A DNA stretch of 64,000 bases from Pannonibacter phragmitetus DSM 14782. GTDB taxonomy: Bacteria; Pseudomonadota; Alphaproteobacteria; Rhizobiales; Stappiaceae. The position numbers and the translations under genes are program-made. Below the pieces are notes generated by a model. The model searched no databases. It saw only the letters and a list, made by a program, of their open reading frames with translations, and was not told the DNA's origin. Below, piece by piece: positions 1 to 64,000 of the stretch; within the stretch, counting starts at the first letter, position 1, and every line of letters starts with the position of its first letter. The stretch spans positions 186,675-250,674 of the forward strand of contig NZ_KB908216.1 of assembly GCF_000382365.1 (NCBI RefSeq). The letters run 5' to 3'.

Positions 1-75
1 GATACGGCGGTTGCGGAAGCGGGTGAGGATGGTGCTGTTGAGATCCGCCGTCTGCGGCATGTCCATGGTGGCCAT
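1..75 (-). CDS. phnE: Phosphonate ABC transporter permease, second PhnE copy (partial)
   Basis: Only the first 25 codons lie in the window; the rest runs off the left edge. The reading frame opens with ATG at 75 (MATMDMPQTADL...) one base after the stop of the complete phnE upstream, so the two genes are translationally close. Phosphonate importers often carry two PhnE permeases in tandem, so position suggests the second one. The visible residues (ending TRFRNRRI) are only the cytoplasmic N-terminus before the first membrane segment and do not prove identity on their own. Confidence 0.55.
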   Translation of the reverse strand, partial: MATMDMPQTADLNSTILTRFRNRRI

Positions 76-76
76 G

Positions 77-955
77 TCAGTGTCCTTTCACCAGCCTGTG
101 ACGGGCATGGTCCGACAGCCGGTCGATCAGCACGATTGTGATGAAGAGCATCAGGAAGATGGCCACCACCTCGTCGTAGCGGCCCTGGCCCCATTGCATG
201 GCGATCTTCAGGTCATAGCCGATGCCGCCGGAGCCGACGAAGCCCAGAATGGCGGAAGCGCGCACGTTGATCTCGAAGCGCATCAGCGCATAGGAAAGCC
301 AGTTCGGCGACACCTGCGGAATGACGCCGAGCCACATCTTCTGCATCCAGGAGGCGCCCACAGAGGCGAGGCCTTCGACCGGCTTCAGATCGGCGTTCTC
401 CGCCACTTCCGAGAAGAGCTTGCCAAGCGCGCCCGCCGTGTGAAGGGCAATGGCGATGACGGCCGGCACCGGACCGCCGCCGAGAATGAAGACAAGCATC
501 AGCGCCACGACGATCTCCGGAATGGCGCGCAGGGCGTCCATCATCCGGCGGAACAGCGGCACAAGGCGGGGCCAGCGGGCAAGGCTGCGGGTGGCCAGCA
601 GCGCCAGCAGCATGGCGGCCAGCGCGCCCATGAGTGTTGCCGTGGCGGCGATGTTCACCGTTTCGATCAGCGAGGCAAAATGATCGGCCATCAGGCCGGG
701 CAGGACCGCCCGCTTGGCCCAGGCTTCAGAGAGCACTTCGGAGGGAAAGTCGAAAACCTGCGACAGGCCATTCCAGAAGCCGCCGGCATTGCGCCCGTCG
801 GCCATGATCCAGCCGGAGGAGAACAGCATGATGAAGAACAGCAGCAGCACGCCGCCATAAAGGCGCTTGCGCCGCGTCATCTCCAGATAGGCTTCATGAT
901 GCGAGGCAACGCCCTTGCGGCTGCCGCCATCAGCTCCGTACGCGAGATTGGTCAT
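77..955 (-). CDS. phnE: Phosphonate ABC transporter permease PhnE
   Basis: Inner-membrane permease of the PhnCDE importer for phosphonates or phosphite. The 292-residue protein has a hydrophobic segment near residues 33-50, then the binding-protein-dependent transport core with several membrane spans. The conserved loop that contacts the ATPase reads SAILGFVGSGGIGYDL near residues 233-248, characteristic of PhnE-type permeases. It lies downstream of phnD, after a hairpin, and one base before a probable second phnE, so it belongs to one minus-strand operon phnC-phnD-phnE-phnE2. ATG at 955 is the first plausible start. Family assignment is firm; the exact substrate (phosphonate or phosphite) cannot be read from the permease. 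Confidence 0.93.
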   Translation of the reverse strand: MTNLAYGADGGSRKGVASHHEAYLEMTRRKRLYGGVLLLFFIMLFSSGWIMADGRNAGGFWNGLSQVFDFPSEVLSEAWAKRAVLPGLMADHFASLIETVNIAATATLMGALAAMLLALLATRSLARWPRLVPLFRRMMDALRAIPEIVVALMLVFILGGGPVPAVIAIALHTAGALGKLFSEVAENADLKPVEGLASVGASWMQKMWLGVIPQVSPNWLSYALMRFEINVRASAILGFVGSGGIGYDLKIAMQWGQGRYDEVVAIFLMLFITIVLIDRLSDHARHRLVKGH

Positions 956-977
956 GGTGCCCTGAAATGGTGCCCTG

Positions 978-1015
978 AAAAATGCGAGTGCCGGGCTCCA
1001 TCACTGGAGCCCGGC
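978..1015 (-). terminator. Stem-loop between phnD and phnE
   Basis: A perfect 11-bp stem (990-1000 pairs with 1005-1015, loop TCAC) follows phnD. On the minus strand it is followed after seven bases by a run of T (978-982 are all A on the plus strand). It sits inside the operon, so it is more likely an attenuator or 3' RNA-stabilising hairpin that raises binding-protein mRNA over permease mRNA than a full stop. Confidence 0.6.
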
Positions 1016-1032
1016 ATGGATATGCGGAAGGC

Positions 1033-1932
1033 TTACTTGGCTTCCTGCAGCTTGCGGGCTGCGATGATGCCGAGGTAGGCATCATGGGTCACCGGGACCA
1101 GATCCTTGGCATCGCCATGCGACAGGGCATAGGCGCACTTGGGATCATCCTGCCACATGGTGTCGGCGATGGCGGTGACCTTGGCCTTCACGTCGTCCGG
1201 CAGAGCCTTGCGGATCACGAAGGGGCCTTCCGGGATCAGCTTGGACTTCCAGATCTCGACGAGATCGTTCATGTCCACGATGCCGGCGTCAGCTGCCTTG
1301 CGGAAGGCACCCGAGTTGTAGCCGTCTTCCCATTCGCCAAGGCCGTCAGACCAGCTTACAGCGGCGTCAAAGTCGCCGTTGGCGACGCCAACGATGGACT
1401 GCTCATGGCCGCCGGAGAACTTCACTTCGCTGAAGTACTGGTCCAGCTTGCCATAGGTGTCCTGCAGCTCCGCGCCGGGAACCAGATAACCCGAGGTGGA
1501 GTTCGGATCAGCAAAGGCAAAGCGCTTGCCCTTGGCGTCTTCCATCGAGGTGATGCCGCTGTCCTTGCGGGCAAAACCGATGGCGTAATAACCGGTGGAG
1601 CCATCAAGGTTCTGCTTGGTCAGAACCGGCTCAACGGCTTCAGCGTTGGTCAGGTAGATCTTGGCATAGGCCGAAGCGCCGAGGCCGGCGAAGTCGATCG
1701 AACCGCCGAGCATGCCCTGGATCACGCCGTCGTAGTCGGCCGGGGTGAAGAGCTTGACCGGCACGCCGAGGGCTTCTTCCACCTTGACGCGGAAGCACTC
1801 GTTCGAGGTCATGCGGTCCTGGGCGTTTTCACCGCCGAGGATGCCGATGTTGAACTGGGTGATCTTTTCCTGCGCACCGGCAACGGTGGTGCAGGCAAGC
1901 GAGAGGGCAGTCGCCAGAAGCAGCTTCTTCAT
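1033..1932 (-). CDS. phnD: Phosphonate ABC transporter substrate-binding protein PhnD
   Basis: Periplasmic binding protein that delivers phosphonates to PhnE/PhnC. I chose ATG at 1932, preceded by GGAG seven bases upstream, because it begins exactly at a signal peptide (MKKLLLATALSLACTTVAGA, cleavage near residue 20). A longer in-frame extension upstream lacks signal character. The 299-residue length and the PhnD/SsuA-like fold with STSGYLVP near residues 145-155 (a conserved ligand loop in this family) fit PhnD. It is flanked by stem-loops on both sides within the operon, a common arrangement for highly expressed binding-protein genes. Confidence 0.93.
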   Translation of the reverse strand: MKKLLLATALSLACTTVAGAQEKITQFNIGILGGENAQDRMTSNECFRVKVEEALGVPVKLFTPADYDGVIQGMLGGSIDFAGLGASAYAKIYLTNAEAVEPVLTKQNLDGSTGYYAIGFARKDSGITSMEDAKGKRFAFADPNSTSGYLVPGAELQDTYGKLDQYFSEVKFSGGHEQSIVGVANGDFDAAVSWSDGLGEWEDGYNSGAFRKAADAGIVDMNDLVEIWKSKLIPEGPFVIRKALPDDVKAKVTAIADTMWQDDPKCAYALSHGDAKDLVPVTHDAYLGIIAARKLQEAK

Positions 1933-1957
1933 GAGAACTCCATTTTCACAGAATAGG

Positions 1958-1989
1958 GGCCTGAACCGGCTTGGGTCCGGATTCAGGCC
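1958..1989 (-). terminator. Stem-loop between phnC and phnD
   Basis: Arms 1958-1969 and 1977-1989 pair over 12 bp with a single bulged A at 1981 and a 7-base loop. No T run follows, so it is probably an intercistronic RNA structure, not an intrinsic terminator. It lies 25 bases ahead of the phnD start. Confidence 0.5.
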
Positions 1990-1996
1990 GGGACCG

Positions 1997-2833
1997 TCAG
2001 GACACCATCGCGGCGGCGTAGGCAGGCTGGGACCACGCGGGATCTTCAGCCCTTGCGTCCGCCGGAATGCTTGTGGAGGTGGCAGCTTCGTTGAAGCTGT
2101 CATCGGCTCCGTAAATCTCGCGGGCAACGCTGGTCGTCAGCTCGTCCGCCGTGCCGTCAAACACCACTTCGCCATCGCGCATGCCGATCACCCGGTCGCA
2201 GTAGCGCCGCGCGGTGTCGAGCGTGTGCAGGTTGGCAATCACCATGCGGCCGTCTTCCACGTTGATCTTCTTCAGCGTGTCCATGACGATCTGCGCATTC
2301 ATCGGATCAAGGCTTGCAATCGGCTCGTCAGCCAGAATGATCTTCGGATCCTGCATCAGGGCGCGGGCAATGGCGACGCGCTGCTGCTGGCCGCCGGAGA
2401 GAGCCTCCGCCCGCTTCGGCGCCTGCTCGGCGATGCCAAGCCGGTCCAGAATTTCGAGCGCCTTGAGAATATCGGCGCGGGACCAGAGGCTGAACAGCGT
2501 CTCGATCGTGGAGCGGCGGTTCAGGATGCCGTGCAGCACATTGGAGGCCACATCCATGCGCGGCACCAGGTTGAACTGCTGGAAGATCATGGCGCACTGG
2601 GACTGCCAGGCCCGCGAGGCCGCCCCCTTCAGCGCCAGGATGTTGCGGCCCTCAACCAGGATTTCGCCGGCACTGGCATCCGTCAGGCGGTTCATCATGC
2701 GCAGGAACGTCGACTTGCCCGCCCCGGACCGGCCGATGATGCCGACGAAGGCGGGACCGGAGACCTCAAAACTGATCCGGTTCACGGCTGCCTTCTGACC
2801 GAACAGACGCGTAACTTCCCTGACTTCCAGCAT
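1997..2833 (-). CDS. phnC: Phosphonate ABC transporter ATP-binding protein PhnC
   Basis: Cytoplasmic ATPase that powers PhnE. Walker A is GRSGAGKST near residues 34-42, the signature is [15 protein letters not shown], and Walker B is [12 protein letters not shown]. The 278-residue length fits the family. ATG at 2833 follows GGGGTGG at good spacing. It is the first gene of the phn transport operon, with an AT-rich upstream region (2834-3043) that probably holds the promoter. I saw no convincing Pho box, only one CTGTCAC half-site, so PhoB control is possible but unsupported here. Confidence 0.93.
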
Positions 2834-3043
2834 TGGCCACCCCTTTTTGCTCGGCGTAACCTAGTGCTCCTGTGTGACAGTTTCTTGTAGGAAGCATGAA
2901 GATCATGCGAATAGATTTAGCCGGATACATTTTGACGACCATCTAAATTAACGCACTGAAATAAATAACGAAATTCTTTCTGGTTTATTTTTCGGCTAAG
3001 TATCAACCCGGCTCCGCGCCGTTCTGATGGCCTTCAGGCGTTA
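2834..3043 (-). promoter_or_regulatory. AT-rich leader region of the phnCDE operon
   Basis: These 210 bases are clearly more AT-rich than their surroundings, especially 2920-3000, and carry no open reading frame. They separate phnC from the terminator of the Rieske oxygenase gene, so the phnC promoter should be here. I could not identify a confident -35/-10 pair. The minus strand has a single CTGTCAC (2874-2880), half of a Pho box, without a good partner 11 bp away. Confidence 0.4.
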
Positions 3044-3078
3044 ACAAAAATCCCGGCCTGCAGGAGAAGGCCGGGATC
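3044..3078 (-). terminator. Rho-independent terminator of the Rieske oxygenase gene
   Basis: A perfect 10-bp stem (3050-3059 with 3068-3077, 8-base loop) is followed on the minus strand by a T run (plus-strand A run 3046-3050). It lies 28 bases beyond the stop of the Rieske gene and separates it from phnC. Confidence 0.8.
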
Positions 3079-3105
3079 TTGGAACATCAGGCTCTGGAGG
3101 AAGCT

Positions 3106-4164
3106 TCAGCTCATCCAGCGAAGTTCACGGCCACGCACCGGATTGACGAATGCACGCCCCTCGGCCTGTGACGCGGACCACTCGCGCTTCAGCTGCATCC
3201 ACCAGCGCCCTTGCGTATCCGCATCATTGATCAGCATGAGCTTGGGATTGTACTCCAGCCCCTCGCGCTGCTGGATGACGACGCGGCGGTCCTGACCGAG
3301 GAAGACATTCATCAGATGGCGGATCAGCGGCTTGAACGGCCCGATCCAGCCCATGCTGGCCCAGAACATCTGCCGCACTTCCGTCTCATCCTCGCTCACC
3401 GGGGTGATGGTGGTCAGGCCGACAACGGAATGCTTCGAGCCCTTGATATGCTCGATGCGCAGGCCCGGCAGCATGTAGCGGATTTCCGTCGTCACATCAT
3501 CGCCCAGCAGCTTGTAGGCAATGTTCTGCGGCGGCAGCTTGTGGCGCACCATGGCCCAGCCCAGTTCCGACGGCTCGAAGAGCTTGCGCTTGGGCCGGAG
3601 CTTCGAGGCGTTCTTCTTGAACCACCAGGAGGTATGGACGAAGGCGGCGTGGGTCGGGTCCATCAGGCCAAGGGCCGCATGGTCCACCGAACAGACGAAG
3701 TGCTGCATGATGTGCAGGGCCGGGCCCTGCTCCACCGCAAAATCCGGCAGCATCGGCGGCTGCGGCCGGCGGCCTTCCGCCGGGCTTTCGCCATTGGCGG
3801 CGAAATAGACCCAGATCAGCCCCTGCTGCTCCACGACGGGATAGGCACCACAGGTGATCTTGGAAAAGTCGATGGTCTGGTCTTCGTGGGTGGAGGGAAT
3901 ATCAACACAGACGCCATCCGTATCAAAGCGCCAGCCGTGATAGCAGCATTGCACGGTCTCGCCGTCGAACTTGCCATGGCGCAGCGGTATGCCGCGGTGC
4001 GGGCAGATGTCGCGCAGGGCGAACACCTTGCCGGCCTTGTCCCGGCCCAGCAGCACCATGTCCCCCATCAGCTTCTTGCCGGTCATCGCGCCGGGTTTGA
4101 TCTCCGCGCCCGGACAGGCCACGTACCACAGACCGCGCAGAAGTTCCGCCTTGAGATTATCCAC
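3106..4164 (-). CDS. Rieske [2Fe-2S] aromatic ring-hydroxylating oxygenase, vanillate O-demethylase type
   Basis: Oxygenase component of a Rieske non-haem iron oxygenase; such enzymes dioxygenate, hydroxylate or demethylate aromatic or related substrates using electrons from a separate reductase. The Rieske cluster ligands are CPH (C54, H56) and CCYHGW (C73, H76). The mononuclear iron site follows near residues 158-175 as a D-x-x-H-x4-H pattern (MDPTHAAFVH). The 352-residue length and layout fit the VanA-like group. No ferredoxin reductase gene (VanB-like) is nearby, so its electron donor is unknown. It has its own terminator and is probably monocistronic. Substrate cannot be predicted. Confidence 0.85.
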   Translation of the reverse strand: MDNLKAELLRGLWYVACPGAEIKPGAMTGKKLMGDMVLLGRDKAGKVFALRDICPHRGIPLRHGKFDGETVQCCYHGWRFDTDGVCVDIPSTHEDQTIDFSKITCGAYPVVEQQGLIWVYFAANGESPAEGRRPQPPMLPDFAVEQGPALHIMQHFVCSVDHAALGLMDPTHAAFVHTSWWFKKNASKLRPKRKLFEPSELGWAMVRHKLPPQNIAYKLLGDDVTTEIRYMLPGLRIEHIKGSKHSVVGLTTITPVSEDETEVRQMFWASMGWIGPFKPLIRHLMNVFLGQDRRVVIQQREGLEYNPKLMLINDADTQGRWWMQLKREWSASQAEGRAFVNPVRGRELRWMS

Positions 4165-4294
4165 CTGAAGTCACCCTGAAACCGGCTGCCGAAGCCTCTT
4201 TTGTCCGGGTGTACCCGAGCAGGACGGCAGGCTCAAGGCTTCGATGCAGCGGCCCGGTCCGCAGCATTACGGATGCAGGGCGGGCAGGAAGGCC

Positions 4295-4906
4295 TCAGGC
4301 GGCGCTGGAGAGAAGCGTGCCGATCTGTTCACGCGTGCCCGCATAGAGCGAGGAAACCGACGCGCTCTGGTAGCTGGAGGAGACGCCGTTGCCGCTGACA
4401 TTGATGCTGCCTGCGCTGGCGGAACGGGCGGAGAGGCCGGTCGCGCTGTCATAGGAAACGCGGTCATAGGATACGAAGGAGGCAGAAATCTTCTGGCCGC
4501 CGATCTCGCCTTCGATCAGGGTCTCGGTGATCGTGGCGCTTTCGTAGGCCATTGAGCTCAGGGATGAGCCGCCTGTTCCGCTGTCTTCGCCGAGTGCCGA
4601 GCGGATTTTATTTGCAGCCTTCGTGTAATCCTCGGAAGAGGCCAAAGGAGATTTTTCGTTATCCTTGCCGTCTTCCTTGCCCTTCTGGACAGCCTCACGC
4701 AGCGTTTTGATGACGGCTTCCGCTTCCTGAGCCTGCTTGGTTGCGGCTTCCAGAACAGAACTACTTGCGCTATCCTTGGCTGCAGGCTTCGCAGAGGAAC
4801 CGGCAGGCGTTGCATCCAGCAGGCTCCCGCCCTTTGACCCGGTCGAGTTCTGGGACATGGAAAACAGGCTGGCAGAGGTGGTCGTCGTCTGGATCGAAAG
4901 CTGCAT
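4295..4906 (-). CDS. Unknown serine/alanine-rich protein
   Basis: I do not recognise this family. ATG at 4906 has GGAG six bases upstream; another in-frame ATG at 4918 is possible. The 203-residue product is rich in Ser, Ala, Thr and Gly, with a charged, probably helical middle stretch (about residues 60-100, many Glu/Lys/Gln). The C-terminal third is Ser/Gly-rich with repeated SxS patterns. No signal peptide, membrane span or cysteine pair is visible. A CtrA-type site lies about 60 bases upstream of the start, which could place the gene under cell-cycle or motility control. Composition resembles secreted or flagellum-associated low-complexity proteins, but that is only a guess. Confidence 0.65.
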   Translation of the reverse strand: MQLSIQTTTTSASLFSMSQNSTGSKGGSLLDATPAGSSAKPAAKDSASSSVLEAATKQAQEAEAVIKTLREAVQKGKEDGKDNEKSPLASSEDYTKAANKIRSALGEDSGTGGSSLSSMAYESATITETLIEGEIGGQKISASFVSYDRVSYDSATGLSARSASAGSINVSGNGVSSSYQSASVSSLYAGTREQIGTLLSSAA

Positions 4907-4965
4907 GCCGGGCTCCATCCTGGGCTGCGGGCGGCGAATCTGAAGCAGAGTGTCGGGGGAAAAGA

Positions 4966-4982
4966 TTAACGCACCATTAACC
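4966..4982 (+). promoter_or_regulatory. Candidate CtrA binding site
   Basis: TTAA (4966-4969), seven bases, then TTAACC (4977-4982) matches the full TTAA-N7-TTAA consensus of the alphaproteobacterial cell-cycle regulator CtrA. It lies between two divergent genes, 60 bases from the minus-strand start at 4906 and 68 bases from the plus-strand start at 5050, so it could serve either. It sits in GC-rich sequence where such a match is unlikely by chance, but binding is unproven. Confidence 0.5.
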
Positions 4983-5049
4983 AATCTTTCTGGAAGCTGG
5001 ATTGCGGGCCTGACTGATGGGCTGGGGGATTGAAACGGAGGAAACGATC

Positions 5050-5427
5050 ATGCCGGTCACACAGATCTTCTCGCTTCCCGGCCGCAGCGCCGAGGAAAAG
5101 CAGCTCATCATGGAGTGCATCCATGAGGCGCTGATGACGCGTTTCGATATTCCCCATGACGATCAGTACATGATCTTCAACGAGAAGGCGCGGGAGGACT
5201 TCTTTTTCGGCACGTTCCCCGAGATGGAGCGCAGTGATGCCTTCCTTCTGATCCAGATCACCGTCAGCAACACCCGCAGCGTGGAAATGAAGAAGAACCT
5301 CTACAAGGCCATCTGCGACAAGCTCGGCCGCAAGGCAGGCGTCATGCATGACGACGTGATGGTGTCGCTCGTCGAGGTGACGCGCGACTGCTGGTCCTTC
5401 GGCCGGGGCATTGCGCAATACACCTGA
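5050..5427 (+). CDS. Tautomerase family protein
   Basis: Member of the 4-oxalocrotonate tautomerase superfamily, enzymes that use an N-terminal proline as general base. ATG at 5050 is preceded by GGAGG eight bases upstream, and it places Pro at position 2, the catalytic proline after Met removal (MPVTQIFSLPGR). A longer frame from 5017 would bury this proline and is rejected. At 125 residues it is a two-module member, and a WSFG motif near residue 117 is shared with related tautomerases. Substrate is unknown. Confidence 0.82.
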   Translation: MPVTQIFSLPGRSAEEKQLIMECIHEALMTRFDIPHDDQYMIFNEKAREDFFFGTFPEMERSDAFLLIQITVSNTRSVEMKKNLYKAICDKLGRKAGVMHDDVMVSLVEVTRDCWSFGRGIAQYT

Positions 5428-5651
5428 CCGGCTTCGCATGGAACGCGCAATCCCGCTCAGGCGCCGGAGGCGAAAAATATCGAAGTGTTAACGTGTGAGT
5501 GGGACGATTCCCCAGGATATGACGAATCCTGACGGAAAATCCGTATCCAATCCCGGCTCAGTGTCCTTAATCTTGCAGGGATTGGAAGGTTGCTTCGCCG
5601 GCTGCCGCCCATTCCCATCCTGTCGCAACAGTTTGCAGGTCGCCCCGAACC

Positions 5652-6470
5652 ATGTGCCGTCTGGCTGCCTATCTCGGAACCGAGATCCCGCTCGAAAACA
5701 TCATTGCCAAGCCCCGGCATTCCCTGCTCGTGCAGAGCCTGGATGCGCAGGAAGCGAAACTCAGGGTCAATGGCGACGGCTTCGGCATTGCCTGGTATGG
5801 CCATGCAGCAGAGCCCGGCCTGTTCAAGGACGTGCTGCCGGCCTGGGCCGATACCAATCTGCAGAGCATCTGCCGGCTGGTGACCTCCCGGCTGTTTCTG
5901 GCGCATGTGCGCGCAGCGACCACGGGAGCGACGTCACGGGACAACTGCCATCCGTTCTCTCATGGCCGCTGGGCCTTCATGCATAATGGCAACATCGGCG
6001 ATTTCGCCCGCATCCGCCGCGAGATGGAAATGCTCATCAATGAGGATTTCTATGCGCTGCGCCGGGGCACGACGGATTCCGAACTCTTCTTCCTGCTGCT
6101 CCTGACCAATGGCCTGGAGGAGAACCCGCGTGCCGCGCTGGATCTGACGCTCTCGCAGGTGCTGGATATAGCCGCCCGCCGCACCACCGGCGAAAAGCCC
6201 ATCCGGCTCACCTGTGTCTTCACCGAGGGCACGGAGCTTTTCGCCTTCCGCTATGCCGATGATGCGGCAGCCCCTACGCTCTACATCTCCGAATGCCTCG
6301 ACCACGGTGGCCGCGCCTTTGCCTCCGAGCCGCTGGAGGGCGCCTGCGCGCGCTGGCGTCCGGTGGAACAGGGCCATCTTTACCGCCTGTCCCCGACCGG
6401 TGTTGAGCAGACGCCGCTGGCCGTGCCCCTGAGCGGCGCGGCAGAGCGCGTTCTGGAAGCGGCCTGCTGA
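5652..6470 (+). CDS. Class II glutamine amidotransferase, YafJ/EgtC-like
   Basis: N-terminal nucleophile glutamine amidotransferase. Met-Cys at the start (MCRLAAYLG) supplies the catalytic Cys2. Further family landmarks are GDGFGIAWYG near residues 41-50, the RAATTG region near residues 89-95, and HNGNI near residue 112, where the Asn and Gly help form the oxyanion hole. The 272 residues form a single glutaminase domain with no fused synthetase, as in EgtC (ergothioneine pathway) and YafJ. No egt genes are nearby, so the physiological substrate is open. It is followed by an XRE-cupin regulator with its own promoter. Confidence 0.87.
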   Translation: MCRLAAYLGTEIPLENIIAKPRHSLLVQSLDAQEAKLRVNGDGFGIAWYGHAAEPGLFKDVLPAWADTNLQSICRLVTSRLFLAHVRAATTGATSRDNCHPFSHGRWAFMHNGNIGDFARIRREMEMLINEDFYALRRGTTDSELFFLLLLTNGLEENPRAALDLTLSQVLDIAARRTTGEKPIRLTCVFTEGTELFAFRYADDAAAPTLYISECLDHGGRAFASEPLEGACARWRPVEQGHLYRLSPTGVEQTPLAVPLSGAAERVLEAAC

Positions 6471-6498
6471 GTTTTTTCAAGCCGGCCCTCATCCCTGC

Positions 6499-6541
6499 TT
6501 GACGAATTTCCATATTCGGGATTTAATCCCAAATATGGAAA
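6499..6541 (+). promoter_or_regulatory. Promoter with overlapping operator for the XRE-cupin gene
   Basis: A -35 TTGACG (6499-6504), 17-bp spacer and -10 TTTAAT (6522-6527) form a good sigma-70 promoter. A near-perfect inverted repeat (arms 6507-6523 and 6525-6541, centre 6524) covers the spacer, the -10 and the ATG. The start codon lies only eight bases after the -10, so the transcript would begin at or next to the ATG. The layout suggests autorepression and a leaderless mRNA. Confidence 0.75.
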
Positions 6542-7107
6542 AGAAAAAATCAGACCAGGCTGAACTTGATCAGCAGATCGCCCTGCGCCTGCGCCAGCTG
6601 CGTCAGGAGAAGGGGCTTTCGCTTGATCAGCTTGCAGCTCTAAGCGGCGTCAGCCGCGCCACCCTGTCGCGGCTGGAAAATGCCGAAGTCAGCCCGACCA
6701 CGGCCGTATTGGCCAAGCTCTGCACCGCACATGGGCTGACTCTGTCGCGGCTGATGCAGATGGCGGAGGATGCCTTTCCCGCCGTGGTGCGGCGGGATGC
6801 ACAGCCCGTCTGGACCGATCCGGAAACCGGCCACCGCCGCCGTGTCATCTCTCCCCCCACCAGCGCGCTGTCGGGTGAGGTGCTGGAGTCCGTTCTGCCG
6901 CCCGGTACCTCCATCACCTATGAAGCCCCGCCCCGTCCCGGCCTTGAGCACCATCTGGTGATGCTGGATGGCAAGCTGACAGTCACACTCGACGGCGAAG
7001 CGCATGCGCTGGCGCCGGGGGACTGCCTGCGGTTCCAGCTCTATGGCGGCAACAGCTTCGAAACGCCGGCCGAAACCGGCGCCTGCTACCTGATTTTCAT
7101 GGTTTGA
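6535..7107 (+). CDS. XRE-family transcriptional regulator with C-terminal cupin domain
   Basis: DNA-binding regulator, probably repressing itself and the GNAT gene behind it. The 190-residue protein has a helix-turn-helix near residues 16-68 (LDQLAALSGVSRATLSRLEN) and a cupin small-molecule domain near residues 110-188 (HHLVMLDGKLTV, APGDCLRFQL). I chose ATG at 6535 because the promoter and operator leave no room for a leader; no Shine-Dalgarno sequence precedes it. A TTG at 6499 falls on the -35 and is rejected. The acetyltransferase gene starts 27 bases downstream, a pairing seen often with XRE-cupin regulators. The ligand is unknown. Confidence 0.88.
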   Translation: MEKKKSDQAELDQQIALRLRQLRQEKGLSLDQLAALSGVSRATLSRLENAEVSPTTAVLAKLCTAHGLTLSRLMQMAEDAFPAVVRRDAQPVWTDPETGHRRRVISPPTSALSGEVLESVLPPGTSITYEAPPRPGLEHHLVMLDGKLTVTLDGEAHALAPGDCLRFQLYGGNSFETPAETGACYLIFMV

Positions 7108-7134
7108 GACCACCCGCAAGTCCGGAGAGTTCCC

Positions 7135-7683
7135 TTGTCCGATATGAGCCTTGACCTGCGCCGTAGCCCGGCGCAGCTGGATGACGCCTGCCTTGATGGC
7201 CTTGCAGACGTGCTTTTCGGCTGCGTCAGCGGCGGGGCCAGCGTCAGCTTTGTGGAACCCTTCACGCGGGAGGACGCCCGCCGTTTCTTTGAACAGAAGG
7301 TCGCCCCGTCCGTCGCCAGCGGCGACAGTGATCTGCTGCTGGCCGTTGTGGAGGGCCGCATTGCCGGAACGGTGCAGCTAGCCTGCGACACCCCGCCCAA
7401 CCAGCCGCACCGGGCCGATGTGCGCAAGCTGCTGGTTCATCCGAACTTCCGCCGCCGTGGCATCGCAGAAGCCCTGATGCGTGAGGTGGAGCGGCTGGCG
7501 CACGAGCGGGGCCGCAGCCTCATCACCCTCGACACCCGCGAAGGCGATTCAGCCGAACAGCTCTATCTCAAGCTCGGCTACCAGATCCTCGGCCGCATTC
7601 CCGCCTATGCCAATCACCCGCAGAGCGGTGAGCCGGAGGGCTGCACCTTCTTCTACAAGGTGCTGGCGTCTCCAGGCTCATAA
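7135..7683 (+). CDS. GNAT family N-acetyltransferase
   Basis: Acetyl-CoA-dependent acetyltransferase of unknown target. The 182-residue protein carries the GNAT core: beta strand ending VRKLLVHPNFRRRGIAEALM (residues about 101-120, with the RRRGIA acetyl-CoA pyrophosphate loop), followed by LITLDTREGDSAEQLYLKLGY. A TTG start at 7135 has GGAG at seven-base spacing; ATG at 7144 is an alternative. It is very likely co-transcribed with the XRE-cupin regulator 27 bases upstream, so the regulator's ligand may be its substrate. Confidence 0.85.
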   Translation: MSDMSLDLRRSPAQLDDACLDGLADVLFGCVSGGASVSFVEPFTREDARRFFEQKVAPSVASGDSDLLLAVVEGRIAGTVQLACDTPPNQPHRADVRKLLVHPNFRRRGIAEALMREVERLAHERGRSLITLDTREGDSAEQLYLKLGYQILGRIPAYANHPQSGEPEGCTFFYKVLASPGS

Positions 7684-7696
7684 CCCAAGGTGAAGC

Positions 7697-9295
7697 CTAC
7701 CAGCTCTGCAGGCTGCGCAGCAGGTGGGCCTTCTTGTGCATGTGCCCGCCCATGCGCGTCAGTAGCCCTTCCAGCACGGCAATGCCCCGGAAGAGATGCG
7801 GCCCCTTGTTGAGCATGACGCATTCGGCGCGTGCCGCCATGGCGGCGTCGGTCATTTCCCCGCGTGAGGCGATCCCGGTCTTCATCAGGCTCTCCATCAC
7901 TTGCGTCGCCCAGATCACCGGCACATGCGCGGCTTCGCAGAGCCAGAGGATTTCCTCCTGCATCTCTGCCAGCCGGGCAAAGCCGATTTCCACCGCAAGG
8001 TCGCCACGGGCAATCATCACGGCGGTGGGCTGGCGCCCGGCTGCGCGCACCAGCATGTCCGGCAGGTTGCGCACGGCGCGCCGGGTCTCGATCTTCAGAA
8101 CAAGGCCGATGCTGCGCCAGTCTTCCGGGCGTTCCCGGGCAAGTGCTGCCTGCAGCTCTTCCACGTCTTCCGGGGTCTGCACGAAGGAGAACTCCACCCC
8201 GTCCGCATGGCGGGCAACGAAGGGCAGCAGCGCCCGGTCATCAGCGGTCAGGGCCGGCACCAGAACGTCGCTGTCGGGGAAGTTGATGCCCTTCTCGGGC
8301 TTCAGCTTGTAACCATCGGTTTCAGGACCGGTATCGATGCCCAGCACCAGCCCCCAGTCCTGTGCCGACAGAACGGTGGCGGCCAGCTTGCCATCATCGA
8401 TGAAGACGCGGTGCCCCGGCTCGGCCGCTTCCAGGGCCTGACCCAGCTCGCATTCGATCGCCGGCAGCTTGCGCGGCGCCGCGTCAAGGTGGCCCGGACG
8501 CACCACAGCCAGTTCACTTTCCGGGAACACCCGGCTGCCGTTCTTGCCTTTCTTCAGGGCCCCGGTGCGGATTTTCGGGCCCGGCAGATCCATCATCACC
8601 TTCATCCGGCGGCCGGTGGCATGGGCGGCGGCCTCCACATGGGCGATCATCGAGGCCCAGGCACTTTCCCCGTCATGGGCGCAGTTGATGCGCACCGCCT
8701 CCACACCAAGATTAGCCAGCTCAGCAAAGAAGGCAGGGTCGCCCGCAGCTTCACCCGGAACCGTGACGAGCAGCCGTGTGGGGCGCGTTTCCTGCAAGGC
8801 GCCCAGCAGGGCATCGGCCCTTTGCCGGATGCGCTCCTCACCGGCGAAGAAACGGTCATCCTGTGCCGCAGACGAGCCAGATGCCGCCAGACCTTGCCCC
8901 GTGGCCGCGCCCAGCAGGCGCTCCACCGCATGGAGCGTGGGCATCACGCGGCTCTCCGCCCGTCCGAGGGAGGACAGGCCCGCCGCCATCAGCCGTCTTT
9001 GCAAGGGCCGCAGATCCCTGTGCCGCAGGGCGAGATAATGCGAGAGGTTCGCCGCGCTCGGGGCAAATTCCGGTGTTTCCACCCATCCCTCCCAGCGGGC
9101 TGCCAGCACAGCTCCATCTGCGGCGACGGAGGCGGCAAGCTGGTTCACATCTGCCTGCAGCGCCGCGAGATCAGGATCTGCAGGCGTCTTCTTCTTTGAC
9201 GCTGCAGGCTTGCGTGTCCGGGCCGGGCTCTTGCGGGCAGTTGCAGGCTTTGCATCAACGGCGGATTTTACGGCGGTCATATCATGCTCATCCAT
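7697..9295 (-). CDS. Pyruvate-kinase-like protein with N-terminal extension
   Basis: Contains the pyruvate kinase TIM barrel but departs from the classical enzyme. ATG at 9295 follows a perfect GGAGGT at five-base spacing. Residues 1-45 are Ala/Lys/Pro-rich and probably disordered; residues 45-170 form a helical segment not typical of pyruvate kinase. From about residue 190 the barrel motifs appear: MDLPGPKIRTG, the catalytic-lysine strand VLKIETRRAVRN, and the metal-site loop MIARGDLAVEIG. The usual VMLSGETA is changed to VMLNKGPH, and the C-terminal allosteric domain is missing. It may be a specialised or moonlighting homologue; another pykA would be expected elsewhere in the genome. Confidence 0.8.
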   Translation of the reverse strand: MDEHDMTAVKSAVDAKPATARKSPARTRKPAASKKKTPADPDLAALQADVNQLAASVAADGAVLAARWEGWVETPEFAPSAANLSHYLALRHRDLRPLQRRLMAAGLSSLGRAESRVMPTLHAVERLLGAATGQGLAASGSSAAQDDRFFAGEERIRQRADALLGALQETRPTRLLVTVPGEAAGDPAFFAELANLGVEAVRINCAHDGESAWASMIAHVEAAAHATGRRMKVMMDLPGPKIRTGALKKGKNGSRVFPESELAVVRPGHLDAAPRKLPAIECELGQALEAAEPGHRVFIDDGKLAATVLSAQDWGLVLGIDTGPETDGYKLKPEKGINFPDSDVLVPALTADDRALLPFVARHADGVEFSFVQTPEDVEELQAALARERPEDWRSIGLVLKIETRRAVRNLPDMLVRAAGRQPTAVMIARGDLAVEIGFARLAEMQEEILWLCEAAHVPVIWATQVMESLMKTGIASRGEMTDAAMAARAECVMLNKGPHLFRGIAVLEGLLTRMGGHMHKKAHLLRSLQSW

Positions 9296-9501
9296 GGCGC
9301 ACCTCCGCAGGTTTGGTAGCATCCGCCCATGACAGGACCTTGACCTTGCGCAATCGGCCAGGGAAAACACGCAGTCTTCCGCCTTCCCTTCGTCGCAATC
9401 CTCGTCAACACTCACCTCCGGGTACGGGACAGCGCCCGGCAGTGATCTTCACTCGGGGGAGAGAGACCTGTTGGCCGGGAAGAAGACCAAGGAGGCCTGC
9501 G

Positions 9502-10593
9502 GTGAGCAGAAAGGCGAAGCATTTCATCCTGTCCATGGACGGCGGCGGCATCAGAGGCATCATCCCCTTACGTATTCTGGAGGCGCTGGACGGGCGTCTG
9601 CGCCGCGCAGGCGTGACCCGGCCCCTTCACCAGATTTTCAGCCTGATCTGCGGCACCTCTGCCAGCGGCCTTGTTGCTGCGGCCCTTGCCGCGCCGCGCA
9701 ACGGCGGTGCTGGCGGGGAGGCGGCGGGCACCCTGTCGGACCTGCGCCACTTCTTCGAGGTCGAGGCGCGCGAGCTGTTCACCTACAGCTTCAGCAAGCG
9801 CCTTGGCCGCTTTGTCACCAACCCGCTTGGCCTCTTCGACGAGCGCTATGATGCCCGCCCGCTGGAGCGGATGCTGAAGGACCGTTTCGGCTGGACCTCC
9901 ATGGCCAGCGCCCTCACCCATGTGATGCTGCCGGCCTATGACATCGAACGGCGCAATCTGGTGATGATGTCCAGCGCGCCGGGGGCCGATGGGGCGCGGC
10001 CGGATGACTACTATTTCTGGGAAGCGGTGCGCGCCTCGATGGCCGAACCATCCTTCTTTGAGCCTGCCCGCATCGACAATCTGACCCGTGGCTGCAACGA
10101 GGCGATGATCAGCGGCAGCGCAATTCTCGGCAATCCGTCCATGGCCGCCTATGCGCAGGCCCGCCGCATGGGCTGGGCAACGGAAGATATCGTGATGATC
10201 TCGCTGGGCACCGGCCATGCAAGTGGACGAGCCTTCGAATTCGGGCCTGCATGCCGCTGGGGCGCGCTCGGCTGGATGCTGCCGTCGAATGGCGCACCGC
10301 TCCTCTCGGTGCTGCAGGACGGGCATGCGGCCGCCGCCGCCGGTCTGGCGGAACAGGTTTTCGCCGATCTGGACGGCCCCGCCTATTACCGCTTTGACGG
10401 CGAGCTGCCGCCGGAGGCCGAGGAGATGGACAATGGCCGGCCCGGCAATCTCATCCTGCTCAACGGCGCGGCCGACCGGATCATCCGGGACCAGACGCTG
10501 ATGCTGGATGAACTGGCGGCATTGATCGCGGCCAGCTGCGAAGAGGCTGAGGAGGCCGGCACGTCTGCCGGAAAGGAGCGGGAAGCGGCCTGA
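9502..10593 (+). CDS. Patatin-like phospholipase family protein with altered active-site motifs
   Basis: Patatin-like fold. GTG at 9502 has GGAGG six bases upstream and leads straight into the oxyanion-hole motif DGGGIRG (residues 13-19). The nucleophile elbow reads GTSAS (Ser53) instead of the usual G-x-S-x-G. The position of the catalytic Asp (DGG in active patatins) reads SGS (Ser204) in MISGSAILGNPS. Both changes suggest weakened or lost lipase activity, though an Asp elsewhere could compensate. The 363-residue gene is divergent from the pyruvate-kinase-like gene, 206 bases away, and is followed by mepA. No signal peptide is seen, so it should be cytoplasmic or membrane-peripheral. Confidence 0.83.
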   Translation: MSRKAKHFILSMDGGGIRGIIPLRILEALDGRLRRAGVTRPLHQIFSLICGTSASGLVAAALAAPRNGGAGGEAAGTLSDLRHFFEVEARELFTYSFSKRLGRFVTNPLGLFDERYDARPLERMLKDRFGWTSMASALTHVMLPAYDIERRNLVMMSSAPGADGARPDDYYFWEAVRASMAEPSFFEPARIDNLTRGCNEAMISGSAILGNPSMAAYAQARRMGWATEDIVMISLGTGHASGRAFEFGPACRWGALGWMLPSNGAPLLSVLQDGHAAAAAGLAEQVFADLDGPAYYRFDGELPPEAEEMDNGRPGNLILLNGAADRIIRDQTLMLDELAALIAASCEEAEEAGTSAGKEREAA

Positions 10594-10730
10594 AAGGGGG
10601 CATGAAGGACAGGCCCGGAAGCGCCGGCTGACATGATCCGTGATCGCGGCAGGCTTGCCCTCAGCGCCCGACTCTGTTGAGACTCACCGGGCACGGGTCA
10701 TCATGGCCCTCGCCACGGATTTCAGTGCTC

Positions 10731-11741
10731 ATGGCTTATCTTTCCTGTGTTCCCCGGCCGGTCGCGGCCCGGCGCCTTGCCTTTGCCCTCGCCGCTTTAG
10801 GGCTGTCCGGCCTGTTTGATGCTGCGCCGGTTCAGGCCTCCGCCACTCCAGCATCCAAGCCTGCCGCACGCGAGGCAGCGGCGCCGAAGCTGCCGCGCCA
10901 TGTCGACCCGGAGGCCCCGGCCAAGGACTATTTCGGTGCCATGAAAGAGCCAGCAGCGCTCGCCTCCCGCGCCATCGGCTCTTACGCCAAGGGCTGCCTG
11001 GCAGGAGCTTCGGCCCTGCCCATCAATGGCCCCTCCTGGCAGGTCATGCGCCTGTCGCGCAACCGCAACTGGGGCCATCCGGCGCTGATCAGCTTTCTGG
11101 AGGACTTCGCGGCGAAGGCACCGAAGGTGGGCTGGCGCGGGCTGCTGGTGGGCGATCTTTCCCAGCCGCGCGGCGGGCCGATGACCTCCGGCCACTCCAG
11201 CCACCAGATCGGGCTGGATGCGGATATCTGGCTGACGCCGATGCCGGACCGGGTGCTGAGCCGGGACGAGCGGGAAAACATCTCCGCCATTTCCATGGTC
11301 AAGCAGCCGCAGGATGTGGCAGGCGCAGACCGCAGCGTGGACCCGAAGCGCTGGACCGATACTCATGCCGCGCTGATCCGCCTTGCGGCGAAGGACCAGC
11401 GCGTTGCCCGCATCTTCGTCAATCCGGCGATCAAGAAGGCGCTCTGTCAGTTCGAAACCGGTGACCGGGCCTGGCTGCGCAAGGTGCGGCCCTGGTGGGG
11501 CCACGACTATCATTTCCACGTGCGCATGTCCTGCCCGGCGGGCAGCGTGGGCTGTGCCGATCAGGACGAGCCGCCGGAGGGCGACGGCTGCGGCACGGAA
11601 CTGGCGTCCTGGCTGGCAGACGGGCCCTGGGTGCCGAAGATCGACCCGGAAACCGGCAAGCTGCCCCCGGTGCAGAAGAAGCGCCCGCTGGTCCTTGCCG
11701 CCCTGCCGAAGACCTGCGGCGAGGTTCTGACCGCACGGTGA
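10731..11741 (+). CDS. mepA: Penicillin-insensitive murein endopeptidase MepA
   Basis: Periplasmic LAS-type zinc endopeptidase that cuts D-Ala-meso-DAP cross-links in peptidoglycan. ATG at 10731 opens a signal peptide (MAYLSCVPRPVAARRL then a hydrophobic stretch, cleavage near residue 38). Zinc and catalytic motifs are present: GHSSHQIGLDADIW near residues 160-175 and WWGHDYHFHVRM near residues 252-263. Its 336 residues, with several cysteines in the C-terminal part (CPAGSVGC, GDGCG), fit the MepA family. It is monocistronic, convergent with cysA, and separated from it by 35 bases. Confidence 0.93.
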   Translation: MAYLSCVPRPVAARRLAFALAALGLSGLFDAAPVQASATPASKPAAREAAAPKLPRHVDPEAPAKDYFGAMKEPAALASRAIGSYAKGCLAGASALPINGPSWQVMRLSRNRNWGHPALISFLEDFAAKAPKVGWRGLLVGDLSQPRGGPMTSGHSSHQIGLDADIWLTPMPDRVLSRDERENISAISMVKQPQDVAGADRSVDPKRWTDTHAALIRLAAKDQRVARIFVNPAIKKALCQFETGDRAWLRKVRPWWGHDYHFHVRMSCPAGSVGCADQDEPPEGDGCGTELASWLADGPWVPKIDPETGKLPPVQKKRPLVLAALPKTCGEVLTAR

Positions 11742-11776
11742 AGGCTTGGCAATCTGAGGCCCGCCGGGTCTGAAGC

Positions 11777-12820
11777 TCAGAGCCCGGCCAGCGGGAAGAT
11801 GTCGGCCTTGCGGATGGTGAGGCGTCCGGTTTCACCGGCGCTAACGTCAGCCGTCGACGGCACTTCCAGCTCCAGAGCCTCTTCCGGTGCACCGTTGCCG
11901 GTGGCGCGGACGATCAGGCGGCGGCCGCCCGGATGGTCGATGACGCGCTGCACGGTGGCGGGGATGCCGCCGTCCGCTTCCCTCTGCCAGCCAAGATCCG
12001 CAGGACGGACGTAGATTTCCACCGGCCCGCTCGCCTCTCCGCTGGTGCCCACCGGCTGGCCATCCACCAGCAGCATGCCTTCGCGGGCCTCGCCGGTGAA
12101 GCGGTTGGCATCGCCGAGGAAGCGGGTGACGAAGGGCGAGGCCGGGGTGCGGCAGACATCGCGCGGGGTGCCCTGCTGCTCGATGCGGCCTTCATTGAGG
12201 ATGACCACCCGGTCGGCCAGATCCAGCGCCTCTTCCTGATCGTGCGTGACGAACAGCGTGGTGATGCCCAGCTCGTCGTGGATCTCGCGCAGCCAGCGGC
12301 GCAGGTCGCGGCGCACATTGGCATCGAGCGCGCCGAAAGGCTCGTCCAGCAGCAGCACCTTCGGGTCAACGGCGAGCGCACGGGCAAGGGCGACACGCTG
12401 GCGCTGGCCGCCTGAAATCTGCGAAGGGAAGCGGCCACCAAGCCCGGCAAGGCGCACCAGCGACAGAAGTTCCGCCACCCGGTCCGCGATTTCCTGGCGG
12501 CTGCGGCGGGTTTTGGACACCTTCATGCCGAAGGCGATGTTTTCCGCGACGGTCATATGCGGGAAGAGGGCGTAGTGCTGGAACACGAAGCCCACACCCC
12601 GGTCGCGCACGGGGATATTGGTTGCGTCTTCCGTGCCGAAGAGGATGCGGCCCTCATCGGCATATTCAAGGCCCGCCACCATGCGCAGGATCGTCGTCTT
12701 GCCGGAGCCTGAAGGACCGAGCAGGGCGACAAGCTCGCCGCTTTCGATTTCCAGCGAAACGCCGCGCACGGCACGGAAGGTGTTGAAGGTCTTCACCACA
12801 GTGTCGAGGACGATTTTCAT
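11777..12820 (-). CDS. cysA: Sulfate/thiosulfate ABC transporter ATP-binding protein CysA
   Basis: ATPase of the sulfate/thiosulfate importer. Walker A GPSGSGKTT (near residues 35-43), signature ISGGQRQRVALARAL, Walker B LLLDEPFGALD and the H-loop FVTHD are all intact. After about residue 235 comes a TOBE-like regulatory domain, as in CysA. The 347-residue protein starts at 12820 and overlaps the stop of cysW by four bases (ATGA), showing translational coupling in sbp-cysT-cysW-cysA. Confidence 0.93.
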   Translation of the reverse strand: MKIVLDTVVKTFNTFRAVRGVSLEIESGELVALLGPSGSGKTTILRMVAGLEYADEGRILFGTEDATNIPVRDRGVGFVFQHYALFPHMTVAENIAFGMKVSKTRRSRQEIADRVAELLSLVRLAGLGGRFPSQISGGQRQRVALARALAVDPKVLLLDEPFGALDANVRRDLRRWLREIHDELGITTLFVTHDQEEALDLADRVVILNEGRIEQQGTPRDVCRTPASPFVTRFLGDANRFTGEAREGMLLVDGQPVGTSGEASGPVEIYVRPADLGWQREADGGIPATVQRVIDHPGGRRLIVRATGNGAPEEALELEVPSTADVSAGETGRLTIRKADIFPLAGL

Positions 12821-13722
12821 GGCTTTTCACCCTTGGCCTGATCACCGGAAAGCGGAGCGCCGGCAAGCGCCGGGCGGGAGGCACGGCCTGCACCAACGCG
12901 TTCCAGAAGCAGCTTGGCGATGATCGTGACCAGCGCCAGCACCGTGAGAATGGCGGCCGCCGCAAAGGCGCCAGCCGTGTTGTAGTCGTGGTAGAGCAGT
13001 TCCACATGCAGCGGCAGCGTGTTGGTCTGGCCGCGGATATTGCCCGATACCACGGAAACCGCACCGAACTCGCCCATGACGCGGGCGTTGCACAGCACCA
13101 CGCCATAGAGCATCGCCCAGCGGATGTTCGGCAGCGTCACCGTCAGGAAGGTACGCCAGCCCGAAGCGCCCAGCGAGGTGGCCGCCTCTTCGAGATCACG
13201 CCCCTGCGCCTGCATCAGCGGGATCAGTTCGCGCGCGACGAAAGGCGCGGTGACGAACATGGAGGCGAGCACAATGCCCGGCAGGGCAAAGAGGATCTTG
13301 ATATCCGCCGATTGCAGCATCGGCCCGAACAGGCCCTGAAGGCCATAGACGAACATATAGGCGACGCCTGCCACGATCGGCGAGATGGAGAAGGGGATCT
13401 CGATCACGACGATCAGCAGCCGCTTGCCGGGAAAGTCGAATTTGGTGACGGCCCAAGCGGCGGCAATGCCGAAGGCCGTGTTGATGGGCACGGCGATGAG
13501 CGCGGTCAGCACCGTCAGGCCGATGGCATGCAGCGTGTCCGGCTGGGCGATGGTGGCCGCGAAGAAGCCGAAGCCCTTGCTGAGGGCCTGCGCGAAGATG
13601 ACGAGCAGCGGCGCCAGCAGCACGATGGCGCCAACGCTCAGCACGATGCCGATCAGCGTGCGGCGGATCGCCGGGCTGTCGCCGACGCGGGGCGGCTTGC
13701 GGGAAGTATGGGCATGCGCCAT
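12817..13722 (-). CDS. cysW: Sulfate/thiosulfate ABC transporter permease CysW
   Basis: One of two heterologous permeases of the sulfate importer. The 301-residue protein has about six membrane spans and the permease-ATPase contact loop near residues 190-215 (EAATSLGASGWRTFLTVTLP). The motif NARVMGEFGAVSVVSG, typical for CysW, follows. It starts three bases after cysT and overlaps cysA by four bases, so the permeases and ATPase are made as a set. Confidence 0.93.
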   Translation of the reverse strand: MAHAHTSRKPPRVGDSPAIRRTLIGIVLSVGAIVLLAPLLVIFAQALSKGFGFFAATIAQPDTLHAIGLTVLTALIAVPINTAFGIAAAWAVTKFDFPGKRLLIVVIEIPFSISPIVAGVAYMFVYGLQGLFGPMLQSADIKILFALPGIVLASMFVTAPFVARELIPLMQAQGRDLEEAATSLGASGWRTFLTVTLPNIRWAMLYGVVLCNARVMGEFGAVSVVSGNIRGQTNTLPLHVELLYHDYNTAGAFAAAAILTVLALVTIIAKLLLERVGAGRASRPALAGAPLSGDQAKGEKP

Positions 13723-13725
13723 GGC

Positions 13726-14550
13726 TCAGCCCCTCGACATGTAGCGCAGGGCACGGGCCTGCAGCAGGTTGGTGATGGCCAGCATGACAAAGGCGGTGAT
13801 CAGCATGACCGAGGCGATGGCGGCGGCAGCCTGATACTCGTATTCCTCCAGCCGGATGAAGGCGAGAAGCGCCGTGATTTCGGTCTGGAACGGCTGGTTG
13901 CCGGCAATGAAGATGATGGCCCCGAATTCGCCAAGACTGCGGGCAAAGGCGAGCGAGGTGCCTGCCAGCAGCGCCGGGGTCAGCAGCGGCAGGATCACAT
14001 TGCGGAAAATCCGCGCATCCGAGCCGCCGAGCGACTGGGCCGCTTCCTCCAGGGCCGGGTCGAGATCCTCCAGCACCGGCTGCACCGTGCGCACGATGAA
14101 GGGCAGGCTGGTGAAGGCCATTGCCACCATGATGCCAAGCGGCGTGTAGGCGACCTTGATGCCGAAGGGAGCCAGAAACTGGCCGATCCAGCCGGTTTCC
14201 ACGAAGAGCGTGGTCAGCGCAATGCCGGCCACCGCTGTCGGCAGGGCAAAGGGCAGGTCCACCATGGCATCGATCAGCCGCTTGCCGGGAAACTCATAGC
14301 GCACCAGCACCCAGGCCAGAATGAGGCCGAAGACCAGATTGAACAGCGTTGCCGCCAGCGCGGAACCGGCCGTGACCATATAGCTCGCCACCGCCCGTTC
14401 GGAGGAGACGATCTGCCAATAGGCCGTTGGGCCGAGGCTGGCGGCCTTGTAGACCAGCGCGCCCAGCGGCAGCAGCACGATCAGGCTGACATAGAACAGC
14501 GTGACGCCGAGCGATAACGGCAGTCCCGGCAGGACGCGGCGGTGCCTCAT
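13726..14550 (-). CDS. cysT: Sulfate/thiosulfate ABC transporter permease CysT (CysU)
   Basis: Partner permease of CysW. The 274-residue protein has six predicted membrane spans and the coupling-loop motif EEAAQSLGGSDARIFRNVILP, plus SLAFARSLGEFGAIIFIAG near the C-terminus. ATG at 14550 is preceded by AGGAG at seven bases. The leader between sbp and cysT contains a 14-bp tandem repeat just ahead of the ribosome binding site. Confidence 0.93.
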   Translation of the reverse strand: MRHRRVLPGLPLSLGVTLFYVSLIVLLPLGALVYKAASLGPTAYWQIVSSERAVASYMVTAGSALAATLFNLVFGLILAWVLVRYEFPGKRLIDAMVDLPFALPTAVAGIALTTLFVETGWIGQFLAPFGIKVAYTPLGIMVAMAFTSLPFIVRTVQPVLEDLDPALEEAAQSLGGSDARIFRNVILPLLTPALLAGTSLAFARSLGEFGAIIFIAGNQPFQTEITALLAFIRLEEYEYQAAAAIASVMLITAFVMLAITNLLQARALRYMSRG

Positions 14551-14569
14551 CCGGCTTCTCCTGGTGTGG

Positions 14570-14597
14570 CGGTCCTCAGGTGACGGTCCTCAGGTTA
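14570..14597 (-). repeat. 14-bp tandem duplication upstream of cysT
   Basis: CGGTCCTCAGGTGA (14570-14583) is followed directly by CGGTCCTCAGGTTA (14584-14597), 13 of 14 bases identical. It lies 20 bases before the cysT start in the sbp-cysT spacer. A recent slippage duplication is the simplest reading; an RNA role is possible but unsupported. Confidence 0.6.
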
Positions 14598-14674
14598 CGG
14601 GGCGCGGCCCCTTTCAAGCCGAAACCGGCAGGCACGGGCCCGCCGGTCTCAGATGCTGTGATTGCGCAGGGAAA

Positions 14675-15682
14675 TCAGCGGTTTCCGAACAGCTTGTCAA
14701 GCTTGGCGCCGGAGGCAAAGTGTTCTTCCTGCGCCTTGTCCCAGCCGCCGAAGACGTCTTCCACGGTGACAAGGCGCACTTCGGGAAAGCTGTCCTTGAA
14801 CTCGGCCTTCACAGCTTCATCATGCACCCGGTTGCCACGGGCCGCCACGATGCGCTGGCCTTCCGGCGCATAGAGGTAGTCGAGGTAAGCCTTGGCGAGA
14901 TCGCGGGAGCCGCGGGCATCGACCACACGGTCAACGATGGCGACCGGGAATTCGGCCAGAATGCTGACGGACGGGGTGACGAGATCGAACTTGTCTTCGC
15001 CGAATTCCTTGGCAATGCCCTTGGTCTCGGCCTCGAAGGTGATCAGCACGTCGCCGGTGCCGCGCTCGACGAAGGTGGTGGTGGAGCCGCGCCCGCCCGT
15101 GTCGAACACCGGCACGTTGGCGAAGAGCTTGCCGATGAACTCGTCCACCTTGGCCTCGTCACCGTTGAAGGCTTCACGGGCATAAGCGGTTGCCGCCAGA
15201 TAGGTGTAGCGGGCGTTGCCGGAGGTCTTCGGGTTCGGGAAGATCACCTTCACGTCGTCACGGACGAGATCGCTCCAGTCCTTGATGTTCTTCGGGTTGC
15301 CCTCGCGCACCAGGAAGGCCGGCAGGGAGTAGAAGGGAGAGGCGCGGTTCGGGAAGTCTTCCACCCAGTCCGGCGACACGGCACCGCCCTTCACGAGCGC
15401 GTTGATGTCGGTGGTCTGGTTGAAGGTCACCACATCGGCTTCCATGCCTTCCAGAATGGCACGGGCCTGCTTGGAGGAGCCGGCATGCGACTGGTCGATG
15501 GTGACCTCATTGCCAGTCTTTGCCTTGTAATCGGCAATGAAGGCTTCGTTGACCTCGACGAAGAGCTCGCGGGAGATGTCATAGGAGGCATTGAGCAGTT
15601 TGTCGGCGGCAGAGGCCTGCAGCGGCGCGGTCAGAAGTGCGGCGGCAGCAGCACCGGCTGCCAGAAGAGCCTTGAACGTCAT
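14675..15682 (-). CDS. sbp: Sulfate/thiosulfate ABC transporter substrate-binding protein
   Basis: Periplasmic sulfate-binding protein feeding CysTWA. A signal peptide spans about residues 1-26 (MTFKALLAAGAAAAALLTAP, cleavage after ASA). The mature protein begins with the family pattern LLNASYDISRELFVEVNEAF and carries DQSHAGSSKQARAI, the anion-binding loop. The 335-residue length fits Sbp/CysP. It is first in the operon. The usual CysB-type activator gene is not in the window, so regulation is unknown. Confidence 0.93.
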   Translation of the reverse strand: MTFKALLAAGAAAAALLTAPLQASAADKLLNASYDISRELFVEVNEAFIADYKAKTGNEVTIDQSHAGSSKQARAILEGMEADVVTFNQTTDINALVKGGAVSPDWVEDFPNRASPFYSLPAFLVREGNPKNIKDWSDLVRDDVKVIFPNPKTSGNARYTYLAATAYAREAFNGDEAKVDEFIGKLFANVPVFDTGGRGSTTTFVERGTGDVLITFEAETKGIAKEFGEDKFDLVTPSVSILAEFPVAIVDRVVDARGSRDLAKAYLDYLYAPEGQRIVAARGNRVHDEAVKAEFKDSFPEVRLVTVEDVFGGWDKAQEEHFASGAKLDKLFGNR

Positions 15683-15838
15683 GATGGGAACCCCCGTTTG
15701 ATGTTGCCCAAAGCATAATCAAGGCAGGGCAGGACACGAGGCATGGCGGTCTTCGGCAGGCGCCAAGAGGAAAAACCTATGCCAAATTGCTGCCAATCCG
15801 GGGTGCGCTGTTCCTGTTGGCAGCAAAGGGCCGGGGGC

Positions 15839-15862
15839 AGGACGCAGGATGGCCTGCGTCCT
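15839..15862 (-). terminator. Stem-loop downstream of phnL
   Basis: A perfect 10-bp stem (15839-15848 with 15853-15862, loop ATGG) lies 29 bases after the phnL stop. No T run follows on the minus strand, so it may stabilise the 3' end of the C-P lyase mRNA or act with Rho. Confidence 0.5.
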
Positions 15863-15890
15863 CAAAGAATGCGCGGAAGGTGAACCCGGA

Positions 15891-16574
15891 TCACGCCGCC
15901 GCTTTGGGCGTGAAGCCGGTCACATCCACCAGCCGGGTGCAGATGCGGGCGCGGGCTTCCTCGTCATGGAAAATGCCGACAATAGCGGCACCACGCGCCT
16001 TGGCTTCGGCAATGAGCGAAAGCACCACTTCCCGGTTGGCGGCATCAAGGCTTGCGGTGGGCTCGTCCAGCAGCAGGGCCGGATAGGCATGGGCAAAGCC
16101 ACGGGCGATGTTGACGCGCTGCTGCTCGCCGCCGGAGAAGGTGGTGGGGGAAAGCTGCCAGAGCCTTTCGGGAATATTGAGGCGCCGCAGCAGATCCGCA
16201 GCCCGCGCCCGGGCCTCTTCAATCGGCGTGCCCAGTTGCAGCAGCGGCTCGGCCACCACATCCAGCGCAGGCACGCGCGGCACCACGCGCAGGAACTGGC
16301 TGACATAGCCCAGCGTCTCGCGGCGCAGGCGAATGATCTGGCGCGGCTCGGCCTTCGTCACATCGGTGCCGCCCACGAGGATCTGCCCGCCGGCAGCCAG
16401 ATAATTGCCGTAGATCATCCGCATAAGCGTTGACTTGCCCGCACCCGACTGGCCGGTGAGGCCGATGCACTCGCCCGGCTCGACGGTGAGGCTCGCCCCT
16501 TCCATCACCGGGATCACGGCGCTGCCCTGATTGTGCAGGGTGAAGGACTTCGACAGGTTTTCAATCTGGATCAT
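15891..16574 (-). CDS. phnL: C-P lyase system protein PhnL (ABC-type ATPase)
   Basis: ABC-family ATPase associated with the carbon-phosphorus lyase complex, not with a transporter. The 227-residue protein has Walker A GQSGAGKST (near residues 41-49), signature FSGGEQQRVNIARGF and Walker B LLLDEPTASLD. PhnL-specific features include the GYVSQFLRVVPRV segment after the Walker A half. It is the last gene of phnGHIJKL, three bases after phnK. Family knowledge links PhnL with PhnI, PhnG and PhnH in forming ribose-triphosphate phosphonate from ATP. Confidence 0.93.
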   Translation of the reverse strand: MIQIENLSKSFTLHNQGSAVIPVMEGASLTVEPGECIGLTGQSGAGKSTLMRMIYGNYLAAGGQILVGGTDVTKAEPRQIIRLRRETLGYVSQFLRVVPRVPALDVVAEPLLQLGTPIEEARARAADLLRRLNIPERLWQLSPTTFSGGEQQRVNIARGFAHAYPALLLDEPTASLDAANREVVLSLIAEAKARGAAIVGIFHDEEARARICTRLVDVTGFTPKAAA

Positions 16575-16577
16575 GGC

Positions 16578-17357
16578 CTACACCTGCAGGACGGAGGAAA
16601 CGAGAAGCTGGGTATAGGCATGCTGCGGATCGTCCAGCACCTGATCGGTGAGGCCCTGCTCCACCACGCGGCCGGATTTCATCACCATCAGCCGGTCGGC
16701 GAGAAGCCGCACCACGGCAAGGTCATGGGTGACGATGATCACCGACAGGCCGAGGTCGCGCACCAGCCCGCGCAAAAGATCGAGAAGCCGGGCCTGCACG
16801 CTCACGTCCAGCCCGCCGGTCGGCTCGTCCATGAAGACAAGGCGCGGGCCGGTGACCAGATTGCGGGCGATCTGCAGGCGCTGCTGCATGCCGCCGGAAA
16901 AGGCGGAGGGGCGGTCATCGATGCGGTCGGCGGCGATTTCCACCCGTCCCAGCCAGTCCGTGGCCTTGTCGCGGATTGCGCCGTAATGCCGGGCGCCGAC
17001 AGCCATCAGCCGCTCGCCCACATTGCCGCCAGCGGAAACGCCCATGCGCAAGCCGTCGCGCGGGTTCTGGTGCACATAGGCCCATTCGGTGCGTGACAGC
17101 CGGCGCTTAGCGGTTTCCGCCATGGCCAGCACGTCGCGCCCGTCATAGAGCACAGCCCCTTCATCCGGCTGCTGGTGTCCGGCAAGGCAGGACAGCAGGG
17201 TGGATTTGCCCGAACCGCTTTCCCCGACAATGCCCAGCACCTCGCCGGGGTAAAGATCGAAGGACACATCGGCGCAGCCGATGCGGGCGCCATAGCGCCG
17301 GGTGAGGCCGGACACCTTCAGAAGCGGTGTGTCCGTGATGGTCTGGTGAAGGCTCAT
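16578..17357 (-). CDS. phnK: C-P lyase system protein PhnK (ABC-type ATPase)
   Basis: ABC-type subunit that binds the PhnGHIJ core complex through PhnJ. Walker A GESGSGKST, signature FSGGMQQRLQIARNL and Walker B VFMDEPTGGLDVSVQARLL are intact. I placed the start at ATG 17357, which overlaps the phnJ stop by four bases (ATGA), giving 259 residues as in other PhnK proteins. A longer upstream frame would run inside phnJ and is rejected. Confidence 0.93.
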   Translation of the reverse strand: MSLHQTITDTPLLKVSGLTRRYGARIGCADVSFDLYPGEVLGIVGESGSGKSTLLSCLAGHQQPDEGAVLYDGRDVLAMAETAKRRLSRTEWAYVHQNPRDGLRMGVSAGGNVGERLMAVGARHYGAIRDKATDWLGRVEIAADRIDDRPSAFSGGMQQRLQIARNLVTGPRLVFMDEPTGGLDVSVQARLLDLLRGLVRDLGLSVIIVTHDLAVVRLLADRLMVMKSGRVVEQGLTDQVLDDPQHAYTQLLVSSVLQV

Positions 17358-18244
17358 CGCACCATCTCCCCTGCCCCGGCAGCCGGGCTTGCGCTCAGCC
17401 GCCCGGTGTGGCCGCAGGCCTGCCGCTGGCCGCAATAATCGGTGTCGGAACAGACGAACATCCGGCTGCCCGCGTCATCGGTGATCACCTCATCCAGATA
17501 GCTGTCTTCCGCCCCGCAGAGGTCGCAAGCATGCGGCGCCTTGCCGGGAACGAAGGGGTGATCGTCAAAGTCGAGACTGACCACTTGCGTGTAGGGAGGC
17601 AGGGCATAGATGCGCTGCTCGCGCCCCGCGCCGAACAACTGGATCGCCGGATTGCCCGAAAGCTTCGGATTGTCGAATTTCGGGATCGGCGAAGGGTCCA
17701 TCACATAGCGCCCTTCCACCTTCACCGGATAATCATAGGCCGTGGCGATCTCCCCATGACGGGCGATGTCCTCATAGAGCTTCACATGCATGAGGCCGTA
17801 TTCCTCCAGCTCATGCATCTTGCGTGTCTCAGTTTCACGCGGCTCCAGAAAGCGCAGGGGCTCGGGGATCGGTACCTGATAGACGAGGATCTGGCCCTCG
17901 GTCAGCGGCGTTTCCGGAATGCGGTGGCGCGTCTGGATCAGGGTCGCCTCATCGGTCCGTTCCGTTACGGCAACGCTGGCGGTGCGCTGGAAGAAGCGGC
18001 GGATACTCACCGCGTTGGTGGTGTCGTCCGCCCCCTGATCGATCACCTTCAGCCGGTCCTCCGGCACAAGGCAGGCCGCCGTCACCTGCACGCCGCCTGT
18101 GCCCCAGCCATAGGGCATCGGCATTTCGCGGCTGGCAAAGGGCACCTGATAGCCGGGAACGGCAATGCCCTTGAGGATGGCGCGGCGGATCATCCGCTTG
18201 GTCTGCTCGTCCAGATAGGCGAAGTTGTAGGCATCGTCGGTCAT
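17354..18244 (-). CDS. phnJ: Alpha-D-ribose 1-methylphosphonate 5-phosphate C-P lyase PhnJ
   Basis: Radical-SAM enzyme that breaks the carbon-phosphorus bond. The unusual cysteine motif is present in the C-terminal part: C-x2-C-x21-C-x5-C, beginning CDLCG and ending CSDTDYC. These residues bind the [4Fe-4S] cluster and supply the catalytic thiyl cysteine in the family. The 296-residue length is normal and the N-terminal region (FAYLDEQTKRMIRRAILKG) is highly typical. It overlaps phnI and phnK by four bases each. All key residues are intact, so the pathway should be functional given phnM elsewhere. Confidence 0.96.
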   Translation of the reverse strand: MTDDAYNFAYLDEQTKRMIRRAILKGIAVPGYQVPFASREMPMPYGWGTGGVQVTAACLVPEDRLKVIDQGADDTTNAVSIRRFFQRTASVAVTERTDEATLIQTRHRIPETPLTEGQILVYQVPIPEPLRFLEPRETETRKMHELEEYGLMHVKLYEDIARHGEIATAYDYPVKVEGRYVMDPSPIPKFDNPKLSGNPAIQLFGAGREQRIYALPPYTQVVSLDFDDHPFVPGKAPHACDLCGAEDSYLDEVITDDAGSRMFVCSDTDYCGQRQACGHTGRLSASPAAGAGEMVR

Positions 18245-19347
18245 TCGGCGGCCTCCCTGTCGGCGGTTGCGTTGCGGGCGGCTTCGGCTTCCGCCCGCAG
18301 GCGGCGCACCAGTTCCAGCTCCGCCTGGAAATCCACGTAATGCGGCAGCTTGATGTGCTCCAGAAAGCCGGTCGCCTGGATGTTGTCGCAGTGGGACAGG
18401 ACAAATTCCTCATCCTGCGCGGGGGCGCCGATGTAGTCCTCGCCCAGTTCCTGCCAGCGCAGAGCCCGGTCCACCAGCGACATGGCGATGGACTTGCGCT
18501 CCGACTGACCGAAGACGAGGCCGTAGCCGCGGGTGAACTGCGGCGGCTCGGTGCGCGAGCCGGTGAACTGGTTGACCGTTTCGCATTCCGTCAGCTCGAT
18601 TTCGCCGATTTCGATGGCAAAGCCCAGCTCCGGAACATCCAGCTCCACCGCCACCGTGCCGATGCGCAACTCGCCGACGAAGGCATGGGTGCGCCCGTAG
18701 CCGCGCTGGGTGGAATAGGCGAGCGACAGGATGAAGCCCTCATCCCCGCGCGTGATCGCCTGCAGGCGCAAGGGGCGGCTGGCGGGCAGCTCCAGCGGCT
18801 CGCGGGTCAGGTCCGGCGGGGTGGCATCGCTGCGCGGTTCCTCCTGAATGAGCCCGTCACGGCCAAGAAAGCCGGTGACATGCGGCACCGGCCCGCCCTC
18901 CGCCGGGGCCTGCGGGGCCGGATCAACATCCCCTTCGGCGGCCAGTTTGAAGTCGATCAGGCGGTGGGTGTAGTCGAAGGTCGGCCCCAGGATCTGGCCA
19001 CCGGGCAGGTCCTTGAACGTGGCCGAGACCCGGCGGTCCACGGCCATGCCGACCGTCTCCACCGGCAGCGAAGCACCGAAGCGCGGCAGGGTGGTGCGGT
19101 AGGCGCGGATGAGGAAGATGGCCTCGATCAGATCGCCCCGCGCCTGCTTGATGGCAAGGGCGGCAAGATCGGGATCGTAAAGACTGCCCTCCGCCATGAC
19201 CCGGTTGACGGCGAGCTTCAGCTGCTCGCGGATCTGCGGCACGGTGAGTTCGGCGACGGTGGTGTCCCCGCGCCGCTCCTCCGCCAGCCATTCATGGGCA
19301 TTGCCGATGGCGCGCTCGCCACCCTTGACGGCGACATACATCAGCAA
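18241..19347 (-). CDS. phnI: C-P lyase core subunit PhnI (ribosylphosphonate nucleosidase)
   Basis: Catalytic subunit that displaces adenine from ATP with phosphonate, together with PhnG, PhnH and PhnL. The start MLMYVAVKGGERAIGNAHEW and the RTLPRFG-like segment (YRTTLPRFG near residue 85) are characteristic. At 368 residues it is full length. It overlaps phnH by seven bases and phnJ by four, so the whole core is translationally coupled. Confidence 0.95.
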   Translation of the reverse strand: MLMYVAVKGGERAIGNAHEWLAEERRGDTTVAELTVPQIREQLKLAVNRVMAEGSLYDPDLAALAIKQARGDLIEAIFLIRAYRTTLPRFGASLPVETVGMAVDRRVSATFKDLPGGQILGPTFDYTHRLIDFKLAAEGDVDPAPQAPAEGGPVPHVTGFLGRDGLIQEEPRSDATPPDLTREPLELPASRPLRLQAITRGDEGFILSLAYSTQRGYGRTHAFVGELRIGTVAVELDVPELGFAIEIGEIELTECETVNQFTGSRTEPPQFTRGYGLVFGQSERKSIAMSLVDRALRWQELGEDYIGAPAQDEEFVLSHCDNIQATGFLEHIKLPHYVDFQAELELVRRLRAEAEAARNATADREAAE

Positions 19348-19952
19348 GCCTCCACGATGGTTGTGCGCGGCAGCCCGGAGACCTGGCGGCCTGCGGTCAG
19401 GAAAAAGTCGAAACCGAGCGGAAAGAGTGCATGGTTCTGCCGGAACAGCTCCGGATCGGGCAGGTTCAGCAGGGTTTCATCCGCAATGCCCGGCCCCGTC
19501 AGGCGGCAGCCTTCTGCTGCGAGCGTTTCCACTTCCAGCACCAGCGTCGCGGAGCGGTCCGGATAATCCGGGTCGCCAATGGAGAACTGCTCCATAAGGG
19601 GCTTCAGGTCCTCAAGGCGCCCGAGGGCAAAACGGATGCTGGCGGCATCTGCCCCTGCCTCAAGGCTGGCCGCCGTCAGAACCGGGGCGCCGGTATGGAA
19701 GGTGATCCAGCCGCGCATGGCCTCGCAATCGGCAGCACCTGCCAGAAACACCGGCGTCGTGGTGTCGGCAAGGGTCAGGAGCACGGTTCCGGCGGCTGGA
19801 GAAACGGGCAGCGGCGGCTGGGCCGCGTCCAGCGCGTGGATGGTACCGGGGCGGGCAAGCGCTTCCAGCAGGCAGCGGAAGGCACGCGCGGCCTCGATGG
19901 GCGCATCGGCGAAGCCGCCGGTCAGGGCGCCAGTCTGAGTGTTGGCGGTCAT
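19341..19952 (-). CDS. phnH: C-P lyase core subunit PhnH
   Basis: Non-catalytic core subunit of the PhnGHIJ complex with a PLP-transferase-like fold but no cofactor. The N-terminal GGFADAPIEAARAFRCLLEA and the middle LEDLKPLMEQFSIGDPDYPDRSATL are typical. Its 203 residues match the family. The ATG at 19952 overlaps the phnG stop by one base (TGATG pattern). Confidence 0.94.
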   Translation of the reverse strand: MTANTQTGALTGGFADAPIEAARAFRCLLEALARPGTIHALDAAQPPLPVSPAAGTVLLTLADTTTPVFLAGAADCEAMRGWITFHTGAPVLTAASLEAGADAASIRFALGRLEDLKPLMEQFSIGDPDYPDRSATLVLEVETLAAEGCRLTGPGIADETLLNLPDPELFRQNHALFPLGFDFFLTAGRQVSGLPRTTIVEAC

Positions 19953-20413
19953 CAGTCTTCTCCGCGCACGAGGGTGAAGAAATCGACCTTGGTGGCCGCA
20001 GCCTTCTCCGCACGTACCTGCCGGGCGCTGGCAGCCTCTGCAGCCAGCACATCCAGCACGCGGGCCTGAAGGTCAGCGGCGGCCTCTGTCTGCATCAGCG
20101 CATCCACGCAGGCCGCTCGGGTGGCATGGGCCTTGTCCCGCCCCTGCACATAGGCATGGCCCACTTCGCCGGTGGTAAGCTGAACAGAGCAGCGGGTAAT
20201 GGTCATCTCGCCCAGATTGAAGGGCGCACCCGTGCCGCCCGTGCGTCCGCGCACCATCACGGCCCCCACCTCCGGGCGGCGCAGCAGCGTGTGGTCCGGC
20301 AGATCCGGAAACAGCACGGCCAGACGCGCCGGACTGGCCTTGGCCAGCAGCGACAGCCAGACCTTGCGCTGGCTGTGCGGCTCATCCTCCTTGGGGGAAA
20401 CGGCGGGCTTCAT
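19952..20413 (-). CDS. phnG: C-P lyase core subunit PhnG
   Basis: First gene of the C-P lyase core operon, a small subunit of PhnGHIJ. I chose ATG at 20413, preceded by AGG at a suitable distance, over GTG at 20419, which overlaps that ribosome binding site. The 153-residue protein contains RPEVGAVMVRGRTGGTGAPF and FNLGEMTITRCSVQL, typical PhnG segments. It is divergent from phnF, with operator-like repeats 25-52 bases upstream of its start. Confidence 0.93.
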   Translation of the reverse strand: MKPAVSPKEDEPHSQRKVWLSLLAKASPARLAVLFPDLPDHTLLRRPEVGAVMVRGRTGGTGAPFNLGEMTITRCSVQLTTGEVGHAYVQGRDKAHATRAACVDALMQTEAAADLQARVLDVLAAEAASARQVRAEKAAATKVDFFTLVRGED

Positions 20414-20420
20414 CGGCACC

Positions 20421-20465
20421 TCGACATCTTTGGGTCCTGTCTATATAATGATAGACAACTAGACA
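20421..20465 (+). promoter_or_regulatory. phnF promoter with PhnF-type operator repeats
   Basis: Facing phnF, TCGACA (20421-20426), a 17-bp spacer and a consensus TATAAT (20444-20449) form a strong promoter. Over it lie TGTCTA (20438-20443), TAGACA (20452-20457) and TAGACA (20460-20465): an inverted pair spaced by eight bases plus a direct copy. A GTCTA/TAGAC core is known for PhnF operators in other bacteria. The repeats sit between phnF and phnG, so one site set could repress both directions. Confidence 0.72.
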
Positions 20466-20567
20466 TATTGATACCGCAAGGGGCCATACGGCTCAACCGC
20501 CGTCTTGTGAAATTTTTGCGACGGACCGGTTTCAGCATCGGGCAGGCACAGACTTCGGGGCAGGGCA

Positions 20568-21278
20568 ATGGCGCGCAGCGCAATCTGGAAATCCATCGTG
20601 GACACGCTTTCGGCGGAGATTGCCGAAGGCCACTACAAGCCCGGTGACAAGCTGCCGACCGAGGCGCAGCTTGCCGCCCGCTTTGGCGTCAACCGGCACA
20701 CCGTCCGCCATGCGCTGGCGGCGCTGGCGGAAGCGGGCACCGTGCACTCGCGGCGCGGGGCGGGTGTCTTCGTCACCATCCAGCCAACGGACTATGCCAT
20801 CGGCCGGCGTGTGCGCTTCCAGCAGAACCTTGCCGCCAGCGGCCGCATGGCCTCGCGCCGCATCAGCCTGATGGAAACCCGGGCCTGCGGCGAAAAGGAA
20901 GCCGAAGCGCTGCAACTGGCCCCCGGTGACCCGGTGCATGTGGTGGAGGGCGTATCCCTGGCCGATGGGGTGCCGCTGGCGCTGTTCCGCTCGGTCTTTC
21001 CGGCTGCGCGCGTGCCCGGTTTCCTGCAGGCCATGGCGGGGCGGCAGTCGATCACCGAGGCGCTGGCCGATTGCGGCATCGCCGACTACACCCGTGCCCA
21101 GACCCGCCTGACAGCCAAGCTGGCCCGCCCTGTGCAGGCCCTGACGCTGCAGATTGCCGAAGCCGCGCCGATCCTGCGCTCCGTTTCGATAAATGTGACG
21201 GAGGACGGCCAGCCGATCGAATACGGCATCACGTGGTTTGCCGGGGACCGGGTGTCCCTCACCATGGCACCGGACTAG
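20568..21278 (+). CDS. phnF: Phosphonate-responsive GntR-family regulator PhnF
   Basis: Transcriptional regulator of the HutC/UTRA branch of GntR. The 236-residue protein has a winged helix-turn-helix (residues about 8-72, with YKPGDKLPTEAQLAARFGVNR) and a UTRA ligand domain from about residue 95 to the end. Its divergent position next to phnGHIJKL and the operator repeats over its own promoter point to control of C-P lyase genes. The leader is about 110 bases. The inducing ligand is unproven. Confidence 0.92.
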   Translation: MARSAIWKSIVDTLSAEIAEGHYKPGDKLPTEAQLAARFGVNRHTVRHALAALAEAGTVHSRRGAGVFVTIQPTDYAIGRRVRFQQNLAASGRMASRRISLMETRACGEKEAEALQLAPGDPVHVVEGVSLADGVPLALFRSVFPAARVPGFLQAMAGRQSITEALADCGIADYTRAQTRLTAKLARPVQALTLQIAEAAPILRSVSINVTEDGQPIEYGITWFAGDRVSLTMAPD

Positions 21279-21393
21279 GCATCAGGAGAACAGAAGCCCG
21301 CTGCCGCCGCGGCGTGACGGCGGCGCGGATATGGGGTAAGCAGCACGCCGCAGCCGGGCGCGGTGTCCGGCCTGATGTGCGGAACCTTGAGAC

Positions 21394-22929
21394 ATGCTGC
21401 GTCGCCTTGGCCTTATCGGCGGACTGACCCTTCTGAGCCGGCTGCTCGGCTTCATCCGCGACCTCATCATGGCTGGCGTCCTCGGGGCAGGCCCCATTGC
21501 CGATGCCTTCATGCTGGCCTTCCGCCTGCCGAACCACTTCCGCGCCATCTTCGCCGAAGGGGCCTTCAACGCGGCCTTCCTGCCCACCTATGCGGCGACG
21601 CTGGAAAAGGACGGGCCGGACAAGGCACGCCATTTCGGATCGCAGATCCTGTCCTGGCTGATGCTCGCCAATCTGGCGCTGCTCGTCTTCGCCTGGGTGG
21701 CAACCGGCACGCTGATCACCCTGCTGGCGCCGGGGCTGGGTGCAGAAGACCCCGCCCGGCCCATGGCCATCGAGCTGACGCGCATCACCTTCCCCTATCT
21801 CCTGTGCATGTCCATCGTGGTGCTGCTGTCGGCGGTGCTGAATGCGGAGCGGCGCTTTGCTGCGGCCGCGGCTGCGCCCGTGCTTTTGAACATCGCCATG
21901 ATCGGCACGCTGCTGGCCGTCAGCCAGTTCCCCGATGCAGGCAGCGCGGCGGCCTGGGGTGTGTTGGCGGGCGGCATTGCGCAGGTTCTGCTGCTGACGG
22001 CAGCCACCTTCCGCAGCGAATTCTCCGTGAGCTTCTGCCTGCCGAAGCTTGATCCGGGCGTGCGCCTGTTTTTCCGCCGCCTCGGGCCGGCGCTGCTTGC
22101 TTCCGGCGTCGTTCAGATCGCCATCTTCGCCGACACGATCCTCGCCAGCTTCCTGCCCTCCGGCGCCCTCTCCCACCTCTATTATGCCGACCGGCTGTAT
22201 CAGCTGCCGCTGGGTGTCATCGGCATTGCTCTGGGAACGGCGCTCCTGCCGGAGGTAAGCCGGGGCGCTGCGGCAGAGACGGACGAAGCCCGGCAGAAGC
22301 TGCGCGCCACCATGGATCAGGCCTTCAACATCTGCCTTGCCGCCGGGCTGCCGGTGGCGGTGCTGATGGCGGGGCTCGGGGAACTGGCCATTGCCGCCTT
22401 CTTCCAGCGCGGGGCCTTTGATGCCGCCGCCACCGCAGGTGCGGGCGCGGTGCTGCTGGCCTATTCGCTCGGCCTGCCGGCCGCCCTTGCCGTGCGTTCC
22501 CTCGTTGCCTCCTTCCACGGGCGCGGCGACATGGTGACGCCGCTGAAGATCCTCGCCGTGGCAACGCTGGTGAATGTCGCGCTGAAGGCCACCCTCTCCG
22601 GTCCCTGGGAAGCAGCTGGCCTTGCGGCGGGCACTTCCGCAGGCGTGTGGATCTACGCCATGGGGCTTTATCTGACGGCACGCCACCGCGACTACATGGG
22701 CACCCCGCCCGCCCGGCTGACCGTTCTGCTGCTGACCGGTACCGTGCTGATGGCTGGCCTGATGCTGCTGCAGGACCAGACGCTGGTGCTGTTCTCGAGC
22801 CTGCTGCCGCAAAGCCTCGGCGCGCTCGTGCCCTTTGCCACGCTGACGCTGCTGGCAGGTGCCGCCCTTGGCCTCTACGCCGTCATGCTCTACCCGGCAC
22901 GCGGGTTCCTGCGCCGCCGCAGGCGCTGA
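21394..22929 (+). CDS. murJ: Lipid II flippase MurJ
   Basis: Inner-membrane flippase that moves lipid II to the periplasmic side for peptidoglycan synthesis. The 511-residue protein has about 14 membrane spans. The N-terminal signature (LIGGLTLLSRLLGFIRDLI, then GAGPIADAFMLAFRLPNHFR) and AEGAFNAAFLPTY are diagnostic of MurJ/MviN. The MOP-fold repeats are complete. It is transcribed alone and ends at a bidirectional terminator shared with the convergent RND operon. Confidence 0.95.
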   Translation: MLRRLGLIGGLTLLSRLLGFIRDLIMAGVLGAGPIADAFMLAFRLPNHFRAIFAEGAFNAAFLPTYAATLEKDGPDKARHFGSQILSWLMLANLALLVFAWVATGTLITLLAPGLGAEDPARPMAIELTRITFPYLLCMSIVVLLSAVLNAERRFAAAAAAPVLLNIAMIGTLLAVSQFPDAGSAAAWGVLAGGIAQVLLLTAATFRSEFSVSFCLPKLDPGVRLFFRRLGPALLASGVVQIAIFADTILASFLPSGALSHLYYADRLYQLPLGVIGIALGTALLPEVSRGAAAETDEARQKLRATMDQAFNICLAAGLPVAVLMAGLGELAIAAFFQRGAFDAAATAGAGAVLLAYSLGLPAALAVRSLVASFHGRGDMVTPLKILAVATLVNVALKATLSGPWEAAGLAAGTSAGVWIYAMGLYLTARHRDYMGTPPARLTVLLLTGTVLMAGLMLLQDQTLVLFSSLLPQSLGALVPFATLTLLAGAALGLYAVMLYPARGFLRRRRR

Positions 22930-22950
22930 TTTCCGTCTCCCTTGAAATGC

Positions 22951-22990
22951 AAAACGGGCGGCCAGTCTTCCAGCTGGCCGCCCATCTTCT
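22951..22990. terminator. Bidirectional terminator between murJ and the RND operon
   Basis: A perfect 10-bp stem (22956-22965 with 22974-22983, 8-base loop) has an A run on its left (22951-22954) and a T-rich stretch on its right (22985-22992). It can therefore end transcripts from both the plus-strand murJ and the minus-strand RND operon. Confidence 0.78.
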
Positions 22991-23008
22991 TTCATCTCAC
23001 CCCTGACC

Positions 23009-26000
23009 TCAGGCGTGTGAGGCTCCACCCTCGTGCGCGTCACCATGCGGCTCTGCCGGGCTGTCATCGCGCGGAATGCGGAACCAGGCCACATAGAGCG
23101 CGGGCAGGAACAGGAGCGTCAGAACCGTGCCCACCACGATGCCGCCCATCATGGCATAGGCCATCGGCCCCCAGAACACCTCACGGGAAATGGGGATGAG
23201 CGCGAGCGTCGCCGCTGCTGCCGTCAGCATGATCGGCCGCATGCGGTGCTCGGTTGCCTCGATCACCGCCTTCCACGCCGGCATGCCCTCACTTCTCAAG
23301 TGCTCGATCTGCACCACGAGGATGACCGAGTTGCGGATGAGGATGCCGACGAGGGCAAGGATGCCGAGAATGGCGACGAAGCCCATCGGCGCATTGCTGA
23401 GCAGCAGCGCCGACACCACGCCGATGAGGGCCAGCGGCGCCACGGCGAACACCAGGAACAGGCGGCTGAAGCTCTGCAGCTGGATCATCAGGATGGTGGC
23501 CATGATGAACAGCATCAGCGGAGCCACGGCCGCAATCGGGCCCTGCGCCTCGGCGCTTGATTCAACCGAACCGCCGATCTCGATGTTGTAGCCGGCCGGA
23601 AGCTCCTTCTGGAACTGCTCCATCCGGGGCTTCAGCTGCTCGACAATCGTTGCAGGCTGGGTCGGTCCAACCACCGCAGCCTTCACCGTGATGGTGGGGA
23701 TGCGGTCGCGGGTGGCGATCAGCGGCTGCTCGACTTCATTGCGGAACCGGGCGACCGTCGACAGCGGAATGGACTTGCCGCTGGCACTGGGCAGCTGCAG
23801 GTTCTTCAGCGTCTCGACAGAACCCCTCTCGGAGGCCTGGGCGCGGCCGATGACATCAATCAGGTAGATATCGTCCCGGACCTGGGTTGCCGATGAGCCC
23901 TGCACGATGCTGCCCAGCGCCGAGGCAATGTCCTGCGAGGAAATGCCAAGCTGGCGGGCCTTGTCCTGCAGCACGTCCACCTTCACCACGCGAATGGGCT
24001 CGTTCCAGTCGTAGGTGAGGTTGGACAGAAGCGGATGCGTGTTGAGGACCGCTCCGAACTTCTGCGCCAGCTGACGCACCTGCTGCACGTCCGGGCCGCT
24101 GATCCGGTACTGGACGGGCTTGCCCACCGGGGGCCCGATGTCGAGCAGCTTCACGAAGACATCGCTGCCGGGGAAGGTCTTCGCCGCATAGGCCTGAAGA
24201 TCCGCGCGCAGCCGGTTGCGGGCCTCCAGATCCTTCGTGACGATGACGATCTGGCCGAACCAGGGCGATGCGGACTGCACGTCATAGGACAGGATGAAGC
24301 GCGGCGCCCCCTGCCCCACATAGGCCGACCAGTGCTCCACATCCTCGTTGCCGGAAAGCTTCTCGCGCTCCAGCTGCGCCATCTGCCGGTTGGTTTCGGC
24401 AATGGTCGTGTTCTGCGGCATGTTCCAGTCGATGATCAGTTCGACACGGTCTGACGCAGGGAAGAACTGCTGCTGCACAAGCCCGAGACCACCCACCGAC
24501 ACGCCGAAGGCGGCAATGGTGAGCAGGATCGTCACCCAGCGCCAGCGCATGGCGAGCGTGAGCAGCGAGGCGAACAGCGAAGCCATGCGCCCCTTCTTCT
24601 CGTGATGGGCCTTCATCGTCTTCGGCAGGATCGTCACGCCCAGGAGGGGTGTGAACAGCACGGCTACGATCCAGGACACGATCAGCGACACGGCAATGAC
24701 GACGAAGAGCGTGAAGGTGAACTCCCCGGCCGCACTGCTGTTGAGGCCGATGGGGATGAAGCCGGCGACCGTCACCAGCGTGCCGGTGAGCATCGGGAAG
24801 GCGGTGGAGGTGTAGACGTGCGTCGCTGCCTTTCTGAGGGTATCGCCCGCTTCCAGCCGCGACACCATCATCTCCACCGCAATCATGGCATCGTCCACCA
24901 GCAGGCCCAGCGCGATGATGAGCGCCCCCAGCGAAATACGCTGCAGCGAGATGCCGGTGTACTCCATGAAGACGAAGGTGATGGCCAGCACCAGCGGAAT
25001 GGAGATCGCCACCACCAGACCGGCACGCAGCCCCAAGCTGATGAAGCTGATGGCCAGAACGATGGCCACCGCCTCGAACAGGGCCTTGGTGAAGCCGGAC
25101 ACCGCCTCCTCCACCACCTTGGGCTGGTTCGAGACCTGTGACACGGTCACGCCGACCGGCAGATCCCGGATGACGCGCTGCAATTCGGCTTCCAGCTCCT
25201 CACCAAAGGTGAGCAGGTTGGCGCCTGCCTTCATGCCGATGGCAAGGCCGATCGCTGGCTGGCCGTTGTAGCGGAACAGCGACGACGGCGGGTCCACGTA
25301 GCCGCGGGTGACGGTGGCAATATCCGTCAGCGGGAAATAGCGGTCATTCACACGCAGGTTGATTGCCTTCAGGCTTTCTTCCGAGGTGAACTGGCCGTTG
25401 ACGCGAAGGGCAATCCGCTCGGCTCCGGCCTCGACGAAACCGGACTGGGTCACCGCATTCTGTGCCTGCAGGGTCTCGATGATCGCCCGCTGGTCGATGC
25501 CGAGCGCCGCAATCTTGCGGGTGGAGAATTCCAGATAGATTACCTCGTCCTGCGCACCCAGAATGTCGATCTTGCCGACATTCTCCACCGTCAGCAGCTT
25601 GGCGCGGGCATCCTCCACCAGATCGCGCAGCTGGCGCTGGGTCAGGCCATCGGACGTAAAGGCAAAGATGTTGCCATACACGTCGCCGAAGGAATCATTG
25701 AAGAACGGCCCGAGCACACCACTGGGGAATTCACCCCGGATGTCATTGATCATGTTGCGGACGCGCACCCAGTTGCCGGCCACGTCCCTTGCCTTCGTCG
25801 TCGGCAGAAGCTCCAGGAAGATCGTGGTCTGGCCCGCCCGCGTTTCGGAGCGGGTATAGTCCAGTGCCTCCAGCTCCTCGAGCTTGCGCTCGATCCGGTC
25901 CGTCACCTGCAGCCGCATTTCCTCCGCAGAGGCGCCGGGCCACTGGGCGCTGACGATCATGGTCTTGATCGTGAAGTTCGGATCTTCCTCGCGGCCAAGG

Positions 26001-26101
26001 TTCATGTAGGAGAAGACGCCCGCCAGCAGGAAGACGATCATGAAGTACCAGACGAGGGAACGGTGCTCCAGCGCCCAGTCCGAAAGGTTGAACTTCTTCA
26101 C
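23009..26101 (-). CDS. RND efflux transporter permease
   Basis: Proton-driven inner-membrane exporter of the HAE-RND superfamily. The 1030-residue protein has the expected twelve membrane spans and two large periplasmic loops. Its N-terminus reads LGREEDPNF, as in RND pumps, and the fourth span region has GLLVDDAMIAVEMM, holding the paired Asp residues of proton relay. It is the third gene of an operon with two adaptor proteins and overlaps the second by four bases. Two adaptors with one pump recalls Pseudomonas TriABC. No outer-membrane channel gene is present, so it probably uses a TolC-type protein encoded elsewhere. Substrates are unknown. Confidence 0.93.
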   Translation of the reverse strand: MKKFNLSDWALEHRSLVWYFMIVFLLAGVFSYMNLGREEDPNFTIKTMIVSAQWPGASAEEMRLQVTDRIERKLEELEALDYTRSETRAGQTTIFLELLPTTKARDVAGNWVRVRNMINDIRGEFPSGVLGPFFNDSFGDVYGNIFAFTSDGLTQRQLRDLVEDARAKLLTVENVGKIDILGAQDEVIYLEFSTRKIAALGIDQRAIIETLQAQNAVTQSGFVEAGAERIALRVNGQFTSEESLKAINLRVNDRYFPLTDIATVTRGYVDPPSSLFRYNGQPAIGLAIGMKAGANLLTFGEELEAELQRVIRDLPVGVTVSQVSNQPKVVEEAVSGFTKALFEAVAIVLAISFISLGLRAGLVVAISIPLVLAITFVFMEYTGISLQRISLGALIIALGLLVDDAMIAVEMMVSRLEAGDTLRKAATHVYTSTAFPMLTGTLVTVAGFIPIGLNSSAAGEFTFTLFVVIAVSLIVSWIVAVLFTPLLGVTILPKTMKAHHEKKGRMASLFASLLTLAMRWRWVTILLTIAAFGVSVGGLGLVQQQFFPASDRVELIIDWNMPQNTTIAETNRQMAQLEREKLSGNEDVEHWSAYVGQGAPRFILSYDVQSASPWFGQIVIVTKDLEARNRLRADLQAYAAKTFPGSDVFVKLLDIGPPVGKPVQYRISGPDVQQVRQLAQKFGAVLNTHPLLSNLTYDWNEPIRVVKVDVLQDKARQLGISSQDIASALGSIVQGSSATQVRDDIYLIDVIGRAQASERGSVETLKNLQLPSASGKSIPLSTVARFRNEVEQPLIATRDRIPTITVKAAVVGPTQPATIVEQLKPRMEQFQKELPAGYNIEIGGSVESSAEAQGPIAAVAPLMLFIMATILMIQLQSFSRLFLVFAVAPLALIGVVSALLLSNAPMGFVAILGILALVGILIRNSVILVVQIEHLRSEGMPAWKAVIEATEHRMRPIMLTAAAATLALIPISREVFWGPMAYAMMGGIVVGTVLTLLFLPALYVAWFRIPRDDSPAEPHGDAHEGGASHA

Positions 26102-27183
26102 TTGACCGTCTCCTGATCAATCCGGATGGCCTGGCCTTCCGTCAGCGTGTTGACGCCTGCCACGACCACGCGGTCGCCCGCCTCAAGCCCTTGCAAAACC
26201 GGAACGCGTCCGCCCTGGGCCGCCGTTTCATCCACGCTCACCTTGCGGGAAACCACCTTGCCGGCGGCCTCGTCCACCACCCAGACCGACCGCGCATCCC
26301 CTTCCGCGCGGATGGCTGATGCCGGAAGCCAGAAACGGGCTTCGGAATGGACATCGGCAAAGGCCATGATGACGGCACCCAGCCGCAAGGCTTCGGGCGG
26401 GTCCACCAATGTCAGGCGCACACGCCGGGTGCGGGTGGCCCCGTCAGCCTGCGGGCCGATTTCACGCACGATGCCTTTTGCCTGCACCCTGGGGTCCAGC
26501 TGCAGGGCCACATCAAAGACGGCCCCCGGCTTCAGCTTGCCGCTGGCGTCCTCGGGCACGTCGATCACCGCATCGCGCTCATCCGGCTTGGCCACCGTCA
26601 CCACGGTCTGCCCGTCGGTGACGACCTGACCCACTTCCGCCGAGGTGCCGGTGACAACTCCGTCGAACTCGGCCAGAAGTCGGGCATAGCCCAGCTGCTC
26701 CTGCGCCTTGTCCAGATTGGCCTTGGCCCTTGCCACCGCCGCCTCGGCAATCTTGCGGTCCTGCTCGGCCGTCTCGAACGTGGCCAGCGCACCGGACTGG
26801 CGCTCGAACAGGGTCTTCTGCCGCGCTTCGGTGGTGATGGCATTGCTCAGCTGGGCATTGGCATTGACCAGATCGGATTGGGCGCTTTTCACCGCCAGTT
26901 CCAGCGACACCGGATCGATGGTGGCGAGCACATCGCCCTTGCGGACGATGTCGGCCGTCTGCACATCGCGGGTGACGATGCGGCCGAGCACGCGGAAGCC
27001 ATAGTCCGTCTCGACACGGGCCGCGACGGTGCCGGGCAGGGTCAGACGGGTGGCAGGCGCTTCCTCCACCCGCACGGACAGCACCGGGCGCACCGGCGCA
27101 GCCTCTTCGGCCTCATGCGGCTCGCATGCGGCCAGCGAAATGCCGGCGAGCAGCAGGACTGAAAGACTGGCAGCGAGTCTCAT
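26098..27183 (-). CDS. RND efflux periplasmic adaptor (lipoprotein), second copy
   Basis: Membrane-fusion protein linking the RND pump to an outer-membrane channel. A lipoprotein signal ends in the lipobox LAAC with Cys at residue 19, so it should be anchored in the inner membrane. The 361-residue protein shows the order beta-barrel, lipoyl half (LPGTVAARVETDYGF), alpha-hairpin coiled coil (residues about 100-170), lipoyl half and barrel. It overlaps both neighbours by four bases. It is clearly different in sequence from the first adaptor, which suggests a heteromeric adaptor ring. Confidence 0.9.
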   Translation of the reverse strand: MRLAASLSVLLLAGISLAACEPHEAEEAAPVRPVLSVRVEEAPATRLTLPGTVAARVETDYGFRVLGRIVTRDVQTADIVRKGDVLATIDPVSLELAVKSAQSDLVNANAQLSNAITTEARQKTLFERQSGALATFETAEQDRKIAEAAVARAKANLDKAQEQLGYARLLAEFDGVVTGTSAEVGQVVTDGQTVVTVAKPDERDAVIDVPEDASGKLKPGAVFDVALQLDPRVQAKGIVREIGPQADGATRTRRVRLTLVDPPEALRLGAVIMAFADVHSEARFWLPASAIRAEGDARSVWVVDEAAGKVVSRKVSVDETAAQGGRVPVLQGLEAGDRVVVAGVNTLTEGQAIRIDQETVK

Positions 27184-28253
27184 TGGGCGGTCTCCTCAAA
27201 ACTGACGGTTTCGCCGGGGCTCAGGAATTTCGTGCCATTGATGACCACCAGTTCCCCCGCCGTCACGCCTGAGGCGACCGTGAAGGCACCGCTGCTATAG
27301 GCCAGCACCTCGACCGGGCGAAGCGAGACCTTGCGCTCTGCCGGGTCCATCACCCATACAGCCGTGCGCCCGCCATCCGAGGCCATGGCCGCCGCGGGAA
27401 GTTCGATCACAGGCACGGGCTGATAGCTCAAGGTGGCCGTCACCGCGCTGCCAAGGCGCAAGGAGGCGGTGTCCTCAAGCTGCATCTTCACCCGGATCGT
27501 GCCGGTGGACGGGTCGATCGCCGGGGAGATTTCGCGGATCACCGCCTTGGCCGGCATGCCCCCGCTCAGGGGCGAGACCAGCACCAGCGGTTCCAGCTTG
27601 CGGTCCAGAAAGACCGATTCATCCAGATTGAGCACCACGTCGAGCGGGCCGTCATGAGCAAGGGAGAAGACCTGCTGCGAGGCCTGCGCCACCTGCCCCA
27701 CCTCGGCGCTGCGGGCGGTGATGACCCCATCCGCATCGGCCTTCAGACTGGTCCGTTCAAGCGCCTCGCGCGCCCGGCCGGCCTGCGCCTGCGCGGCTTC
27801 CACATTGGCCTGCGCGCGCGTCAGCTGCTCCTGGGCGCTGTCCAGCGAGGCCCGCGTGGTCACTCCGCTTTCAAACAGCCGCTGCTGCCGGTCAAAGGCC
27901 TGCTGCGCCTGCGTGCGTTCGGCCATGGCGGAATTGAGCGAGGCAACCGCCACGTCCAGATCCGCCTGCTGCTCGCTCGGGTCGATCCGCGCCAGCACCT
28001 GTCCGGCGCTGACGCGGCCGCCCACATCCACCAGCCGCGCGATGATCCGGCCCGTCGTCTGAAAGGAGAGGTTCGACTGCACCCGCGCACGGATTTCCCC
28101 CGTTGCCGTCACCGTGTCCGGCACAGAGACCTCGTGCACCTTCGTCACCTGAACCAGCCGCTCAGGCTTCTGCTGTGGCTCATCCTGCGGCCCGCAGGCC
28201 GCCAGAAAGGCGGCTGCGAGCATCCAGGGAATATGTGTGGCTATCCGTCGCAT
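27180..28253 (-). CDS. RND efflux periplasmic adaptor (lipoprotein), first copy
   Basis: First gene of the pump operon. The signal ends in lipobox LAAC with Cys at residue 20. The 357-residue protein has the usual lipoyl and coiled-coil hairpin (many Gln/Ala/Glu, residues about 90-165) and a barrel domain; the lipoyl entry reads VTATGEIRARVQSNLSFQTTGRI. A TetR regulator is divergent. A TetR-type inverted repeat lies 36 bases upstream of its ATG. Confidence 0.9.
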   Translation of the reverse strand: MRRIATHIPWMLAAAFLAACGPQDEPQQKPERLVQVTKVHEVSVPDTVTATGEIRARVQSNLSFQTTGRIIARLVDVGGRVSAGQVLARIDPSEQQADLDVAVASLNSAMAERTQAQQAFDRQQRLFESGVTTRASLDSAQEQLTRAQANVEAAQAQAGRAREALERTSLKADADGVITARSAEVGQVAQASQQVFSLAHDGPLDVVLNLDESVFLDRKLEPLVLVSPLSGGMPAKAVIREISPAIDPSTGTIRVKMQLEDTASLRLGSAVTATLSYQPVPVIELPAAAMASDGGRTAVWVMDPAERKVSLRPVEVLAYSSGAFTVASGVTAGELVVINGTKFLSPGETVSFEETAQ

Positions 28254-28288
28254 GATCGCCCCTTCCTAAAAAGATGCGGCAAATTATT

Positions 28289-28310
28289 ATTGACTGACTC
28301 GAAGGTCAAT
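28289..28310 (-). promoter_or_regulatory. Candidate TetR-type operator and -35 of the RND operon
   Basis: ATTGAC (28289-28294) and GTCAAT (28305-28310) form an inverted repeat with a 10-base spacer, typical in size for TetR/AcrR sites. On the minus strand TTGACC inside the right arm could serve as a -35, with a TAATTT-like -10 after 17 bases. Repression of the pump by the divergent TetR protein fits this layout. Confidence 0.5.
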
Positions 28311-28354
28311 GAAAAAACAGCAATCAGGTAAATGCCGCTGCTCAATAAGGCAAG

Positions 28355-28428
28355 CTCATCAAGCAGTGGTTAAGCCCGTGCGGCGATTGAGCATCTTCAA
28401 GGCGCGATGCGTCAGCATCGAAAGCCTT
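28355..28428 (+). repeat. Dispersed 74-bp hairpin repeat, copy 1
   Basis: Matches 46666-46739 without gaps over 74 bp with 11 differences (85% identity); the last 33 bases differ at only one site. The 3' half can fold: GATGC, loop GTCA, GCATC, flanked by an outer AAGGC/GCCTT stem. This copy lies between the RND operon and tetR, 42 bases before the tetR start. Confidence 0.75.
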
Positions 28429-28469
28429 GATATAGATGCCGCGCCAGAACAAAAAACGGACCCGGAAGA

Positions 28470-29087
28470 ATGACACCAAAGGCCAAGCTCACCCGCGCCG
28501 AACGCAAGGCCCTGCGCCCCGCCCAGATTCTGGATGCGGCCTTTGAGGAATTTGTGACACACGGCTTCACCGCCGCCCGGGTGGAAGACATCGCCGAGCG
28601 CATCGGCGTGACCAAGGGCACGGTCTATGTCTATTTTCCCACCAAGGACGAGCTGTTCACCGCCATGCTGAATCACATTGCGGTGCCGCTGGAAGATCTG
28701 GCAGCAGAGACCCGCAGCCTCACCGGCACCTGCACGGAGCGGCTGCAGCGGCTGATCCTGCTCAGCTATGAAAAGGTGGTGGAGGACCGGCGCATGCGCG
28801 AGCTGATGCGCTTCGTCGTTTCGGAGAGCAGCCGTTTTCCGCAGGTCATCGACCTGCACCACACCCAGTTCGTCGAGCCGCTGATGGACCAGATCCAGCA
28901 CCTTCTCGACCAGGGCATCGCCTCAGGCGAATTCCGCAAGAGCCCCTCCGCCACCGCCAGCGTCATCGCCGGCCCGGTGCTGGCCATGATGATCGAACAC
29001 CTCATCTTCGCCGGCCGCCAGCCCATCGCCCTCGAAACCCACATCGCCGGGCATCTGGATCTGGTGATGGCGGGGTTGAAAGCGTAG
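28470..29087 (+). CDS. TetR/AcrR-family transcriptional regulator
   Basis: Probable repressor of the divergent RND pump operon. The 205-residue protein has an N-terminal helix-turn-helix (residues about 15-62; ILDAAFEEFVTHGF, then IAERIGVTKGTVYVYFPTKDE) and a C-terminal helical ligand domain. It starts at ATG 28470. Such regulators usually bind pump substrates and release the operator; the 28289-28310 repeat is the best candidate site. Confidence 0.9.
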   Translation: MTPKAKLTRAERKALRPAQILDAAFEEFVTHGFTAARVEDIAERIGVTKGTVYVYFPTKDELFTAMLNHIAVPLEDLAAETRSLTGTCTERLQRLILLSYEKVVEDRRMRELMRFVVSESSRFPQVIDLHHTQFVEPLMDQIQHLLDQGIASGEFRKSPSATASVIAGPVLAMMIEHLIFAGRQPIALETHIAGHLDLVMAGLKA

Positions 29088-29314
29088 AGGGCACGCCACT
29101 GCAAGCGCCGGCCTCTTTTGAGGCTGCGGCTAGGGGGAGTTTTGCGTGGGAAAGGGAATGGCGGGCCGCGAGCGATGAGGATAAACACGACCTCTACGCT
29201 TCGGCTCTCAAATGCAGCACGCTGACGCGGTTTTGAGCACTGCCGGGGACCTTGCCGGTCAACGGCAATGGCCAGATCTTTTCAAAGATCGATGCTTGCA
29301 AAAGAAGGAAAGAC

Positions 29315-29821
29315 ATGGCTGTTCCCACCACCAAGACGGAACTACTGGCGGCTATTACGACAACGTTCGAAAGGCTGATCGAGGATTTAGCGAAGGTTCA
29401 GCCCCACCGCGCACGTGAGGTCACGATGAAGGGCCATGCTGAAGGGACCACCATGAGCCCGGCGGACCTGGTCGCCTATCTGATCGGATGGAACGAACTG
29501 GTTCTGAAATGGCTGGACCGCAACGACCGCGACGAACCAGTCGATTACCCCGAAGCGGGCTTCCAATGGAACCAGCTCGGCCTGCTGGCCCGGAAGTTCT
29601 ACGCCGATTACAGCGCAATGGAATGGCACGGCCTGCTCGCCCGTCTGGAGCATGCGAAGGCAGGACTGATCGCGACGGTCACAGCCCGATCCGATGAGGA
29701 GCTCTATGGCAGCGCCTGGTACGGAAAATGGACCAAGGGCCGCATGATCCAGCTCAACACCTCGTCCGCCTATACCAATGCCCGAGCCCGGATCAGGAGC
29801 TGGCAGAAGGCGCAAGGCTGA
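29315..29821 (+). CDS. ClbS/DfsB family four-helix-bundle protein
   Basis: Small helical-bundle protein of the ClbS/DfsB (DUF1706) family. ATG at 29315 follows AAGGAA at seven bases and gives 168 residues. Family landmarks are the N-terminal TKTELLAAITTTFERL, DLVAYLIGWNELVLKWL near residues 53-69, and the C-terminal NTSSAYTNARARIRSW. ClbS itself protects against colibactin, but most family members have no known role, and no toxin-synthesis genes are nearby. It is transcribed alone. Confidence 0.8.
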   Translation: MAVPTTKTELLAAITTTFERLIEDLAKVQPHRAREVTMKGHAEGTTMSPADLVAYLIGWNELVLKWLDRNDRDEPVDYPEAGFQWNQLGLLARKFYADYSAMEWHGLLARLEHAKAGLIATVTARSDEELYGSAWYGKWTKGRMIQLNTSSAYTNARARIRSWQKAQG

Positions 29822-29936
29822 AGGTGCTGTTCCTGGCGGAGGGGCATCTGCAAGCAATAGCAGGAGGCACCGTGACTTGCAGCATTCACACAGCTATCTC
29901 ATGGAAGTTTCACCACAGCCCATAATGAGCGGTGAA

Positions 29937-30026
<90 letters not shown>

Positions 30027-30250
30027 GCGGCACACGTCAAACGTGGTCTTAAGTGGCGCGGAACATAGACAAGGGGATTGACCCTCGCAAGAGGCAATTT
30101 CGGCTTTTGCCGGTTTTTTTGCCATGCACAGCCGGGACCGGCAGAAAACCTTGAGCGGCAAGGGGTTGAGGGTGTTTCACGCTGGCCGTATGGTGGCAGG
30201 GGCGCATGCAAGAAAGACAGCAGACGCCGCTTGCCGGGGCTGCACGCGCC

Positions 30251-30269
30251 CCCGTGCAGACTGCACGGG
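30251..30269. repeat. 19-bp palindrome CCCGTGCAG-A-CTGCACGGG
   Basis: Perfect 9-bp arms around a single A. With so short a centre it looks more like a protein-binding or cruciform site than an RNA hairpin. It overlaps no gene. Confidence 0.55.
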
Positions 30270-30288
30270 ACCGGTACACGAGGCGCCG

Positions 30289-30318
30289 TCCCGGACGAAG
30301 CGCAGCGGAGATCCGGGA
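30289..30318. repeat. REP-like inverted repeat
   Basis: TCCCGGA (30289-30295) and TCCGGGA (30312-30318) enclose 16 bases rich in GCG. Short extragenic palindromes of this TCCCGGA type are widespread in rhizobial genomes; this is the only copy I saw in the window. Confidence 0.45.
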
Positions 30319-30574
30319 ACCACTCGTTCGCAGAGCGGTCAGTGGAGCTTCCGGCGGCAACCCGTTGCCAAGGCTCAGGATGATGGCACCTCTCTGCAAG
30401 CGAGCAGACCCGGGCTCGCGCTGCGCTTGGCCGGGGCGGCCCGGTGTCTCCTGGCAGCGCCGCCCCCGACAGCCGGGAGAACGGCAGGGAGATCGTCCGT
30501 GACAAAAGCTGCCGCACCATGCCTGCCCACCTTTGCCGGGGCAGGAAAAATGGCGGTTTGCGGCGGGTTGTGGA

Positions 30575-30603
30575 TTGACTTTCCTTTGTTCGCGGCGTTA
30601 TAC
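30575..30603 (+). promoter_or_regulatory. Promoter of rplU-rpmA
   Basis: TTGACT (30575-30580), a 17-bp spacer and TTATAC (30598-30603) make a strong sigma-70 promoter. Transcription from about 30610 gives a leader of roughly 210 bases before rplU, long for a ribosomal protein operon, which may hold an autoregulatory structure. Confidence 0.65.
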
Positions 30604-30818
30604 AGCCTCTGCTCAGTGAAATGGGGCCAATAGGCTCTGTGCATTGTGCTGTCTCCAGACCTCCAACCATCCAGCATTGCTGCCGGTTTTTCCGCAGGGC
30701 TGGCTGTTCCCGAAGAGAAGAAACTCCGACATGGGCCAGGCGGCCTGCGGCGTGGTTTTGACCGGCGGGAGGGGTTCCGGAGATACGGCAACAGAACGAA
30801 AAAAAGGACGTGCAAGAC

Positions 30819-31193
30819 ATGTTCGCAGTGATCAAGACCGGCGGTAAGCAGTACACCGTCGCACAGGACGACCTTCTGAAGGTCGAAAAGCTCGACGCCG
30901 AAGCTGGCGCCACCGTGACCTTTGAAGAGGTCCTGATGGTCGGCAATGGCGAAGAAACCACCGTTGGCGCGCCGCTCGTGGCTGGCGCCACCGTGACTGC
31001 GGAAGTGGTCGATCAGGCCCGCACCCGCAAGATCATCATTTTCAAGAAGCGCCGCCGTCAGAATTCCCGGCGCCGCAACGGTCACCGTCAGTCCTATACG
31101 CTGGTCAAGGTGACGGCCATCTCCACCGGCGATGCAAAGCCGGCGAAGAAGACCACCAAGAAGGCACAGGCTGAGGAAGCCGCTGGCGAGTAA
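30819..31193 (+). CDS. rplU: 50S ribosomal protein L21
   Basis: Large-subunit ribosomal protein. The start [14 protein letters not shown] is the conserved L21 N-terminus, so I used ATG at 30819 and not GTG at 30810. The L21 signature region [20 protein letters not shown] is present near residues 70-90. After about residue 103 comes a Lys/Ala/Glu-rich tail ([15 protein letters not shown]) common in alphaproteobacterial L21. The 124-residue gene is followed by rpmA after 50 bases and then obgE further on, the standard rplU-rpmA-obgE neighbourhood, here interrupted by three acetyltransferase genes. Confidence 0.97.
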
Positions 31194-31243
31194 TCGCCGC
31201 CACCTCAGCGCAACTTGAACAGCGAAAGACGAGGAGTTTCGTC

Positions 31244-31513
31244 ATGGCACACAAAAAAGCAGGCGGTTCATCCCGCAACGGCCGCGACTCCGCCGGCCGC
31301 CGCCTCGGCGTCAAGAAGTTCGGCGGCGAAGCCGTGATTCCGGGCAACATCATCGCACGTCAGCGCGGCACCACCTGGCATCCGGGCAACGGCGTCGGCA
31401 TGGGCAAGGATCACACCATTTTTGCGACCGTAGAGGGCAAAGTGGAATTCCAGGCCAAATCCAACGGCCGAACCTTCATTAACGTGCTGCCGGCAGCGGT
31501 AGCAGCGGAGTAA
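31244..31513 (+). CDS. rpmA: 50S ribosomal protein L27
   Basis: Large-subunit protein near the peptidyl-transferase centre. The 89-residue sequence [16 protein letters not shown] and [18 protein letters not shown] is unmistakable L27. It is co-transcribed with rplU and ends at the terminator at 31582-31616. No N-terminal pro-sequence is present, as is normal outside Firmicutes. Confidence 0.97.
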
Positions 31514-31581
31514 AGCCGAGTGAAACCATGTTCGCCGGCGTCCTGATCGACCCGGCGGTTCTGGTGAACCGGTCAAAGTTC

Positions 31582-31618
31582 AAGGGGAGATGGGACGCCA
31601 TCTCCCCTTTTCGTTTTT
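31582..31618 (+). terminator. Rho-independent terminator of rplU-rpmA
   Basis: A perfect 12-bp stem (31582-31593 with 31598-31609, loop GACG) is followed by TTTTCGTTTTT. It lies just ahead of the first acetyltransferase gene. Confidence 0.88.
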
Positions 31619-31636
31619 CTTTGACCGGAGGAAGTT

Positions 31637-32242
31637 ATGGTTGTCGAGAGTGAAGGATACTTAGACGAAAGCAGTCTGGTTGCGGCCCGGATGCCGCTGG
31701 AAGGGGTTCGTGTCCGGCTCGATACGCCGCGCAAGGACGATCTGGCAGACATTGTATTTCTCGCCAACAACCGCAAGATTGCCTCGCATCTGGCCACCAT
31801 GCCCCATCCCTTCGCTCTGGAGGATGCGCGGGCGCTGGTGCAGAAGAGCCAGATGGCAACTCCCCATTACGCAAGTTTTGCCATCCGCCTGAAGGCCACC
31901 GGGCGCTTCATCGGACAGGCCAAGTATGCCGCCGCCGAACCGGGCGGTCCGATCCAGGTCGGCTACTGGCTGGGCGAGCCCTTCTGGGGCTGCGGCTTTG
32001 CCACCGAAGCGCTGCACCGGCTGGTCGATCACGCCTTCAGCAACGGCGACATGTATGAGCTGCAGGGCAGCTGCCGCGTCACCAATCCGGCCTCGCGCCG
32101 GGTGCTGATCAAGAGCGGCTTCCAGTACCGCGACCAGGGCATGGCCCGGTCGCTGGGGGCAGGCGGCAATGTGCCCATCGAGCGCTTCGTGCTGGAGCGC
32201 TCCGTCTGGCGCTCGCTGAAGCAATGGGGAGGCCGGTCATGA
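31637..32242 (+). CDS. GNAT family N-acetyltransferase, RimJ/RimL type (first of three)
   Basis: Acetyltransferase of the RimJ/RimL-like GNAT group, which often modify protein N-termini or antibiotics. ATG at 31637 follows GGAGG. The 201-residue protein has MPLEGVRVRLDTPRKDDLAD near residues 18-37 and the acetyl-CoA segment GYWLGEPFWGCGFATEAL near residues 111-128. It overlaps the next acetyltransferase by four bases (ATGA). Acceptor unknown. Confidence 0.85.
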   Translation: MVVESEGYLDESSLVAARMPLEGVRVRLDTPRKDDLADIVFLANNRKIASHLATMPHPFALEDARALVQKSQMATPHYASFAIRLKATGRFIGQAKYAAAEPGGPIQVGYWLGEPFWGCGFATEALHRLVDHAFSNGDMYELQGSCRVTNPASRRVLIKSGFQYRDQGMARSLGAGGNVPIERFVLERSVWRSLKQWGGRS

Positions 32243-32808
32243 GCCGCTTGCCGGAACTGCGCACCCGCCGCCTCATCCTGCGCCCCTTGCGCGGAGAGGA
32301 TTCGGAGGCCATCGTCCGCCTGTGCGGGCAGGAATTCGAGGTTGTCCGCTGGCTGACGAGCATGGCCTGGCCCTATGAAGAGGGCTCGGCCGAGGCTTTC
32401 ACCGCCCGGGCGATGACCTGTGATCCGGTGGAGGAGGCGGCCGTCTTCGCCATCACGCTGGGCGGCGTCTTCATCGGCGTCATGGCAATCGATGCACCGG
32501 GTGAGCTGGCGGAAGCGGCCGGCTGCCCGACCATCGGCTACTGGCTGGGCCGGCCCTTCCAGGGCTTCGGCTATGCCGGGGAAGCAGCGGAAGCGGCGCT
32601 CGACTGGGCCTTTGCCGCCCATGGCTGCACGGCCGTTGCCGCGCGGGTGTTCGAGGAAAATGCCGCTTCGCGGGCGCTCCTGCGCAAGCTTGGCTTCCAG
32701 CCGGAAGCCATCACCGAGCGCTATGCAAGGGCACTGGACCGCAAGGTCCGCAACATCGTCGTGCGGCTGGATGGCAAGGCCTTCCGCCAGCGCAAGGCAG
32801 CGGCCTGA
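32239..32808 (+). CDS. GNAT family N-acetyltransferase, RimJ/RimL type (second of three)
   Basis: The ATG at 32239 overlaps the stop of the preceding gene (ATGA) and has GGAGG seven bases upstream. The 189-residue protein reads LRTRRLILRPLRGEDSEAI at its start and GYWLGRPFQGFGYAGEAAEA in the acetyl-CoA region, the same subfamily as its two neighbours but clearly diverged. Its stop overlaps the start of the third gene by one base, so all three are translated together. Acceptor unknown. Confidence 0.85.
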   Translation: MSRLPELRTRRLILRPLRGEDSEAIVRLCGQEFEVVRWLTSMAWPYEEGSAEAFTARAMTCDPVEEAAVFAITLGGVFIGVMAIDAPGELAEAAGCPTIGYWLGRPFQGFGYAGEAAEAALDWAFAAHGCTAVAARVFEENAASRALLRKLGFQPEAITERYARALDRKVRNIVVRLDGKAFRQRKAAA

Positions 32809-33374
32809 TGGGCGCGGCGGAGAGCTCCGGCAAATGGCAGGGCCTGCCGCTCGCCACATCGCGGCTGACCTTGCGCCCGGCACGGGCCGCCGATGCCGCT
32901 GATATTGTCCCGCTGGCCGGGGATATCGAGGTCTCCCGCACGCTGGCGCGGATGCCGCATCCCTATACGGCAGAGCATGCGCAAGCCTGGCTGCAGGCGG
33001 CGATGGACGGGACGGATCTGACCAGCATCAATCTGGTTCTTGACCGGAATGATGCCTTCATTGGCTCGATCACGTTTCGCGAGTTGCACGCAAGCCCCCT
33101 GATCGGGTATTGGCTTGGCCGCCCCTTCTGGGGTCAGGGCCTGATGAGCGAAGCCCTGAAGGCTGCGCTTGGCTGGTTCTTTGCCGTCACAGATCATGAG
33201 GCTCTGGAGGCAGAGGTCATGACGGGCAATGCCGCGTCGCTGGCTGCGCTGCGCAGGCTGGGGTTCCGCGAGACGGGCACCGGCACCTGCGCCAGCCTTG
33301 CCACCGGCACGGCGGCGGCTTCAATCCGCACACGCCTTGAGCGCGCGCGTTTTCTGGAATCTAGTGATGCCTGA
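32808..33374 (+). CDS. GNAT family N-acetyltransferase, RimJ/RimL type (third of three)
   Basis: The start overlaps the previous stop by one base (TGATG). The 188-residue protein keeps ATSRLTLRPARAADAADIV and GYWLGRPFWGQGLMSEAL, as in the other two. The series probably arose by old tandem duplication followed by divergence. It ends 27 bases before obgE, and the trio sits between rpmA and obgE, which are normally adjacent in alphaproteobacteria. It may share obgE transcription. Confidence 0.85.
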   Translation: MGAAESSGKWQGLPLATSRLTLRPARAADAADIVPLAGDIEVSRTLARMPHPYTAEHAQAWLQAAMDGTDLTSINLVLDRNDAFIGSITFRELHASPLIGYWLGRPFWGQGLMSEALKAALGWFFAVTDHEALEAEVMTGNAASLAALRRLGFRETGTGTCASLATGTAAASIRTRLERARFLESSDA

Positions 33375-35587
<2,213 letters not shown>

Positions 35588-35597
35588 GGAAAATCCG

Positions 35598-36878
35598 ATG
35601 CAGGACAAGGTTGAAGCAAGCAGCATTACGGCACTGATGGCGGATCTGGGCAAGCGTGCCCGCGCCGCAGCCCGCAAGCTCGGCCTTGCCCCAGAGGAGC
35701 AGAAGAACCGCGCCCTGCGCGCCATGGCCTCCGCTGTGCGCGAGGCAACGCCCGCGATCCTTGCCGCCAATGCTCAGGACGTGGAAACCATGACGGCCAA
35801 CGGCCAGATTGCCTCATTCCTCGACCGCGGCACCCTGACGGCGGAGCGGATCGAGGATATCGCCCAGGCGCTCGAGGCAATTGGCGCCCTGCCCGATCCG
35901 GTCGGCCATGTCATGTCCGAATGGGAGCGGCCCAACGGGCTTAAGATCGAGCGCGTGCGCACGCCGCTCGGCGTCATCGGCGTCATTTACGAAAGCCGCC
36001 CCAACGTGACGGCGGATGCCGGCGCCCTGTGCCTGAAGGCAGGCAATGCGGTGATCCTGCGCGGCGGGTCCGACACGCTGCAGTCGAACCTTGCCATTCA
36101 CGCCGCCCTGCAGAAGGGACTGGAGGCTGCCGGCCTGCCGGGCGATGCCATCCAGCTGGTGCCGGTGGCGGACCGCGATGCCGTCGGCGAAATGCTGAAG
36201 GGCCTCGGCGGCAATCTGGACGTGATCGTGCCGCGCGGCGGCAAGAGCCTTGTCGCACGGGTGCAGAACGACGCGCGCGTGCCCGTCTTCGCGCATCTGG
36301 AAGGCATCGTGCACATCTTCCTCGACAAGGCGGCCGATCCTGCCAAGGCAACGGATGTGATCGTCAATTCCAAGCTGCGCCGCACCGGCATCTGCGGCGC
36401 GCTGGAAACGCTGCTGGTGGACCGCGCCATCGCCCGGGACCTGCTGCCCGGCATCATCGCCGCGCTGCAGGACAAGGGCTGCGAGGTGCGCGGCGACGCT
36501 GAAGTGCAGCACCTGTGCCCCGGCGTACTGCCGGCCACGGATGAGGACTGGACGACGGAGTATCTCGACAAGATCCTCTCCGTGCGCATCGTCGGCGGGC
36601 TGCATGAGGCGATCGAGCATATCGAGACCTACGGCTCGCATCACACCGACTGCATCCTGACCGAGGACGAAGAGGCGGCACGCTGCTTCTTTGCCGAGGT
36701 GGATTCGGCCATCGTGCTGCACAATGCCTCCACCCAGTTTGCCGATGGCGGCGAATTCGGCATGGGCGCGGAAATCGGCATTGCCACGGGCCGCATGCAT
36801 GCGCGCGGACCTGTGGGTGTCGAGCAGCTGACCTCCTTCAAGTACCGCGTGCACGGCAACGGCCAGCTTCGCCCGTAA
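35598..36878 (+). CDS. proA: Gamma-glutamyl phosphate reductase ProA
   Basis: Second proline enzyme; reduces gamma-glutamyl phosphate to glutamate semialdehyde with NADPH. ATG at 35598 gives 426 residues. Landmarks are [20 protein letters not shown], the NADP loop, and the catalytic cysteine in [16 protein letters not shown] near residue 265. [18 protein letters not shown] is also typical. It is coupled with proB and followed by nadD after 12 bases. Confidence 0.96.
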
Positions 36879-36890
36879 CGGACCCATGAC

Positions 36891-37535
36891 GTGACATCAT
36901 CCGCCACCGGCCGGTTCGAGGCCGATCCCCGCTGGACCAGACTGCCGCATGCGGAGCCGGGCAACCGGATCGGCCTCTTTGGCGGCTCGTTCAATCCGGC
37001 CCATTCGGGGCACCGCCTCGTGGCGGAAACGGCGCTGAACCGGCTGAAGCTGGATCAGGTGTGGTGGCTGGTGACGCCCGGAAATCCGTTGAAGGACCAC
37101 GGCGATCTGGCGCCGCTGAGCCAGCGGCTGGAACAGGCGGCGGCCCTTGCGCGCCATCCGCGTATGAAGGTGACGGCCATTGAAGCGCGGCTGCGCACGG
37201 CCTATACGGCTGAGACGCTGGCACGGCTGAAAGGCCTGAGGCCGGATCTTTCCTTCGCCTGGATCATGGGGGCGGACAATCTCGCCAGTTTCCACCGCTG
37301 GCAGGACTGGCGGGGCATTCTCAATCAGGTCACCGTCGCCGTGGTCAACCGGCCCGGCGCGTCCCTGTCACCTCTCTTTGCTCCCGCAGCAAGAGCCTTT
37401 GCCCGCTACCGGCTGGCCGAAGTGGATGCCCCGCTGGCGCTGTCCATGAAGCCGCCGCACTGGGTTTTCCTGCATGCGCCGCTGGACCCCGTCTCCTCGA
37501 CAGTCCTGCGCGCCAGACAGAAGGAAGGGCTCTGA
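36891..37535 (+). CDS. nadD: Nicotinate-nucleotide adenylyltransferase NadD
   Basis: Makes nicotinic acid adenine dinucleotide from nicotinate mononucleotide and ATP. GTG at 36891 is the most likely start. The 214-residue protein contains the nucleotidyltransferase motif GLFGGSFNPAHSGH (near residues 26-39, H-x-G-H) and the C-terminal SSTVLR motif that binds ATP. Location between proA and rsfS is the usual alphaproteobacterial arrangement. Confidence 0.94.
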   Translation: MTSSATGRFEADPRWTRLPHAEPGNRIGLFGGSFNPAHSGHRLVAETALNRLKLDQVWWLVTPGNPLKDHGDLAPLSQRLEQAAALARHPRMKVTAIEARLRTAYTAETLARLKGLRPDLSFAWIMGADNLASFHRWQDWRGILNQVTVAVVNRPGASLSPLFAPAARAFARYRLAEVDAPLALSMKPPHWVFLHAPLDPVSSTVLRARQKEGL

Positions 37536-37638
37536 ATACAGGCACTTGCGGCATCCGGACACAAGCAGGGCCTGAGCCTCTGCGTGCCGGCGCCCGAGCC
37601 TGAGACGGCAAAGAATTAACACTGACACGGCTTGTGTC

Positions 37639-37668
37639 TTGAAAATGACAGATATGAAGCACTATTCT
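37639..37668 (+). promoter_or_regulatory. Candidate promoter of rsfS
   Basis: TTGAAA (37639-37644), an 18-bp spacer and TATTCT (37663-37668) lie 136 bases before the rsfS start, in a less GC-rich part of the 269-base nadD-rsfS spacer. Confidence 0.42.
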
Positions 37669-37724
37669 TGGGGCAGATGGCAGATCCAGGGTCTGAAACT
37701 CTGCCGTCCTTGTGGTGCGAAACG

Positions 37725-37742
37725 GGGATGCCCGGGCATCCC
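37725..37742. repeat. 18-bp perfect palindrome GGGATGCCCGGGCATCCC
   Basis: The nadD-rsfS spacer holds this uninterrupted palindrome 63 bases before rsfS. It lies inside the leader of the candidate promoter at 37639. It could be an operator or form an RNA hairpin with a small central loop. Confidence 0.6.
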
Positions 37743-37804
37743 TATCCAACCTGTGGCGAAAGGCGAAACACCTGAGCATGACCTTGCACTCCGGAGAGGC
37801 ACAC

Positions 37805-38176
37805 GTGTCCTCTCCCACTCAGCCGTCTTTGGATGTAGCTCCCAAAGGCAATCTGATCGACGCGATCCTCTCCAGTCTCGACGCTTCGAAAGCGGAAGAG
37901 ATCGTTTCCCTCGACATCGCGGGCAAGAGCTCGCTCGCCGATTTCATGGTGATCGCCTCCGGGCGTTCGCACCGGCATGTGGGCGCCATCGCCGACCACC
38001 TGCTGCGCGACATCAAGGAATTGGGCTTCGGCAATGCCCGCATCGAAGGCCAGACCCATTGTGACTGGGTGCTGATCGACGCCGGTGACGTGATCGTCCA
38101 CGTCTTCCGTCCGGAAGTCCGCGGCTTCTACAATCTTGAGAAGATGTGGTCCGCCGACGCGAACGACGTGCAGTAA
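37805..38176 (+). CDS. rsfS: Ribosome silencing factor RsfS (Iojap)
   Basis: Binds ribosomal protein L14 and blocks subunit joining under starvation. I chose GTG at 37805 because GGAGAGG lies six bases ahead; ATG at 37778 would add nine residues and has no such site. The 123-residue protein has the DUF143 core: EEIVSLDIAGKSSLADFMVIASGRS and CDWVLIDAGDVIVHVF, then EVRGFYNLEKMW. It lies upstream of rlmH, a conserved pair. Confidence 0.94.
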   Translation: MSSPTQPSLDVAPKGNLIDAILSSLDASKAEEIVSLDIAGKSSLADFMVIASGRSHRHVGAIADHLLRDIKELGFGNARIEGQTHCDWVLIDAGDVIVHVFRPEVRGFYNLEKMWSADANDVQ

Positions 38177-38191
38177 GGCCAAAGCTGGCCC

Positions 38192-38218
38192 GGCCAGATG
38201 CGCAAAAGGCATCTGGCC
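38192..38218 (+). terminator. Stem-loop between rsfS and rlmH
   Basis: GGCCAGATGC (38192-38201) pairs perfectly with GCATCTGGCC (38209-38218) around a 7-base loop. No T run follows. A second smaller hairpin (CCCGGC 38236-38241 with GCCGGG 38249-38254) lies next to it. Both are in the rsfS-rlmH spacer and probably affect mRNA processing or relative expression. Confidence 0.55.
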
Positions 38219-38266
38219 CGACGGCCCTTGGAGCTCCCGGCAGCAAGCGCCGGGGGAACGTAATTC

Positions 38267-38749
38267 ATGCGCTATGTCATAGCGGCAGTCGGCCGCATGA
38301 AATCCGGTCCGGAGCGTGAGCTGCTGGACCGTTATCTCGACCGTGCCCGCAAGACCGGCCGGGCCCTTGGCGTGACTGCGGTCGATGTCACCGAAACGGT
38401 GGAAAGCCGTGCCCAGCGCTCCGAAGACCGCAAGGCGGAGGAGGCGCAGGTGCTGCTCTCGGGCCTGCATCCGCGCGCAAGGCTGATTGCGCTGGATGAA
38501 ACCGGCAAGACCATGGCGAGCCCGGCCTTTGCAGAGGTTCTGCGCGGCTGGATGGACGAAGGCTGTCCGGAAATCGTGCTGGCCATCGGCGGAGCAGACG
38601 GCCACGGCCCCGATCTTCTGGCCCGCGCCGACCTGAAGCTTGCCTTCGGCGCGATGACCTGGCCGCACCAGATCGTGCGCATTCTGGTGGCGGAACAGGT
38701 CTACCGGGCGCTGACAATCCAGTCCGGCCACCCCTATCACAGGGTTTGA
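38267..38749 (+). CDS. rlmH: 23S rRNA pseudouridine-1915 N3-methyltransferase RlmH
   Basis: SPOUT-class methyltransferase that acts on 23S rRNA helix 69 in the 70S ribosome. The 160-residue protein shows the trefoil-knot segment LAIGGADGHG near residues 105-114 and the C-terminal MTWPHQIVRILVAEQVYRAL, which is almost invariant, ending HPYHRV. It follows rsfS, as in most bacteria. Confidence 0.96.
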   Translation: MRYVIAAVGRMKSGPERELLDRYLDRARKTGRALGVTAVDVTETVESRAQRSEDRKAEEAQVLLSGLHPRARLIALDETGKTMASPAFAEVLRGWMDEGCPEIVLAIGGADGHGPDLLARADLKLAFGAMTWPHQIVRILVAEQVYRALTIQSGHPYHRV

Positions 38750-39060
38750 TGGCAAGTCCCTATGGCTTGCGCGTGATCTCAAGGCGTGATGCGCCGGCGT
38801 CTCTGCGCCGCAGCACAGGCGAAGATCTGCGGTCAGCTTCACGCAAGATGACAAAATGATCATCTGCCATGGCCTTTGCGGCCCGGATCCCGCCGCATTT
38901 GCGCTCTAATTTCTGAGTTGTGGAGCGAGCGGGACGGTAAACGCTTCGTTAATGACAAGGCCGCATCCTCGTCCCAAGTATCTGGCTGTCCCGGTGGAAT
39001 CACCCCCCGGGCGGAGGGTATGCCAAGACCGGTGCCTCCGGCACATCTGACAGGACTATC
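38750..39060. other. Intergenic region rlmH-envC with degenerate repeat copy
   Basis: No coding potential. The stretch 38779-38793 shares 15 identical bases with the repeat at 46666-46739, and the following bases keep the hairpin pattern in altered form. Around 38939-38953 a TAAA, seven bases, TTAA sequence resembles an imperfect CtrA site. The envC promoter should lie here, but I cannot define it. Confidence 0.5.
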
Positions 39061-40437
39061 GTGGTGCAGCCCTTGCGAACGGCGGGAAGCAGCAGAGCTT
39101 TGAAGTCACGGCGCCCTCTGGCGCTGCTGAGTTTGCTTGCCCTTGTCTCGGCACTGCCGCAGCCAGCCGCAGCCCAGGCTGCGACGGCGGTGGAGGCGAG
39201 TGTTCCGGGCCCTGCGGCAGAGGTGCTGAAGCGCAAGCTGGAACGCGAAGCGGAACTGGCTGCCCTGTCGCGGGATATCGAACTGTCCTCCGGGCGCCAG
39301 CAGGAAATCGAGCAGGAAATTGCTTCGCTCGACCGGGATAGCGAATCCCTGACCAATTCGATCCTGAGCACGGCCGGGCGGATCAAGGGACTGGAAGGCA
39401 ACATTGCCGATACCGAACGCCGGCTGGAGCGGCTGACGGCCAATGAAGACACCGTGCGCGCCTCCCTGTGGCAGCGCCGGGGCACGCTGGCCGAAATCCT
39501 CGCTTCGCTGCAGCGGATCGGGCGGCGTCCGCCGCCTGCGCTGGTGGTGCAGCCGAGCGACGCCCTGTCAGCGGTCCGCAGCGCCATCCTGCTCAATGCG
39601 GTGATGCCGGGCCTGCGGATCGAAGCCGAGGCCCTTGCCTCCGATCTTGAGGAACTGAACCGCCTCAAGTCCGGCATTGTAGCCGAGAAAGACAAGCTGC
39701 GGGCCGATGCCACACGGCTTGCAGAAGAAAAATCACGTCTGGAACTGCTGATGGCCGCCAAGCGGCAGGAGCGGGAAAGATCGGCCGGGGAACTGGCCGC
39801 AGAGCGGCAGAAGGCAGAGGACCTTGCAGCGCAGGCCGGATCTCTCAAGGAATTGATCGCCTCGCTGGAGACGGAAATCGAGAGCGCCCGCAAGGCTGCG
39901 GAGGCGGCAGCGGCCGCAACGGCCCTGCGCCAGAGCGGCCGCGCGCCCTCCCGCACGGCGCCGCCCGATCCGGGCCGGCTGAGCCCGGCGGTCGCCTTCG
40001 CAGAGACAAAAGGCCTGCTGGCACGGCCAGTTGCAGGCGGCATGCTGAAGGACTACGGCCAGAGCGACGACTATGGCGGGCAGACGGAAGGCCAGACCTT
40101 CTCCACCCGCCCGGGCGCGCAGGTGACCGCCCCTGGCGACGGCTGGGTGGTCTATTCCGGCCCCTTCCGGTCGTTCGGCCAACTCTTGATCCTGAACGCC
40201 GGCGACGGTTATCATGTACTGCTTGCCGGAATGGACAGGATTGATGTCGAACTGGGGCAGTTTGTTCTTGCCGGAGAGCCCGTCGGTGTGATGGGCTCCA
40301 CCCAATGGGCGAGTGCTTCGACCTATGGCTTGGGATCGACCAGCCCGGTCCTATATGTTGAATTCAGAAAAGATGGCAGTGCGATTGACCCCACCCCCTG
40401 GTGGGCCAGCACAGAGGAAGAAAAGGCTCGCGGATGA
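39061..40437 (+). CDS. envC: Murein hydrolase activator EnvC-like, degenerate M23 domain
   Basis: Periplasmic coiled-coil protein that activates cell-wall amidases at division. GTG at 39061 (or 39064) opens a signal peptide ending near AAAQA (residue 41). Residues about 50-290 are coiled coil, rich in Glu/Ala/Arg/Leu. A LytM/M23 domain follows from about residue 325. Its zinc-ligand positions are altered: the expected H-x3-D near VTAPGDG and the H-x-H are replaced (YHVLLAG), as in EnvC, where the domain regulates and does not cut. It overlaps ctpA by four bases. Confidence 0.87.
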   Translation: MVQPLRTAGSSRALKSRRPLALLSLLALVSALPQPAAAQAATAVEASVPGPAAEVLKRKLEREAELAALSRDIELSSGRQQEIEQEIASLDRDSESLTNSILSTAGRIKGLEGNIADTERRLERLTANEDTVRASLWQRRGTLAEILASLQRIGRRPPPALVVQPSDALSAVRSAILLNAVMPGLRIEAEALASDLEELNRLKSGIVAEKDKLRADATRLAEEKSRLELLMAAKRQERERSAGELAAERQKAEDLAAQAGSLKELIASLETEIESARKAAEAAAAATALRQSGRAPSRTAPPDPGRLSPAVAFAETKGLLARPVAGGMLKDYGQSDDYGGQTEGQTFSTRPGAQVTAPGDGWVVYSGPFRSFGQLLILNAGDGYHVLLAGMDRIDVELGQFVLAGEPVGVMGSTQWASASTYGLGSTSPVLYVEFRKDGSAIDPTPWWASTEEEKARG

Positions 40438-41786
40438 TACGGAAAGCTTCTCTGCTGTTCACCGGCGCACTGATCGGCGCTGTGGCGGTCACATCCTTTT
40501 CAAACCTGCCCATTCGTCTGAGCGGCGCAGCCAACGCAGCAGCTTCGGATACCTACCGTCAGCTGAACCTGTTTGGTGACGTGTTCGAGCGTGTCCGCTC
40601 GGACTATGTCGAGGTGCCGGATGACGCTGAGCTGATCGAATCCGCCATCAACGGCATGCTGACCTCGCTGGACCCGCATTCCAGCTACATGCCGCCGAAG
40701 GCTTTCCGCGACATGCAGGTGCAGACGCGCGGCGAGTTCGGCGGCCTCGGCATCGAGGTGACGATGGAAGATGGCCTCGTAAAGGTCGTCTCGCCGATCG
40801 ATGACACCCCGGCCGCCAAGGCAGGCCTGATGGCCGGCGACTTCATCGTGCAGATCGATGGCGAGCAGGTGCAGGGCCTGACCCTGAACCAGGCGGTCGA
40901 AAAGATGCGCGGCCCGGTCAAGACCGAGATCAAGGTCACCATCCGCCGTGAAGGGCGCGCAGAGCCCTTTGACGTGACGCTGACCCGCGACACCATCCGC
41001 ATCCGTTCCGTCCGCTGGCGCGAGGAAGGCGACGTGGGTTACATCCGCGTCACCCAGTTCAACGAGCAGACCTATGACGGGCTGCAGAAGGCCATCGACG
41101 AAATCTCCACCAAGATCGGCAGCGACAAGCTGAAGGGTTATGTGCTTGACCTGCGCAACAACCCGGGCGGCCTGCTGGATCAGGCAATTGCCGTCTCCGA
41201 CGCCTTCCTTGACCGGGGCGAGATCGTCTCCACGCGCGGCCGCAACGCTGAAGAGACCCAGCGCTATAACGCCCGCGCCGGGGATCTGACCCGCGGCAAG
41301 CCTGTCATCGTGCTGGTGAACGGCGGTTCGGCCTCTGCTTCGGAAATCGTGGCTGGCGCCCTGCAGGATCACCGCCGCGCCACCGTTCTGGGCAGCCGGT
41401 CCTTCGGCAAGGGCTCCGTGCAGACCATCATCCCGCTGGGCGCCAACGGGGCGATCCGCCTGACCACGGCACGCTACTACACCCCGTCGGGCACCTCGAT
41501 CCAGGCCAAGGGCATCCAGCCGGATATCGTTGCTCTGCAGGACCTGCCGGAAGACATGCAGGGCCGTGCTGAAACGACCGGTGAGGCAGGCCTGCGCGGG
41601 CATCTGTCTTCCGGCAATCAGGAAGGCGCCGAACAGAAGGAAGAATCGGGCAGCCAGGCTTATGTCCCGGCCGACCCGAAGGACGACAAGCAGCTGAACC
41701 TTGCGCTGGATCTTCTGCGCGGCGTCCAGGCCAACAGCGCCTTCCCGCCGTCCGCTGACCAGCAGAAGGCGGCTGTGCCGAACTGA
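40434..41786 (+). CDS. ctpA: Carboxyl-terminal processing protease CtpA (S41)
   Basis: Periplasmic serine protease with a PDZ domain. ATG at 40434 overlaps the envC stop and opens a signal or anchor (residues about 1-35). The PDZ domain spans about residues 90-175 (LVKVVSPIDDTPAAKAGLMAG). The catalytic Ser is in SASASEIVAGAL and the Lys in RSFGKGSVQT, both intact. A Gln/Glu/Ser-rich tail follows. In alphaproteobacteria such enzymes trim cell-wall hydrolases or exported proteins; coupling with envC supports a cell-wall role. Confidence 0.95.
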   Translation: MIRKASLLFTGALIGAVAVTSFSNLPIRLSGAANAAASDTYRQLNLFGDVFERVRSDYVEVPDDAELIESAINGMLTSLDPHSSYMPPKAFRDMQVQTRGEFGGLGIEVTMEDGLVKVVSPIDDTPAAKAGLMAGDFIVQIDGEQVQGLTLNQAVEKMRGPVKTEIKVTIRREGRAEPFDVTLTRDTIRIRSVRWREEGDVGYIRVTQFNEQTYDGLQKAIDEISTKIGSDKLKGYVLDLRNNPGGLLDQAIAVSDAFLDRGEIVSTRGRNAEETQRYNARAGDLTRGKPVIVLVNGGSASASEIVAGALQDHRRATVLGSRSFGKGSVQTIIPLGANGAIRLTTARYYTPSGTSIQAKGIQPDIVALQDLPEDMQGRAETTGEAGLRGHLSSGNQEGAEQKEESGSQAYVPADPKDDKQLNLALDLLRGVQANSAFPPSADQQKAAVPN

Positions 41787-41925
41787 CCGGGCAGTCCGCA
41801 AAGTGTCACTCTCCGGCAGGCCGTTTCGTCGCTTGCAAGCCCGCCGGAGGTGAGTAGCATCTGAACCAGCAGGCACGCGCCGCGTTCCGTTCCCCGGAAG
41901 GCGGCGCAAGGATATTTGGAGCGTC

Positions 41926-43065
41926 ATGGCGGCGAAGGACCTCACAGCGCCTCTGGGCATGGGCAAGCGGAAGCTGATCCGCCTGCCGTTCGGGCTCATC
42001 GGCATGGGCCTGATCACGGTGATCATCACCACCGGGCTGCTGTGGATGGGCGTCGTTGATGATCCGCTTGGCGGTGAGCCGACCGCCGTCCTGCCTCTGG
42101 AACGCACTGTCGAGGGCCTGGCCGCCCGTGACATCGCTGCACTGAGTGTGCAGCAGGATCTGGGTTCCGATCAGCATGGGGAAGCCGGCAAGGAACCGGC
42201 CACCCTTGGCCCCCGCTTCGATGACGTTGCCAACCAGCCGGCCCGCACGGGCGAGGGCCTCTCGGCCACGCCGGATCAGCGTGTGACCGAGCGTGTCGAA
42301 TACGGCTATTTGCCAAAGTTGGGTGGCGACGGCATCCGCCCGCTGGACCTTTATGCAAGACCTCTGTCGGGTGAGCTGATTTCCGCACCGCGCATCGCCG
42401 TTGTCATCGGCGGGATCGGCCTGTCGGAAGCAGGCAGCCAGAATGCGCTGAAGAGCCTGCCTCCGGAAGTCACGCTGGCCATCGCACCCTATGCCGCTTC
42501 ACCGGACCGCTGGATGAAACAGGCCCGTGCGGCGGGCCATGAGCTGCTGATGCAGCTGCCGCTGGAGCCTTTCGATTATCCGGACAATGATCCCGGCCCG
42601 CATACCCTGCTGGTGAGCTTGCGCAGCCCCGAGTTCCTTGACCGGCTGAGCTGGCTCTTGTCGCGGACCACAAACTATGCCGGGGTGATCAACACCCAAG
42701 GCGGCCGTTTCACCGCAGCCGAGCCCTCCATGCAGCTTCTGCTGGACCAGATCACCCAGCGCGGCCTGATGTATGTGGACGACGGCTCCTCCTCGCGCAC
42801 GGTGGCACCGGCAGCCGCCTCTGCGGCCCGCACCCCCTTCAGCCGCGTTGATGTTGTGCTGGACAGCGTGCCGCGAGCCGAGGAAATCAACGGCCAGCTT
42901 CTGCAGCTCGAGGCTCTGGCCCGCGCCCGCGGCGTCGCCGTTGCGTCCGGCACGGCCCTGCCCGTGACCGTCAAGATGCTTCAGGAATGGGCGGCAGATC
43001 TGGAACGGCGCGGTTTGCAGCTGGTCCCCGTCAGCGCCACCATCGACAGAGCACCGCAAGGCTGA
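41926..43065 (+). CDS. Divergent polysaccharide deacetylase family protein (YibQ-like)
   Basis: Membrane-anchored periplasmic protein of the divergent polysaccharide deacetylase group (DUF610). One membrane span lies near residues 24-42 (LPFGLIGMGLITVIITTGLL); residues 45-155 are low-complexity linker. The catalytic-fold region starts near residue 158 (IAVVIGGIGLSEAG), with HELLMQLPLEPFDYP and NTQGGRFTA, the latter near the metal-site positions of true deacetylases. Its place after envC-ctpA and before rppH is standard. Activity is unproven in the family. Confidence 0.88.
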   Translation: MAAKDLTAPLGMGKRKLIRLPFGLIGMGLITVIITTGLLWMGVVDDPLGGEPTAVLPLERTVEGLAARDIAALSVQQDLGSDQHGEAGKEPATLGPRFDDVANQPARTGEGLSATPDQRVTERVEYGYLPKLGGDGIRPLDLYARPLSGELISAPRIAVVIGGIGLSEAGSQNALKSLPPEVTLAIAPYAASPDRWMKQARAAGHELLMQLPLEPFDYPDNDPGPHTLLVSLRSPEFLDRLSWLLSRTTNYAGVINTQGGRFTAAEPSMQLLLDQITQRGLMYVDDGSSSRTVAPAAASAARTPFSRVDVVLDSVPRAEEINGQLLQLEALARARGVAVASGTALPVTVKMLQEWAADLERRGLQLVPVSATIDRAPQG

Positions 43066-43151
43066 TACCGGAAGCACCCTCCGTGTTTCAGCGGATGGCA
43101 GCCTGCGGTTTTGTGATAGTCTGACCGGGCTGACGGTATGTGGAGTAAGAC

Positions 43152-43703
43152 GTGAGCAAGGCCTTGCATGATTTTCCGGGTGCGGATGCACCCGGCGAGC
43201 TGCCCTACCGCCCCTGTGTGGGCATCATGCTTGTCAACCGGGAAGGCCGCGTCTGGGCCGGTCACCGGTTCGATCCCAAGGCCGCCCACAAGGGGCGCAA
43301 GATCGAGGAAGAATACGCCTGGCAGATGCCGCAGGGCGGCATCGACGCAGGCGAAGATCCGCTGGCTGCCGCCTTCCGCGAACTCTATGAGGAAACCTCC
43401 GTCCGTTCCGCATCGCTGATTGCCGAAGCCCCCGGCTGGTTCACCTACGACTATCCGCCGGAAGTGCTGGCCAGCACCCGCCACGGCAAGTACCGCGGGC
43501 AGGCGCAGAAATGGTATGCCCTGCGCTTTGAAGGCGAGGACAGCGAGATTGGCATCCTCACTCCGCCCAAAGGCCATTCCCAGGAGTTCGACGGCTGGCG
43601 CTGGGAGGAGGCTGCGAGGCTTCCGGAGTTGATCGTCCCCTTCAAGCGGCATGTCTATCAGCAGGTGGTCGAGGCCTTCGCGAGGCTTGTGCCGGGGCTT
43701 TGA
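43152..43703 (+). CDS. rppH: RNA pyrophosphohydrolase RppH
   Basis: Nudix hydrolase that removes pyrophosphate from 5'-triphosphate mRNA and starts RNase E decay. GTG at 43152 follows GGAG at seven bases. The 183-residue protein carries the Nudix box in GGIDAGEDPLAAAFRELYEE and then TSV, with all metal-binding Glu residues. The N-terminal YRPCVGIMLVN and QKWYALRFEGE segments are RppH-typical. It is convergent with queG, 53 bases apart. Confidence 0.94.
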   Translation: MSKALHDFPGADAPGELPYRPCVGIMLVNREGRVWAGHRFDPKAAHKGRKIEEEYAWQMPQGGIDAGEDPLAAAFRELYEETSVRSASLIAEAPGWFTYDYPPEVLASTRHGKYRGQAQKWYALRFEGEDSEIGILTPPKGHSQEFDGWRWEEAARLPELIVPFKRHVYQQVVEAFARLVPGL

Positions 43704-43756
43704 GATCCTGCTCCAGGGCGCATTCAGGATGTCCGGACCTGCGGCAGGCCCTGGCT

Positions 43757-44932
43757 TCACCTTGTCTCTGAGGCCGCCTTGGCCTTTGCAGCCTGCCATT
43801 CGCGGCGCACATCGGCGTCCGCTTCCGGGGTGAGCCGGTCCTCTGCCAATACTGCAAAGGCCTCCGGCTCAAGCAGGCGGGACAGGGCCCAGACGGCGGC
43901 ACCGCGCACGACAGCCGCATCATCGTCCAGCAGCGCCACGGCCTGTGGCACATGGCCGGCATCGGCGCTGTTTCCTGCCGCGATCAGGCAGTTGCGGATG
44001 AACCGGTCCCGGCCGATCCGCTTCACCGGCGAGCCGGAAAAGAGCTGGCGGAAGGCCGGATCATCCAGCCTCAAGAGCGTGGCCAGCGACGGTGCCTCCA
44101 GATCCTCCCGCGCCTGCAGCTTGGCTTCGCGGGCCTCCACGGCAAACTTGTTCCATGGGCAGGCGGCAAGGCAATCGTCGCAGCCATAGATGCGGTTGCC
44201 GAGGGCCACGCGGAACTCTTGCGGAATAGGCCCCGCATGCTCGATGGTCAGATAGGAAATGCAACGGCGGGCATCGAGCCGGTAGGGCTGCGGGAAGGCA
44301 CCTGTCGGACAGGCGGACAGGCAGGCCCAGCAGGAGCCGCAATGGTCCCGCTCCGGCTCTGCGGCAGCCAGATCCAGCGTGGTGAAGATGCTGGCGAGAA
44401 AGAACCAGGAGCCGAGCCGCCGCGACACCAGATTGGTGTGCTTGCCCTGCCAGCCAAGGCCGGCAGCCTGTGCCAGCGGCTTTTCCATGACGGGGGCCGT
44501 ATCAACGAAGACCTTCACATCGCCGCCGCCTGCGCGCGAGACGAGAAAGCTCGCCAGCTCCTTCAGCTTGCCCTTGATGACATCGTGATAATCCCGGTGG
44601 CGGGCGTAGACGGAAATGTTGCCCCGGTCCGGATGGGCAAGGTTCTCCAGCGCATCCCCGGCAGGGCCATAGTTCATGGCCAGCATGATGACAGAGCGCA
44701 CCTCCGGCCACAGCACGCTGGGGCTGGCGCGCCGGTCTGCCGTCTCCTCCATCCAGCCCATGGAGCCGTGGTGGCCATCGGCGAGAAACTGCGCCAGCCG
44801 CTGCGGGGCCTGCGGGATGGCATTGGGCCGGGTGATGGCGAGATCATCAAAGCCCAACTGGGCGGCCTTTTCCCTGAGCTGGCTGCAAAGACGGTCCAAA
44901 GCCTTTGCCGGAAGCACCGGGTTTGAGGGCAC
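43757..44932 (-). CDS. queG: Epoxyqueuosine reductase QueG
   Basis: Cobalamin-dependent enzyme that completes queuosine in tRNA. Two ferredoxin-like [4Fe-4S] motifs are intact: CGSCWACLSACPTGAF and CDDCLAACPWN. The N-terminal part has ELREKAAQLGFDDLAI and a YARHRDYHD active-site stretch. A C-terminal HEAT-like domain follows, with LLDDDAAVVRGAAVWALSRL. Start is uncertain: GTG at 44932 gives 391 residues and follows the GST stop by 23 bases, but no ribosome binding site is obvious. Confidence 0.92.
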   Translation of the reverse strand: MPSNPVLPAKALDRLCSQLREKAAQLGFDDLAITRPNAIPQAPQRLAQFLADGHHGSMGWMEETADRRASPSVLWPEVRSVIMLAMNYGPAGDALENLAHPDRGNISVYARHRDYHDVIKGKLKELASFLVSRAGGGDVKVFVDTAPVMEKPLAQAAGLGWQGKHTNLVSRRLGSWFFLASIFTTLDLAAAEPERDHCGSCWACLSACPTGAFPQPYRLDARRCISYLTIEHAGPIPQEFRVALGNRIYGCDDCLAACPWNKFAVEAREAKLQAREDLEAPSLATLLRLDDPAFRQLFSGSPVKRIGRDRFIRNCLIAAGNSADAGHVPQAVALLDDDAAVVRGAAVWALSRLLEPEAFAVLAEDRLTPEADADVRREWQAAKAKAASETR

Positions 44933-44955
44933 GGCAGGGCTGTTGCGGCTCTGCG

Positions 44956-45648
44956 TCAGAAGTCCAGATCCGCGTAGGTCATCGACGGCGGCATGCCGAG
45001 CATCTTTTCGCTCAGCAGCGGACGGAAGCTCGGGCGCGATTTCACCCGCGCATACCAGGCCTTCACGTTCTCCTCGGTGTCCCATGGCACTTCGCCCAGA
45101 TAATCGGCGCAGGACAGTTCGGCGGCGAGCGCGAAATCCGCAAAGCTCAACCGGTCGCCGCCCAGCCATTTGCGCGAGGCGGCAAGATAACCGAAATAGC
45201 GCATGTGATGGTGAATATTGGCGCGCGCCACCCGCAGAATGGCCGAATCAGGCTCACCGCCGCCGACAGAGCGGGGCATGTCCTGCTTGTAGATGCGCTC
45301 GCGCACGAAATGGCCGGCCACCTCGTCATCGAACTTGCGCAGGCCCCATTCCACCAGACGCCGGGTCTCCGCCCGCAGTTCGGGATGGTCCGGCATCAGC
45401 CGCCGGTCGCCCATCGCATAGCCACGCGTTTCATCGAGATATTCCATGATGGCATAGGGACCGCAGACCGGCGTGCCGCCGTTCTCGATCAGAACCGGCA
45501 CGGTTCCGGCCGGATTGAGCATCAGGAATTCCCGGCGCCGTTCCCAGGGGTTGATGGTGTGCATCTCGTAGTTTGCGCCGTACTCACCGAGGATGAGACG
45601 CACAAAACGGGAAGACGGCGAGAACGGATGATGATAAAGCGTGAGCAT
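44956..45648 (-). CDS. Glutathione S-transferase family protein
   Basis: Cytosolic thiol transferase fold. The N-terminal thioredoxin-like domain starts MLTLYHHPFSPSSRFVRL, with Ser at the usual catalytic site, and the GSH-binding loop reads AGTVPVLIENG then YAIMEYLDE. The C-terminal helical domain contains LSFADFALAAEL (N-capping box). At 230 residues it is normal. It lies 23 bases ahead of queG and is probably co-transcribed. Substrate unknown. Confidence 0.87.
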   Translation of the reverse strand: MLTLYHHPFSPSSRFVRLILGEYGANYEMHTINPWERRREFLMLNPAGTVPVLIENGGTPVCGPYAIMEYLDETRGYAMGDRRLMPDHPELRAETRRLVEWGLRKFDDEVAGHFVRERIYKQDMPRSVGGGEPDSAILRVARANIHHHMRYFGYLAASRKWLGGDRLSFADFALAAELSCADYLGEVPWDTEENVKAWYARVKSRPSFRPLLSEKMLGMPPSMTYADLDF

Positions 45649-45829
45649 TCAGTGATTTGGACCTTCAGCGCCGGGTGCCCCCCAAGCGCCCGTCACAACT
45701 CTAGTAGGATATGGTTAGCATCCTGTTGCTGCCGCCCTCTTTTCCCGCGAGCCAGCGCGCCCGCATAGATCATGCCCCGCAGCGGGATTCAATAGGCTCT
45801 CAACAGGTCTTTTCAGGAGTTCATTTGCG

Positions 45830-46636
45830 ATGACAAGCGATACGATCATCAGTGCCTTCATTCTGGGCATCGTCGAAGGCCTGACCGAATTCATTCCGGT
45901 CTCCTCCACCGGCCACCTGCTGCTGCTCGGCCACTTTCTCGGCTTTGAAAGCACGGGCAAAACCTTCGAGGTGCTGATCCAGCTCGGCGCGATCCTCGCC
46001 ATCCTCAGCGTCTATTTCGGCCGCCTGTGGTCCATCGCCACCGCCCTGCCGAATGACCGGCGGGCCCAGCGCTTTGTGGCCGGCATCCTGCTGGCCTTCC
46101 TGCCGGCCGCCGTCATCGGCGTGATGGCGCATGGCTTCATCAAGTCGGTGCTGTTCGAATCGCCCATGCTGATCTGCACCACACTGCTGCTGGGCGGTAT
46201 CGTGCTGCTGGTGATCGACCGGCTGCCGCTGAAGCCGCGCTATCACGATGCCATGGACTATCCGCTGCCGCTGTGCCTTGCCATCGGCTTTGTCCAGTGC
46301 CTTGCCATGGTGCCGGGCGTTTCGCGCTCTGGCGCCACCATCGCAGGCTCGCTGCTGATGGGCACGGACAAGCGCTCTGCGGCGGAGTTCTCGTTCTTCC
46401 TCGCCATGCCGACCATGGCAGGCGCCTTCGCCTATGACCTCTACAAGAACCGCGACGTGCTTTCGATGGACGACGCGGTGCTCATCGGCATCGGCTTCGT
46501 CACATCCTTCGTGGCAGCGGTGTTTGTGGTGCGCAGACTGCTGGACTTCGTCTCCCGCCACGGCTTTGCGCCCTTCGCCTGGTGGCGCATCGGCGTGGGT
46601 CTGGCGGGCTTTGCCGGTCTCTACTTCTTCGGATAA
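45830..46636 (+). CDS. uppP: Undecaprenyl-diphosphate phosphatase UppP (BacA)
   Basis: Integral membrane enzyme that recycles the lipid carrier for peptidoglycan; extra copies give bacitracin resistance. The 268-residue protein has about eight spans. Both active-site motifs are present: [15 protein letters not shown] near residues 16-30 and [15 protein letters not shown] near residues 162-176. AGGAG lies ten bases before ATG 45830. It ends at a very strong inverted repeat. Confidence 0.95.
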
Positions 46637-46640
46637 GCGG

Positions 46641-46685
46641 CTTGACCAGCTCTCGATGAGCTTGACTCATCGAGAGCTGGTCAAG
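46641..46685. repeat. Perfect 20-bp inverted repeat downstream of uppP
   Basis: CTTGACCAGCTCTCGATGAG (46641-46660) pairs perfectly with 46666-46685 around CTTGA. No T run follows, so it is not a classic terminator, but the stem is strong. Its right arm is also the first 20 bases of the 74-bp repeat copy 2. Confidence 0.8.
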
Positions 46686-46739
46686 GCCGTGCGGCGCATG
46701 AGCAATTTCAAGGCGTGATGCGTCAGCATCGAAAGCCTT
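46666..46739 (+). repeat. Dispersed 74-bp hairpin repeat, copy 2
   Basis: Gap-free match to 28355-28428 (63 of 74 bases). It lies between convergent uppP and azlD and touches the last base of the azlD stop codon. The same GATGC/GCATC hairpin within an AAGGC/GCCTT stem is kept. Confidence 0.75.
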
Positions 46740-47062
46740 CAGGCTATGCCGAAGGCCCGCAAGGCTGCTGTCACCGCGGCGGCGCCAATGACGATCACTG
46801 GAAACGGCGCCCGCAGCAGATAAAGCCCGAGACCGGCGGCAACGCCTGCAGGTCTCGCCCAGCCCGCAAAGGCGCCCCCGTCCAGCAGGGCGGAACTGGC
46901 CATCAGCGACACGAGCATGACGACAGCCGCAGCCTGAAACAGCTGCTGCATACGGCCCGACAGCACCAGCCGCCCATGCAGCAGGGGACCGGTCGCGCGG
47001 AAGGCGAAGGTGCCGGCGGCCAGCGCCAGAATGGCGGCCATCGGCATCAGGTTCTCAGTCAT
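46739..47062 (-). CDS. azlD: AzlD family branched-chain amino acid exporter small subunit
   Basis: Small membrane partner of AzlC. ATG at 47062 gives 107 residues with three to four spans (PMAAILALAAGTFAFRATGP near the N-terminus is typical of AzlD). It overlaps azlC by eight bases. AzlCD pairs export branched-chain amino acids or their analogues; the actual substrate here is not shown. Confidence 0.88.
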   Translation of the reverse strand: MTENLMPMAAILALAAGTFAFRATGPLLHGRLVLSGRMQQLFQAAAVVMLVSLMASSALLDGGAFAGWARPAGVAAGLGLYLLRAPFPVIVIGAAAVTAALRAFGIA

Positions 47063-47786
47063 TTGCGCAATCCCCAGACAGTTCACGCCCTGACAGTTCA
47101 CGGGCTGGTGCGGCCGTACGCGGCCAGACGGCGAACACCACCAGCCCGCTGAGTGCGGCCAGCACCGGCACACCTGCGGGCAGAACCGGTGTCAGCACGA
47201 AGGCAATGGCCGCCCCGAGAGCCGCAGCCAGCCGCAGCCGGGCATCCTTCAGCGCCGGCAGAACCAGCGCCAGCAGCACAGCCGGGAAGGCCGCATCAAG
47301 GCCCAGCGCCGAGGCATCCCCCACCGCCTGACCGAGCAATGCCCCGGCGAATGTCCCCACGTTCCACAGGATGTAGAGACCGATGGCGCAGGCCCAGTAA
47401 AGCGCACGGGCACGCTCCGGATTGCTGTCCTTCAGCGAAAAGGCCAGCGCCTCGTCGGTGAGCAGGTGCGATCCGAGCAGTTTCTGCAAGAGCCCGCCGC
47501 GCAGCAGGCCTGCCACCGAAAAGCCGAAGGGCAGATGCCGGGCGTTGAGCACCAGCCCGGCCAGAACCGCAGCCACAGGGCCGCCGCCCGCCAGCACCAC
47601 GCCAACGGCCGCAAATTGCGAGGCCCCGGCAAAGACGATGGTGGACATGGCCAGAGGCACCCAGAACGGCAATCCGCCGCCCGTGGCTATGGCCCCGAAG
47701 GAGACACCGGCAATGGTGGTGGCGCCGCAGACCAGCAGCACGTCCATCCAGTCCCGGCGCGTGAGTGTTTGAAATATCGTCCGCAT
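47055..47786 (-). CDS. azlC: AzlC family branched-chain amino acid exporter large subunit
   Basis: Membrane exporter subunit. ATG at 47786 gives 243 residues; an earlier ATG at 47831 lies inside the operator. AzlC landmarks include GVSFGAIATGGGLPFWVPLAMSTIVFAGASQFAAVG (split over residues about 29-64) and LNARHLPFGFS. There is no ribosome binding site before the ATG. A promoter placed only about seven bases upstream would make the mRNA leaderless. An XRE-cupin regulator is divergent. Confidence 0.9.
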   Translation of the reverse strand: MRTIFQTLTRRDWMDVLLVCGATTIAGVSFGAIATGGGLPFWVPLAMSTIVFAGASQFAAVGVVLAGGGPVAAVLAGLVLNARHLPFGFSVAGLLRGGLLQKLLGSHLLTDEALAFSLKDSNPERARALYWACAIGLYILWNVGTFAGALLGQAVGDASALGLDAAFPAVLLALVLPALKDARLRLAAALGAAIAFVLTPVLPAGVPVLAALSGLVVFAVWPRTAAPARELSGRELSGDCAND

Positions 47787-47793
47787 GTGCGAT

Positions 47794-47859
47794 AAAATGG
47801 ACAAAGCCACACCGTTCGTCAAGACGAACATTCGTTCGTCATCGAGAACGAACTATAAG
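47794..47859. promoter_or_regulatory. Divergent azlC / XRE-cupin promoters with operator palindromes
   Basis: GTTCGTC-aa-GACGAAC (47814-47829) is a perfect 16-bp palindrome. A second, spaced site is GTTCGTC (47834-47840) with AACGAAC (47847-47853). On the minus strand TTGACG in the first palindrome, 17 bases and CATTTT (47794-47799) could drive azlC. On the plus strand TATAAG (47854-47859) touches the second site and could be the -10 of the regulator. Confidence 0.65.
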
Positions 47860-47874
47860 ACGCAAAGGCCCCGC

Positions 47875-48435
47875 ATGTCAGACACCGCCGAAGCCCTCCG
47901 GCAATGGATTTCCATCGCACTCAAGACCGAGCGGGAGAAGGCGGGACTGAGCCTCAGCGAGTTGGCGCGGCGGGCGGGCCTTTCCAAGTCCACCCTGTCC
48001 CAGTTGGAAGCAGGCAACGGCAATCCGGGCATCGAGACGCTGTGGATGCTGGCGGTCGCGCTCAACATCCCCTTTAGCCGCCTTGTCGACCGGCCGGAGC
48101 GCAGCACGCGTCTGGTGCGGGCGGGCGAAGGCCCTTACACCTTGTCCGAGGAGGCCGCCGTCCGCGCAACGCTTCTGTCCACCGGCAGCACCGGCGCGAG
48201 GCGGGACATCTACCGCATGGATCTTGAGCCCGGACGCGCGCGCCGCTCTCCGGCCCACATTGCAGGCACGACGGAACATGTGCTGGTCGCATCCGGCCGC
48301 GCCCGCGTCGGCCCGGAGGCGGAAACCGAAGACCTGTCGCCGGGCGACTACTACACCTATCCCGGCGATACGGCCCATCTCTACGAAGCCCTCGAGCCCG
48401 GAACGGTGCTGCTGCTGGTGATGGAGCACGCCTGA
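47875..48435 (+). CDS. XRE-family regulator with cupin domain, divergent from azlCD
   Basis: Probable repressor of azlCD and itself. The 186-residue protein has a helix-turn-helix near residues 22-62 (LSELARRAGLSKSTLSQLEAGNGNPGIETLW, cut in two here only for length) and a cupin domain near residues 105-183, ending LLLVMEHA. ATG at 47875 follows AAAGG at seven bases. The operator palindromes lie directly upstream. XRE-cupin proteins of this type often respond to amino acids. Confidence 0.9.
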   Translation: MSDTAEALRQWISIALKTEREKAGLSLSELARRAGLSKSTLSQLEAGNGNPGIETLWMLAVALNIPFSRLVDRPERSTRLVRAGEGPYTLSEEAAVRATLLSTGSTGARRDIYRMDLEPGRARRSPAHIAGTTEHVLVASGRARVGPEAETEDLSPGDYYTYPGDTAHLYEALEPGTVLLLVMEHA

Positions 48436-48533
48436 CGTCAGGGGTTTTCCGGTCCTAACGCTTTCTTCGTTTCCCATACGGTAAAACACGGCATCCGGCG
48501 CGGGGTGCGCCGCAGCCATGAAGGGGACCTTCC

Positions 48534-49763
48534 GTGCAAGGGCAGCTTTCGATTTTCCGTCATCTGCTGGCCGCCGCCAGCTTCTGCGCCGCCATTTTCG
48601 CCGTGGCGCCCGCAGCTCACGCCGCAGATAACGGCCCTGTCTCCGTCGAACAGGGCGTGACCTACGAATATCTCGACCGCTGGGACGTGGACAAGCTGAA
48701 CGAAATCCTTACCAAGGATACGCCTGCCTTTGCCGGTATCACCGAGACCTACACCCCGGCCCGCAACGCGGTGAAGCTCTACCGCGTCACCTATCCGTCC
48801 GTGATCCCGGAGCGTGGCAACAAGCCGACCGTCGCCACCGGCCTGCTCGCCGTTCCCGACGTTGAAGGCAGCAGCTTCCCTCTCGTGTCCTATCAGCACG
48901 GCACTGTCTACCTGAAGCAGCAGGTGCCGTCCTATCCGGATCAGTCGCCGGAAACCCAGCTGATGATCGCCCAGTTCGCCGGGCAGGGTTATCTGCTGAT
49001 CGGTGCGGACTATTTCGGCCTCGGCGATTCGCCCGAGACGGAAAGCTACATGGTCAAGGCCAGCCACCAGCAGGCCACCTATGACATGCTTACAGCCAGC
49101 CAGTCCGTGCTCAAGGCCATGAAGCTGGAAGACAGCAAGCTGTTCCTCGCCGGCTGGTCGCAGGGCGGCTATGTCACCATGGCCATGGTGCAGAAGCTGG
49201 AACAGGCCGGTGTGCCCGTCACGGCAGCGGCCACCGCCAGCGCGCCCATCGACATTTTCGCGGCCCTCAACGGCTTCCTGAATTTCCCGCGCAAGTTCGA
49301 TGCGGATTGGGTCAACAGCCTGTTCATCCTGTCATCCTTCTCCTACGAGCACTACTATGGCCTGCCCGGCCTCGCCCGCTCGATGATCGCGGAGGAGTAT
49401 TATGACGTGGCACAAAAAGCCTATCTGCGCGAGCCCATTGATCCGTCTACGATCCCGGGCGACCTGCACAAGCTTCTGAAGCCGGAATATTTCGACACCC
49501 AGTTCTTCGCTGCCTCCGCCTTTGGCCGCCTTGCGGCGCAGAACGAGGTCTTCCGCTGGATCTACAAGACCCCGGTGCGCAACTATTACGGCGAAACGGA
49601 CGAAGCTATCTCCGTGGGCGTCGGCCGCATGGCCATGACCTATCAGCAGGCCATTGGCGCCGGAAACCCGGCTGTGGAGGCCGTCTCCACCGGCGGCACC
49701 ACCCACCGCGGCACCTTCGCCCGCGCCACCCCGCAGTGGAAGGGCTGGTTCGACGGGCTGTGA
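48534..49763 (+). CDS. Secreted alpha/beta hydrolase (lipase/esterase-like)
   Basis: Exported hydrolase of the alpha/beta fold. GTG at 48534 follows AGGGGA and opens a signal peptide (LLAAASFCAAIFAVAPAAHA, cleavage near residue 31). The nucleophile elbow is GWSQGGYV with Ser near residue 210. HG in YQHGTVYL near residue 122 probably builds the oxyanion hole. An Asp in GETDEAISV and a late His (TTHRG) complete a plausible triad. The family resembles secreted fungal-type lipases and prolyl oligopeptidase relatives; substrate unknown. It is followed by a 698-base repeat-rich region. Confidence 0.85.
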   Translation: MQGQLSIFRHLLAAASFCAAIFAVAPAAHAADNGPVSVEQGVTYEYLDRWDVDKLNEILTKDTPAFAGITETYTPARNAVKLYRVTYPSVIPERGNKPTVATGLLAVPDVEGSSFPLVSYQHGTVYLKQQVPSYPDQSPETQLMIAQFAGQGYLLIGADYFGLGDSPETESYMVKASHQQATYDMLTASQSVLKAMKLEDSKLFLAGWSQGGYVTMAMVQKLEQAGVPVTAAATASAPIDIFAALNGFLNFPRKFDADWVNSLFILSSFSYEHYYGLPGLARSMIAEEYYDVAQKAYLREPIDPSTIPGDLHKLLKPEYFDTQFFAASAFGRLAAQNEVFRWIYKTPVRNYYGETDEAISVGVGRMAMTYQQAIGAGNPAVEAVSTGGTTHRGTFARATPQWKGWFDGL

Positions 49764-49878
49764 GGGCTGCCTGAACGAAGTAACCGTTTCATCCCACGGC
49801 ACGGATTTTCCGCCCCTCATGGGGCCGCGCTTGAAACGGGCTGCAAGCAGGAAGGCACCCTCACATGAGGCCGCAGCG

Positions 49879-50083
49879 CCCCTCTCCCCCCTTGAGGGGC
49901 AGGGGAATCGCATATGGAATTTTTGGATTCGGATCTGTCGTCGCAACGCATTTCCGGATTCCAAAATTTCCCTTCGCAAGGACTGAGCGTTCGATCCTTG
50001 CGCAGGCGAAAGAGATTTCCGCCATATGCGATAGCCCTGCCTTGAGGGGGAGATGTCTGCGTTAGCAGACAGAGGGGGGGGGG
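49879..50083. repeat. G-rich palindromic repeat, left copy (interrupted)
   Basis: Without the insert it reads CCCCTCTCCCCCCTTGAGG (49879-49897) joined to GGGAGATG, then hairpin TGTCTGC-gtta-GCAGACA (50054-50071), then AGAGG and ten G in all. The right copy is the same in reverse orientation but with different hairpin bases, so the stem is kept by paired changes. Confidence 0.75.
49898..50041 (+). mobile_element. MITE-like 144-bp element, copy A
   Basis: Terminal inverted repeats are GGCAGGGGAATCGCATATGG (left) and its complement with two mismatches (right, 50022-50041). Both sides carry TTGAGG (49892-49897 and 50042-50047), as a 6-bp target duplication. An internal hairpin CGCAAGGA/TCCTTGCG is present. 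It encodes no protein and would need a transposase from elsewhere. It is 88% identical (127 of 144) to copy B. Confidence 0.75.
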
Positions 50084-50131
50084 CAGCGCCTCGGAACGGC
50101 ATCACCTTTCGTATGACAGGACAGTCAGTTA

Positions 50132-50332
50132 CCCCCCTCTGCCCCCTGCCGGGGGCATCTCCCCCTCAAGGCAGGGGAATCGCATATGCAATTTTTGGAT
50201 TCCGATCTTTCGCCGCAAGGCGCCTCTGGATTCCAAAATTACCTTTCGCAAGGACTGAATGTTCGATCCTTGCGTAGGCGGATGGGATTTCCGCCATATG
50301 CGATAGCCCTGCCCCTCAAGGGGGGAGAGGGG
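50132..50332. repeat. G-rich palindromic repeat, right copy (interrupted, inverted)
   Basis: Inverted relative to 49879-50083. It has CCCCCCTCT, hairpin TGCCCCC-tgcc-GGGGGCA on the plus strand (50140-50157), ATCTCCCCCTCAA, then after the insert CCTCAAGGGGGGAGAGGGG (50314-50332), the exact complement of 49879-49897. Confidence 0.75.
50170..50313 (+). mobile_element. MITE-like 144-bp element, copy B
   Basis: Exactly the same length as copy A and in the same orientation on the plus strand. Its terminal repeats run from 50170 and to 50313, ending CCATATGCGATAGCCCTGCC. Flanks are CCTCAA (50164-50169) and CCTCAA (50314-50319), the complement of the TTGAGG flanking copy A. The internal CGCAAGGA/TCCTTGCG stem is unchanged. 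Confidence 0.75.
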
Positions 50333-50413
50333 TTGGTGGCACTTCTGAGGGAAGCGCGCGGCTGGCCGTTCGTGTCTCCCTTTGAAATCCCCTTTCCAAC
50401 TTGACGGCACATA

Positions 50414-50435
50414 GTTGCATTTGCAATCAATTGCA
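50414..50435 (+). promoter_or_regulatory. Operator-like TTGCA repeats upstream of maiA
   Basis: TGCAAT-ca-ATTGCA (50422-50435) is a perfect 14-bp palindrome, with another GTTGCAT at 50414-50420. It lies 27-48 bases before the start of the isomerase gene in an AT-richer patch. MarR-type regulators often bind such TTGCAA sequences. Confidence 0.5.
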
Positions 50436-50461
50436 TTTCCAGTCCGCCTTGGGAGGGGCTT

Positions 50462-51112
50462 ATGTGCCGCGTTGTGCTTCACACCTATTTCCGCAGTTCC
50501 ACGTCCTTCCGGGTGCGCATTGCGCTGGCGATGAAGGGCATTGCCTATGAGCCGGTGTTTCATCACCTGCGCCTTGGCAAGCACCGGGAACCCGGATATC
50601 TTGCCGTCAACCCGCAAGGGCTTGTGCCCACGCTGGAATGGAGCGACGGCACGGTGCTGAGCCAATCGCTGGCCATCATCGAGTTTCTGGACGAGATGGT
50701 GTCCGAGCCCCGGCTGCTGCCGGAGGATGCCAGAGGCCGGGCGCGGGTGCGAATGCTGTCGCAGATGATTGCCTGCGACATCCACCCGGTGAACAACCTG
50801 CGCATCCTCAACGCCCTGCGCAGCCGCTTCGGCGCTGATGATGCGGCTGTCGCGGACTGGTTCCGCACATGGGTGGCCGAGACTTTCGGCCCGCTGGAGG
50901 CGCTGCTGGCGCAGAGCCCGGAAACCGGCCGCTTCTGCCACGGCGATGCGGTGACCATGGCCGATCTCTGCCTTGTGGCACAAGTGGCCAACAACGGCCG
51001 CTTCGGCGTGGACATGAGCCCCTATCCGGTGATCTCCCGCATCCACGCCGCCGCCATGGAGTTCCCCGCCTTCATCGCTGCCGCCCCGCAGAATCAGCCG
51101 GACGCGGAATAG
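50462..51112 (+). CDS. maiA: Maleylacetoacetate isomerase (zeta-class GST)
   Basis: Glutathione-dependent cis-trans isomerase of tyrosine/homogentisate breakdown. The 216-residue protein has the zeta-GST start LHTYFRSSTSFRVRIAL, with the SS-x-S active-site motif reading SSTS, and NPQGLVPTLEWSDGTVLSQS. The C-terminal AAAPQNQPDAE matches the family end. No hmgA or fahA is next to it, so it is isolated from the rest of the pathway. GGGAGGGG lies about seven bases before the ATG. Confidence 0.85.
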   Translation: MCRVVLHTYFRSSTSFRVRIALAMKGIAYEPVFHHLRLGKHREPGYLAVNPQGLVPTLEWSDGTVLSQSLAIIEFLDEMVSEPRLLPEDARGRARVRMLSQMIACDIHPVNNLRILNALRSRFGADDAAVADWFRTWVAETFGPLEALLAQSPETGRFCHGDAVTMADLCLVAQVANNGRFGVDMSPYPVISRIHAAAMEFPAFIAAAPQNQPDAE

Positions 51113-51118
51113 CCCCCA

Positions 51119-51150
51119 AAACGCAAACGGCGCCCGCTGGGGGCGCCGTG
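51119..51150. terminator. Bidirectional hairpin between maiA and the transaldolase gene
   Basis: ACGGCGCCC (51127-51135) pairs with GGGCGCCGT (51141-51149). It lies between the convergent maiA and transaldolase genes, 15 and 30 bases from their stops. T runs are weak on both sides. Confidence 0.6.
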
Positions 51151-51178
51151 TGTCTTCGCAAACCGGCAAATTCGTCAA

Positions 51179-51832
51179 TCAGGCGATCGACTGGCCGGTC
51201 TTGGCCCAGTCGGCCAGGAAGGTTTCGAGGCCCTTGTCGGTCAGCGGATGCTTGACCAGTGCCTTCAGCGTTGCCGGGGGAATGGTGGCAACATCGGCGC
51301 CGGCGATGGCGCAATCCTTGACGTGGTTGATGGTGCGGATCGACGCGGCCAGGATTTCGGTCTGGAAGCCGTAGTTGTCGTAGATCACCCGGATCTCGCG
51401 GATCAGCTCCATGCCGTCGATGTTGATGTCATCGAGACGGCCGATGAAGGGCGAGATGTAGGTGGCACCAGCCTTGGCAGCCAGCAGCGCCTGCGTGGCC
51501 GAGAAGCACAGGGTGACGTTGGTCTTGTGACCGGCAGAGGTCAGCGCCTTGCAGGCCTTGAGGCCGTCCATGGTCAGCGGCAGCTTGATGACGACATTGT
51601 CAGCAATGGCGGCCAGCACCTTGGCTTCGCGCATCATGCCTTCATAGCCGGTGGCGGCCACTTCGGCGGACACGGGGCCCTTGGTGATCTTGCAGATCTC
51701 GGCAATGACCTCCTTCATCGGGCGGCCGGCCTTCATCACGAGCGACGGATTGGTGGTGACGCCATCGAGCAGGCCGGTGGATTCCAGCTCGGCAATCTCG
51801 GCGGTGTCTGCGGTATCGACAAAGAATTTCAT
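51179..51832 (-). CDS. tal: Transaldolase, TalC/fructose-6-phosphate aldolase type
   Basis: Small transaldolase of the pentose phosphate pathway. The start [16 protein letters not shown] is the classic family N-terminus, so ATG at 51832 is used. The Schiff-base lysine is in VVIKLPLT near residue 86; [20 protein letters not shown] and SPFIGRLDD follow. At 217 residues it belongs to the short, decameric class. It is divergent from priA. Confidence 0.94.
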
Positions 51833-52062
51833 GCGAGTATCCACTCCCCTTGCGCCCGGCTTGCCCTCTGGGGCAATCAGGCATGAGTTGAGACGCGTGC
51901 GATGGAGGTGCCGCGCGTCTGTCCCGTCCCTGCCTCTTTAGCGTAGGATTGCGCCGAGCAACACCCCCGATTCGGAATGTGACAAGCGATTGCGGAACGC
52001 ACCTCAGCATTTGACCCGGTTTTCTGGCGCAGGACGCATGAGCCTCCGCGAAGCGAGGACCC

Positions 52063-54258
52063 ATGCTGTTTGACGATCTGCCCCGCAACCACGAAACCAT
52101 CGTCAGCGTGCTGGTGCCCGTCGCCGTGCCCGCGCCCTATACCTACAAGGTGCCGGCGGAAATGAGCGTGCGGCCGGGCGCCATCGTGCGCGTGCCGCTG
52201 GGCCCGCGCGAGGTGGTGGGCGTCGTCTGGGATGTTGAGCCGGAGGCCGGCATCGATCCGCGCAAGCTCAAGTCCATCACCCATGTCTATGACGCCCCGC
52301 CGCTGGGCGATGAACTGCGCCGCTTCATCGACTGGGTGGCGAACTGGACGCTGGCCGCGCCGGGGATGGTGGTGCGCATGGTGCTGCGCTCGGAAGATGC
52401 GCTGGAGCCGGAGGCGCCCGTTTCCGGCGTGATCCGCGTCGAGGGCGCGGCGCCGGACCGGGCAACGCCTGCCCGCGCCAAGGTTCTGGCGCTGATGGAA
52501 GACGGCATGGCCTGGACGAAGCCGGGGCTTGCCGCGACGGCGGGTGTCAGCGCCTCGGTCATCGACGGGCTGTTGCAGCAGGGCGTGCTGGAAACCGTGG
52601 CGATGACCGCCAGCCCGCTGCCCCTGCCGCCGGATCCGGCCTTTGCCCCGCCGCAGCTGACGCCGGCCCAGAGTGCCGTGTCAGCTGCGCTGGTGGAGAG
52701 CTTCGACAAAGTCGGCGTGGTGTCGCTCATCGATGGCGTCACCGGCTCGGGCAAGACGGAGGTCTATTTCGAGGCTGTGGCGGAGGCCATCCGGCGCGGA
52801 CGGCAGGCGGTGATTCTGGTGCCGGAAATCGGCCTGACGGAACAGTTCCTGCGCCGCTTCGAGCAGCGCTTCGGCGTGCCGCCTGCCGAGTGGCATTCCG
52901 AAATCACACCGAAGAAGCGTGCCCGCGTCTGGCGCGGGGTGGCGAAGGGCGAGATCCCTGTGGTGGTGGGCGCGCGTTCGGCGCTGTTCCTGCCCTTTGC
53001 CAATCTGGGGCTGATTGTCGTGGACGAAGAACACGACACCGCCTTCAAGCAGGACGACCGGGTGTCCTACAACGCCCGCGACATGGCCGTCGTGCGCGGG
53101 CATCTGGCGCGCTTTCCCGTGGTGCTGGCCTCAGCCACGCCATCGGTCGAAAGCCGGGTGAATGCGGATACCGGGCGCTACGTCCGCCATGTTCTGCCGG
53201 AGCGCGCCACGGGCGCCGCTCTGCCGGAACTGGGGCTCATCGACATGCGCACCGAAGGGCCGGAGCGCGGCCGCTGGCTGGCGCCTGCCATGATCGAGGC
53301 CATCCGCCAGACCTTTGCCGAAAAGCACCAGTCGCTGCTGTTCCTCAACCGGCGCGGCTATGCCCCGCTGACGCTCTGCCGCTCCTGCGGCCACCGCTTC
53401 CAGTGCGGCCATTGCAGCGCCTGGCTGGTGGAACACCGGATGAAGGGCAAGCTGGTCTGCCACCACTGCGGCCATCAGGAGCCCGTGCCCCGCGCCTGCC
53501 CTGCCTGCGGCACGCAGGATGCGCTGGTCGCCTGCGGGCCCGGCGTGGAAAGAATCGCCGAAGAGGTGGAAGGCCTTTTTCCGCAGGCGCGCACCCTCAT
53601 CCTTTCGTCGGACATCAGCGGCGGACCTGAACGGCTGCGGCGGGAGATGAAGATCGTCGAGGAGGGCGGCGCCGACATCATCATCGGCACACAGCTCGTC
53701 GCCAAGGGCCACAACTTTCCGCTGATGCGGCTTGTCGGCGTGGTCGATGCCGATCTTGGCCTTGCCCATGGCGACCCGCGCGCGGCCGAGCGCACCTTCC
53801 AGCTGCTGGCGCAGGTGACGGGCCGTGCCGGGCGCATGACCGGCGGCGGGCGCGGGTTGCTGCAAAGCTATTCTCCCGATCATCCGGTGCTGAAGGCGCT
53901 GGTTTCCGCCGACCGCGAGGCCTTTTATCAGGCCGAGATCGAGACCCGCCGCGTCACCGGCCTGCCGCCGTTCGGGCGGCTGGCGGCGCTGATCATCTCA
54001 GGCCCCGAAAAGGCGCAGGCGGAAGGCTTTGCCCGCGCCGTGCTGCGTGCCGCCCCGCCGCACCAGGGCATCACCGTGCTGGGGCCAGCCGAGGCGGCGA
54101 TGGCGCTGGTGCGCGGCCGCCACCGCTTCCGCCTGCTCGCCATGGCGCCGCGTCAGGTGGACCTTCAGAGCTATCTGCGGCACTGGATGAGCCTCGTTCC
54201 ACCCGCCCGCGGCGGGTTGCGGCTGCAGATCGATATCGACCCGCAGCAGTTTTTGTGA
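52063..54258 (+). CDS. priA: Primosomal replication restart helicase PriA
   Basis: Superfamily 2 helicase that reloads the replisome at stalled forks. The 731-residue protein has the 3'-DNA-binding domain (residues about 1-105), the helicase core with GVTGSGKTEVY (Walker A, near residue 226) and VVDEEHD, and the zinc region with paired cysteines (CRSCGHRFQCGHC, CHHCGH, CPACGTQD). GAGG five bases before ATG 52063 supports the start. priA directly before atpH is common in Hyphomicrobiales. Confidence 0.96.
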   Translation: MLFDDLPRNHETIVSVLVPVAVPAPYTYKVPAEMSVRPGAIVRVPLGPREVVGVVWDVEPEAGIDPRKLKSITHVYDAPPLGDELRRFIDWVANWTLAAPGMVVRMVLRSEDALEPEAPVSGVIRVEGAAPDRATPARAKVLALMEDGMAWTKPGLAATAGVSASVIDGLLQQGVLETVAMTASPLPLPPDPAFAPPQLTPAQSAVSAALVESFDKVGVVSLIDGVTGSGKTEVYFEAVAEAIRRGRQAVILVPEIGLTEQFLRRFEQRFGVPPAEWHSEITPKKRARVWRGVAKGEIPVVVGARSALFLPFANLGLIVVDEEHDTAFKQDDRVSYNARDMAVVRGHLARFPVVLASATPSVESRVNADTGRYVRHVLPERATGAALPELGLIDMRTEGPERGRWLAPAMIEAIRQTFAEKHQSLLFLNRRGYAPLTLCRSCGHRFQCGHCSAWLVEHRMKGKLVCHHCGHQEPVPRACPACGTQDALVACGPGVERIAEEVEGLFPQARTLILSSDISGGPERLRREMKIVEEGGADIIIGTQLVAKGHNFPLMRLVGVVDADLGLAHGDPRAAERTFQLLAQVTGRAGRMTGGGRGLLQSYSPDHPVLKALVSADREAFYQAEIETRRVTGLPPFGRLAALIISGPEKAQAEGFARAVLRAAPPHQGITVLGPAEAAMALVRGRHRFRLLAMAPRQVDLQSYLRHWMSLVPPARGGLRLQIDIDPQQFL

Positions 54259-54478
54259 CCGCTGTTGCACGTTGCGGCAAGATTCCGCCAAAATGCAGCA
54301 TTTCTGCCCACTGGCAAAGTTGCACACCTCGGTGGGCTGTGTTATTCGAGGCGCGGCTTCTGGGGGGTGCGGTTCTGCCGTCAAACCTTATGACCCTGAA
54401 AAACCAATAATTTTCAAGGCATTGACTCGGGGTTGACCCTTGCCGGTGCCAAGAAATGTGTCAGAGAGCTTGAACCTG

Positions 54479-55039
54479 GTGACTGACAACGTATCTCTCG
54501 TATCCGGCGTTGCGAAGCGGTATGCTTCGGCCCTGCTGGACCTTGCCGGGGACGGCGGCGTGACCGCAGACGTCGAGCGGGATCTCAATGCGTTTGAAGG
54601 CATGCTTGCCGAAAGCGCGGATCTCGTCCGTCTGGTGCGCAGCCCCGTATTCAGCGCCGATGAGCAGCTTGCGGCTCTGGACGCGCTGCTTGCCAAGGCC
54701 GGTATCACCGGTCTTGCCGCGAATTTCGTGAAGCTGGCTGCAAAGAACCGCCGCCTCTTCGTTCTTCCCGACATGATCAAGGCCTTCCGGGCGCTTCTCG
54801 CCGAGAAGCGTGGCGAGGCGACTGCTGAAGTCGTTTCCGCTGCTCCCCTGTCGGATGCGCATGTCGCTGCCCTGAAGGAAGCGCTCTCTGCTTCCACGGG
54901 CAAGTCCGTCAAGATCGCCGCGAGCGTTGATCCTGCTCTCATTGGCGGCCTTGTCGTCAAGGTTGGCAGCCGCATGATCGACACGTCGCTGCGCACCAAG
55001 CTCAATACTCTCAAGTTCGCAATGAAAGAGGTCGGCTGA
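54479..55039 (+). CDS. atpH: F0F1 ATP synthase subunit delta
   Basis: Connects F1 to the stator stalk. GTG at 54479 gives 186 residues starting [20 protein letters not shown], the length usual for alphaproteobacteria. Upstream TTG and GTG codons (54440, 54446, 54458) are possible but add non-conserved residues. The C-terminal [18 protein letters not shown] is diagnostic. It overlaps atpA by one base. Confidence 0.92.
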
Positions 55040-56568
55040 TGGATATTCGGGCCGCGGAGATTTCCGCTATCCTCAAGGACCAGATCAAGGGTTTCGGCCA
55101 AGAGGCCGAAGTGTCCGAAGTCGGTCAAGTGCTTTCCGTCGGTGACGGTATTGCGCGCGTCTACGGTCTGGACAACGTCCAGGCCGGTGAAATGGTCGAA
55201 TTCCCGGGCGGTATCCGGGGCATGGCGCTCAACCTTGAAACCGACAACGTCGGTGTCGTGATTTTCGGTTCCGACCGGAACATCAAGGAAGGCGACATCG
55301 TCAAGCGTACCGGTGCCATCGTGGAAGTCCCGGTCGGCAAGGGCCTGCTCGGCCGCGTTGTCGATCCGCTGGGCAACCCGCTGGACGGCAAGGGCCCGAT
55401 CGAGGCAGCAGAAATGCGCCGCGTTGACGTGAAGGCTCCCGGCATTCTGCCGCGCAAGTCCGTGCACGAGCCGATGTCCACCGGTCTCAAGGCCATTGAC
55501 GCCCTGATCCCGATTGGCCGCGGCCAGCGCGAACTGGTGATTGGTGACCGTCAGACCGGCAAGACCGCGATCCTGCTCGACACCTTCCTGAACCAGAAGC
55601 CGCTGCACGAAGGCAACGACGAGAGCAACAAGCTGTACTGCATCTATGTTGCCGTCGGCCAGAAGCGCTCCACCGTCGCCCAGTTCGTGAAGACTCTGGA
55701 AGACAGCGGTGCGCTGCCGTACTCCATCGTCGTCGCCGCGACCGCTTCGGATGCTGCCCCGCTGCAGTTCCTGGCTCCGTTCGCCGGCTGCGCCATGGGC
55801 GAGTACTTCCGCGACAACGGCATGCATGCCGTGATCGGTTACGACGACCTGTCCAAGCAGGCCGTGGCTTACCGCCAGATGTCCCTGCTGCTCCGCCGCC
55901 CGCCCGGGCGCGAAGCTTTCCCGGGCGACGTGTTCTACCTGCACTCCCGTCTGCTGGAGCGTGCGGCCAAGCTGAACGAGGACAATGGCCTCGGTTCGCT
56001 CACCGCGCTGCCGGTCATCGAGACCCAGGCAAACGACGTGTCGGCCTACATTCCGACCAACGTGATCTCGATCACCGACGGTCAGATCTTCCTTGAAACC
56101 GACCTGTTCTACCAGGGTGTCCGCCCGGCCGTGAACGTGGGTCTGTCGGTGTCGCGCGTCGGCTCCTCGGCCCAGATCAAGGCGATGAAGCAGGTGGCAG
56201 GCCCGATCAAGGGCGAGCTGGCGCAGTACCGCGAAATGGCGGCCTTTGCCCAGTTCGGCTCCGACCTCGACGCCACCACCCAGCGCCTGCTGAACCGTGG
56301 TGCCCGTCTGGTCGAACTGCTGAAGCAGCCGCAGTTCTCGCCGCTGAAGACGCAGGAGCAGGTTGCGGTCATTTACGCCGGCGTGAACGGCTACCTGGAC
56401 AAGATCCCGGTGGACCGCGTGCGCGATTTCGAGGCTGGCCTGCTGCTCTCCCTGCGTGGTGAGCATGCGGATCTCCTCGACGCCATCTGGCAGAAGAAGG
56501 CCCTCGACGATGAGCTGACCGCGCGCCTTCGTGCCGCGATCGAAGCTTTCGCCAAGAGCTTCTCGTAA
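55039..56568 (+). CDS. atpA: F0F1 ATP synthase subunit alpha
   Basis: Non-catalytic nucleotide-binding subunit of the F1 hexamer. The 509-residue protein has the P-loop [14 protein letters not shown] near residues 170-183 and [10 protein letters not shown] near residue 373. The start overlaps the atpH stop by one base. It is full length and highly conserved. Codon use is more biased than in neighbours, as expected for high expression. Confidence 0.97.
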
Positions 56569-56605
56569 ACCAGAAACGCTGTCGGGATAAGGAGCAGGGG
56601 CGGCC

Positions 56606-57487
56606 ATGCCGAGCCTGAAGGACCTAAGAAACCGTATCGCCTCGGTCAAGGCGACGCAGAAGATCACCAAGGCCATGAAAATGGTGGCCGCGGCGAAGCT
56701 GCGTCGCGCCCAGGACGCTGCGGAAGCGGCCCGGCCCTATGCGGAACGCATGGAGCAGGTGCTGGCCAACATTGCCGCTGCCTTTGAAGGCCGCGATGAT
56801 GCGCCGAAGCTGATGACCGGAACGGGGCGCGATCAGGTACATCTCCTGATCGTTGCCTCCGCCGAACGCGGCCTGTGCGGCGGCTTCAACTCCTCGATCG
56901 CCAAGCTGGCGCGCGAGCGGGCCCGGAGCCTCATTGCACAGGGCAAGGAGGTGAAAATCCTCTGCGTCGGCAAGAAGGGCTTCGATGCCATCAAGCGCGA
57001 GCTTGGCAAGTACGTCATCCGCACCATCGAGTTGCGCGGCGTCAAGTCCGTTGGCTATGCCAACGCGACTGACATCTCGGACGTCGTCTTCAAGATGTTC
57101 GAGGCCGGCGAGTTCGACGTCTGCACCCTGTTCTTTGCCGAATTCAAGTCGGTGATCAGCCAGGTGCCGACGGCGCAGCAGCTCATTCCGGCCAAGCTGC
57201 CGGAGACGGCCAAGGCTGCCGGTGGTGCTTCGCTGGTGTACGAGTACGAGCCCGACGAGGCCGCTATTCTGACCGACCTTCTGCCCCGCAACGTGTCGGT
57301 GCAGATCTTCCGTGCGCTCCTTGAGAACGCCGCCTCCGAGCAGGGCGCCCGCATGTCCGCCATGGACAATGCGACCCGCAACGCAGGCGACATGATCAAG
57401 AAACTGACGCTGCGCTACAACCGCCAGCGTCAGGCTCAGATCACCAAGGAACTGATTGAAATCATCTCGGGCGCCGAAGCGCTCTGA
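56606..57487 (+). CDS. atpG: F0F1 ATP synthase subunit gamma
   Basis: Rotating central shaft of F1. The 293-residue protein begins [21 protein letters not shown] and ends in [20 protein letters not shown], both invariant coiled-coil segments. It lies 37 bases after atpA and 19 before atpD. Confidence 0.97.
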
Positions 57488-57503
57488 CCGGATCGAGGAT
57501 TGA

Positions 57504-58931
<1,428 letters not shown>

Positions 58932-58940
58932 TGCGATCTG

Positions 58941-59020
58941 CCGCTGCCGGAACCCGGCAGCGGCCTGTAACCGGCGGGCGCCCGTGTGGCGCCGCCTCTT
59001 GCAGGGCGGCACTGCCGCCC
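58941..59020 (+). terminator. Two stem-loops between atpD and atpC
   Basis: An 11-bp perfect stem (58941-58951 with 58955-58965) and a 7-bp stem (59004-59010 with 59014-59020) lie in the atpD-atpC spacer. Neither has a T run, and atpC needs read-through, so they probably act in mRNA processing or stability. Confidence 0.55.
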
Positions 59021-59048
59021 GCATTGCGACGAACAAAGGACACGCCAG

Positions 59049-59456
59049 ATGGCACAGCCATTTCAGTTTGAGCTTGTCTCCCCTGAGCGCCTTCTCCTGT
59101 CGGACAAGGTTCTCGAGGTCACCGTTCCCGGCAGCGAAGGCGAGTTTGGTGTCCTGAAGGATCACAGCCCGTTCATGGCCACCATGCGTCCGGGCCTGCT
59201 GAAGGTCCGCACCGGCGAAGGCAAGCTGGTCGAGTACTTCGTGCGCGGCGGTTTTGCCGACGTGTCCACCAGCGGTCTCACCGTTTTGGCCGAACAGGCC
59301 ATTCCGGTTTCCGAGCTGAAGGCCGAAGTCATCGCCCAGCAGGTGCAGGACGCCCGTGAGGACGTTGCCGACGCCCGCGACGACGAAGCGCGCACCAAGG
59401 CCGAAGCAACGCTGGCCCAGCTGATCGAGATCCAGACGGCGCTCAAGGCAGCCTGA
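59049..59456 (+). CDS. atpC: F0F1 ATP synthase subunit epsilon
   Basis: Small F1 subunit that turns with gamma and limits ATP hydrolysis. ATG at 59049 (MAQPFQFELVSPERLLLSDK) gives 135 residues. The beta-sandwich ends near residue 88 and the helical tail near residue 135. It is last in the operon and ends at a strong terminator. Confidence 0.95.
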   Translation: MAQPFQFELVSPERLLLSDKVLEVTVPGSEGEFGVLKDHSPFMATMRPGLLKVRTGEGKLVEYFVRGGFADVSTSGLTVLAEQAIPVSELKAEVIAQQVQDAREDVADARDDEARTKAEATLAQLIEIQTALKAA

Positions 59457-59495
59457 GAATAACGGCCGGTCACGCTCATAGCGGACATTTTTTGA

Positions 59496-59525
59496 AACGC
59501 GGTTCTCCGGAGCCGCGTTTTTTGT
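59496..59525 (+). terminator. Rho-independent terminator of the atp operon
   Basis: AAACGCGG (59496-59503) pairs with CCGCGTTT (59514-59521), followed by further T. It lies 40 bases past the atpC stop. Confidence 0.85.
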
Positions 59526-59573
59526 TTTCCACAGGGCAATCCTCCTCCCTGCTCCACTCTTGCCTGAACAAGA

Positions 59574-59603
59574 AAAAACCCGGCTCAACGGGGAGCCGGG
59601 TTG
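59574..59603 (-). terminator. Terminator of the GcrA-like gene
   Basis: AACCCGGCTC (59578-59587) pairs perfectly with 59594-59603. On the minus strand a T run follows (plus-strand A run 59574-59579). It lies 52 bases beyond the stop of the minus-strand gene. Confidence 0.8.
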
Positions 59604-59654
59604 AAAGAGGACAGCCGGGAGGAGGAAAGCTGCCTTGTCTTGAGTGTGCCTCTA

Positions 59655-59861
59655 TCAGGCCGCGATGCGCTTGAAGGCCGGAGCAGATGCGCTCTTGGAA
59701 CGGCGGCGCTCTTCCGGCGGCATGTAGACCAGCGCGCGGTGGTCCGTGCAGTAGGACGTGCCGGACTCGACGCGCACATTGCACGGGAACGTGTAGTTGC
59801 CGCTGTCACCTTCGGCCCACTTGCAGCGGCCAGGACGCGGGAGGCTCAGAGCATTATCCAT
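59655..59861 (-). CDS. Small GcrA-like zinc-finger protein
   Basis: A 68-residue protein starting MDNALSLPRPGRCKW. It resembles the C-terminal sigma-interaction part of the cell-cycle regulator GcrA: CKW-x-x-GD, a second Cys, then SYCTDHRALVYMPPEERRR. Three Cys and one His could bind zinc. It lacks the GcrA N-terminal helix-turn-helix. ATG at 59861 follows AAGGA at eight bases. It is monocistronic with its own terminator. It may modulate sigma-70 or compete with GcrA; function is not shown. Confidence 0.7.
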   Translation of the reverse strand: MDNALSLPRPGRCKWAEGDSGNYTFPCNVRVESGTSYCTDHRALVYMPPEERRRSKSASAPAFKRIAA

Positions 59862-60030
59862 CTTCTTTTCCTTCTTGCCGGTCTCTGTTGCAAGAAAACG
59901 CAAAAGACCGGCCGCTCCTCCGGAACTTGCCGGGCGGCCAGACGTCGCATTCTCGTGCTGGAATTTCATGGCGGAGCCAGACAGGACCGAAGTTCACGTC
60001 CGCAACCGCAAATCAAGTGAAGGTTACATA

Positions 60031-60096
60031 ATGCCCCAGCCCGATTTGCGCAAGAGCTTAGCCGTCATGGAAGACCTGCAGGCAAAGCATGGCTGA
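60031..60096 (+). CDS. Possible 21-residue small protein
   Basis: ATG at 60031 has AAGG seven bases upstream and opens a short charged frame (MPQPDLRKSLAVMEDLQ...) ending at 60096. It lies in the spacer between the GcrA-like gene and the molybdopterin gene. It may be chance, since nothing else supports it. Confidence 0.18.
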   Translation: MPQPDLRKSLAVMEDLQAKHG

Positions 60097-60104
60097 AACT
60101 GCAG

Positions 60105-61730
60105 TTAACCTTCTGTCAATACTCCGCCCTCCGCAGCCAGAGACTCACGCGTGTCGAGATCAAGCCGCGCCGCTCGGCCCAGTTCAACTTCAGCACAGAC
60201 ATCATCATGCGCGCCGATGAGATGCCTGGCGCCCGTATCACCTTGAAGCTGCATGAGATCTTCGCGAAAGCGCGTGTCGATGAGCACCGGATTGCCGCGC
60301 TTGCCCTCTGCTGTCGCCAGCACGATCAGATGCCCCTCACTGCGGTCATGGGCGGCGATCAGCGCATCAATCATGGCGCCGGTGATGCGCGGCATGTCGC
60401 CCAGAAGAATCATGACGCCATCGAGATCTTCCGGCAAGGCCCGCAGCCCAAGGCGGATGGAACTGGCCATGCCCTCCGCAAAACCGGGGTTGATGACCGC
60501 CCGCACACGGCTTCCGTCCGCTTCTCCACTCACCCGTTCCGCCATGTGGCCGGTGACCAGGATCACCCTTTCGAGCTGACTGGCCGCAGCTGCATCAATC
60601 ACATGGCGTACTACGCTTTTTCCGTCCAGCTGCGCCAGAAGCTTGTTCCCGCCCGCCATGCGGCTGGAACTGCCCGCCGCCAGAATGATGCCGCCATAGC
60701 GCCCGCTCGCACTGGCGGCTGAAAACTTGCCCGCGCCCTGTTGCCGGGGCTGCGGGCGGCTGGCGATTTCCATCAGGAGGCCGCCGACGCCAAGCCCGGT
60801 CACCACCTCCGGCGTCACGGCTAGCTCCGCCAGCAGCCGGTTCAGCACCCAGTCGAAGCCGTTTTCCGCCGGGCTGCGAGCACAGCCCGGCGCGCCGATC
60901 ACCGGCATGCCGTCCAATTCGCCCAGCAGCATCAGATTGCCCGGATCCACCGGCATGCCGAAGTGGATCACCCGGCCACCGGCCTGTTCGATGGCGGCGG
61001 GCAGAATATCGCGCCGGTCGGCAATGGCGGAGGCGCCGAAGAGCACGAAGAAATCCGCCCCCTGGCGCTTCAGGGCGGCAAGCGCCTCTGCCACCGCGTC
61101 CCTGTCATGGGCCACCCGGTGTTCGCCAATCACCACGCTGCCGGAGGCCTCAAGCCGCCGCTCCAGCACCTTGCGGGTCTTGTCCAGGGTGACCGGCTTC
61201 AGCTGCGGCAGCAGGGTTGCCACAAGCCCCACCAGGCGGGCGTGGTAAGGCGCGACACGGATGGCCCCTGCCCCAGCCAATTCCGCCGCAGCCAGATGGT
61301 GTTCGGCCACCGCATAGGGGATGATCTTGGCTGTTGCCACCATCCGGCCCGCATTGACGGCGGCAAATTCCGGCAGGGTGGCGAAAGTCAATGCCGGATC
61401 AATGCGGTTCATGGCATCGACCTTCTGCCGGTCGATCACCAGCACACCATTCACCTCCGCATGAAGATTGACGCGGCCGGTCTGCACCCCGTCGCGGATC
61501 AAACCGCTGCCCGCTGCGGCCTTTGCCAGCCTCTGCGCCGCCGTGTTTTCATCCACGTCGCCGGGCTCCAGCCGCGCCACCGTCACATCCGCCAGCCCCG
61601 CTGCGGCCAGCGCCTCGATGTCGGCTGCGGTGAGGCGGTGCCCCTTCTTCAGCAGCCCGCCAGCCGTGCGCGTCGCATGAACCAGCAGCGCGCCTTCGGC
61701 TTGCACCAAGGGGACTGAACCAAATTGCAT
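60105..61730 (-). CDS. Molybdopterin-binding domain / MobA-like nucleotidyltransferase fusion
   Basis: Molybdenum-cofactor maturation protein of 541 residues. Residues 1-335 resemble a MoeA/MogA-type molybdopterin-binding module, with FFVLFGASAIADRRD and PGNLMLLG. Residues about 345-541 form a MobA/MocA-like nucleotidyltransferase, with GIILAAGSSSRMAGGNKLL and LLGDMPRITGAMIDAL. Such fusions usually make the cytosine-dinucleotide form of the cofactor for xanthine dehydrogenase or CO dehydrogenase type enzymes. It overlaps the XdhC-like gene by one base. No such Mo enzyme is in the window. Confidence 0.88.
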   Translation of the reverse strand: MQFGSVPLVQAEGALLVHATRTAGGLLKKGHRLTAADIEALAAAGLADVTVARLEPGDVDENTAAQRLAKAAAGSGLIRDGVQTGRVNLHAEVNGVLVIDRQKVDAMNRIDPALTFATLPEFAAVNAGRMVATAKIIPYAVAEHHLAAAELAGAGAIRVAPYHARLVGLVATLLPQLKPVTLDKTRKVLERRLEASGSVVIGEHRVAHDRDAVAEALAALKRQGADFFVLFGASAIADRRDILPAAIEQAGGRVIHFGMPVDPGNLMLLGELDGMPVIGAPGCARSPAENGFDWVLNRLLAELAVTPEVVTGLGVGGLLMEIASRPQPRQQGAGKFSAASASGRYGGIILAAGSSSRMAGGNKLLAQLDGKSVVRHVIDAAAASQLERVILVTGHMAERVSGEADGSRVRAVINPGFAEGMASSIRLGLRALPEDLDGVMILLGDMPRITGAMIDALIAAHDRSEGHLIVLATAEGKRGNPVLIDTRFREDLMQLQGDTGARHLIGAHDDVCAEVELGRAARLDLDTRESLAAEGGVLTEG

Positions 61731-62425
61731 CAGCGCCCCCCGCCCGGCTTGCGCAGCGCGGCAATCACCTCACCCAGCACAGCGACGGCGATCTCGGCCG
61801 GTGAGGCTGCCCCGATATCAAGGCCGATGGGGGCGCGGATGCGAGCGAGATCTATCTCAGCGACACCCGCCGCCGCCAGCCGCTGCAGGCGGGAGGCATG
61901 TGTCTTGCGGCTGCCGAGCGCACCCACATAAAAGCACCCCGCCCGCAGCGCGCTTTCCAGCGCAAAGTCATCGATCTTCGGGTCATGGGTGACGGCGGCC
62001 AGTGCCGTATAGGCATCCAGCGGGCGCTCGCGCAGTGCGTCCTGCGGCCAGTCGGCCATCAGCACATCCGCCGGGAACCGCTCGGGACTGGCAAAGGCGG
62101 TGCGCGGGTCGATGACTGCGACGTCAAACCCGGCAACCTGCGCCATAGGCAAAAGCGCCTGCGAGATATGCACCGCGCCGATGATCACGAGGCGCGGTGA
62201 TGGGACGGATACCGTGAGGAAGGCCTGCGTTCCATCCTCCGTGCTCACCAGCCCGGACGCGCCGGACAGGAACCGCTTGCCGAGTTCTGCGGCAAGGGGA
62301 TCCGCAGCCGCGACCGCCCCCTTCTTCACCAGCCGCTGGGCGCCGCTGGCAAGGTCCGTCACCAGAATCGCGGCGCGGCGGGCCGAACGCTCCTTATTGA
62401 GAGCGGTGAGAAGATCAAGCTGCAT
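61730..62425 (-). CDS. XdhC family protein, C-terminal (Rossmann) part
   Basis: Maturation factor for Mo-hydroxylases. ATG at 62425 gives 231 residues. It contains the XdhC_C Rossmann module (LVIIGAVHISQALLPMAQVAGF and the terminal region AVTHDPKIDDFALESAL, GCFYVGALGSRKTHASRL, PIGLDIGAASPAEIAVAV). The N-terminal XdhC domain is encoded by the preceding separate gene, which overlaps by 11 bases. One-protein XdhC versions also exist, so this is a split form. Confidence 0.88.
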   Translation of the reverse strand: MQLDLLTALNKERSARRAAILVTDLASGAQRLVKKGAVAAADPLAAELGKRFLSGASGLVSTEDGTQAFLTVSVPSPRLVIIGAVHISQALLPMAQVAGFDVAVIDPRTAFASPERFPADVLMADWPQDALRERPLDAYTALAAVTHDPKIDDFALESALRAGCFYVGALGSRKTHASRLQRLAAAGVAEIDLARIRAPIGLDIGAASPAEIAVAVLGEVIAALRKPGGGR

Positions 62426-62735
62426 GGGTGACCGGCTCCACATAGACGCGGATGCGCCCGCCGCAGGACAGGCCAACGCGCCAGGCGGTTTCATCGGCAA
62501 CGCCGAATTCCAGCATGGAGGCTTTGCCAGAGGCAATCACATCCGCCGCCTCGGCGACGACCGCGCCTTCGACACAGCCGCCGGAGACGGAGCCCTCGAA
62601 ATTGCCCTGCGCATCAATGACGAGATGGGAGCCGACCGGCCGGGGCGCCGAGCCCCAGGTCTCCACCACCGTTGCCACCGCCACCTTGCGGCCCGCCTTA
62701 ACCCAGGCTTCTGCCACTGCCAGTTCATCCGCCAT
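62415..62735 (-). CDS. XdhC family protein, N-terminal (CoxI) part
   Basis: A 106-residue protein starting at ATG 62735, with GGGAGAG five bases upstream. It has the XdhC/CoxI N-terminal domain: ATVVETWGSAPRPVGSHLVI, GSVSGGCVEGAV and a conserved Cys in GLSCGGRI. It pairs with the C-terminal Rossmann protein downstream and the molybdopterin/nucleotidyltransferase fusion. All three are translationally coupled. Confidence 0.88.
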   Translation of the reverse strand: MADELAVAEAWVKAGRKVAVATVVETWGSAPRPVGSHLVIDAQGNFEGSVSGGCVEGAVVAEAADVIASGKASMLEFGVADETAWRVGLSCGGRIRVYVEPVTHAA

Positions 62736-62835
62736 GGCACTCTCCCTCATGGTCTTTCCAGCAAGGATATAGGGAGGATGCAGGCGCTGGAAAGAAAAAC
62801 CCGTTCAGCCGGTTCAGCTGCAGGAATACCGGCCG

Positions 62836-62871
62836 GAAAAAGGAACAGCGCCCCGGAGGGCCGGGGCGCTG
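62836..62871 (-). terminator. Second terminator downstream of pckA
   Basis: CAGCGCCCCGG (62846-62856) pairs perfectly with 62861-62871 around AGGG. The plus-strand A run at 62837-62841 gives a T run on the minus strand. Confidence 0.75.
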
Positions 62872-62923
62872 CAGCGGAACCAGGCATGATGGGTGCGCAT
62901 GCCGGGGCCCGTTTGGGAAGCGG

Positions 62924-62962
62924 TAAAACGCGAGACAGCCGCAGCGGGGCTGCGGCTGTCTC
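62924..62962 (-). terminator. First terminator downstream of pckA
   Basis: A 13-bp perfect stem (62932-62944 with 62950-62962, loop CGGGG) lies 37 bases past the pckA stop. On the minus strand GCGTTTTACC follows. Confidence 0.75.
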
Positions 62963-62998
62963 TCATGTCATTCCGTCATTCCCGGCCGGGAAAGCGGA

Positions 62999-64000
<1,002 letters not shown>

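Follow-up and report, generated by a model that had tools for sequence, protein, structure and literature searches.

Large palindromic repeats of alphaproteobacteria include the Rhizobium-specific intergenic mosaic elements (RIME), and elements of the ISAs1 family generate target duplications of 8 to 10 bp. The name RIME appears in the available text of PMC2245857. According to the accessible part of PMC1525189, ISRm22, ISRm19, ISPpu9, ISPpu10, ISPa11, and ISPsy8, which belong to the IS3, IS4, and IS110 families, target REP palindromes, and ISRm21 fills one table row, with two of its three pSymB copies being REP associated. The available portion of PMC2266754 describes the palindromic Bru-RS repeats of Brucella as the preferred insertion place of IS711, and that of a review (PMC10969869) tells of a Coxiella MITE with IS1111 in its palindrome.

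We analyzed a stretch of 64,000 nucleotides, here called the window, on contig C2 of the Pannonibacter phragmitetus DSM 14782 genome (4.78 Mb in 39 contigs). An intergenic segment between two plus-strand open reading frames (48534-49763 and 50462-51112) carries a palindromic repeat whose left arm is split by one short element, A, and whose right arm is split by another, B. The features of this segment, in window coordinates, are the following:

49879-50332, no strand assigned: palindromic host repeat, composed of two hairpin arms in inverted orientation plus a spacer (outer limits approximate)
49890-49899, plus strand: left 10-bp target duplication of A, CCTTGAGGGG
49900-50039, plus strand: element A, a 140-bp MITE of subfamily 1 (the C8 copy matches at 136/140)
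49900-49916, plus strand: left end of A, the same 17 nt as at the left terminus of the resident ISAs1-family IS
50021-50039, minus strand: right end of A, the same 19 nt as at the right terminus of the resident ISAs1-family IS
50040-50049, plus strand: right 10-bp target duplication of A
50040-50171, no strand assigned: inner host repeat between A and B (match counts below refer to its 128-base middle)
50162-50171, plus strand: left 10-bp target duplication of B, CCCCTCAAGG
50172-50311, plus strand: element B, a 140-bp MITE of subfamily 2 (the C11 copy matches at 139/140)
50312-50321, plus strand: right 10-bp target duplication of B

Long minus-strand open frames (49332-50105 and 50129-51178) run antisense to the elements and their neighboring genes and look like by-products of the G+C-rich sequence. 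A search of the whole window against Rfam at gathering score returned a tRNA gene only (29940-30026, minus strand) and no match to the 140-bp elements.

An earlier note on this DNA had described A and B as MITE-like units of 144 bp, 88% identical, with terminal inverted repeats of 20 bp and 6-bp flanking duplications. The direct repeat is real (144 nt, 88% alike, 49898-50041 versus 50170-50313), and the terminal inverted repeats of its units span 19 to 20 nt. When compared with the IS relatives and with the resident IS itself, the elements prove to end at CAGGG...CCCTG, which gives a true element length of 140 bp and corrects the flanking duplications to 10 bp, perfect for both A and B; a unit of 144 bp flanked by 6-bp duplications was therefore rejected. 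Removal of 144 + 6 bp or of 140 + 10 bp yields the identical empty site, so the proposed restoration of an intact repeat stands, as does the observation that A and B share one orientation while the host arms are inverted.

The genome contains four copies of the MITE at three places, namely, A and B in the window and one copy each on contigs C8 and C11. Each copy is 140 bp long and flanked by a 10-bp duplication, which places the repeat formed by A and B beyond chance. All four retain a difference between the left and right ends (GA versus CT). Over 140 positions, A matches the C8 copy at 136 and B matches the C11 copy at 139, whereas A and B match each other at 123. Among 87 genomes of the family that were searched, one further copy was found, in Pannonibacter indicus DSM 23407 (G008), a close relative within the same genus, and the MITE was absent from the other 85. 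When contigs of other genera were scanned with a 23-letter pattern of the right end, only P. indicus and one Parvularculaceae MAG matched. The MAG match was judged unrelated, as the core decamer described below was not seen beside it.

An ISAs1-family IS of this genome is bounded by the same ends as the MITE. Over the leftmost 17 nt and the rightmost 19 nt, element A and this IS are identical, and other matches between the MITE interior and the IS do not exceed 11 nt; with longer matches confined to the ends, the resident IS is no more than a candidate for the direct parent of the MITEs. Left ends of the IS occur on contigs C17, C20, C29, and C30 and right ends on C6, C18, and C23, and the IS runs off the contig at every place seen. 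An overlap of 482 bp, at 99.4% identity, between the pieces on C17 (1,097 bp) and C6 (548 bp) implies a putative full length of about 1,163 bp. The 338-amino-acid transposase piece, cut by a contig end, scored 325 bits against the NCBIfam ISAs1 model NF033564 (cut-off, 70), matched PF13808 and PF01609, and was about 79% identical to ISRm21-annotated proteins of Sinorhizobium meliloti. The genome also holds a 246-bp, internally deleted ISAs1-family IS with imperfect ends (C27:14239-14484; L079), which illustrates how such an IS can shrink. Its left flank, CCCCTGGTGG, lies in another G/C-rich palindrome, away from the core. A palindrome of this type recurs in P. indicus at the site corresponding to the window locus (L052).

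In the host repeat, two hairpin arms flank a spacer. The 12-bp core of the repeat, CCCCTTGAGGGG, has 132 exact occurrences in the genome, compared with 2 occurrences of the reversed control. In the 100 places listed of these 132, most cores are paired in opposite orientation, at a distance of about 124 bp. Searched against the genome, the 128-base middle of the inner repeat has 65 matches, some 40 of which span its full length or nearly so. Three of the 132 cores touch an insert end, and all of the copies aligned from the best matches (18/18; the set leaves out L035, the C17 repeat beside the IS, at a contig end) were without an insert. Relatives of the repeat were detected in 44 of the 87 family genomes and in 5 of 7 genera (E value of ≤1e-10). 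The two copies whose surroundings were examined, one in the window and the other on a plasmid of P. phragmitetus, are intergenic. As a multicopy palindrome built from inverted hairpins, the host is a putative RIME/REP-like repeat; like RIME, it is a large palindrome of alphaproteobacteria.

Every one of the genome's 15 perfect element ends adjoins CCCTTGAGGG, CCTTGAGGGG, CCCCTTGAGG, or a complement of one of these, that is, the core decamer or a one-base shift of it. There were 28 end matches in total; the 13 outside this count are both imperfect ends of the C27 derivative plus 11 matches with two mismatches that lack element sequence. The 15 perfect ends represent at least eight insertions (four MITEs and four IS left ends), and with the C27 derivative included, 8 of 9 insertions are at the core. 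Judged by eye, there is a resemblance to arms of the two-arm repeat in the flanks of A, B, the C11 MITE, and the IS ends. The C8 MITE adjoins the core decamer as well, with wider flanks that are G/C-rich and hairpin-like but unmatched to the two-arm repeat. The flanks of two IS right ends (L068 on C6 and L076 on C23) are nearly identical in their outer parts, and next to the element one has CCCTCAAGGG and the other CCCTTGAGGG, the core being reversed in its middle.

For comparison, 15 IS loci were chosen by transposase from 79 matching plasmid records, and a further one (L092) was added through a host-repeat match. All 15 computed IS relatives, at 14 different places, are flanked by exact 10-bp duplications; L095 and L102 represent one place in two strains, and L092, in a third strain, is by eye the same. 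The duplication has the form CC-N6-GG at 5 of the 14 places (L095/L102, L096, L100, L104, and L106) and lacks it at 9. A G-rich hairpin core like that of the window was seen by eye at about 4 (L095/L102, L096, L100, and L106) and not at the other 10. Given these two fractions, the core preference, while strong in the window genome, appears only partial among the relatives.

These relatives bear on the best-surviving alternative, according to which the transposase has no target preference and insertions in the repeat simply persist, harming no gene. The window copy does lie between two open reading frames, and most of the fetched relatives are inserted elsewhere than in such cores. By a rough estimate, the core accounts for about 1% of the CC-N6-GG decamers genome-wide and for about 9% at an assumed intergenic share of 12%, so that survival would lead one to expect some 9% of targets at the core against the 8/8 observed. 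Again roughly, with decamer density taken from the window only and independence and the 12% intergenic share assumed, the chance of 8/8 is about 1e-16 (at 1%) or 3e-9 (at 9%). We consider survival alone a very unlikely explanation.

Collectively, these comparisons indicate with high confidence that A and B are ISAs1-family MITEs that the resident transposase would have mobilized in trans, with a strong preference for the core, in two independent insertions. This confidence is slightly lowered by the CC-N6-GG form being found at only 5 of the 14 places among the relatives and by the C8 flanks being unmatched to the full repeat. In this view, the ends of the MITEs would be acted upon by the transposase of the IS, which would cut the target with a 10-bp stagger. 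The repeat may be favored by its core, CCCCTTGAGGGG, which stands at the center of a G/C-rich dyad and would offer the decamer in three overlapping registers; most likely, the transposase prefers the hairpin tip of the palindromic repeat. Being nearly palindromic, the core would admit an element in either orientation, which would account for the shared orientation of A and B in inverted arms, each element having landed independently in one arm of the same repeat.

A second alternative would make the 140-bp unit a structured regulatory element, RNA or DNA, that is retained for this role, with its mobile origin secondary. Element A as DNA and element B as RNA each fold better than 200/200 shuffled sequences (z scores of -6.9 and -5.9, respectively), and two inner hairpins are present in addition to the terminal stem. 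Such fold scores arise from MITE inverted repeats anyway, there are only four copies in the genome, neither element matched Rfam at gathering score, and the P. indicus copy is by eye altered in both inner stems, all of which makes a retained regulatory unit highly improbable. A single insertion, with the second element produced from the first through duplication, inversion, or gene conversion across the palindrome arms, can almost be dismissed: the arms are inverted copies and able to recombine, but A and B are co-oriented, each has its own perfect 10-bp duplication, and each is nearer to a copy elsewhere than to the other.

As members of different subfamilies (A-C8, 136/140; B-C11, 139/140; A-B, 123/140), A and B thus represent separate insertions, as the earlier note had argued in favor of two transposition events. 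Its view of the units as MITE-like is borne out by their 140-bp size, dispersal, lack of a transposase gene, and possession of the ends of the resident IS, and the preferred target that it had suggested is reflected in the 15/15 ends at the core decamer or a one-base shift. The searches that it had proposed returned the four 140-bp copies, each with its 10-bp duplication, repeats both with and without an insert (3 of 132 cores occupied at an insert end; 18/18 other viewed copies empty), and an ISAs1-family IS with matching ends. The copies thus do not all sit in identical flanks with no empty sites, and related transposase ends are present.

Within the sequence retrieved around the window locus, the core is absent from all four other Pannonibacter genomes. 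The corresponding spacers measure about 160 to 190 bp in three of them, and that of P. indicus is longer and contains another G/C-rich palindrome; as none of the four carries the repeat there, no clean orthologous empty site is available. The C11 locus of P. indicus lacks both the repeat and the MITE. At its C8 locus (L112, about 2154-2370), the left flank continues to within 2 bases of the MITE point, no MITE is present, and the right side differs, with a palindromic repeat without an insert coming next. The P. indicus MITE itself (L018, 1501-1639) lies between inverted, not direct, flanks, and its right flank gave no long match to the window genome. By eye, an apparent transposase gene lies to its left. 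A search of the other four Pannonibacter genomes revealed no transposase at an E value of ≤1e-60, and on this account the P. indicus MITE seems stranded. Recombination between two direct copies would delete the repeat core, and the P. indicus copy has that form; from this one case, we infer that its inverted flanks are the expected outcome of recombination between an A-like and a B-like element in opposite arms. Imperfect flank pairs of ISRm22 are likewise attributed to recombination between copies in the accessible part of PMC1525189.

A broader and rather doubtful possibility is that ISRm21-like ISAs1 transposases of Pannonibacter, Sinorhizobium, and Rhizobium read hairpin shape and not only the decamer, that the repeats would serve as shared landing pads, and that paired MITEs would recombine and erase cores, driving repeat turnover. 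If hairpin shape picks the target, the many intact sites in this genome would ease testing; otherwise, the system would represent ordinary transposon biology.

Among the freely accessible papers listed, no title or abstract opening described an ISAs1-family MITE in REP/RIME-type repeats, and ISRm21 was named in a single paper. The closest described elements, ISRm21 and its relatives (ISAs1 family, S. meliloti), have similar ends, 10-bp duplications, and a transposase about 79% identical to that found here, and some copies of the relatives lie in G-rich hairpin cores of the window's kind; the window elements differ in being 140 bp long, in lacking a transposase gene, and in having only the ends in common with ISRm21. 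The IS described in the available text of PMC1525189 place all their copies at one position of the palindrome, with ISRm22 at its axis, and that text mentions no MITE. The 15/15 perfect ends at the core decamer would fit this type 1 association, whereas the C27 derivative lies elsewhere and the C8 flanks are unmatched to the full repeat. IS711 likewise takes a palindromic alphaproteobacterial repeat as its target in the accessible part of the Bru-RS report, but it does so at a YTAR target and as a full IS. Insertion of IS into REP-type palindromes is thus already published, and what is added here is an ISAs1-family MITE, doubly inserted in one repeat. The ISAs1 family and its MITE thereby join the mobile elements that land in REP/RIME-type palindromes, with a natural case of double occupancy of a single repeat.
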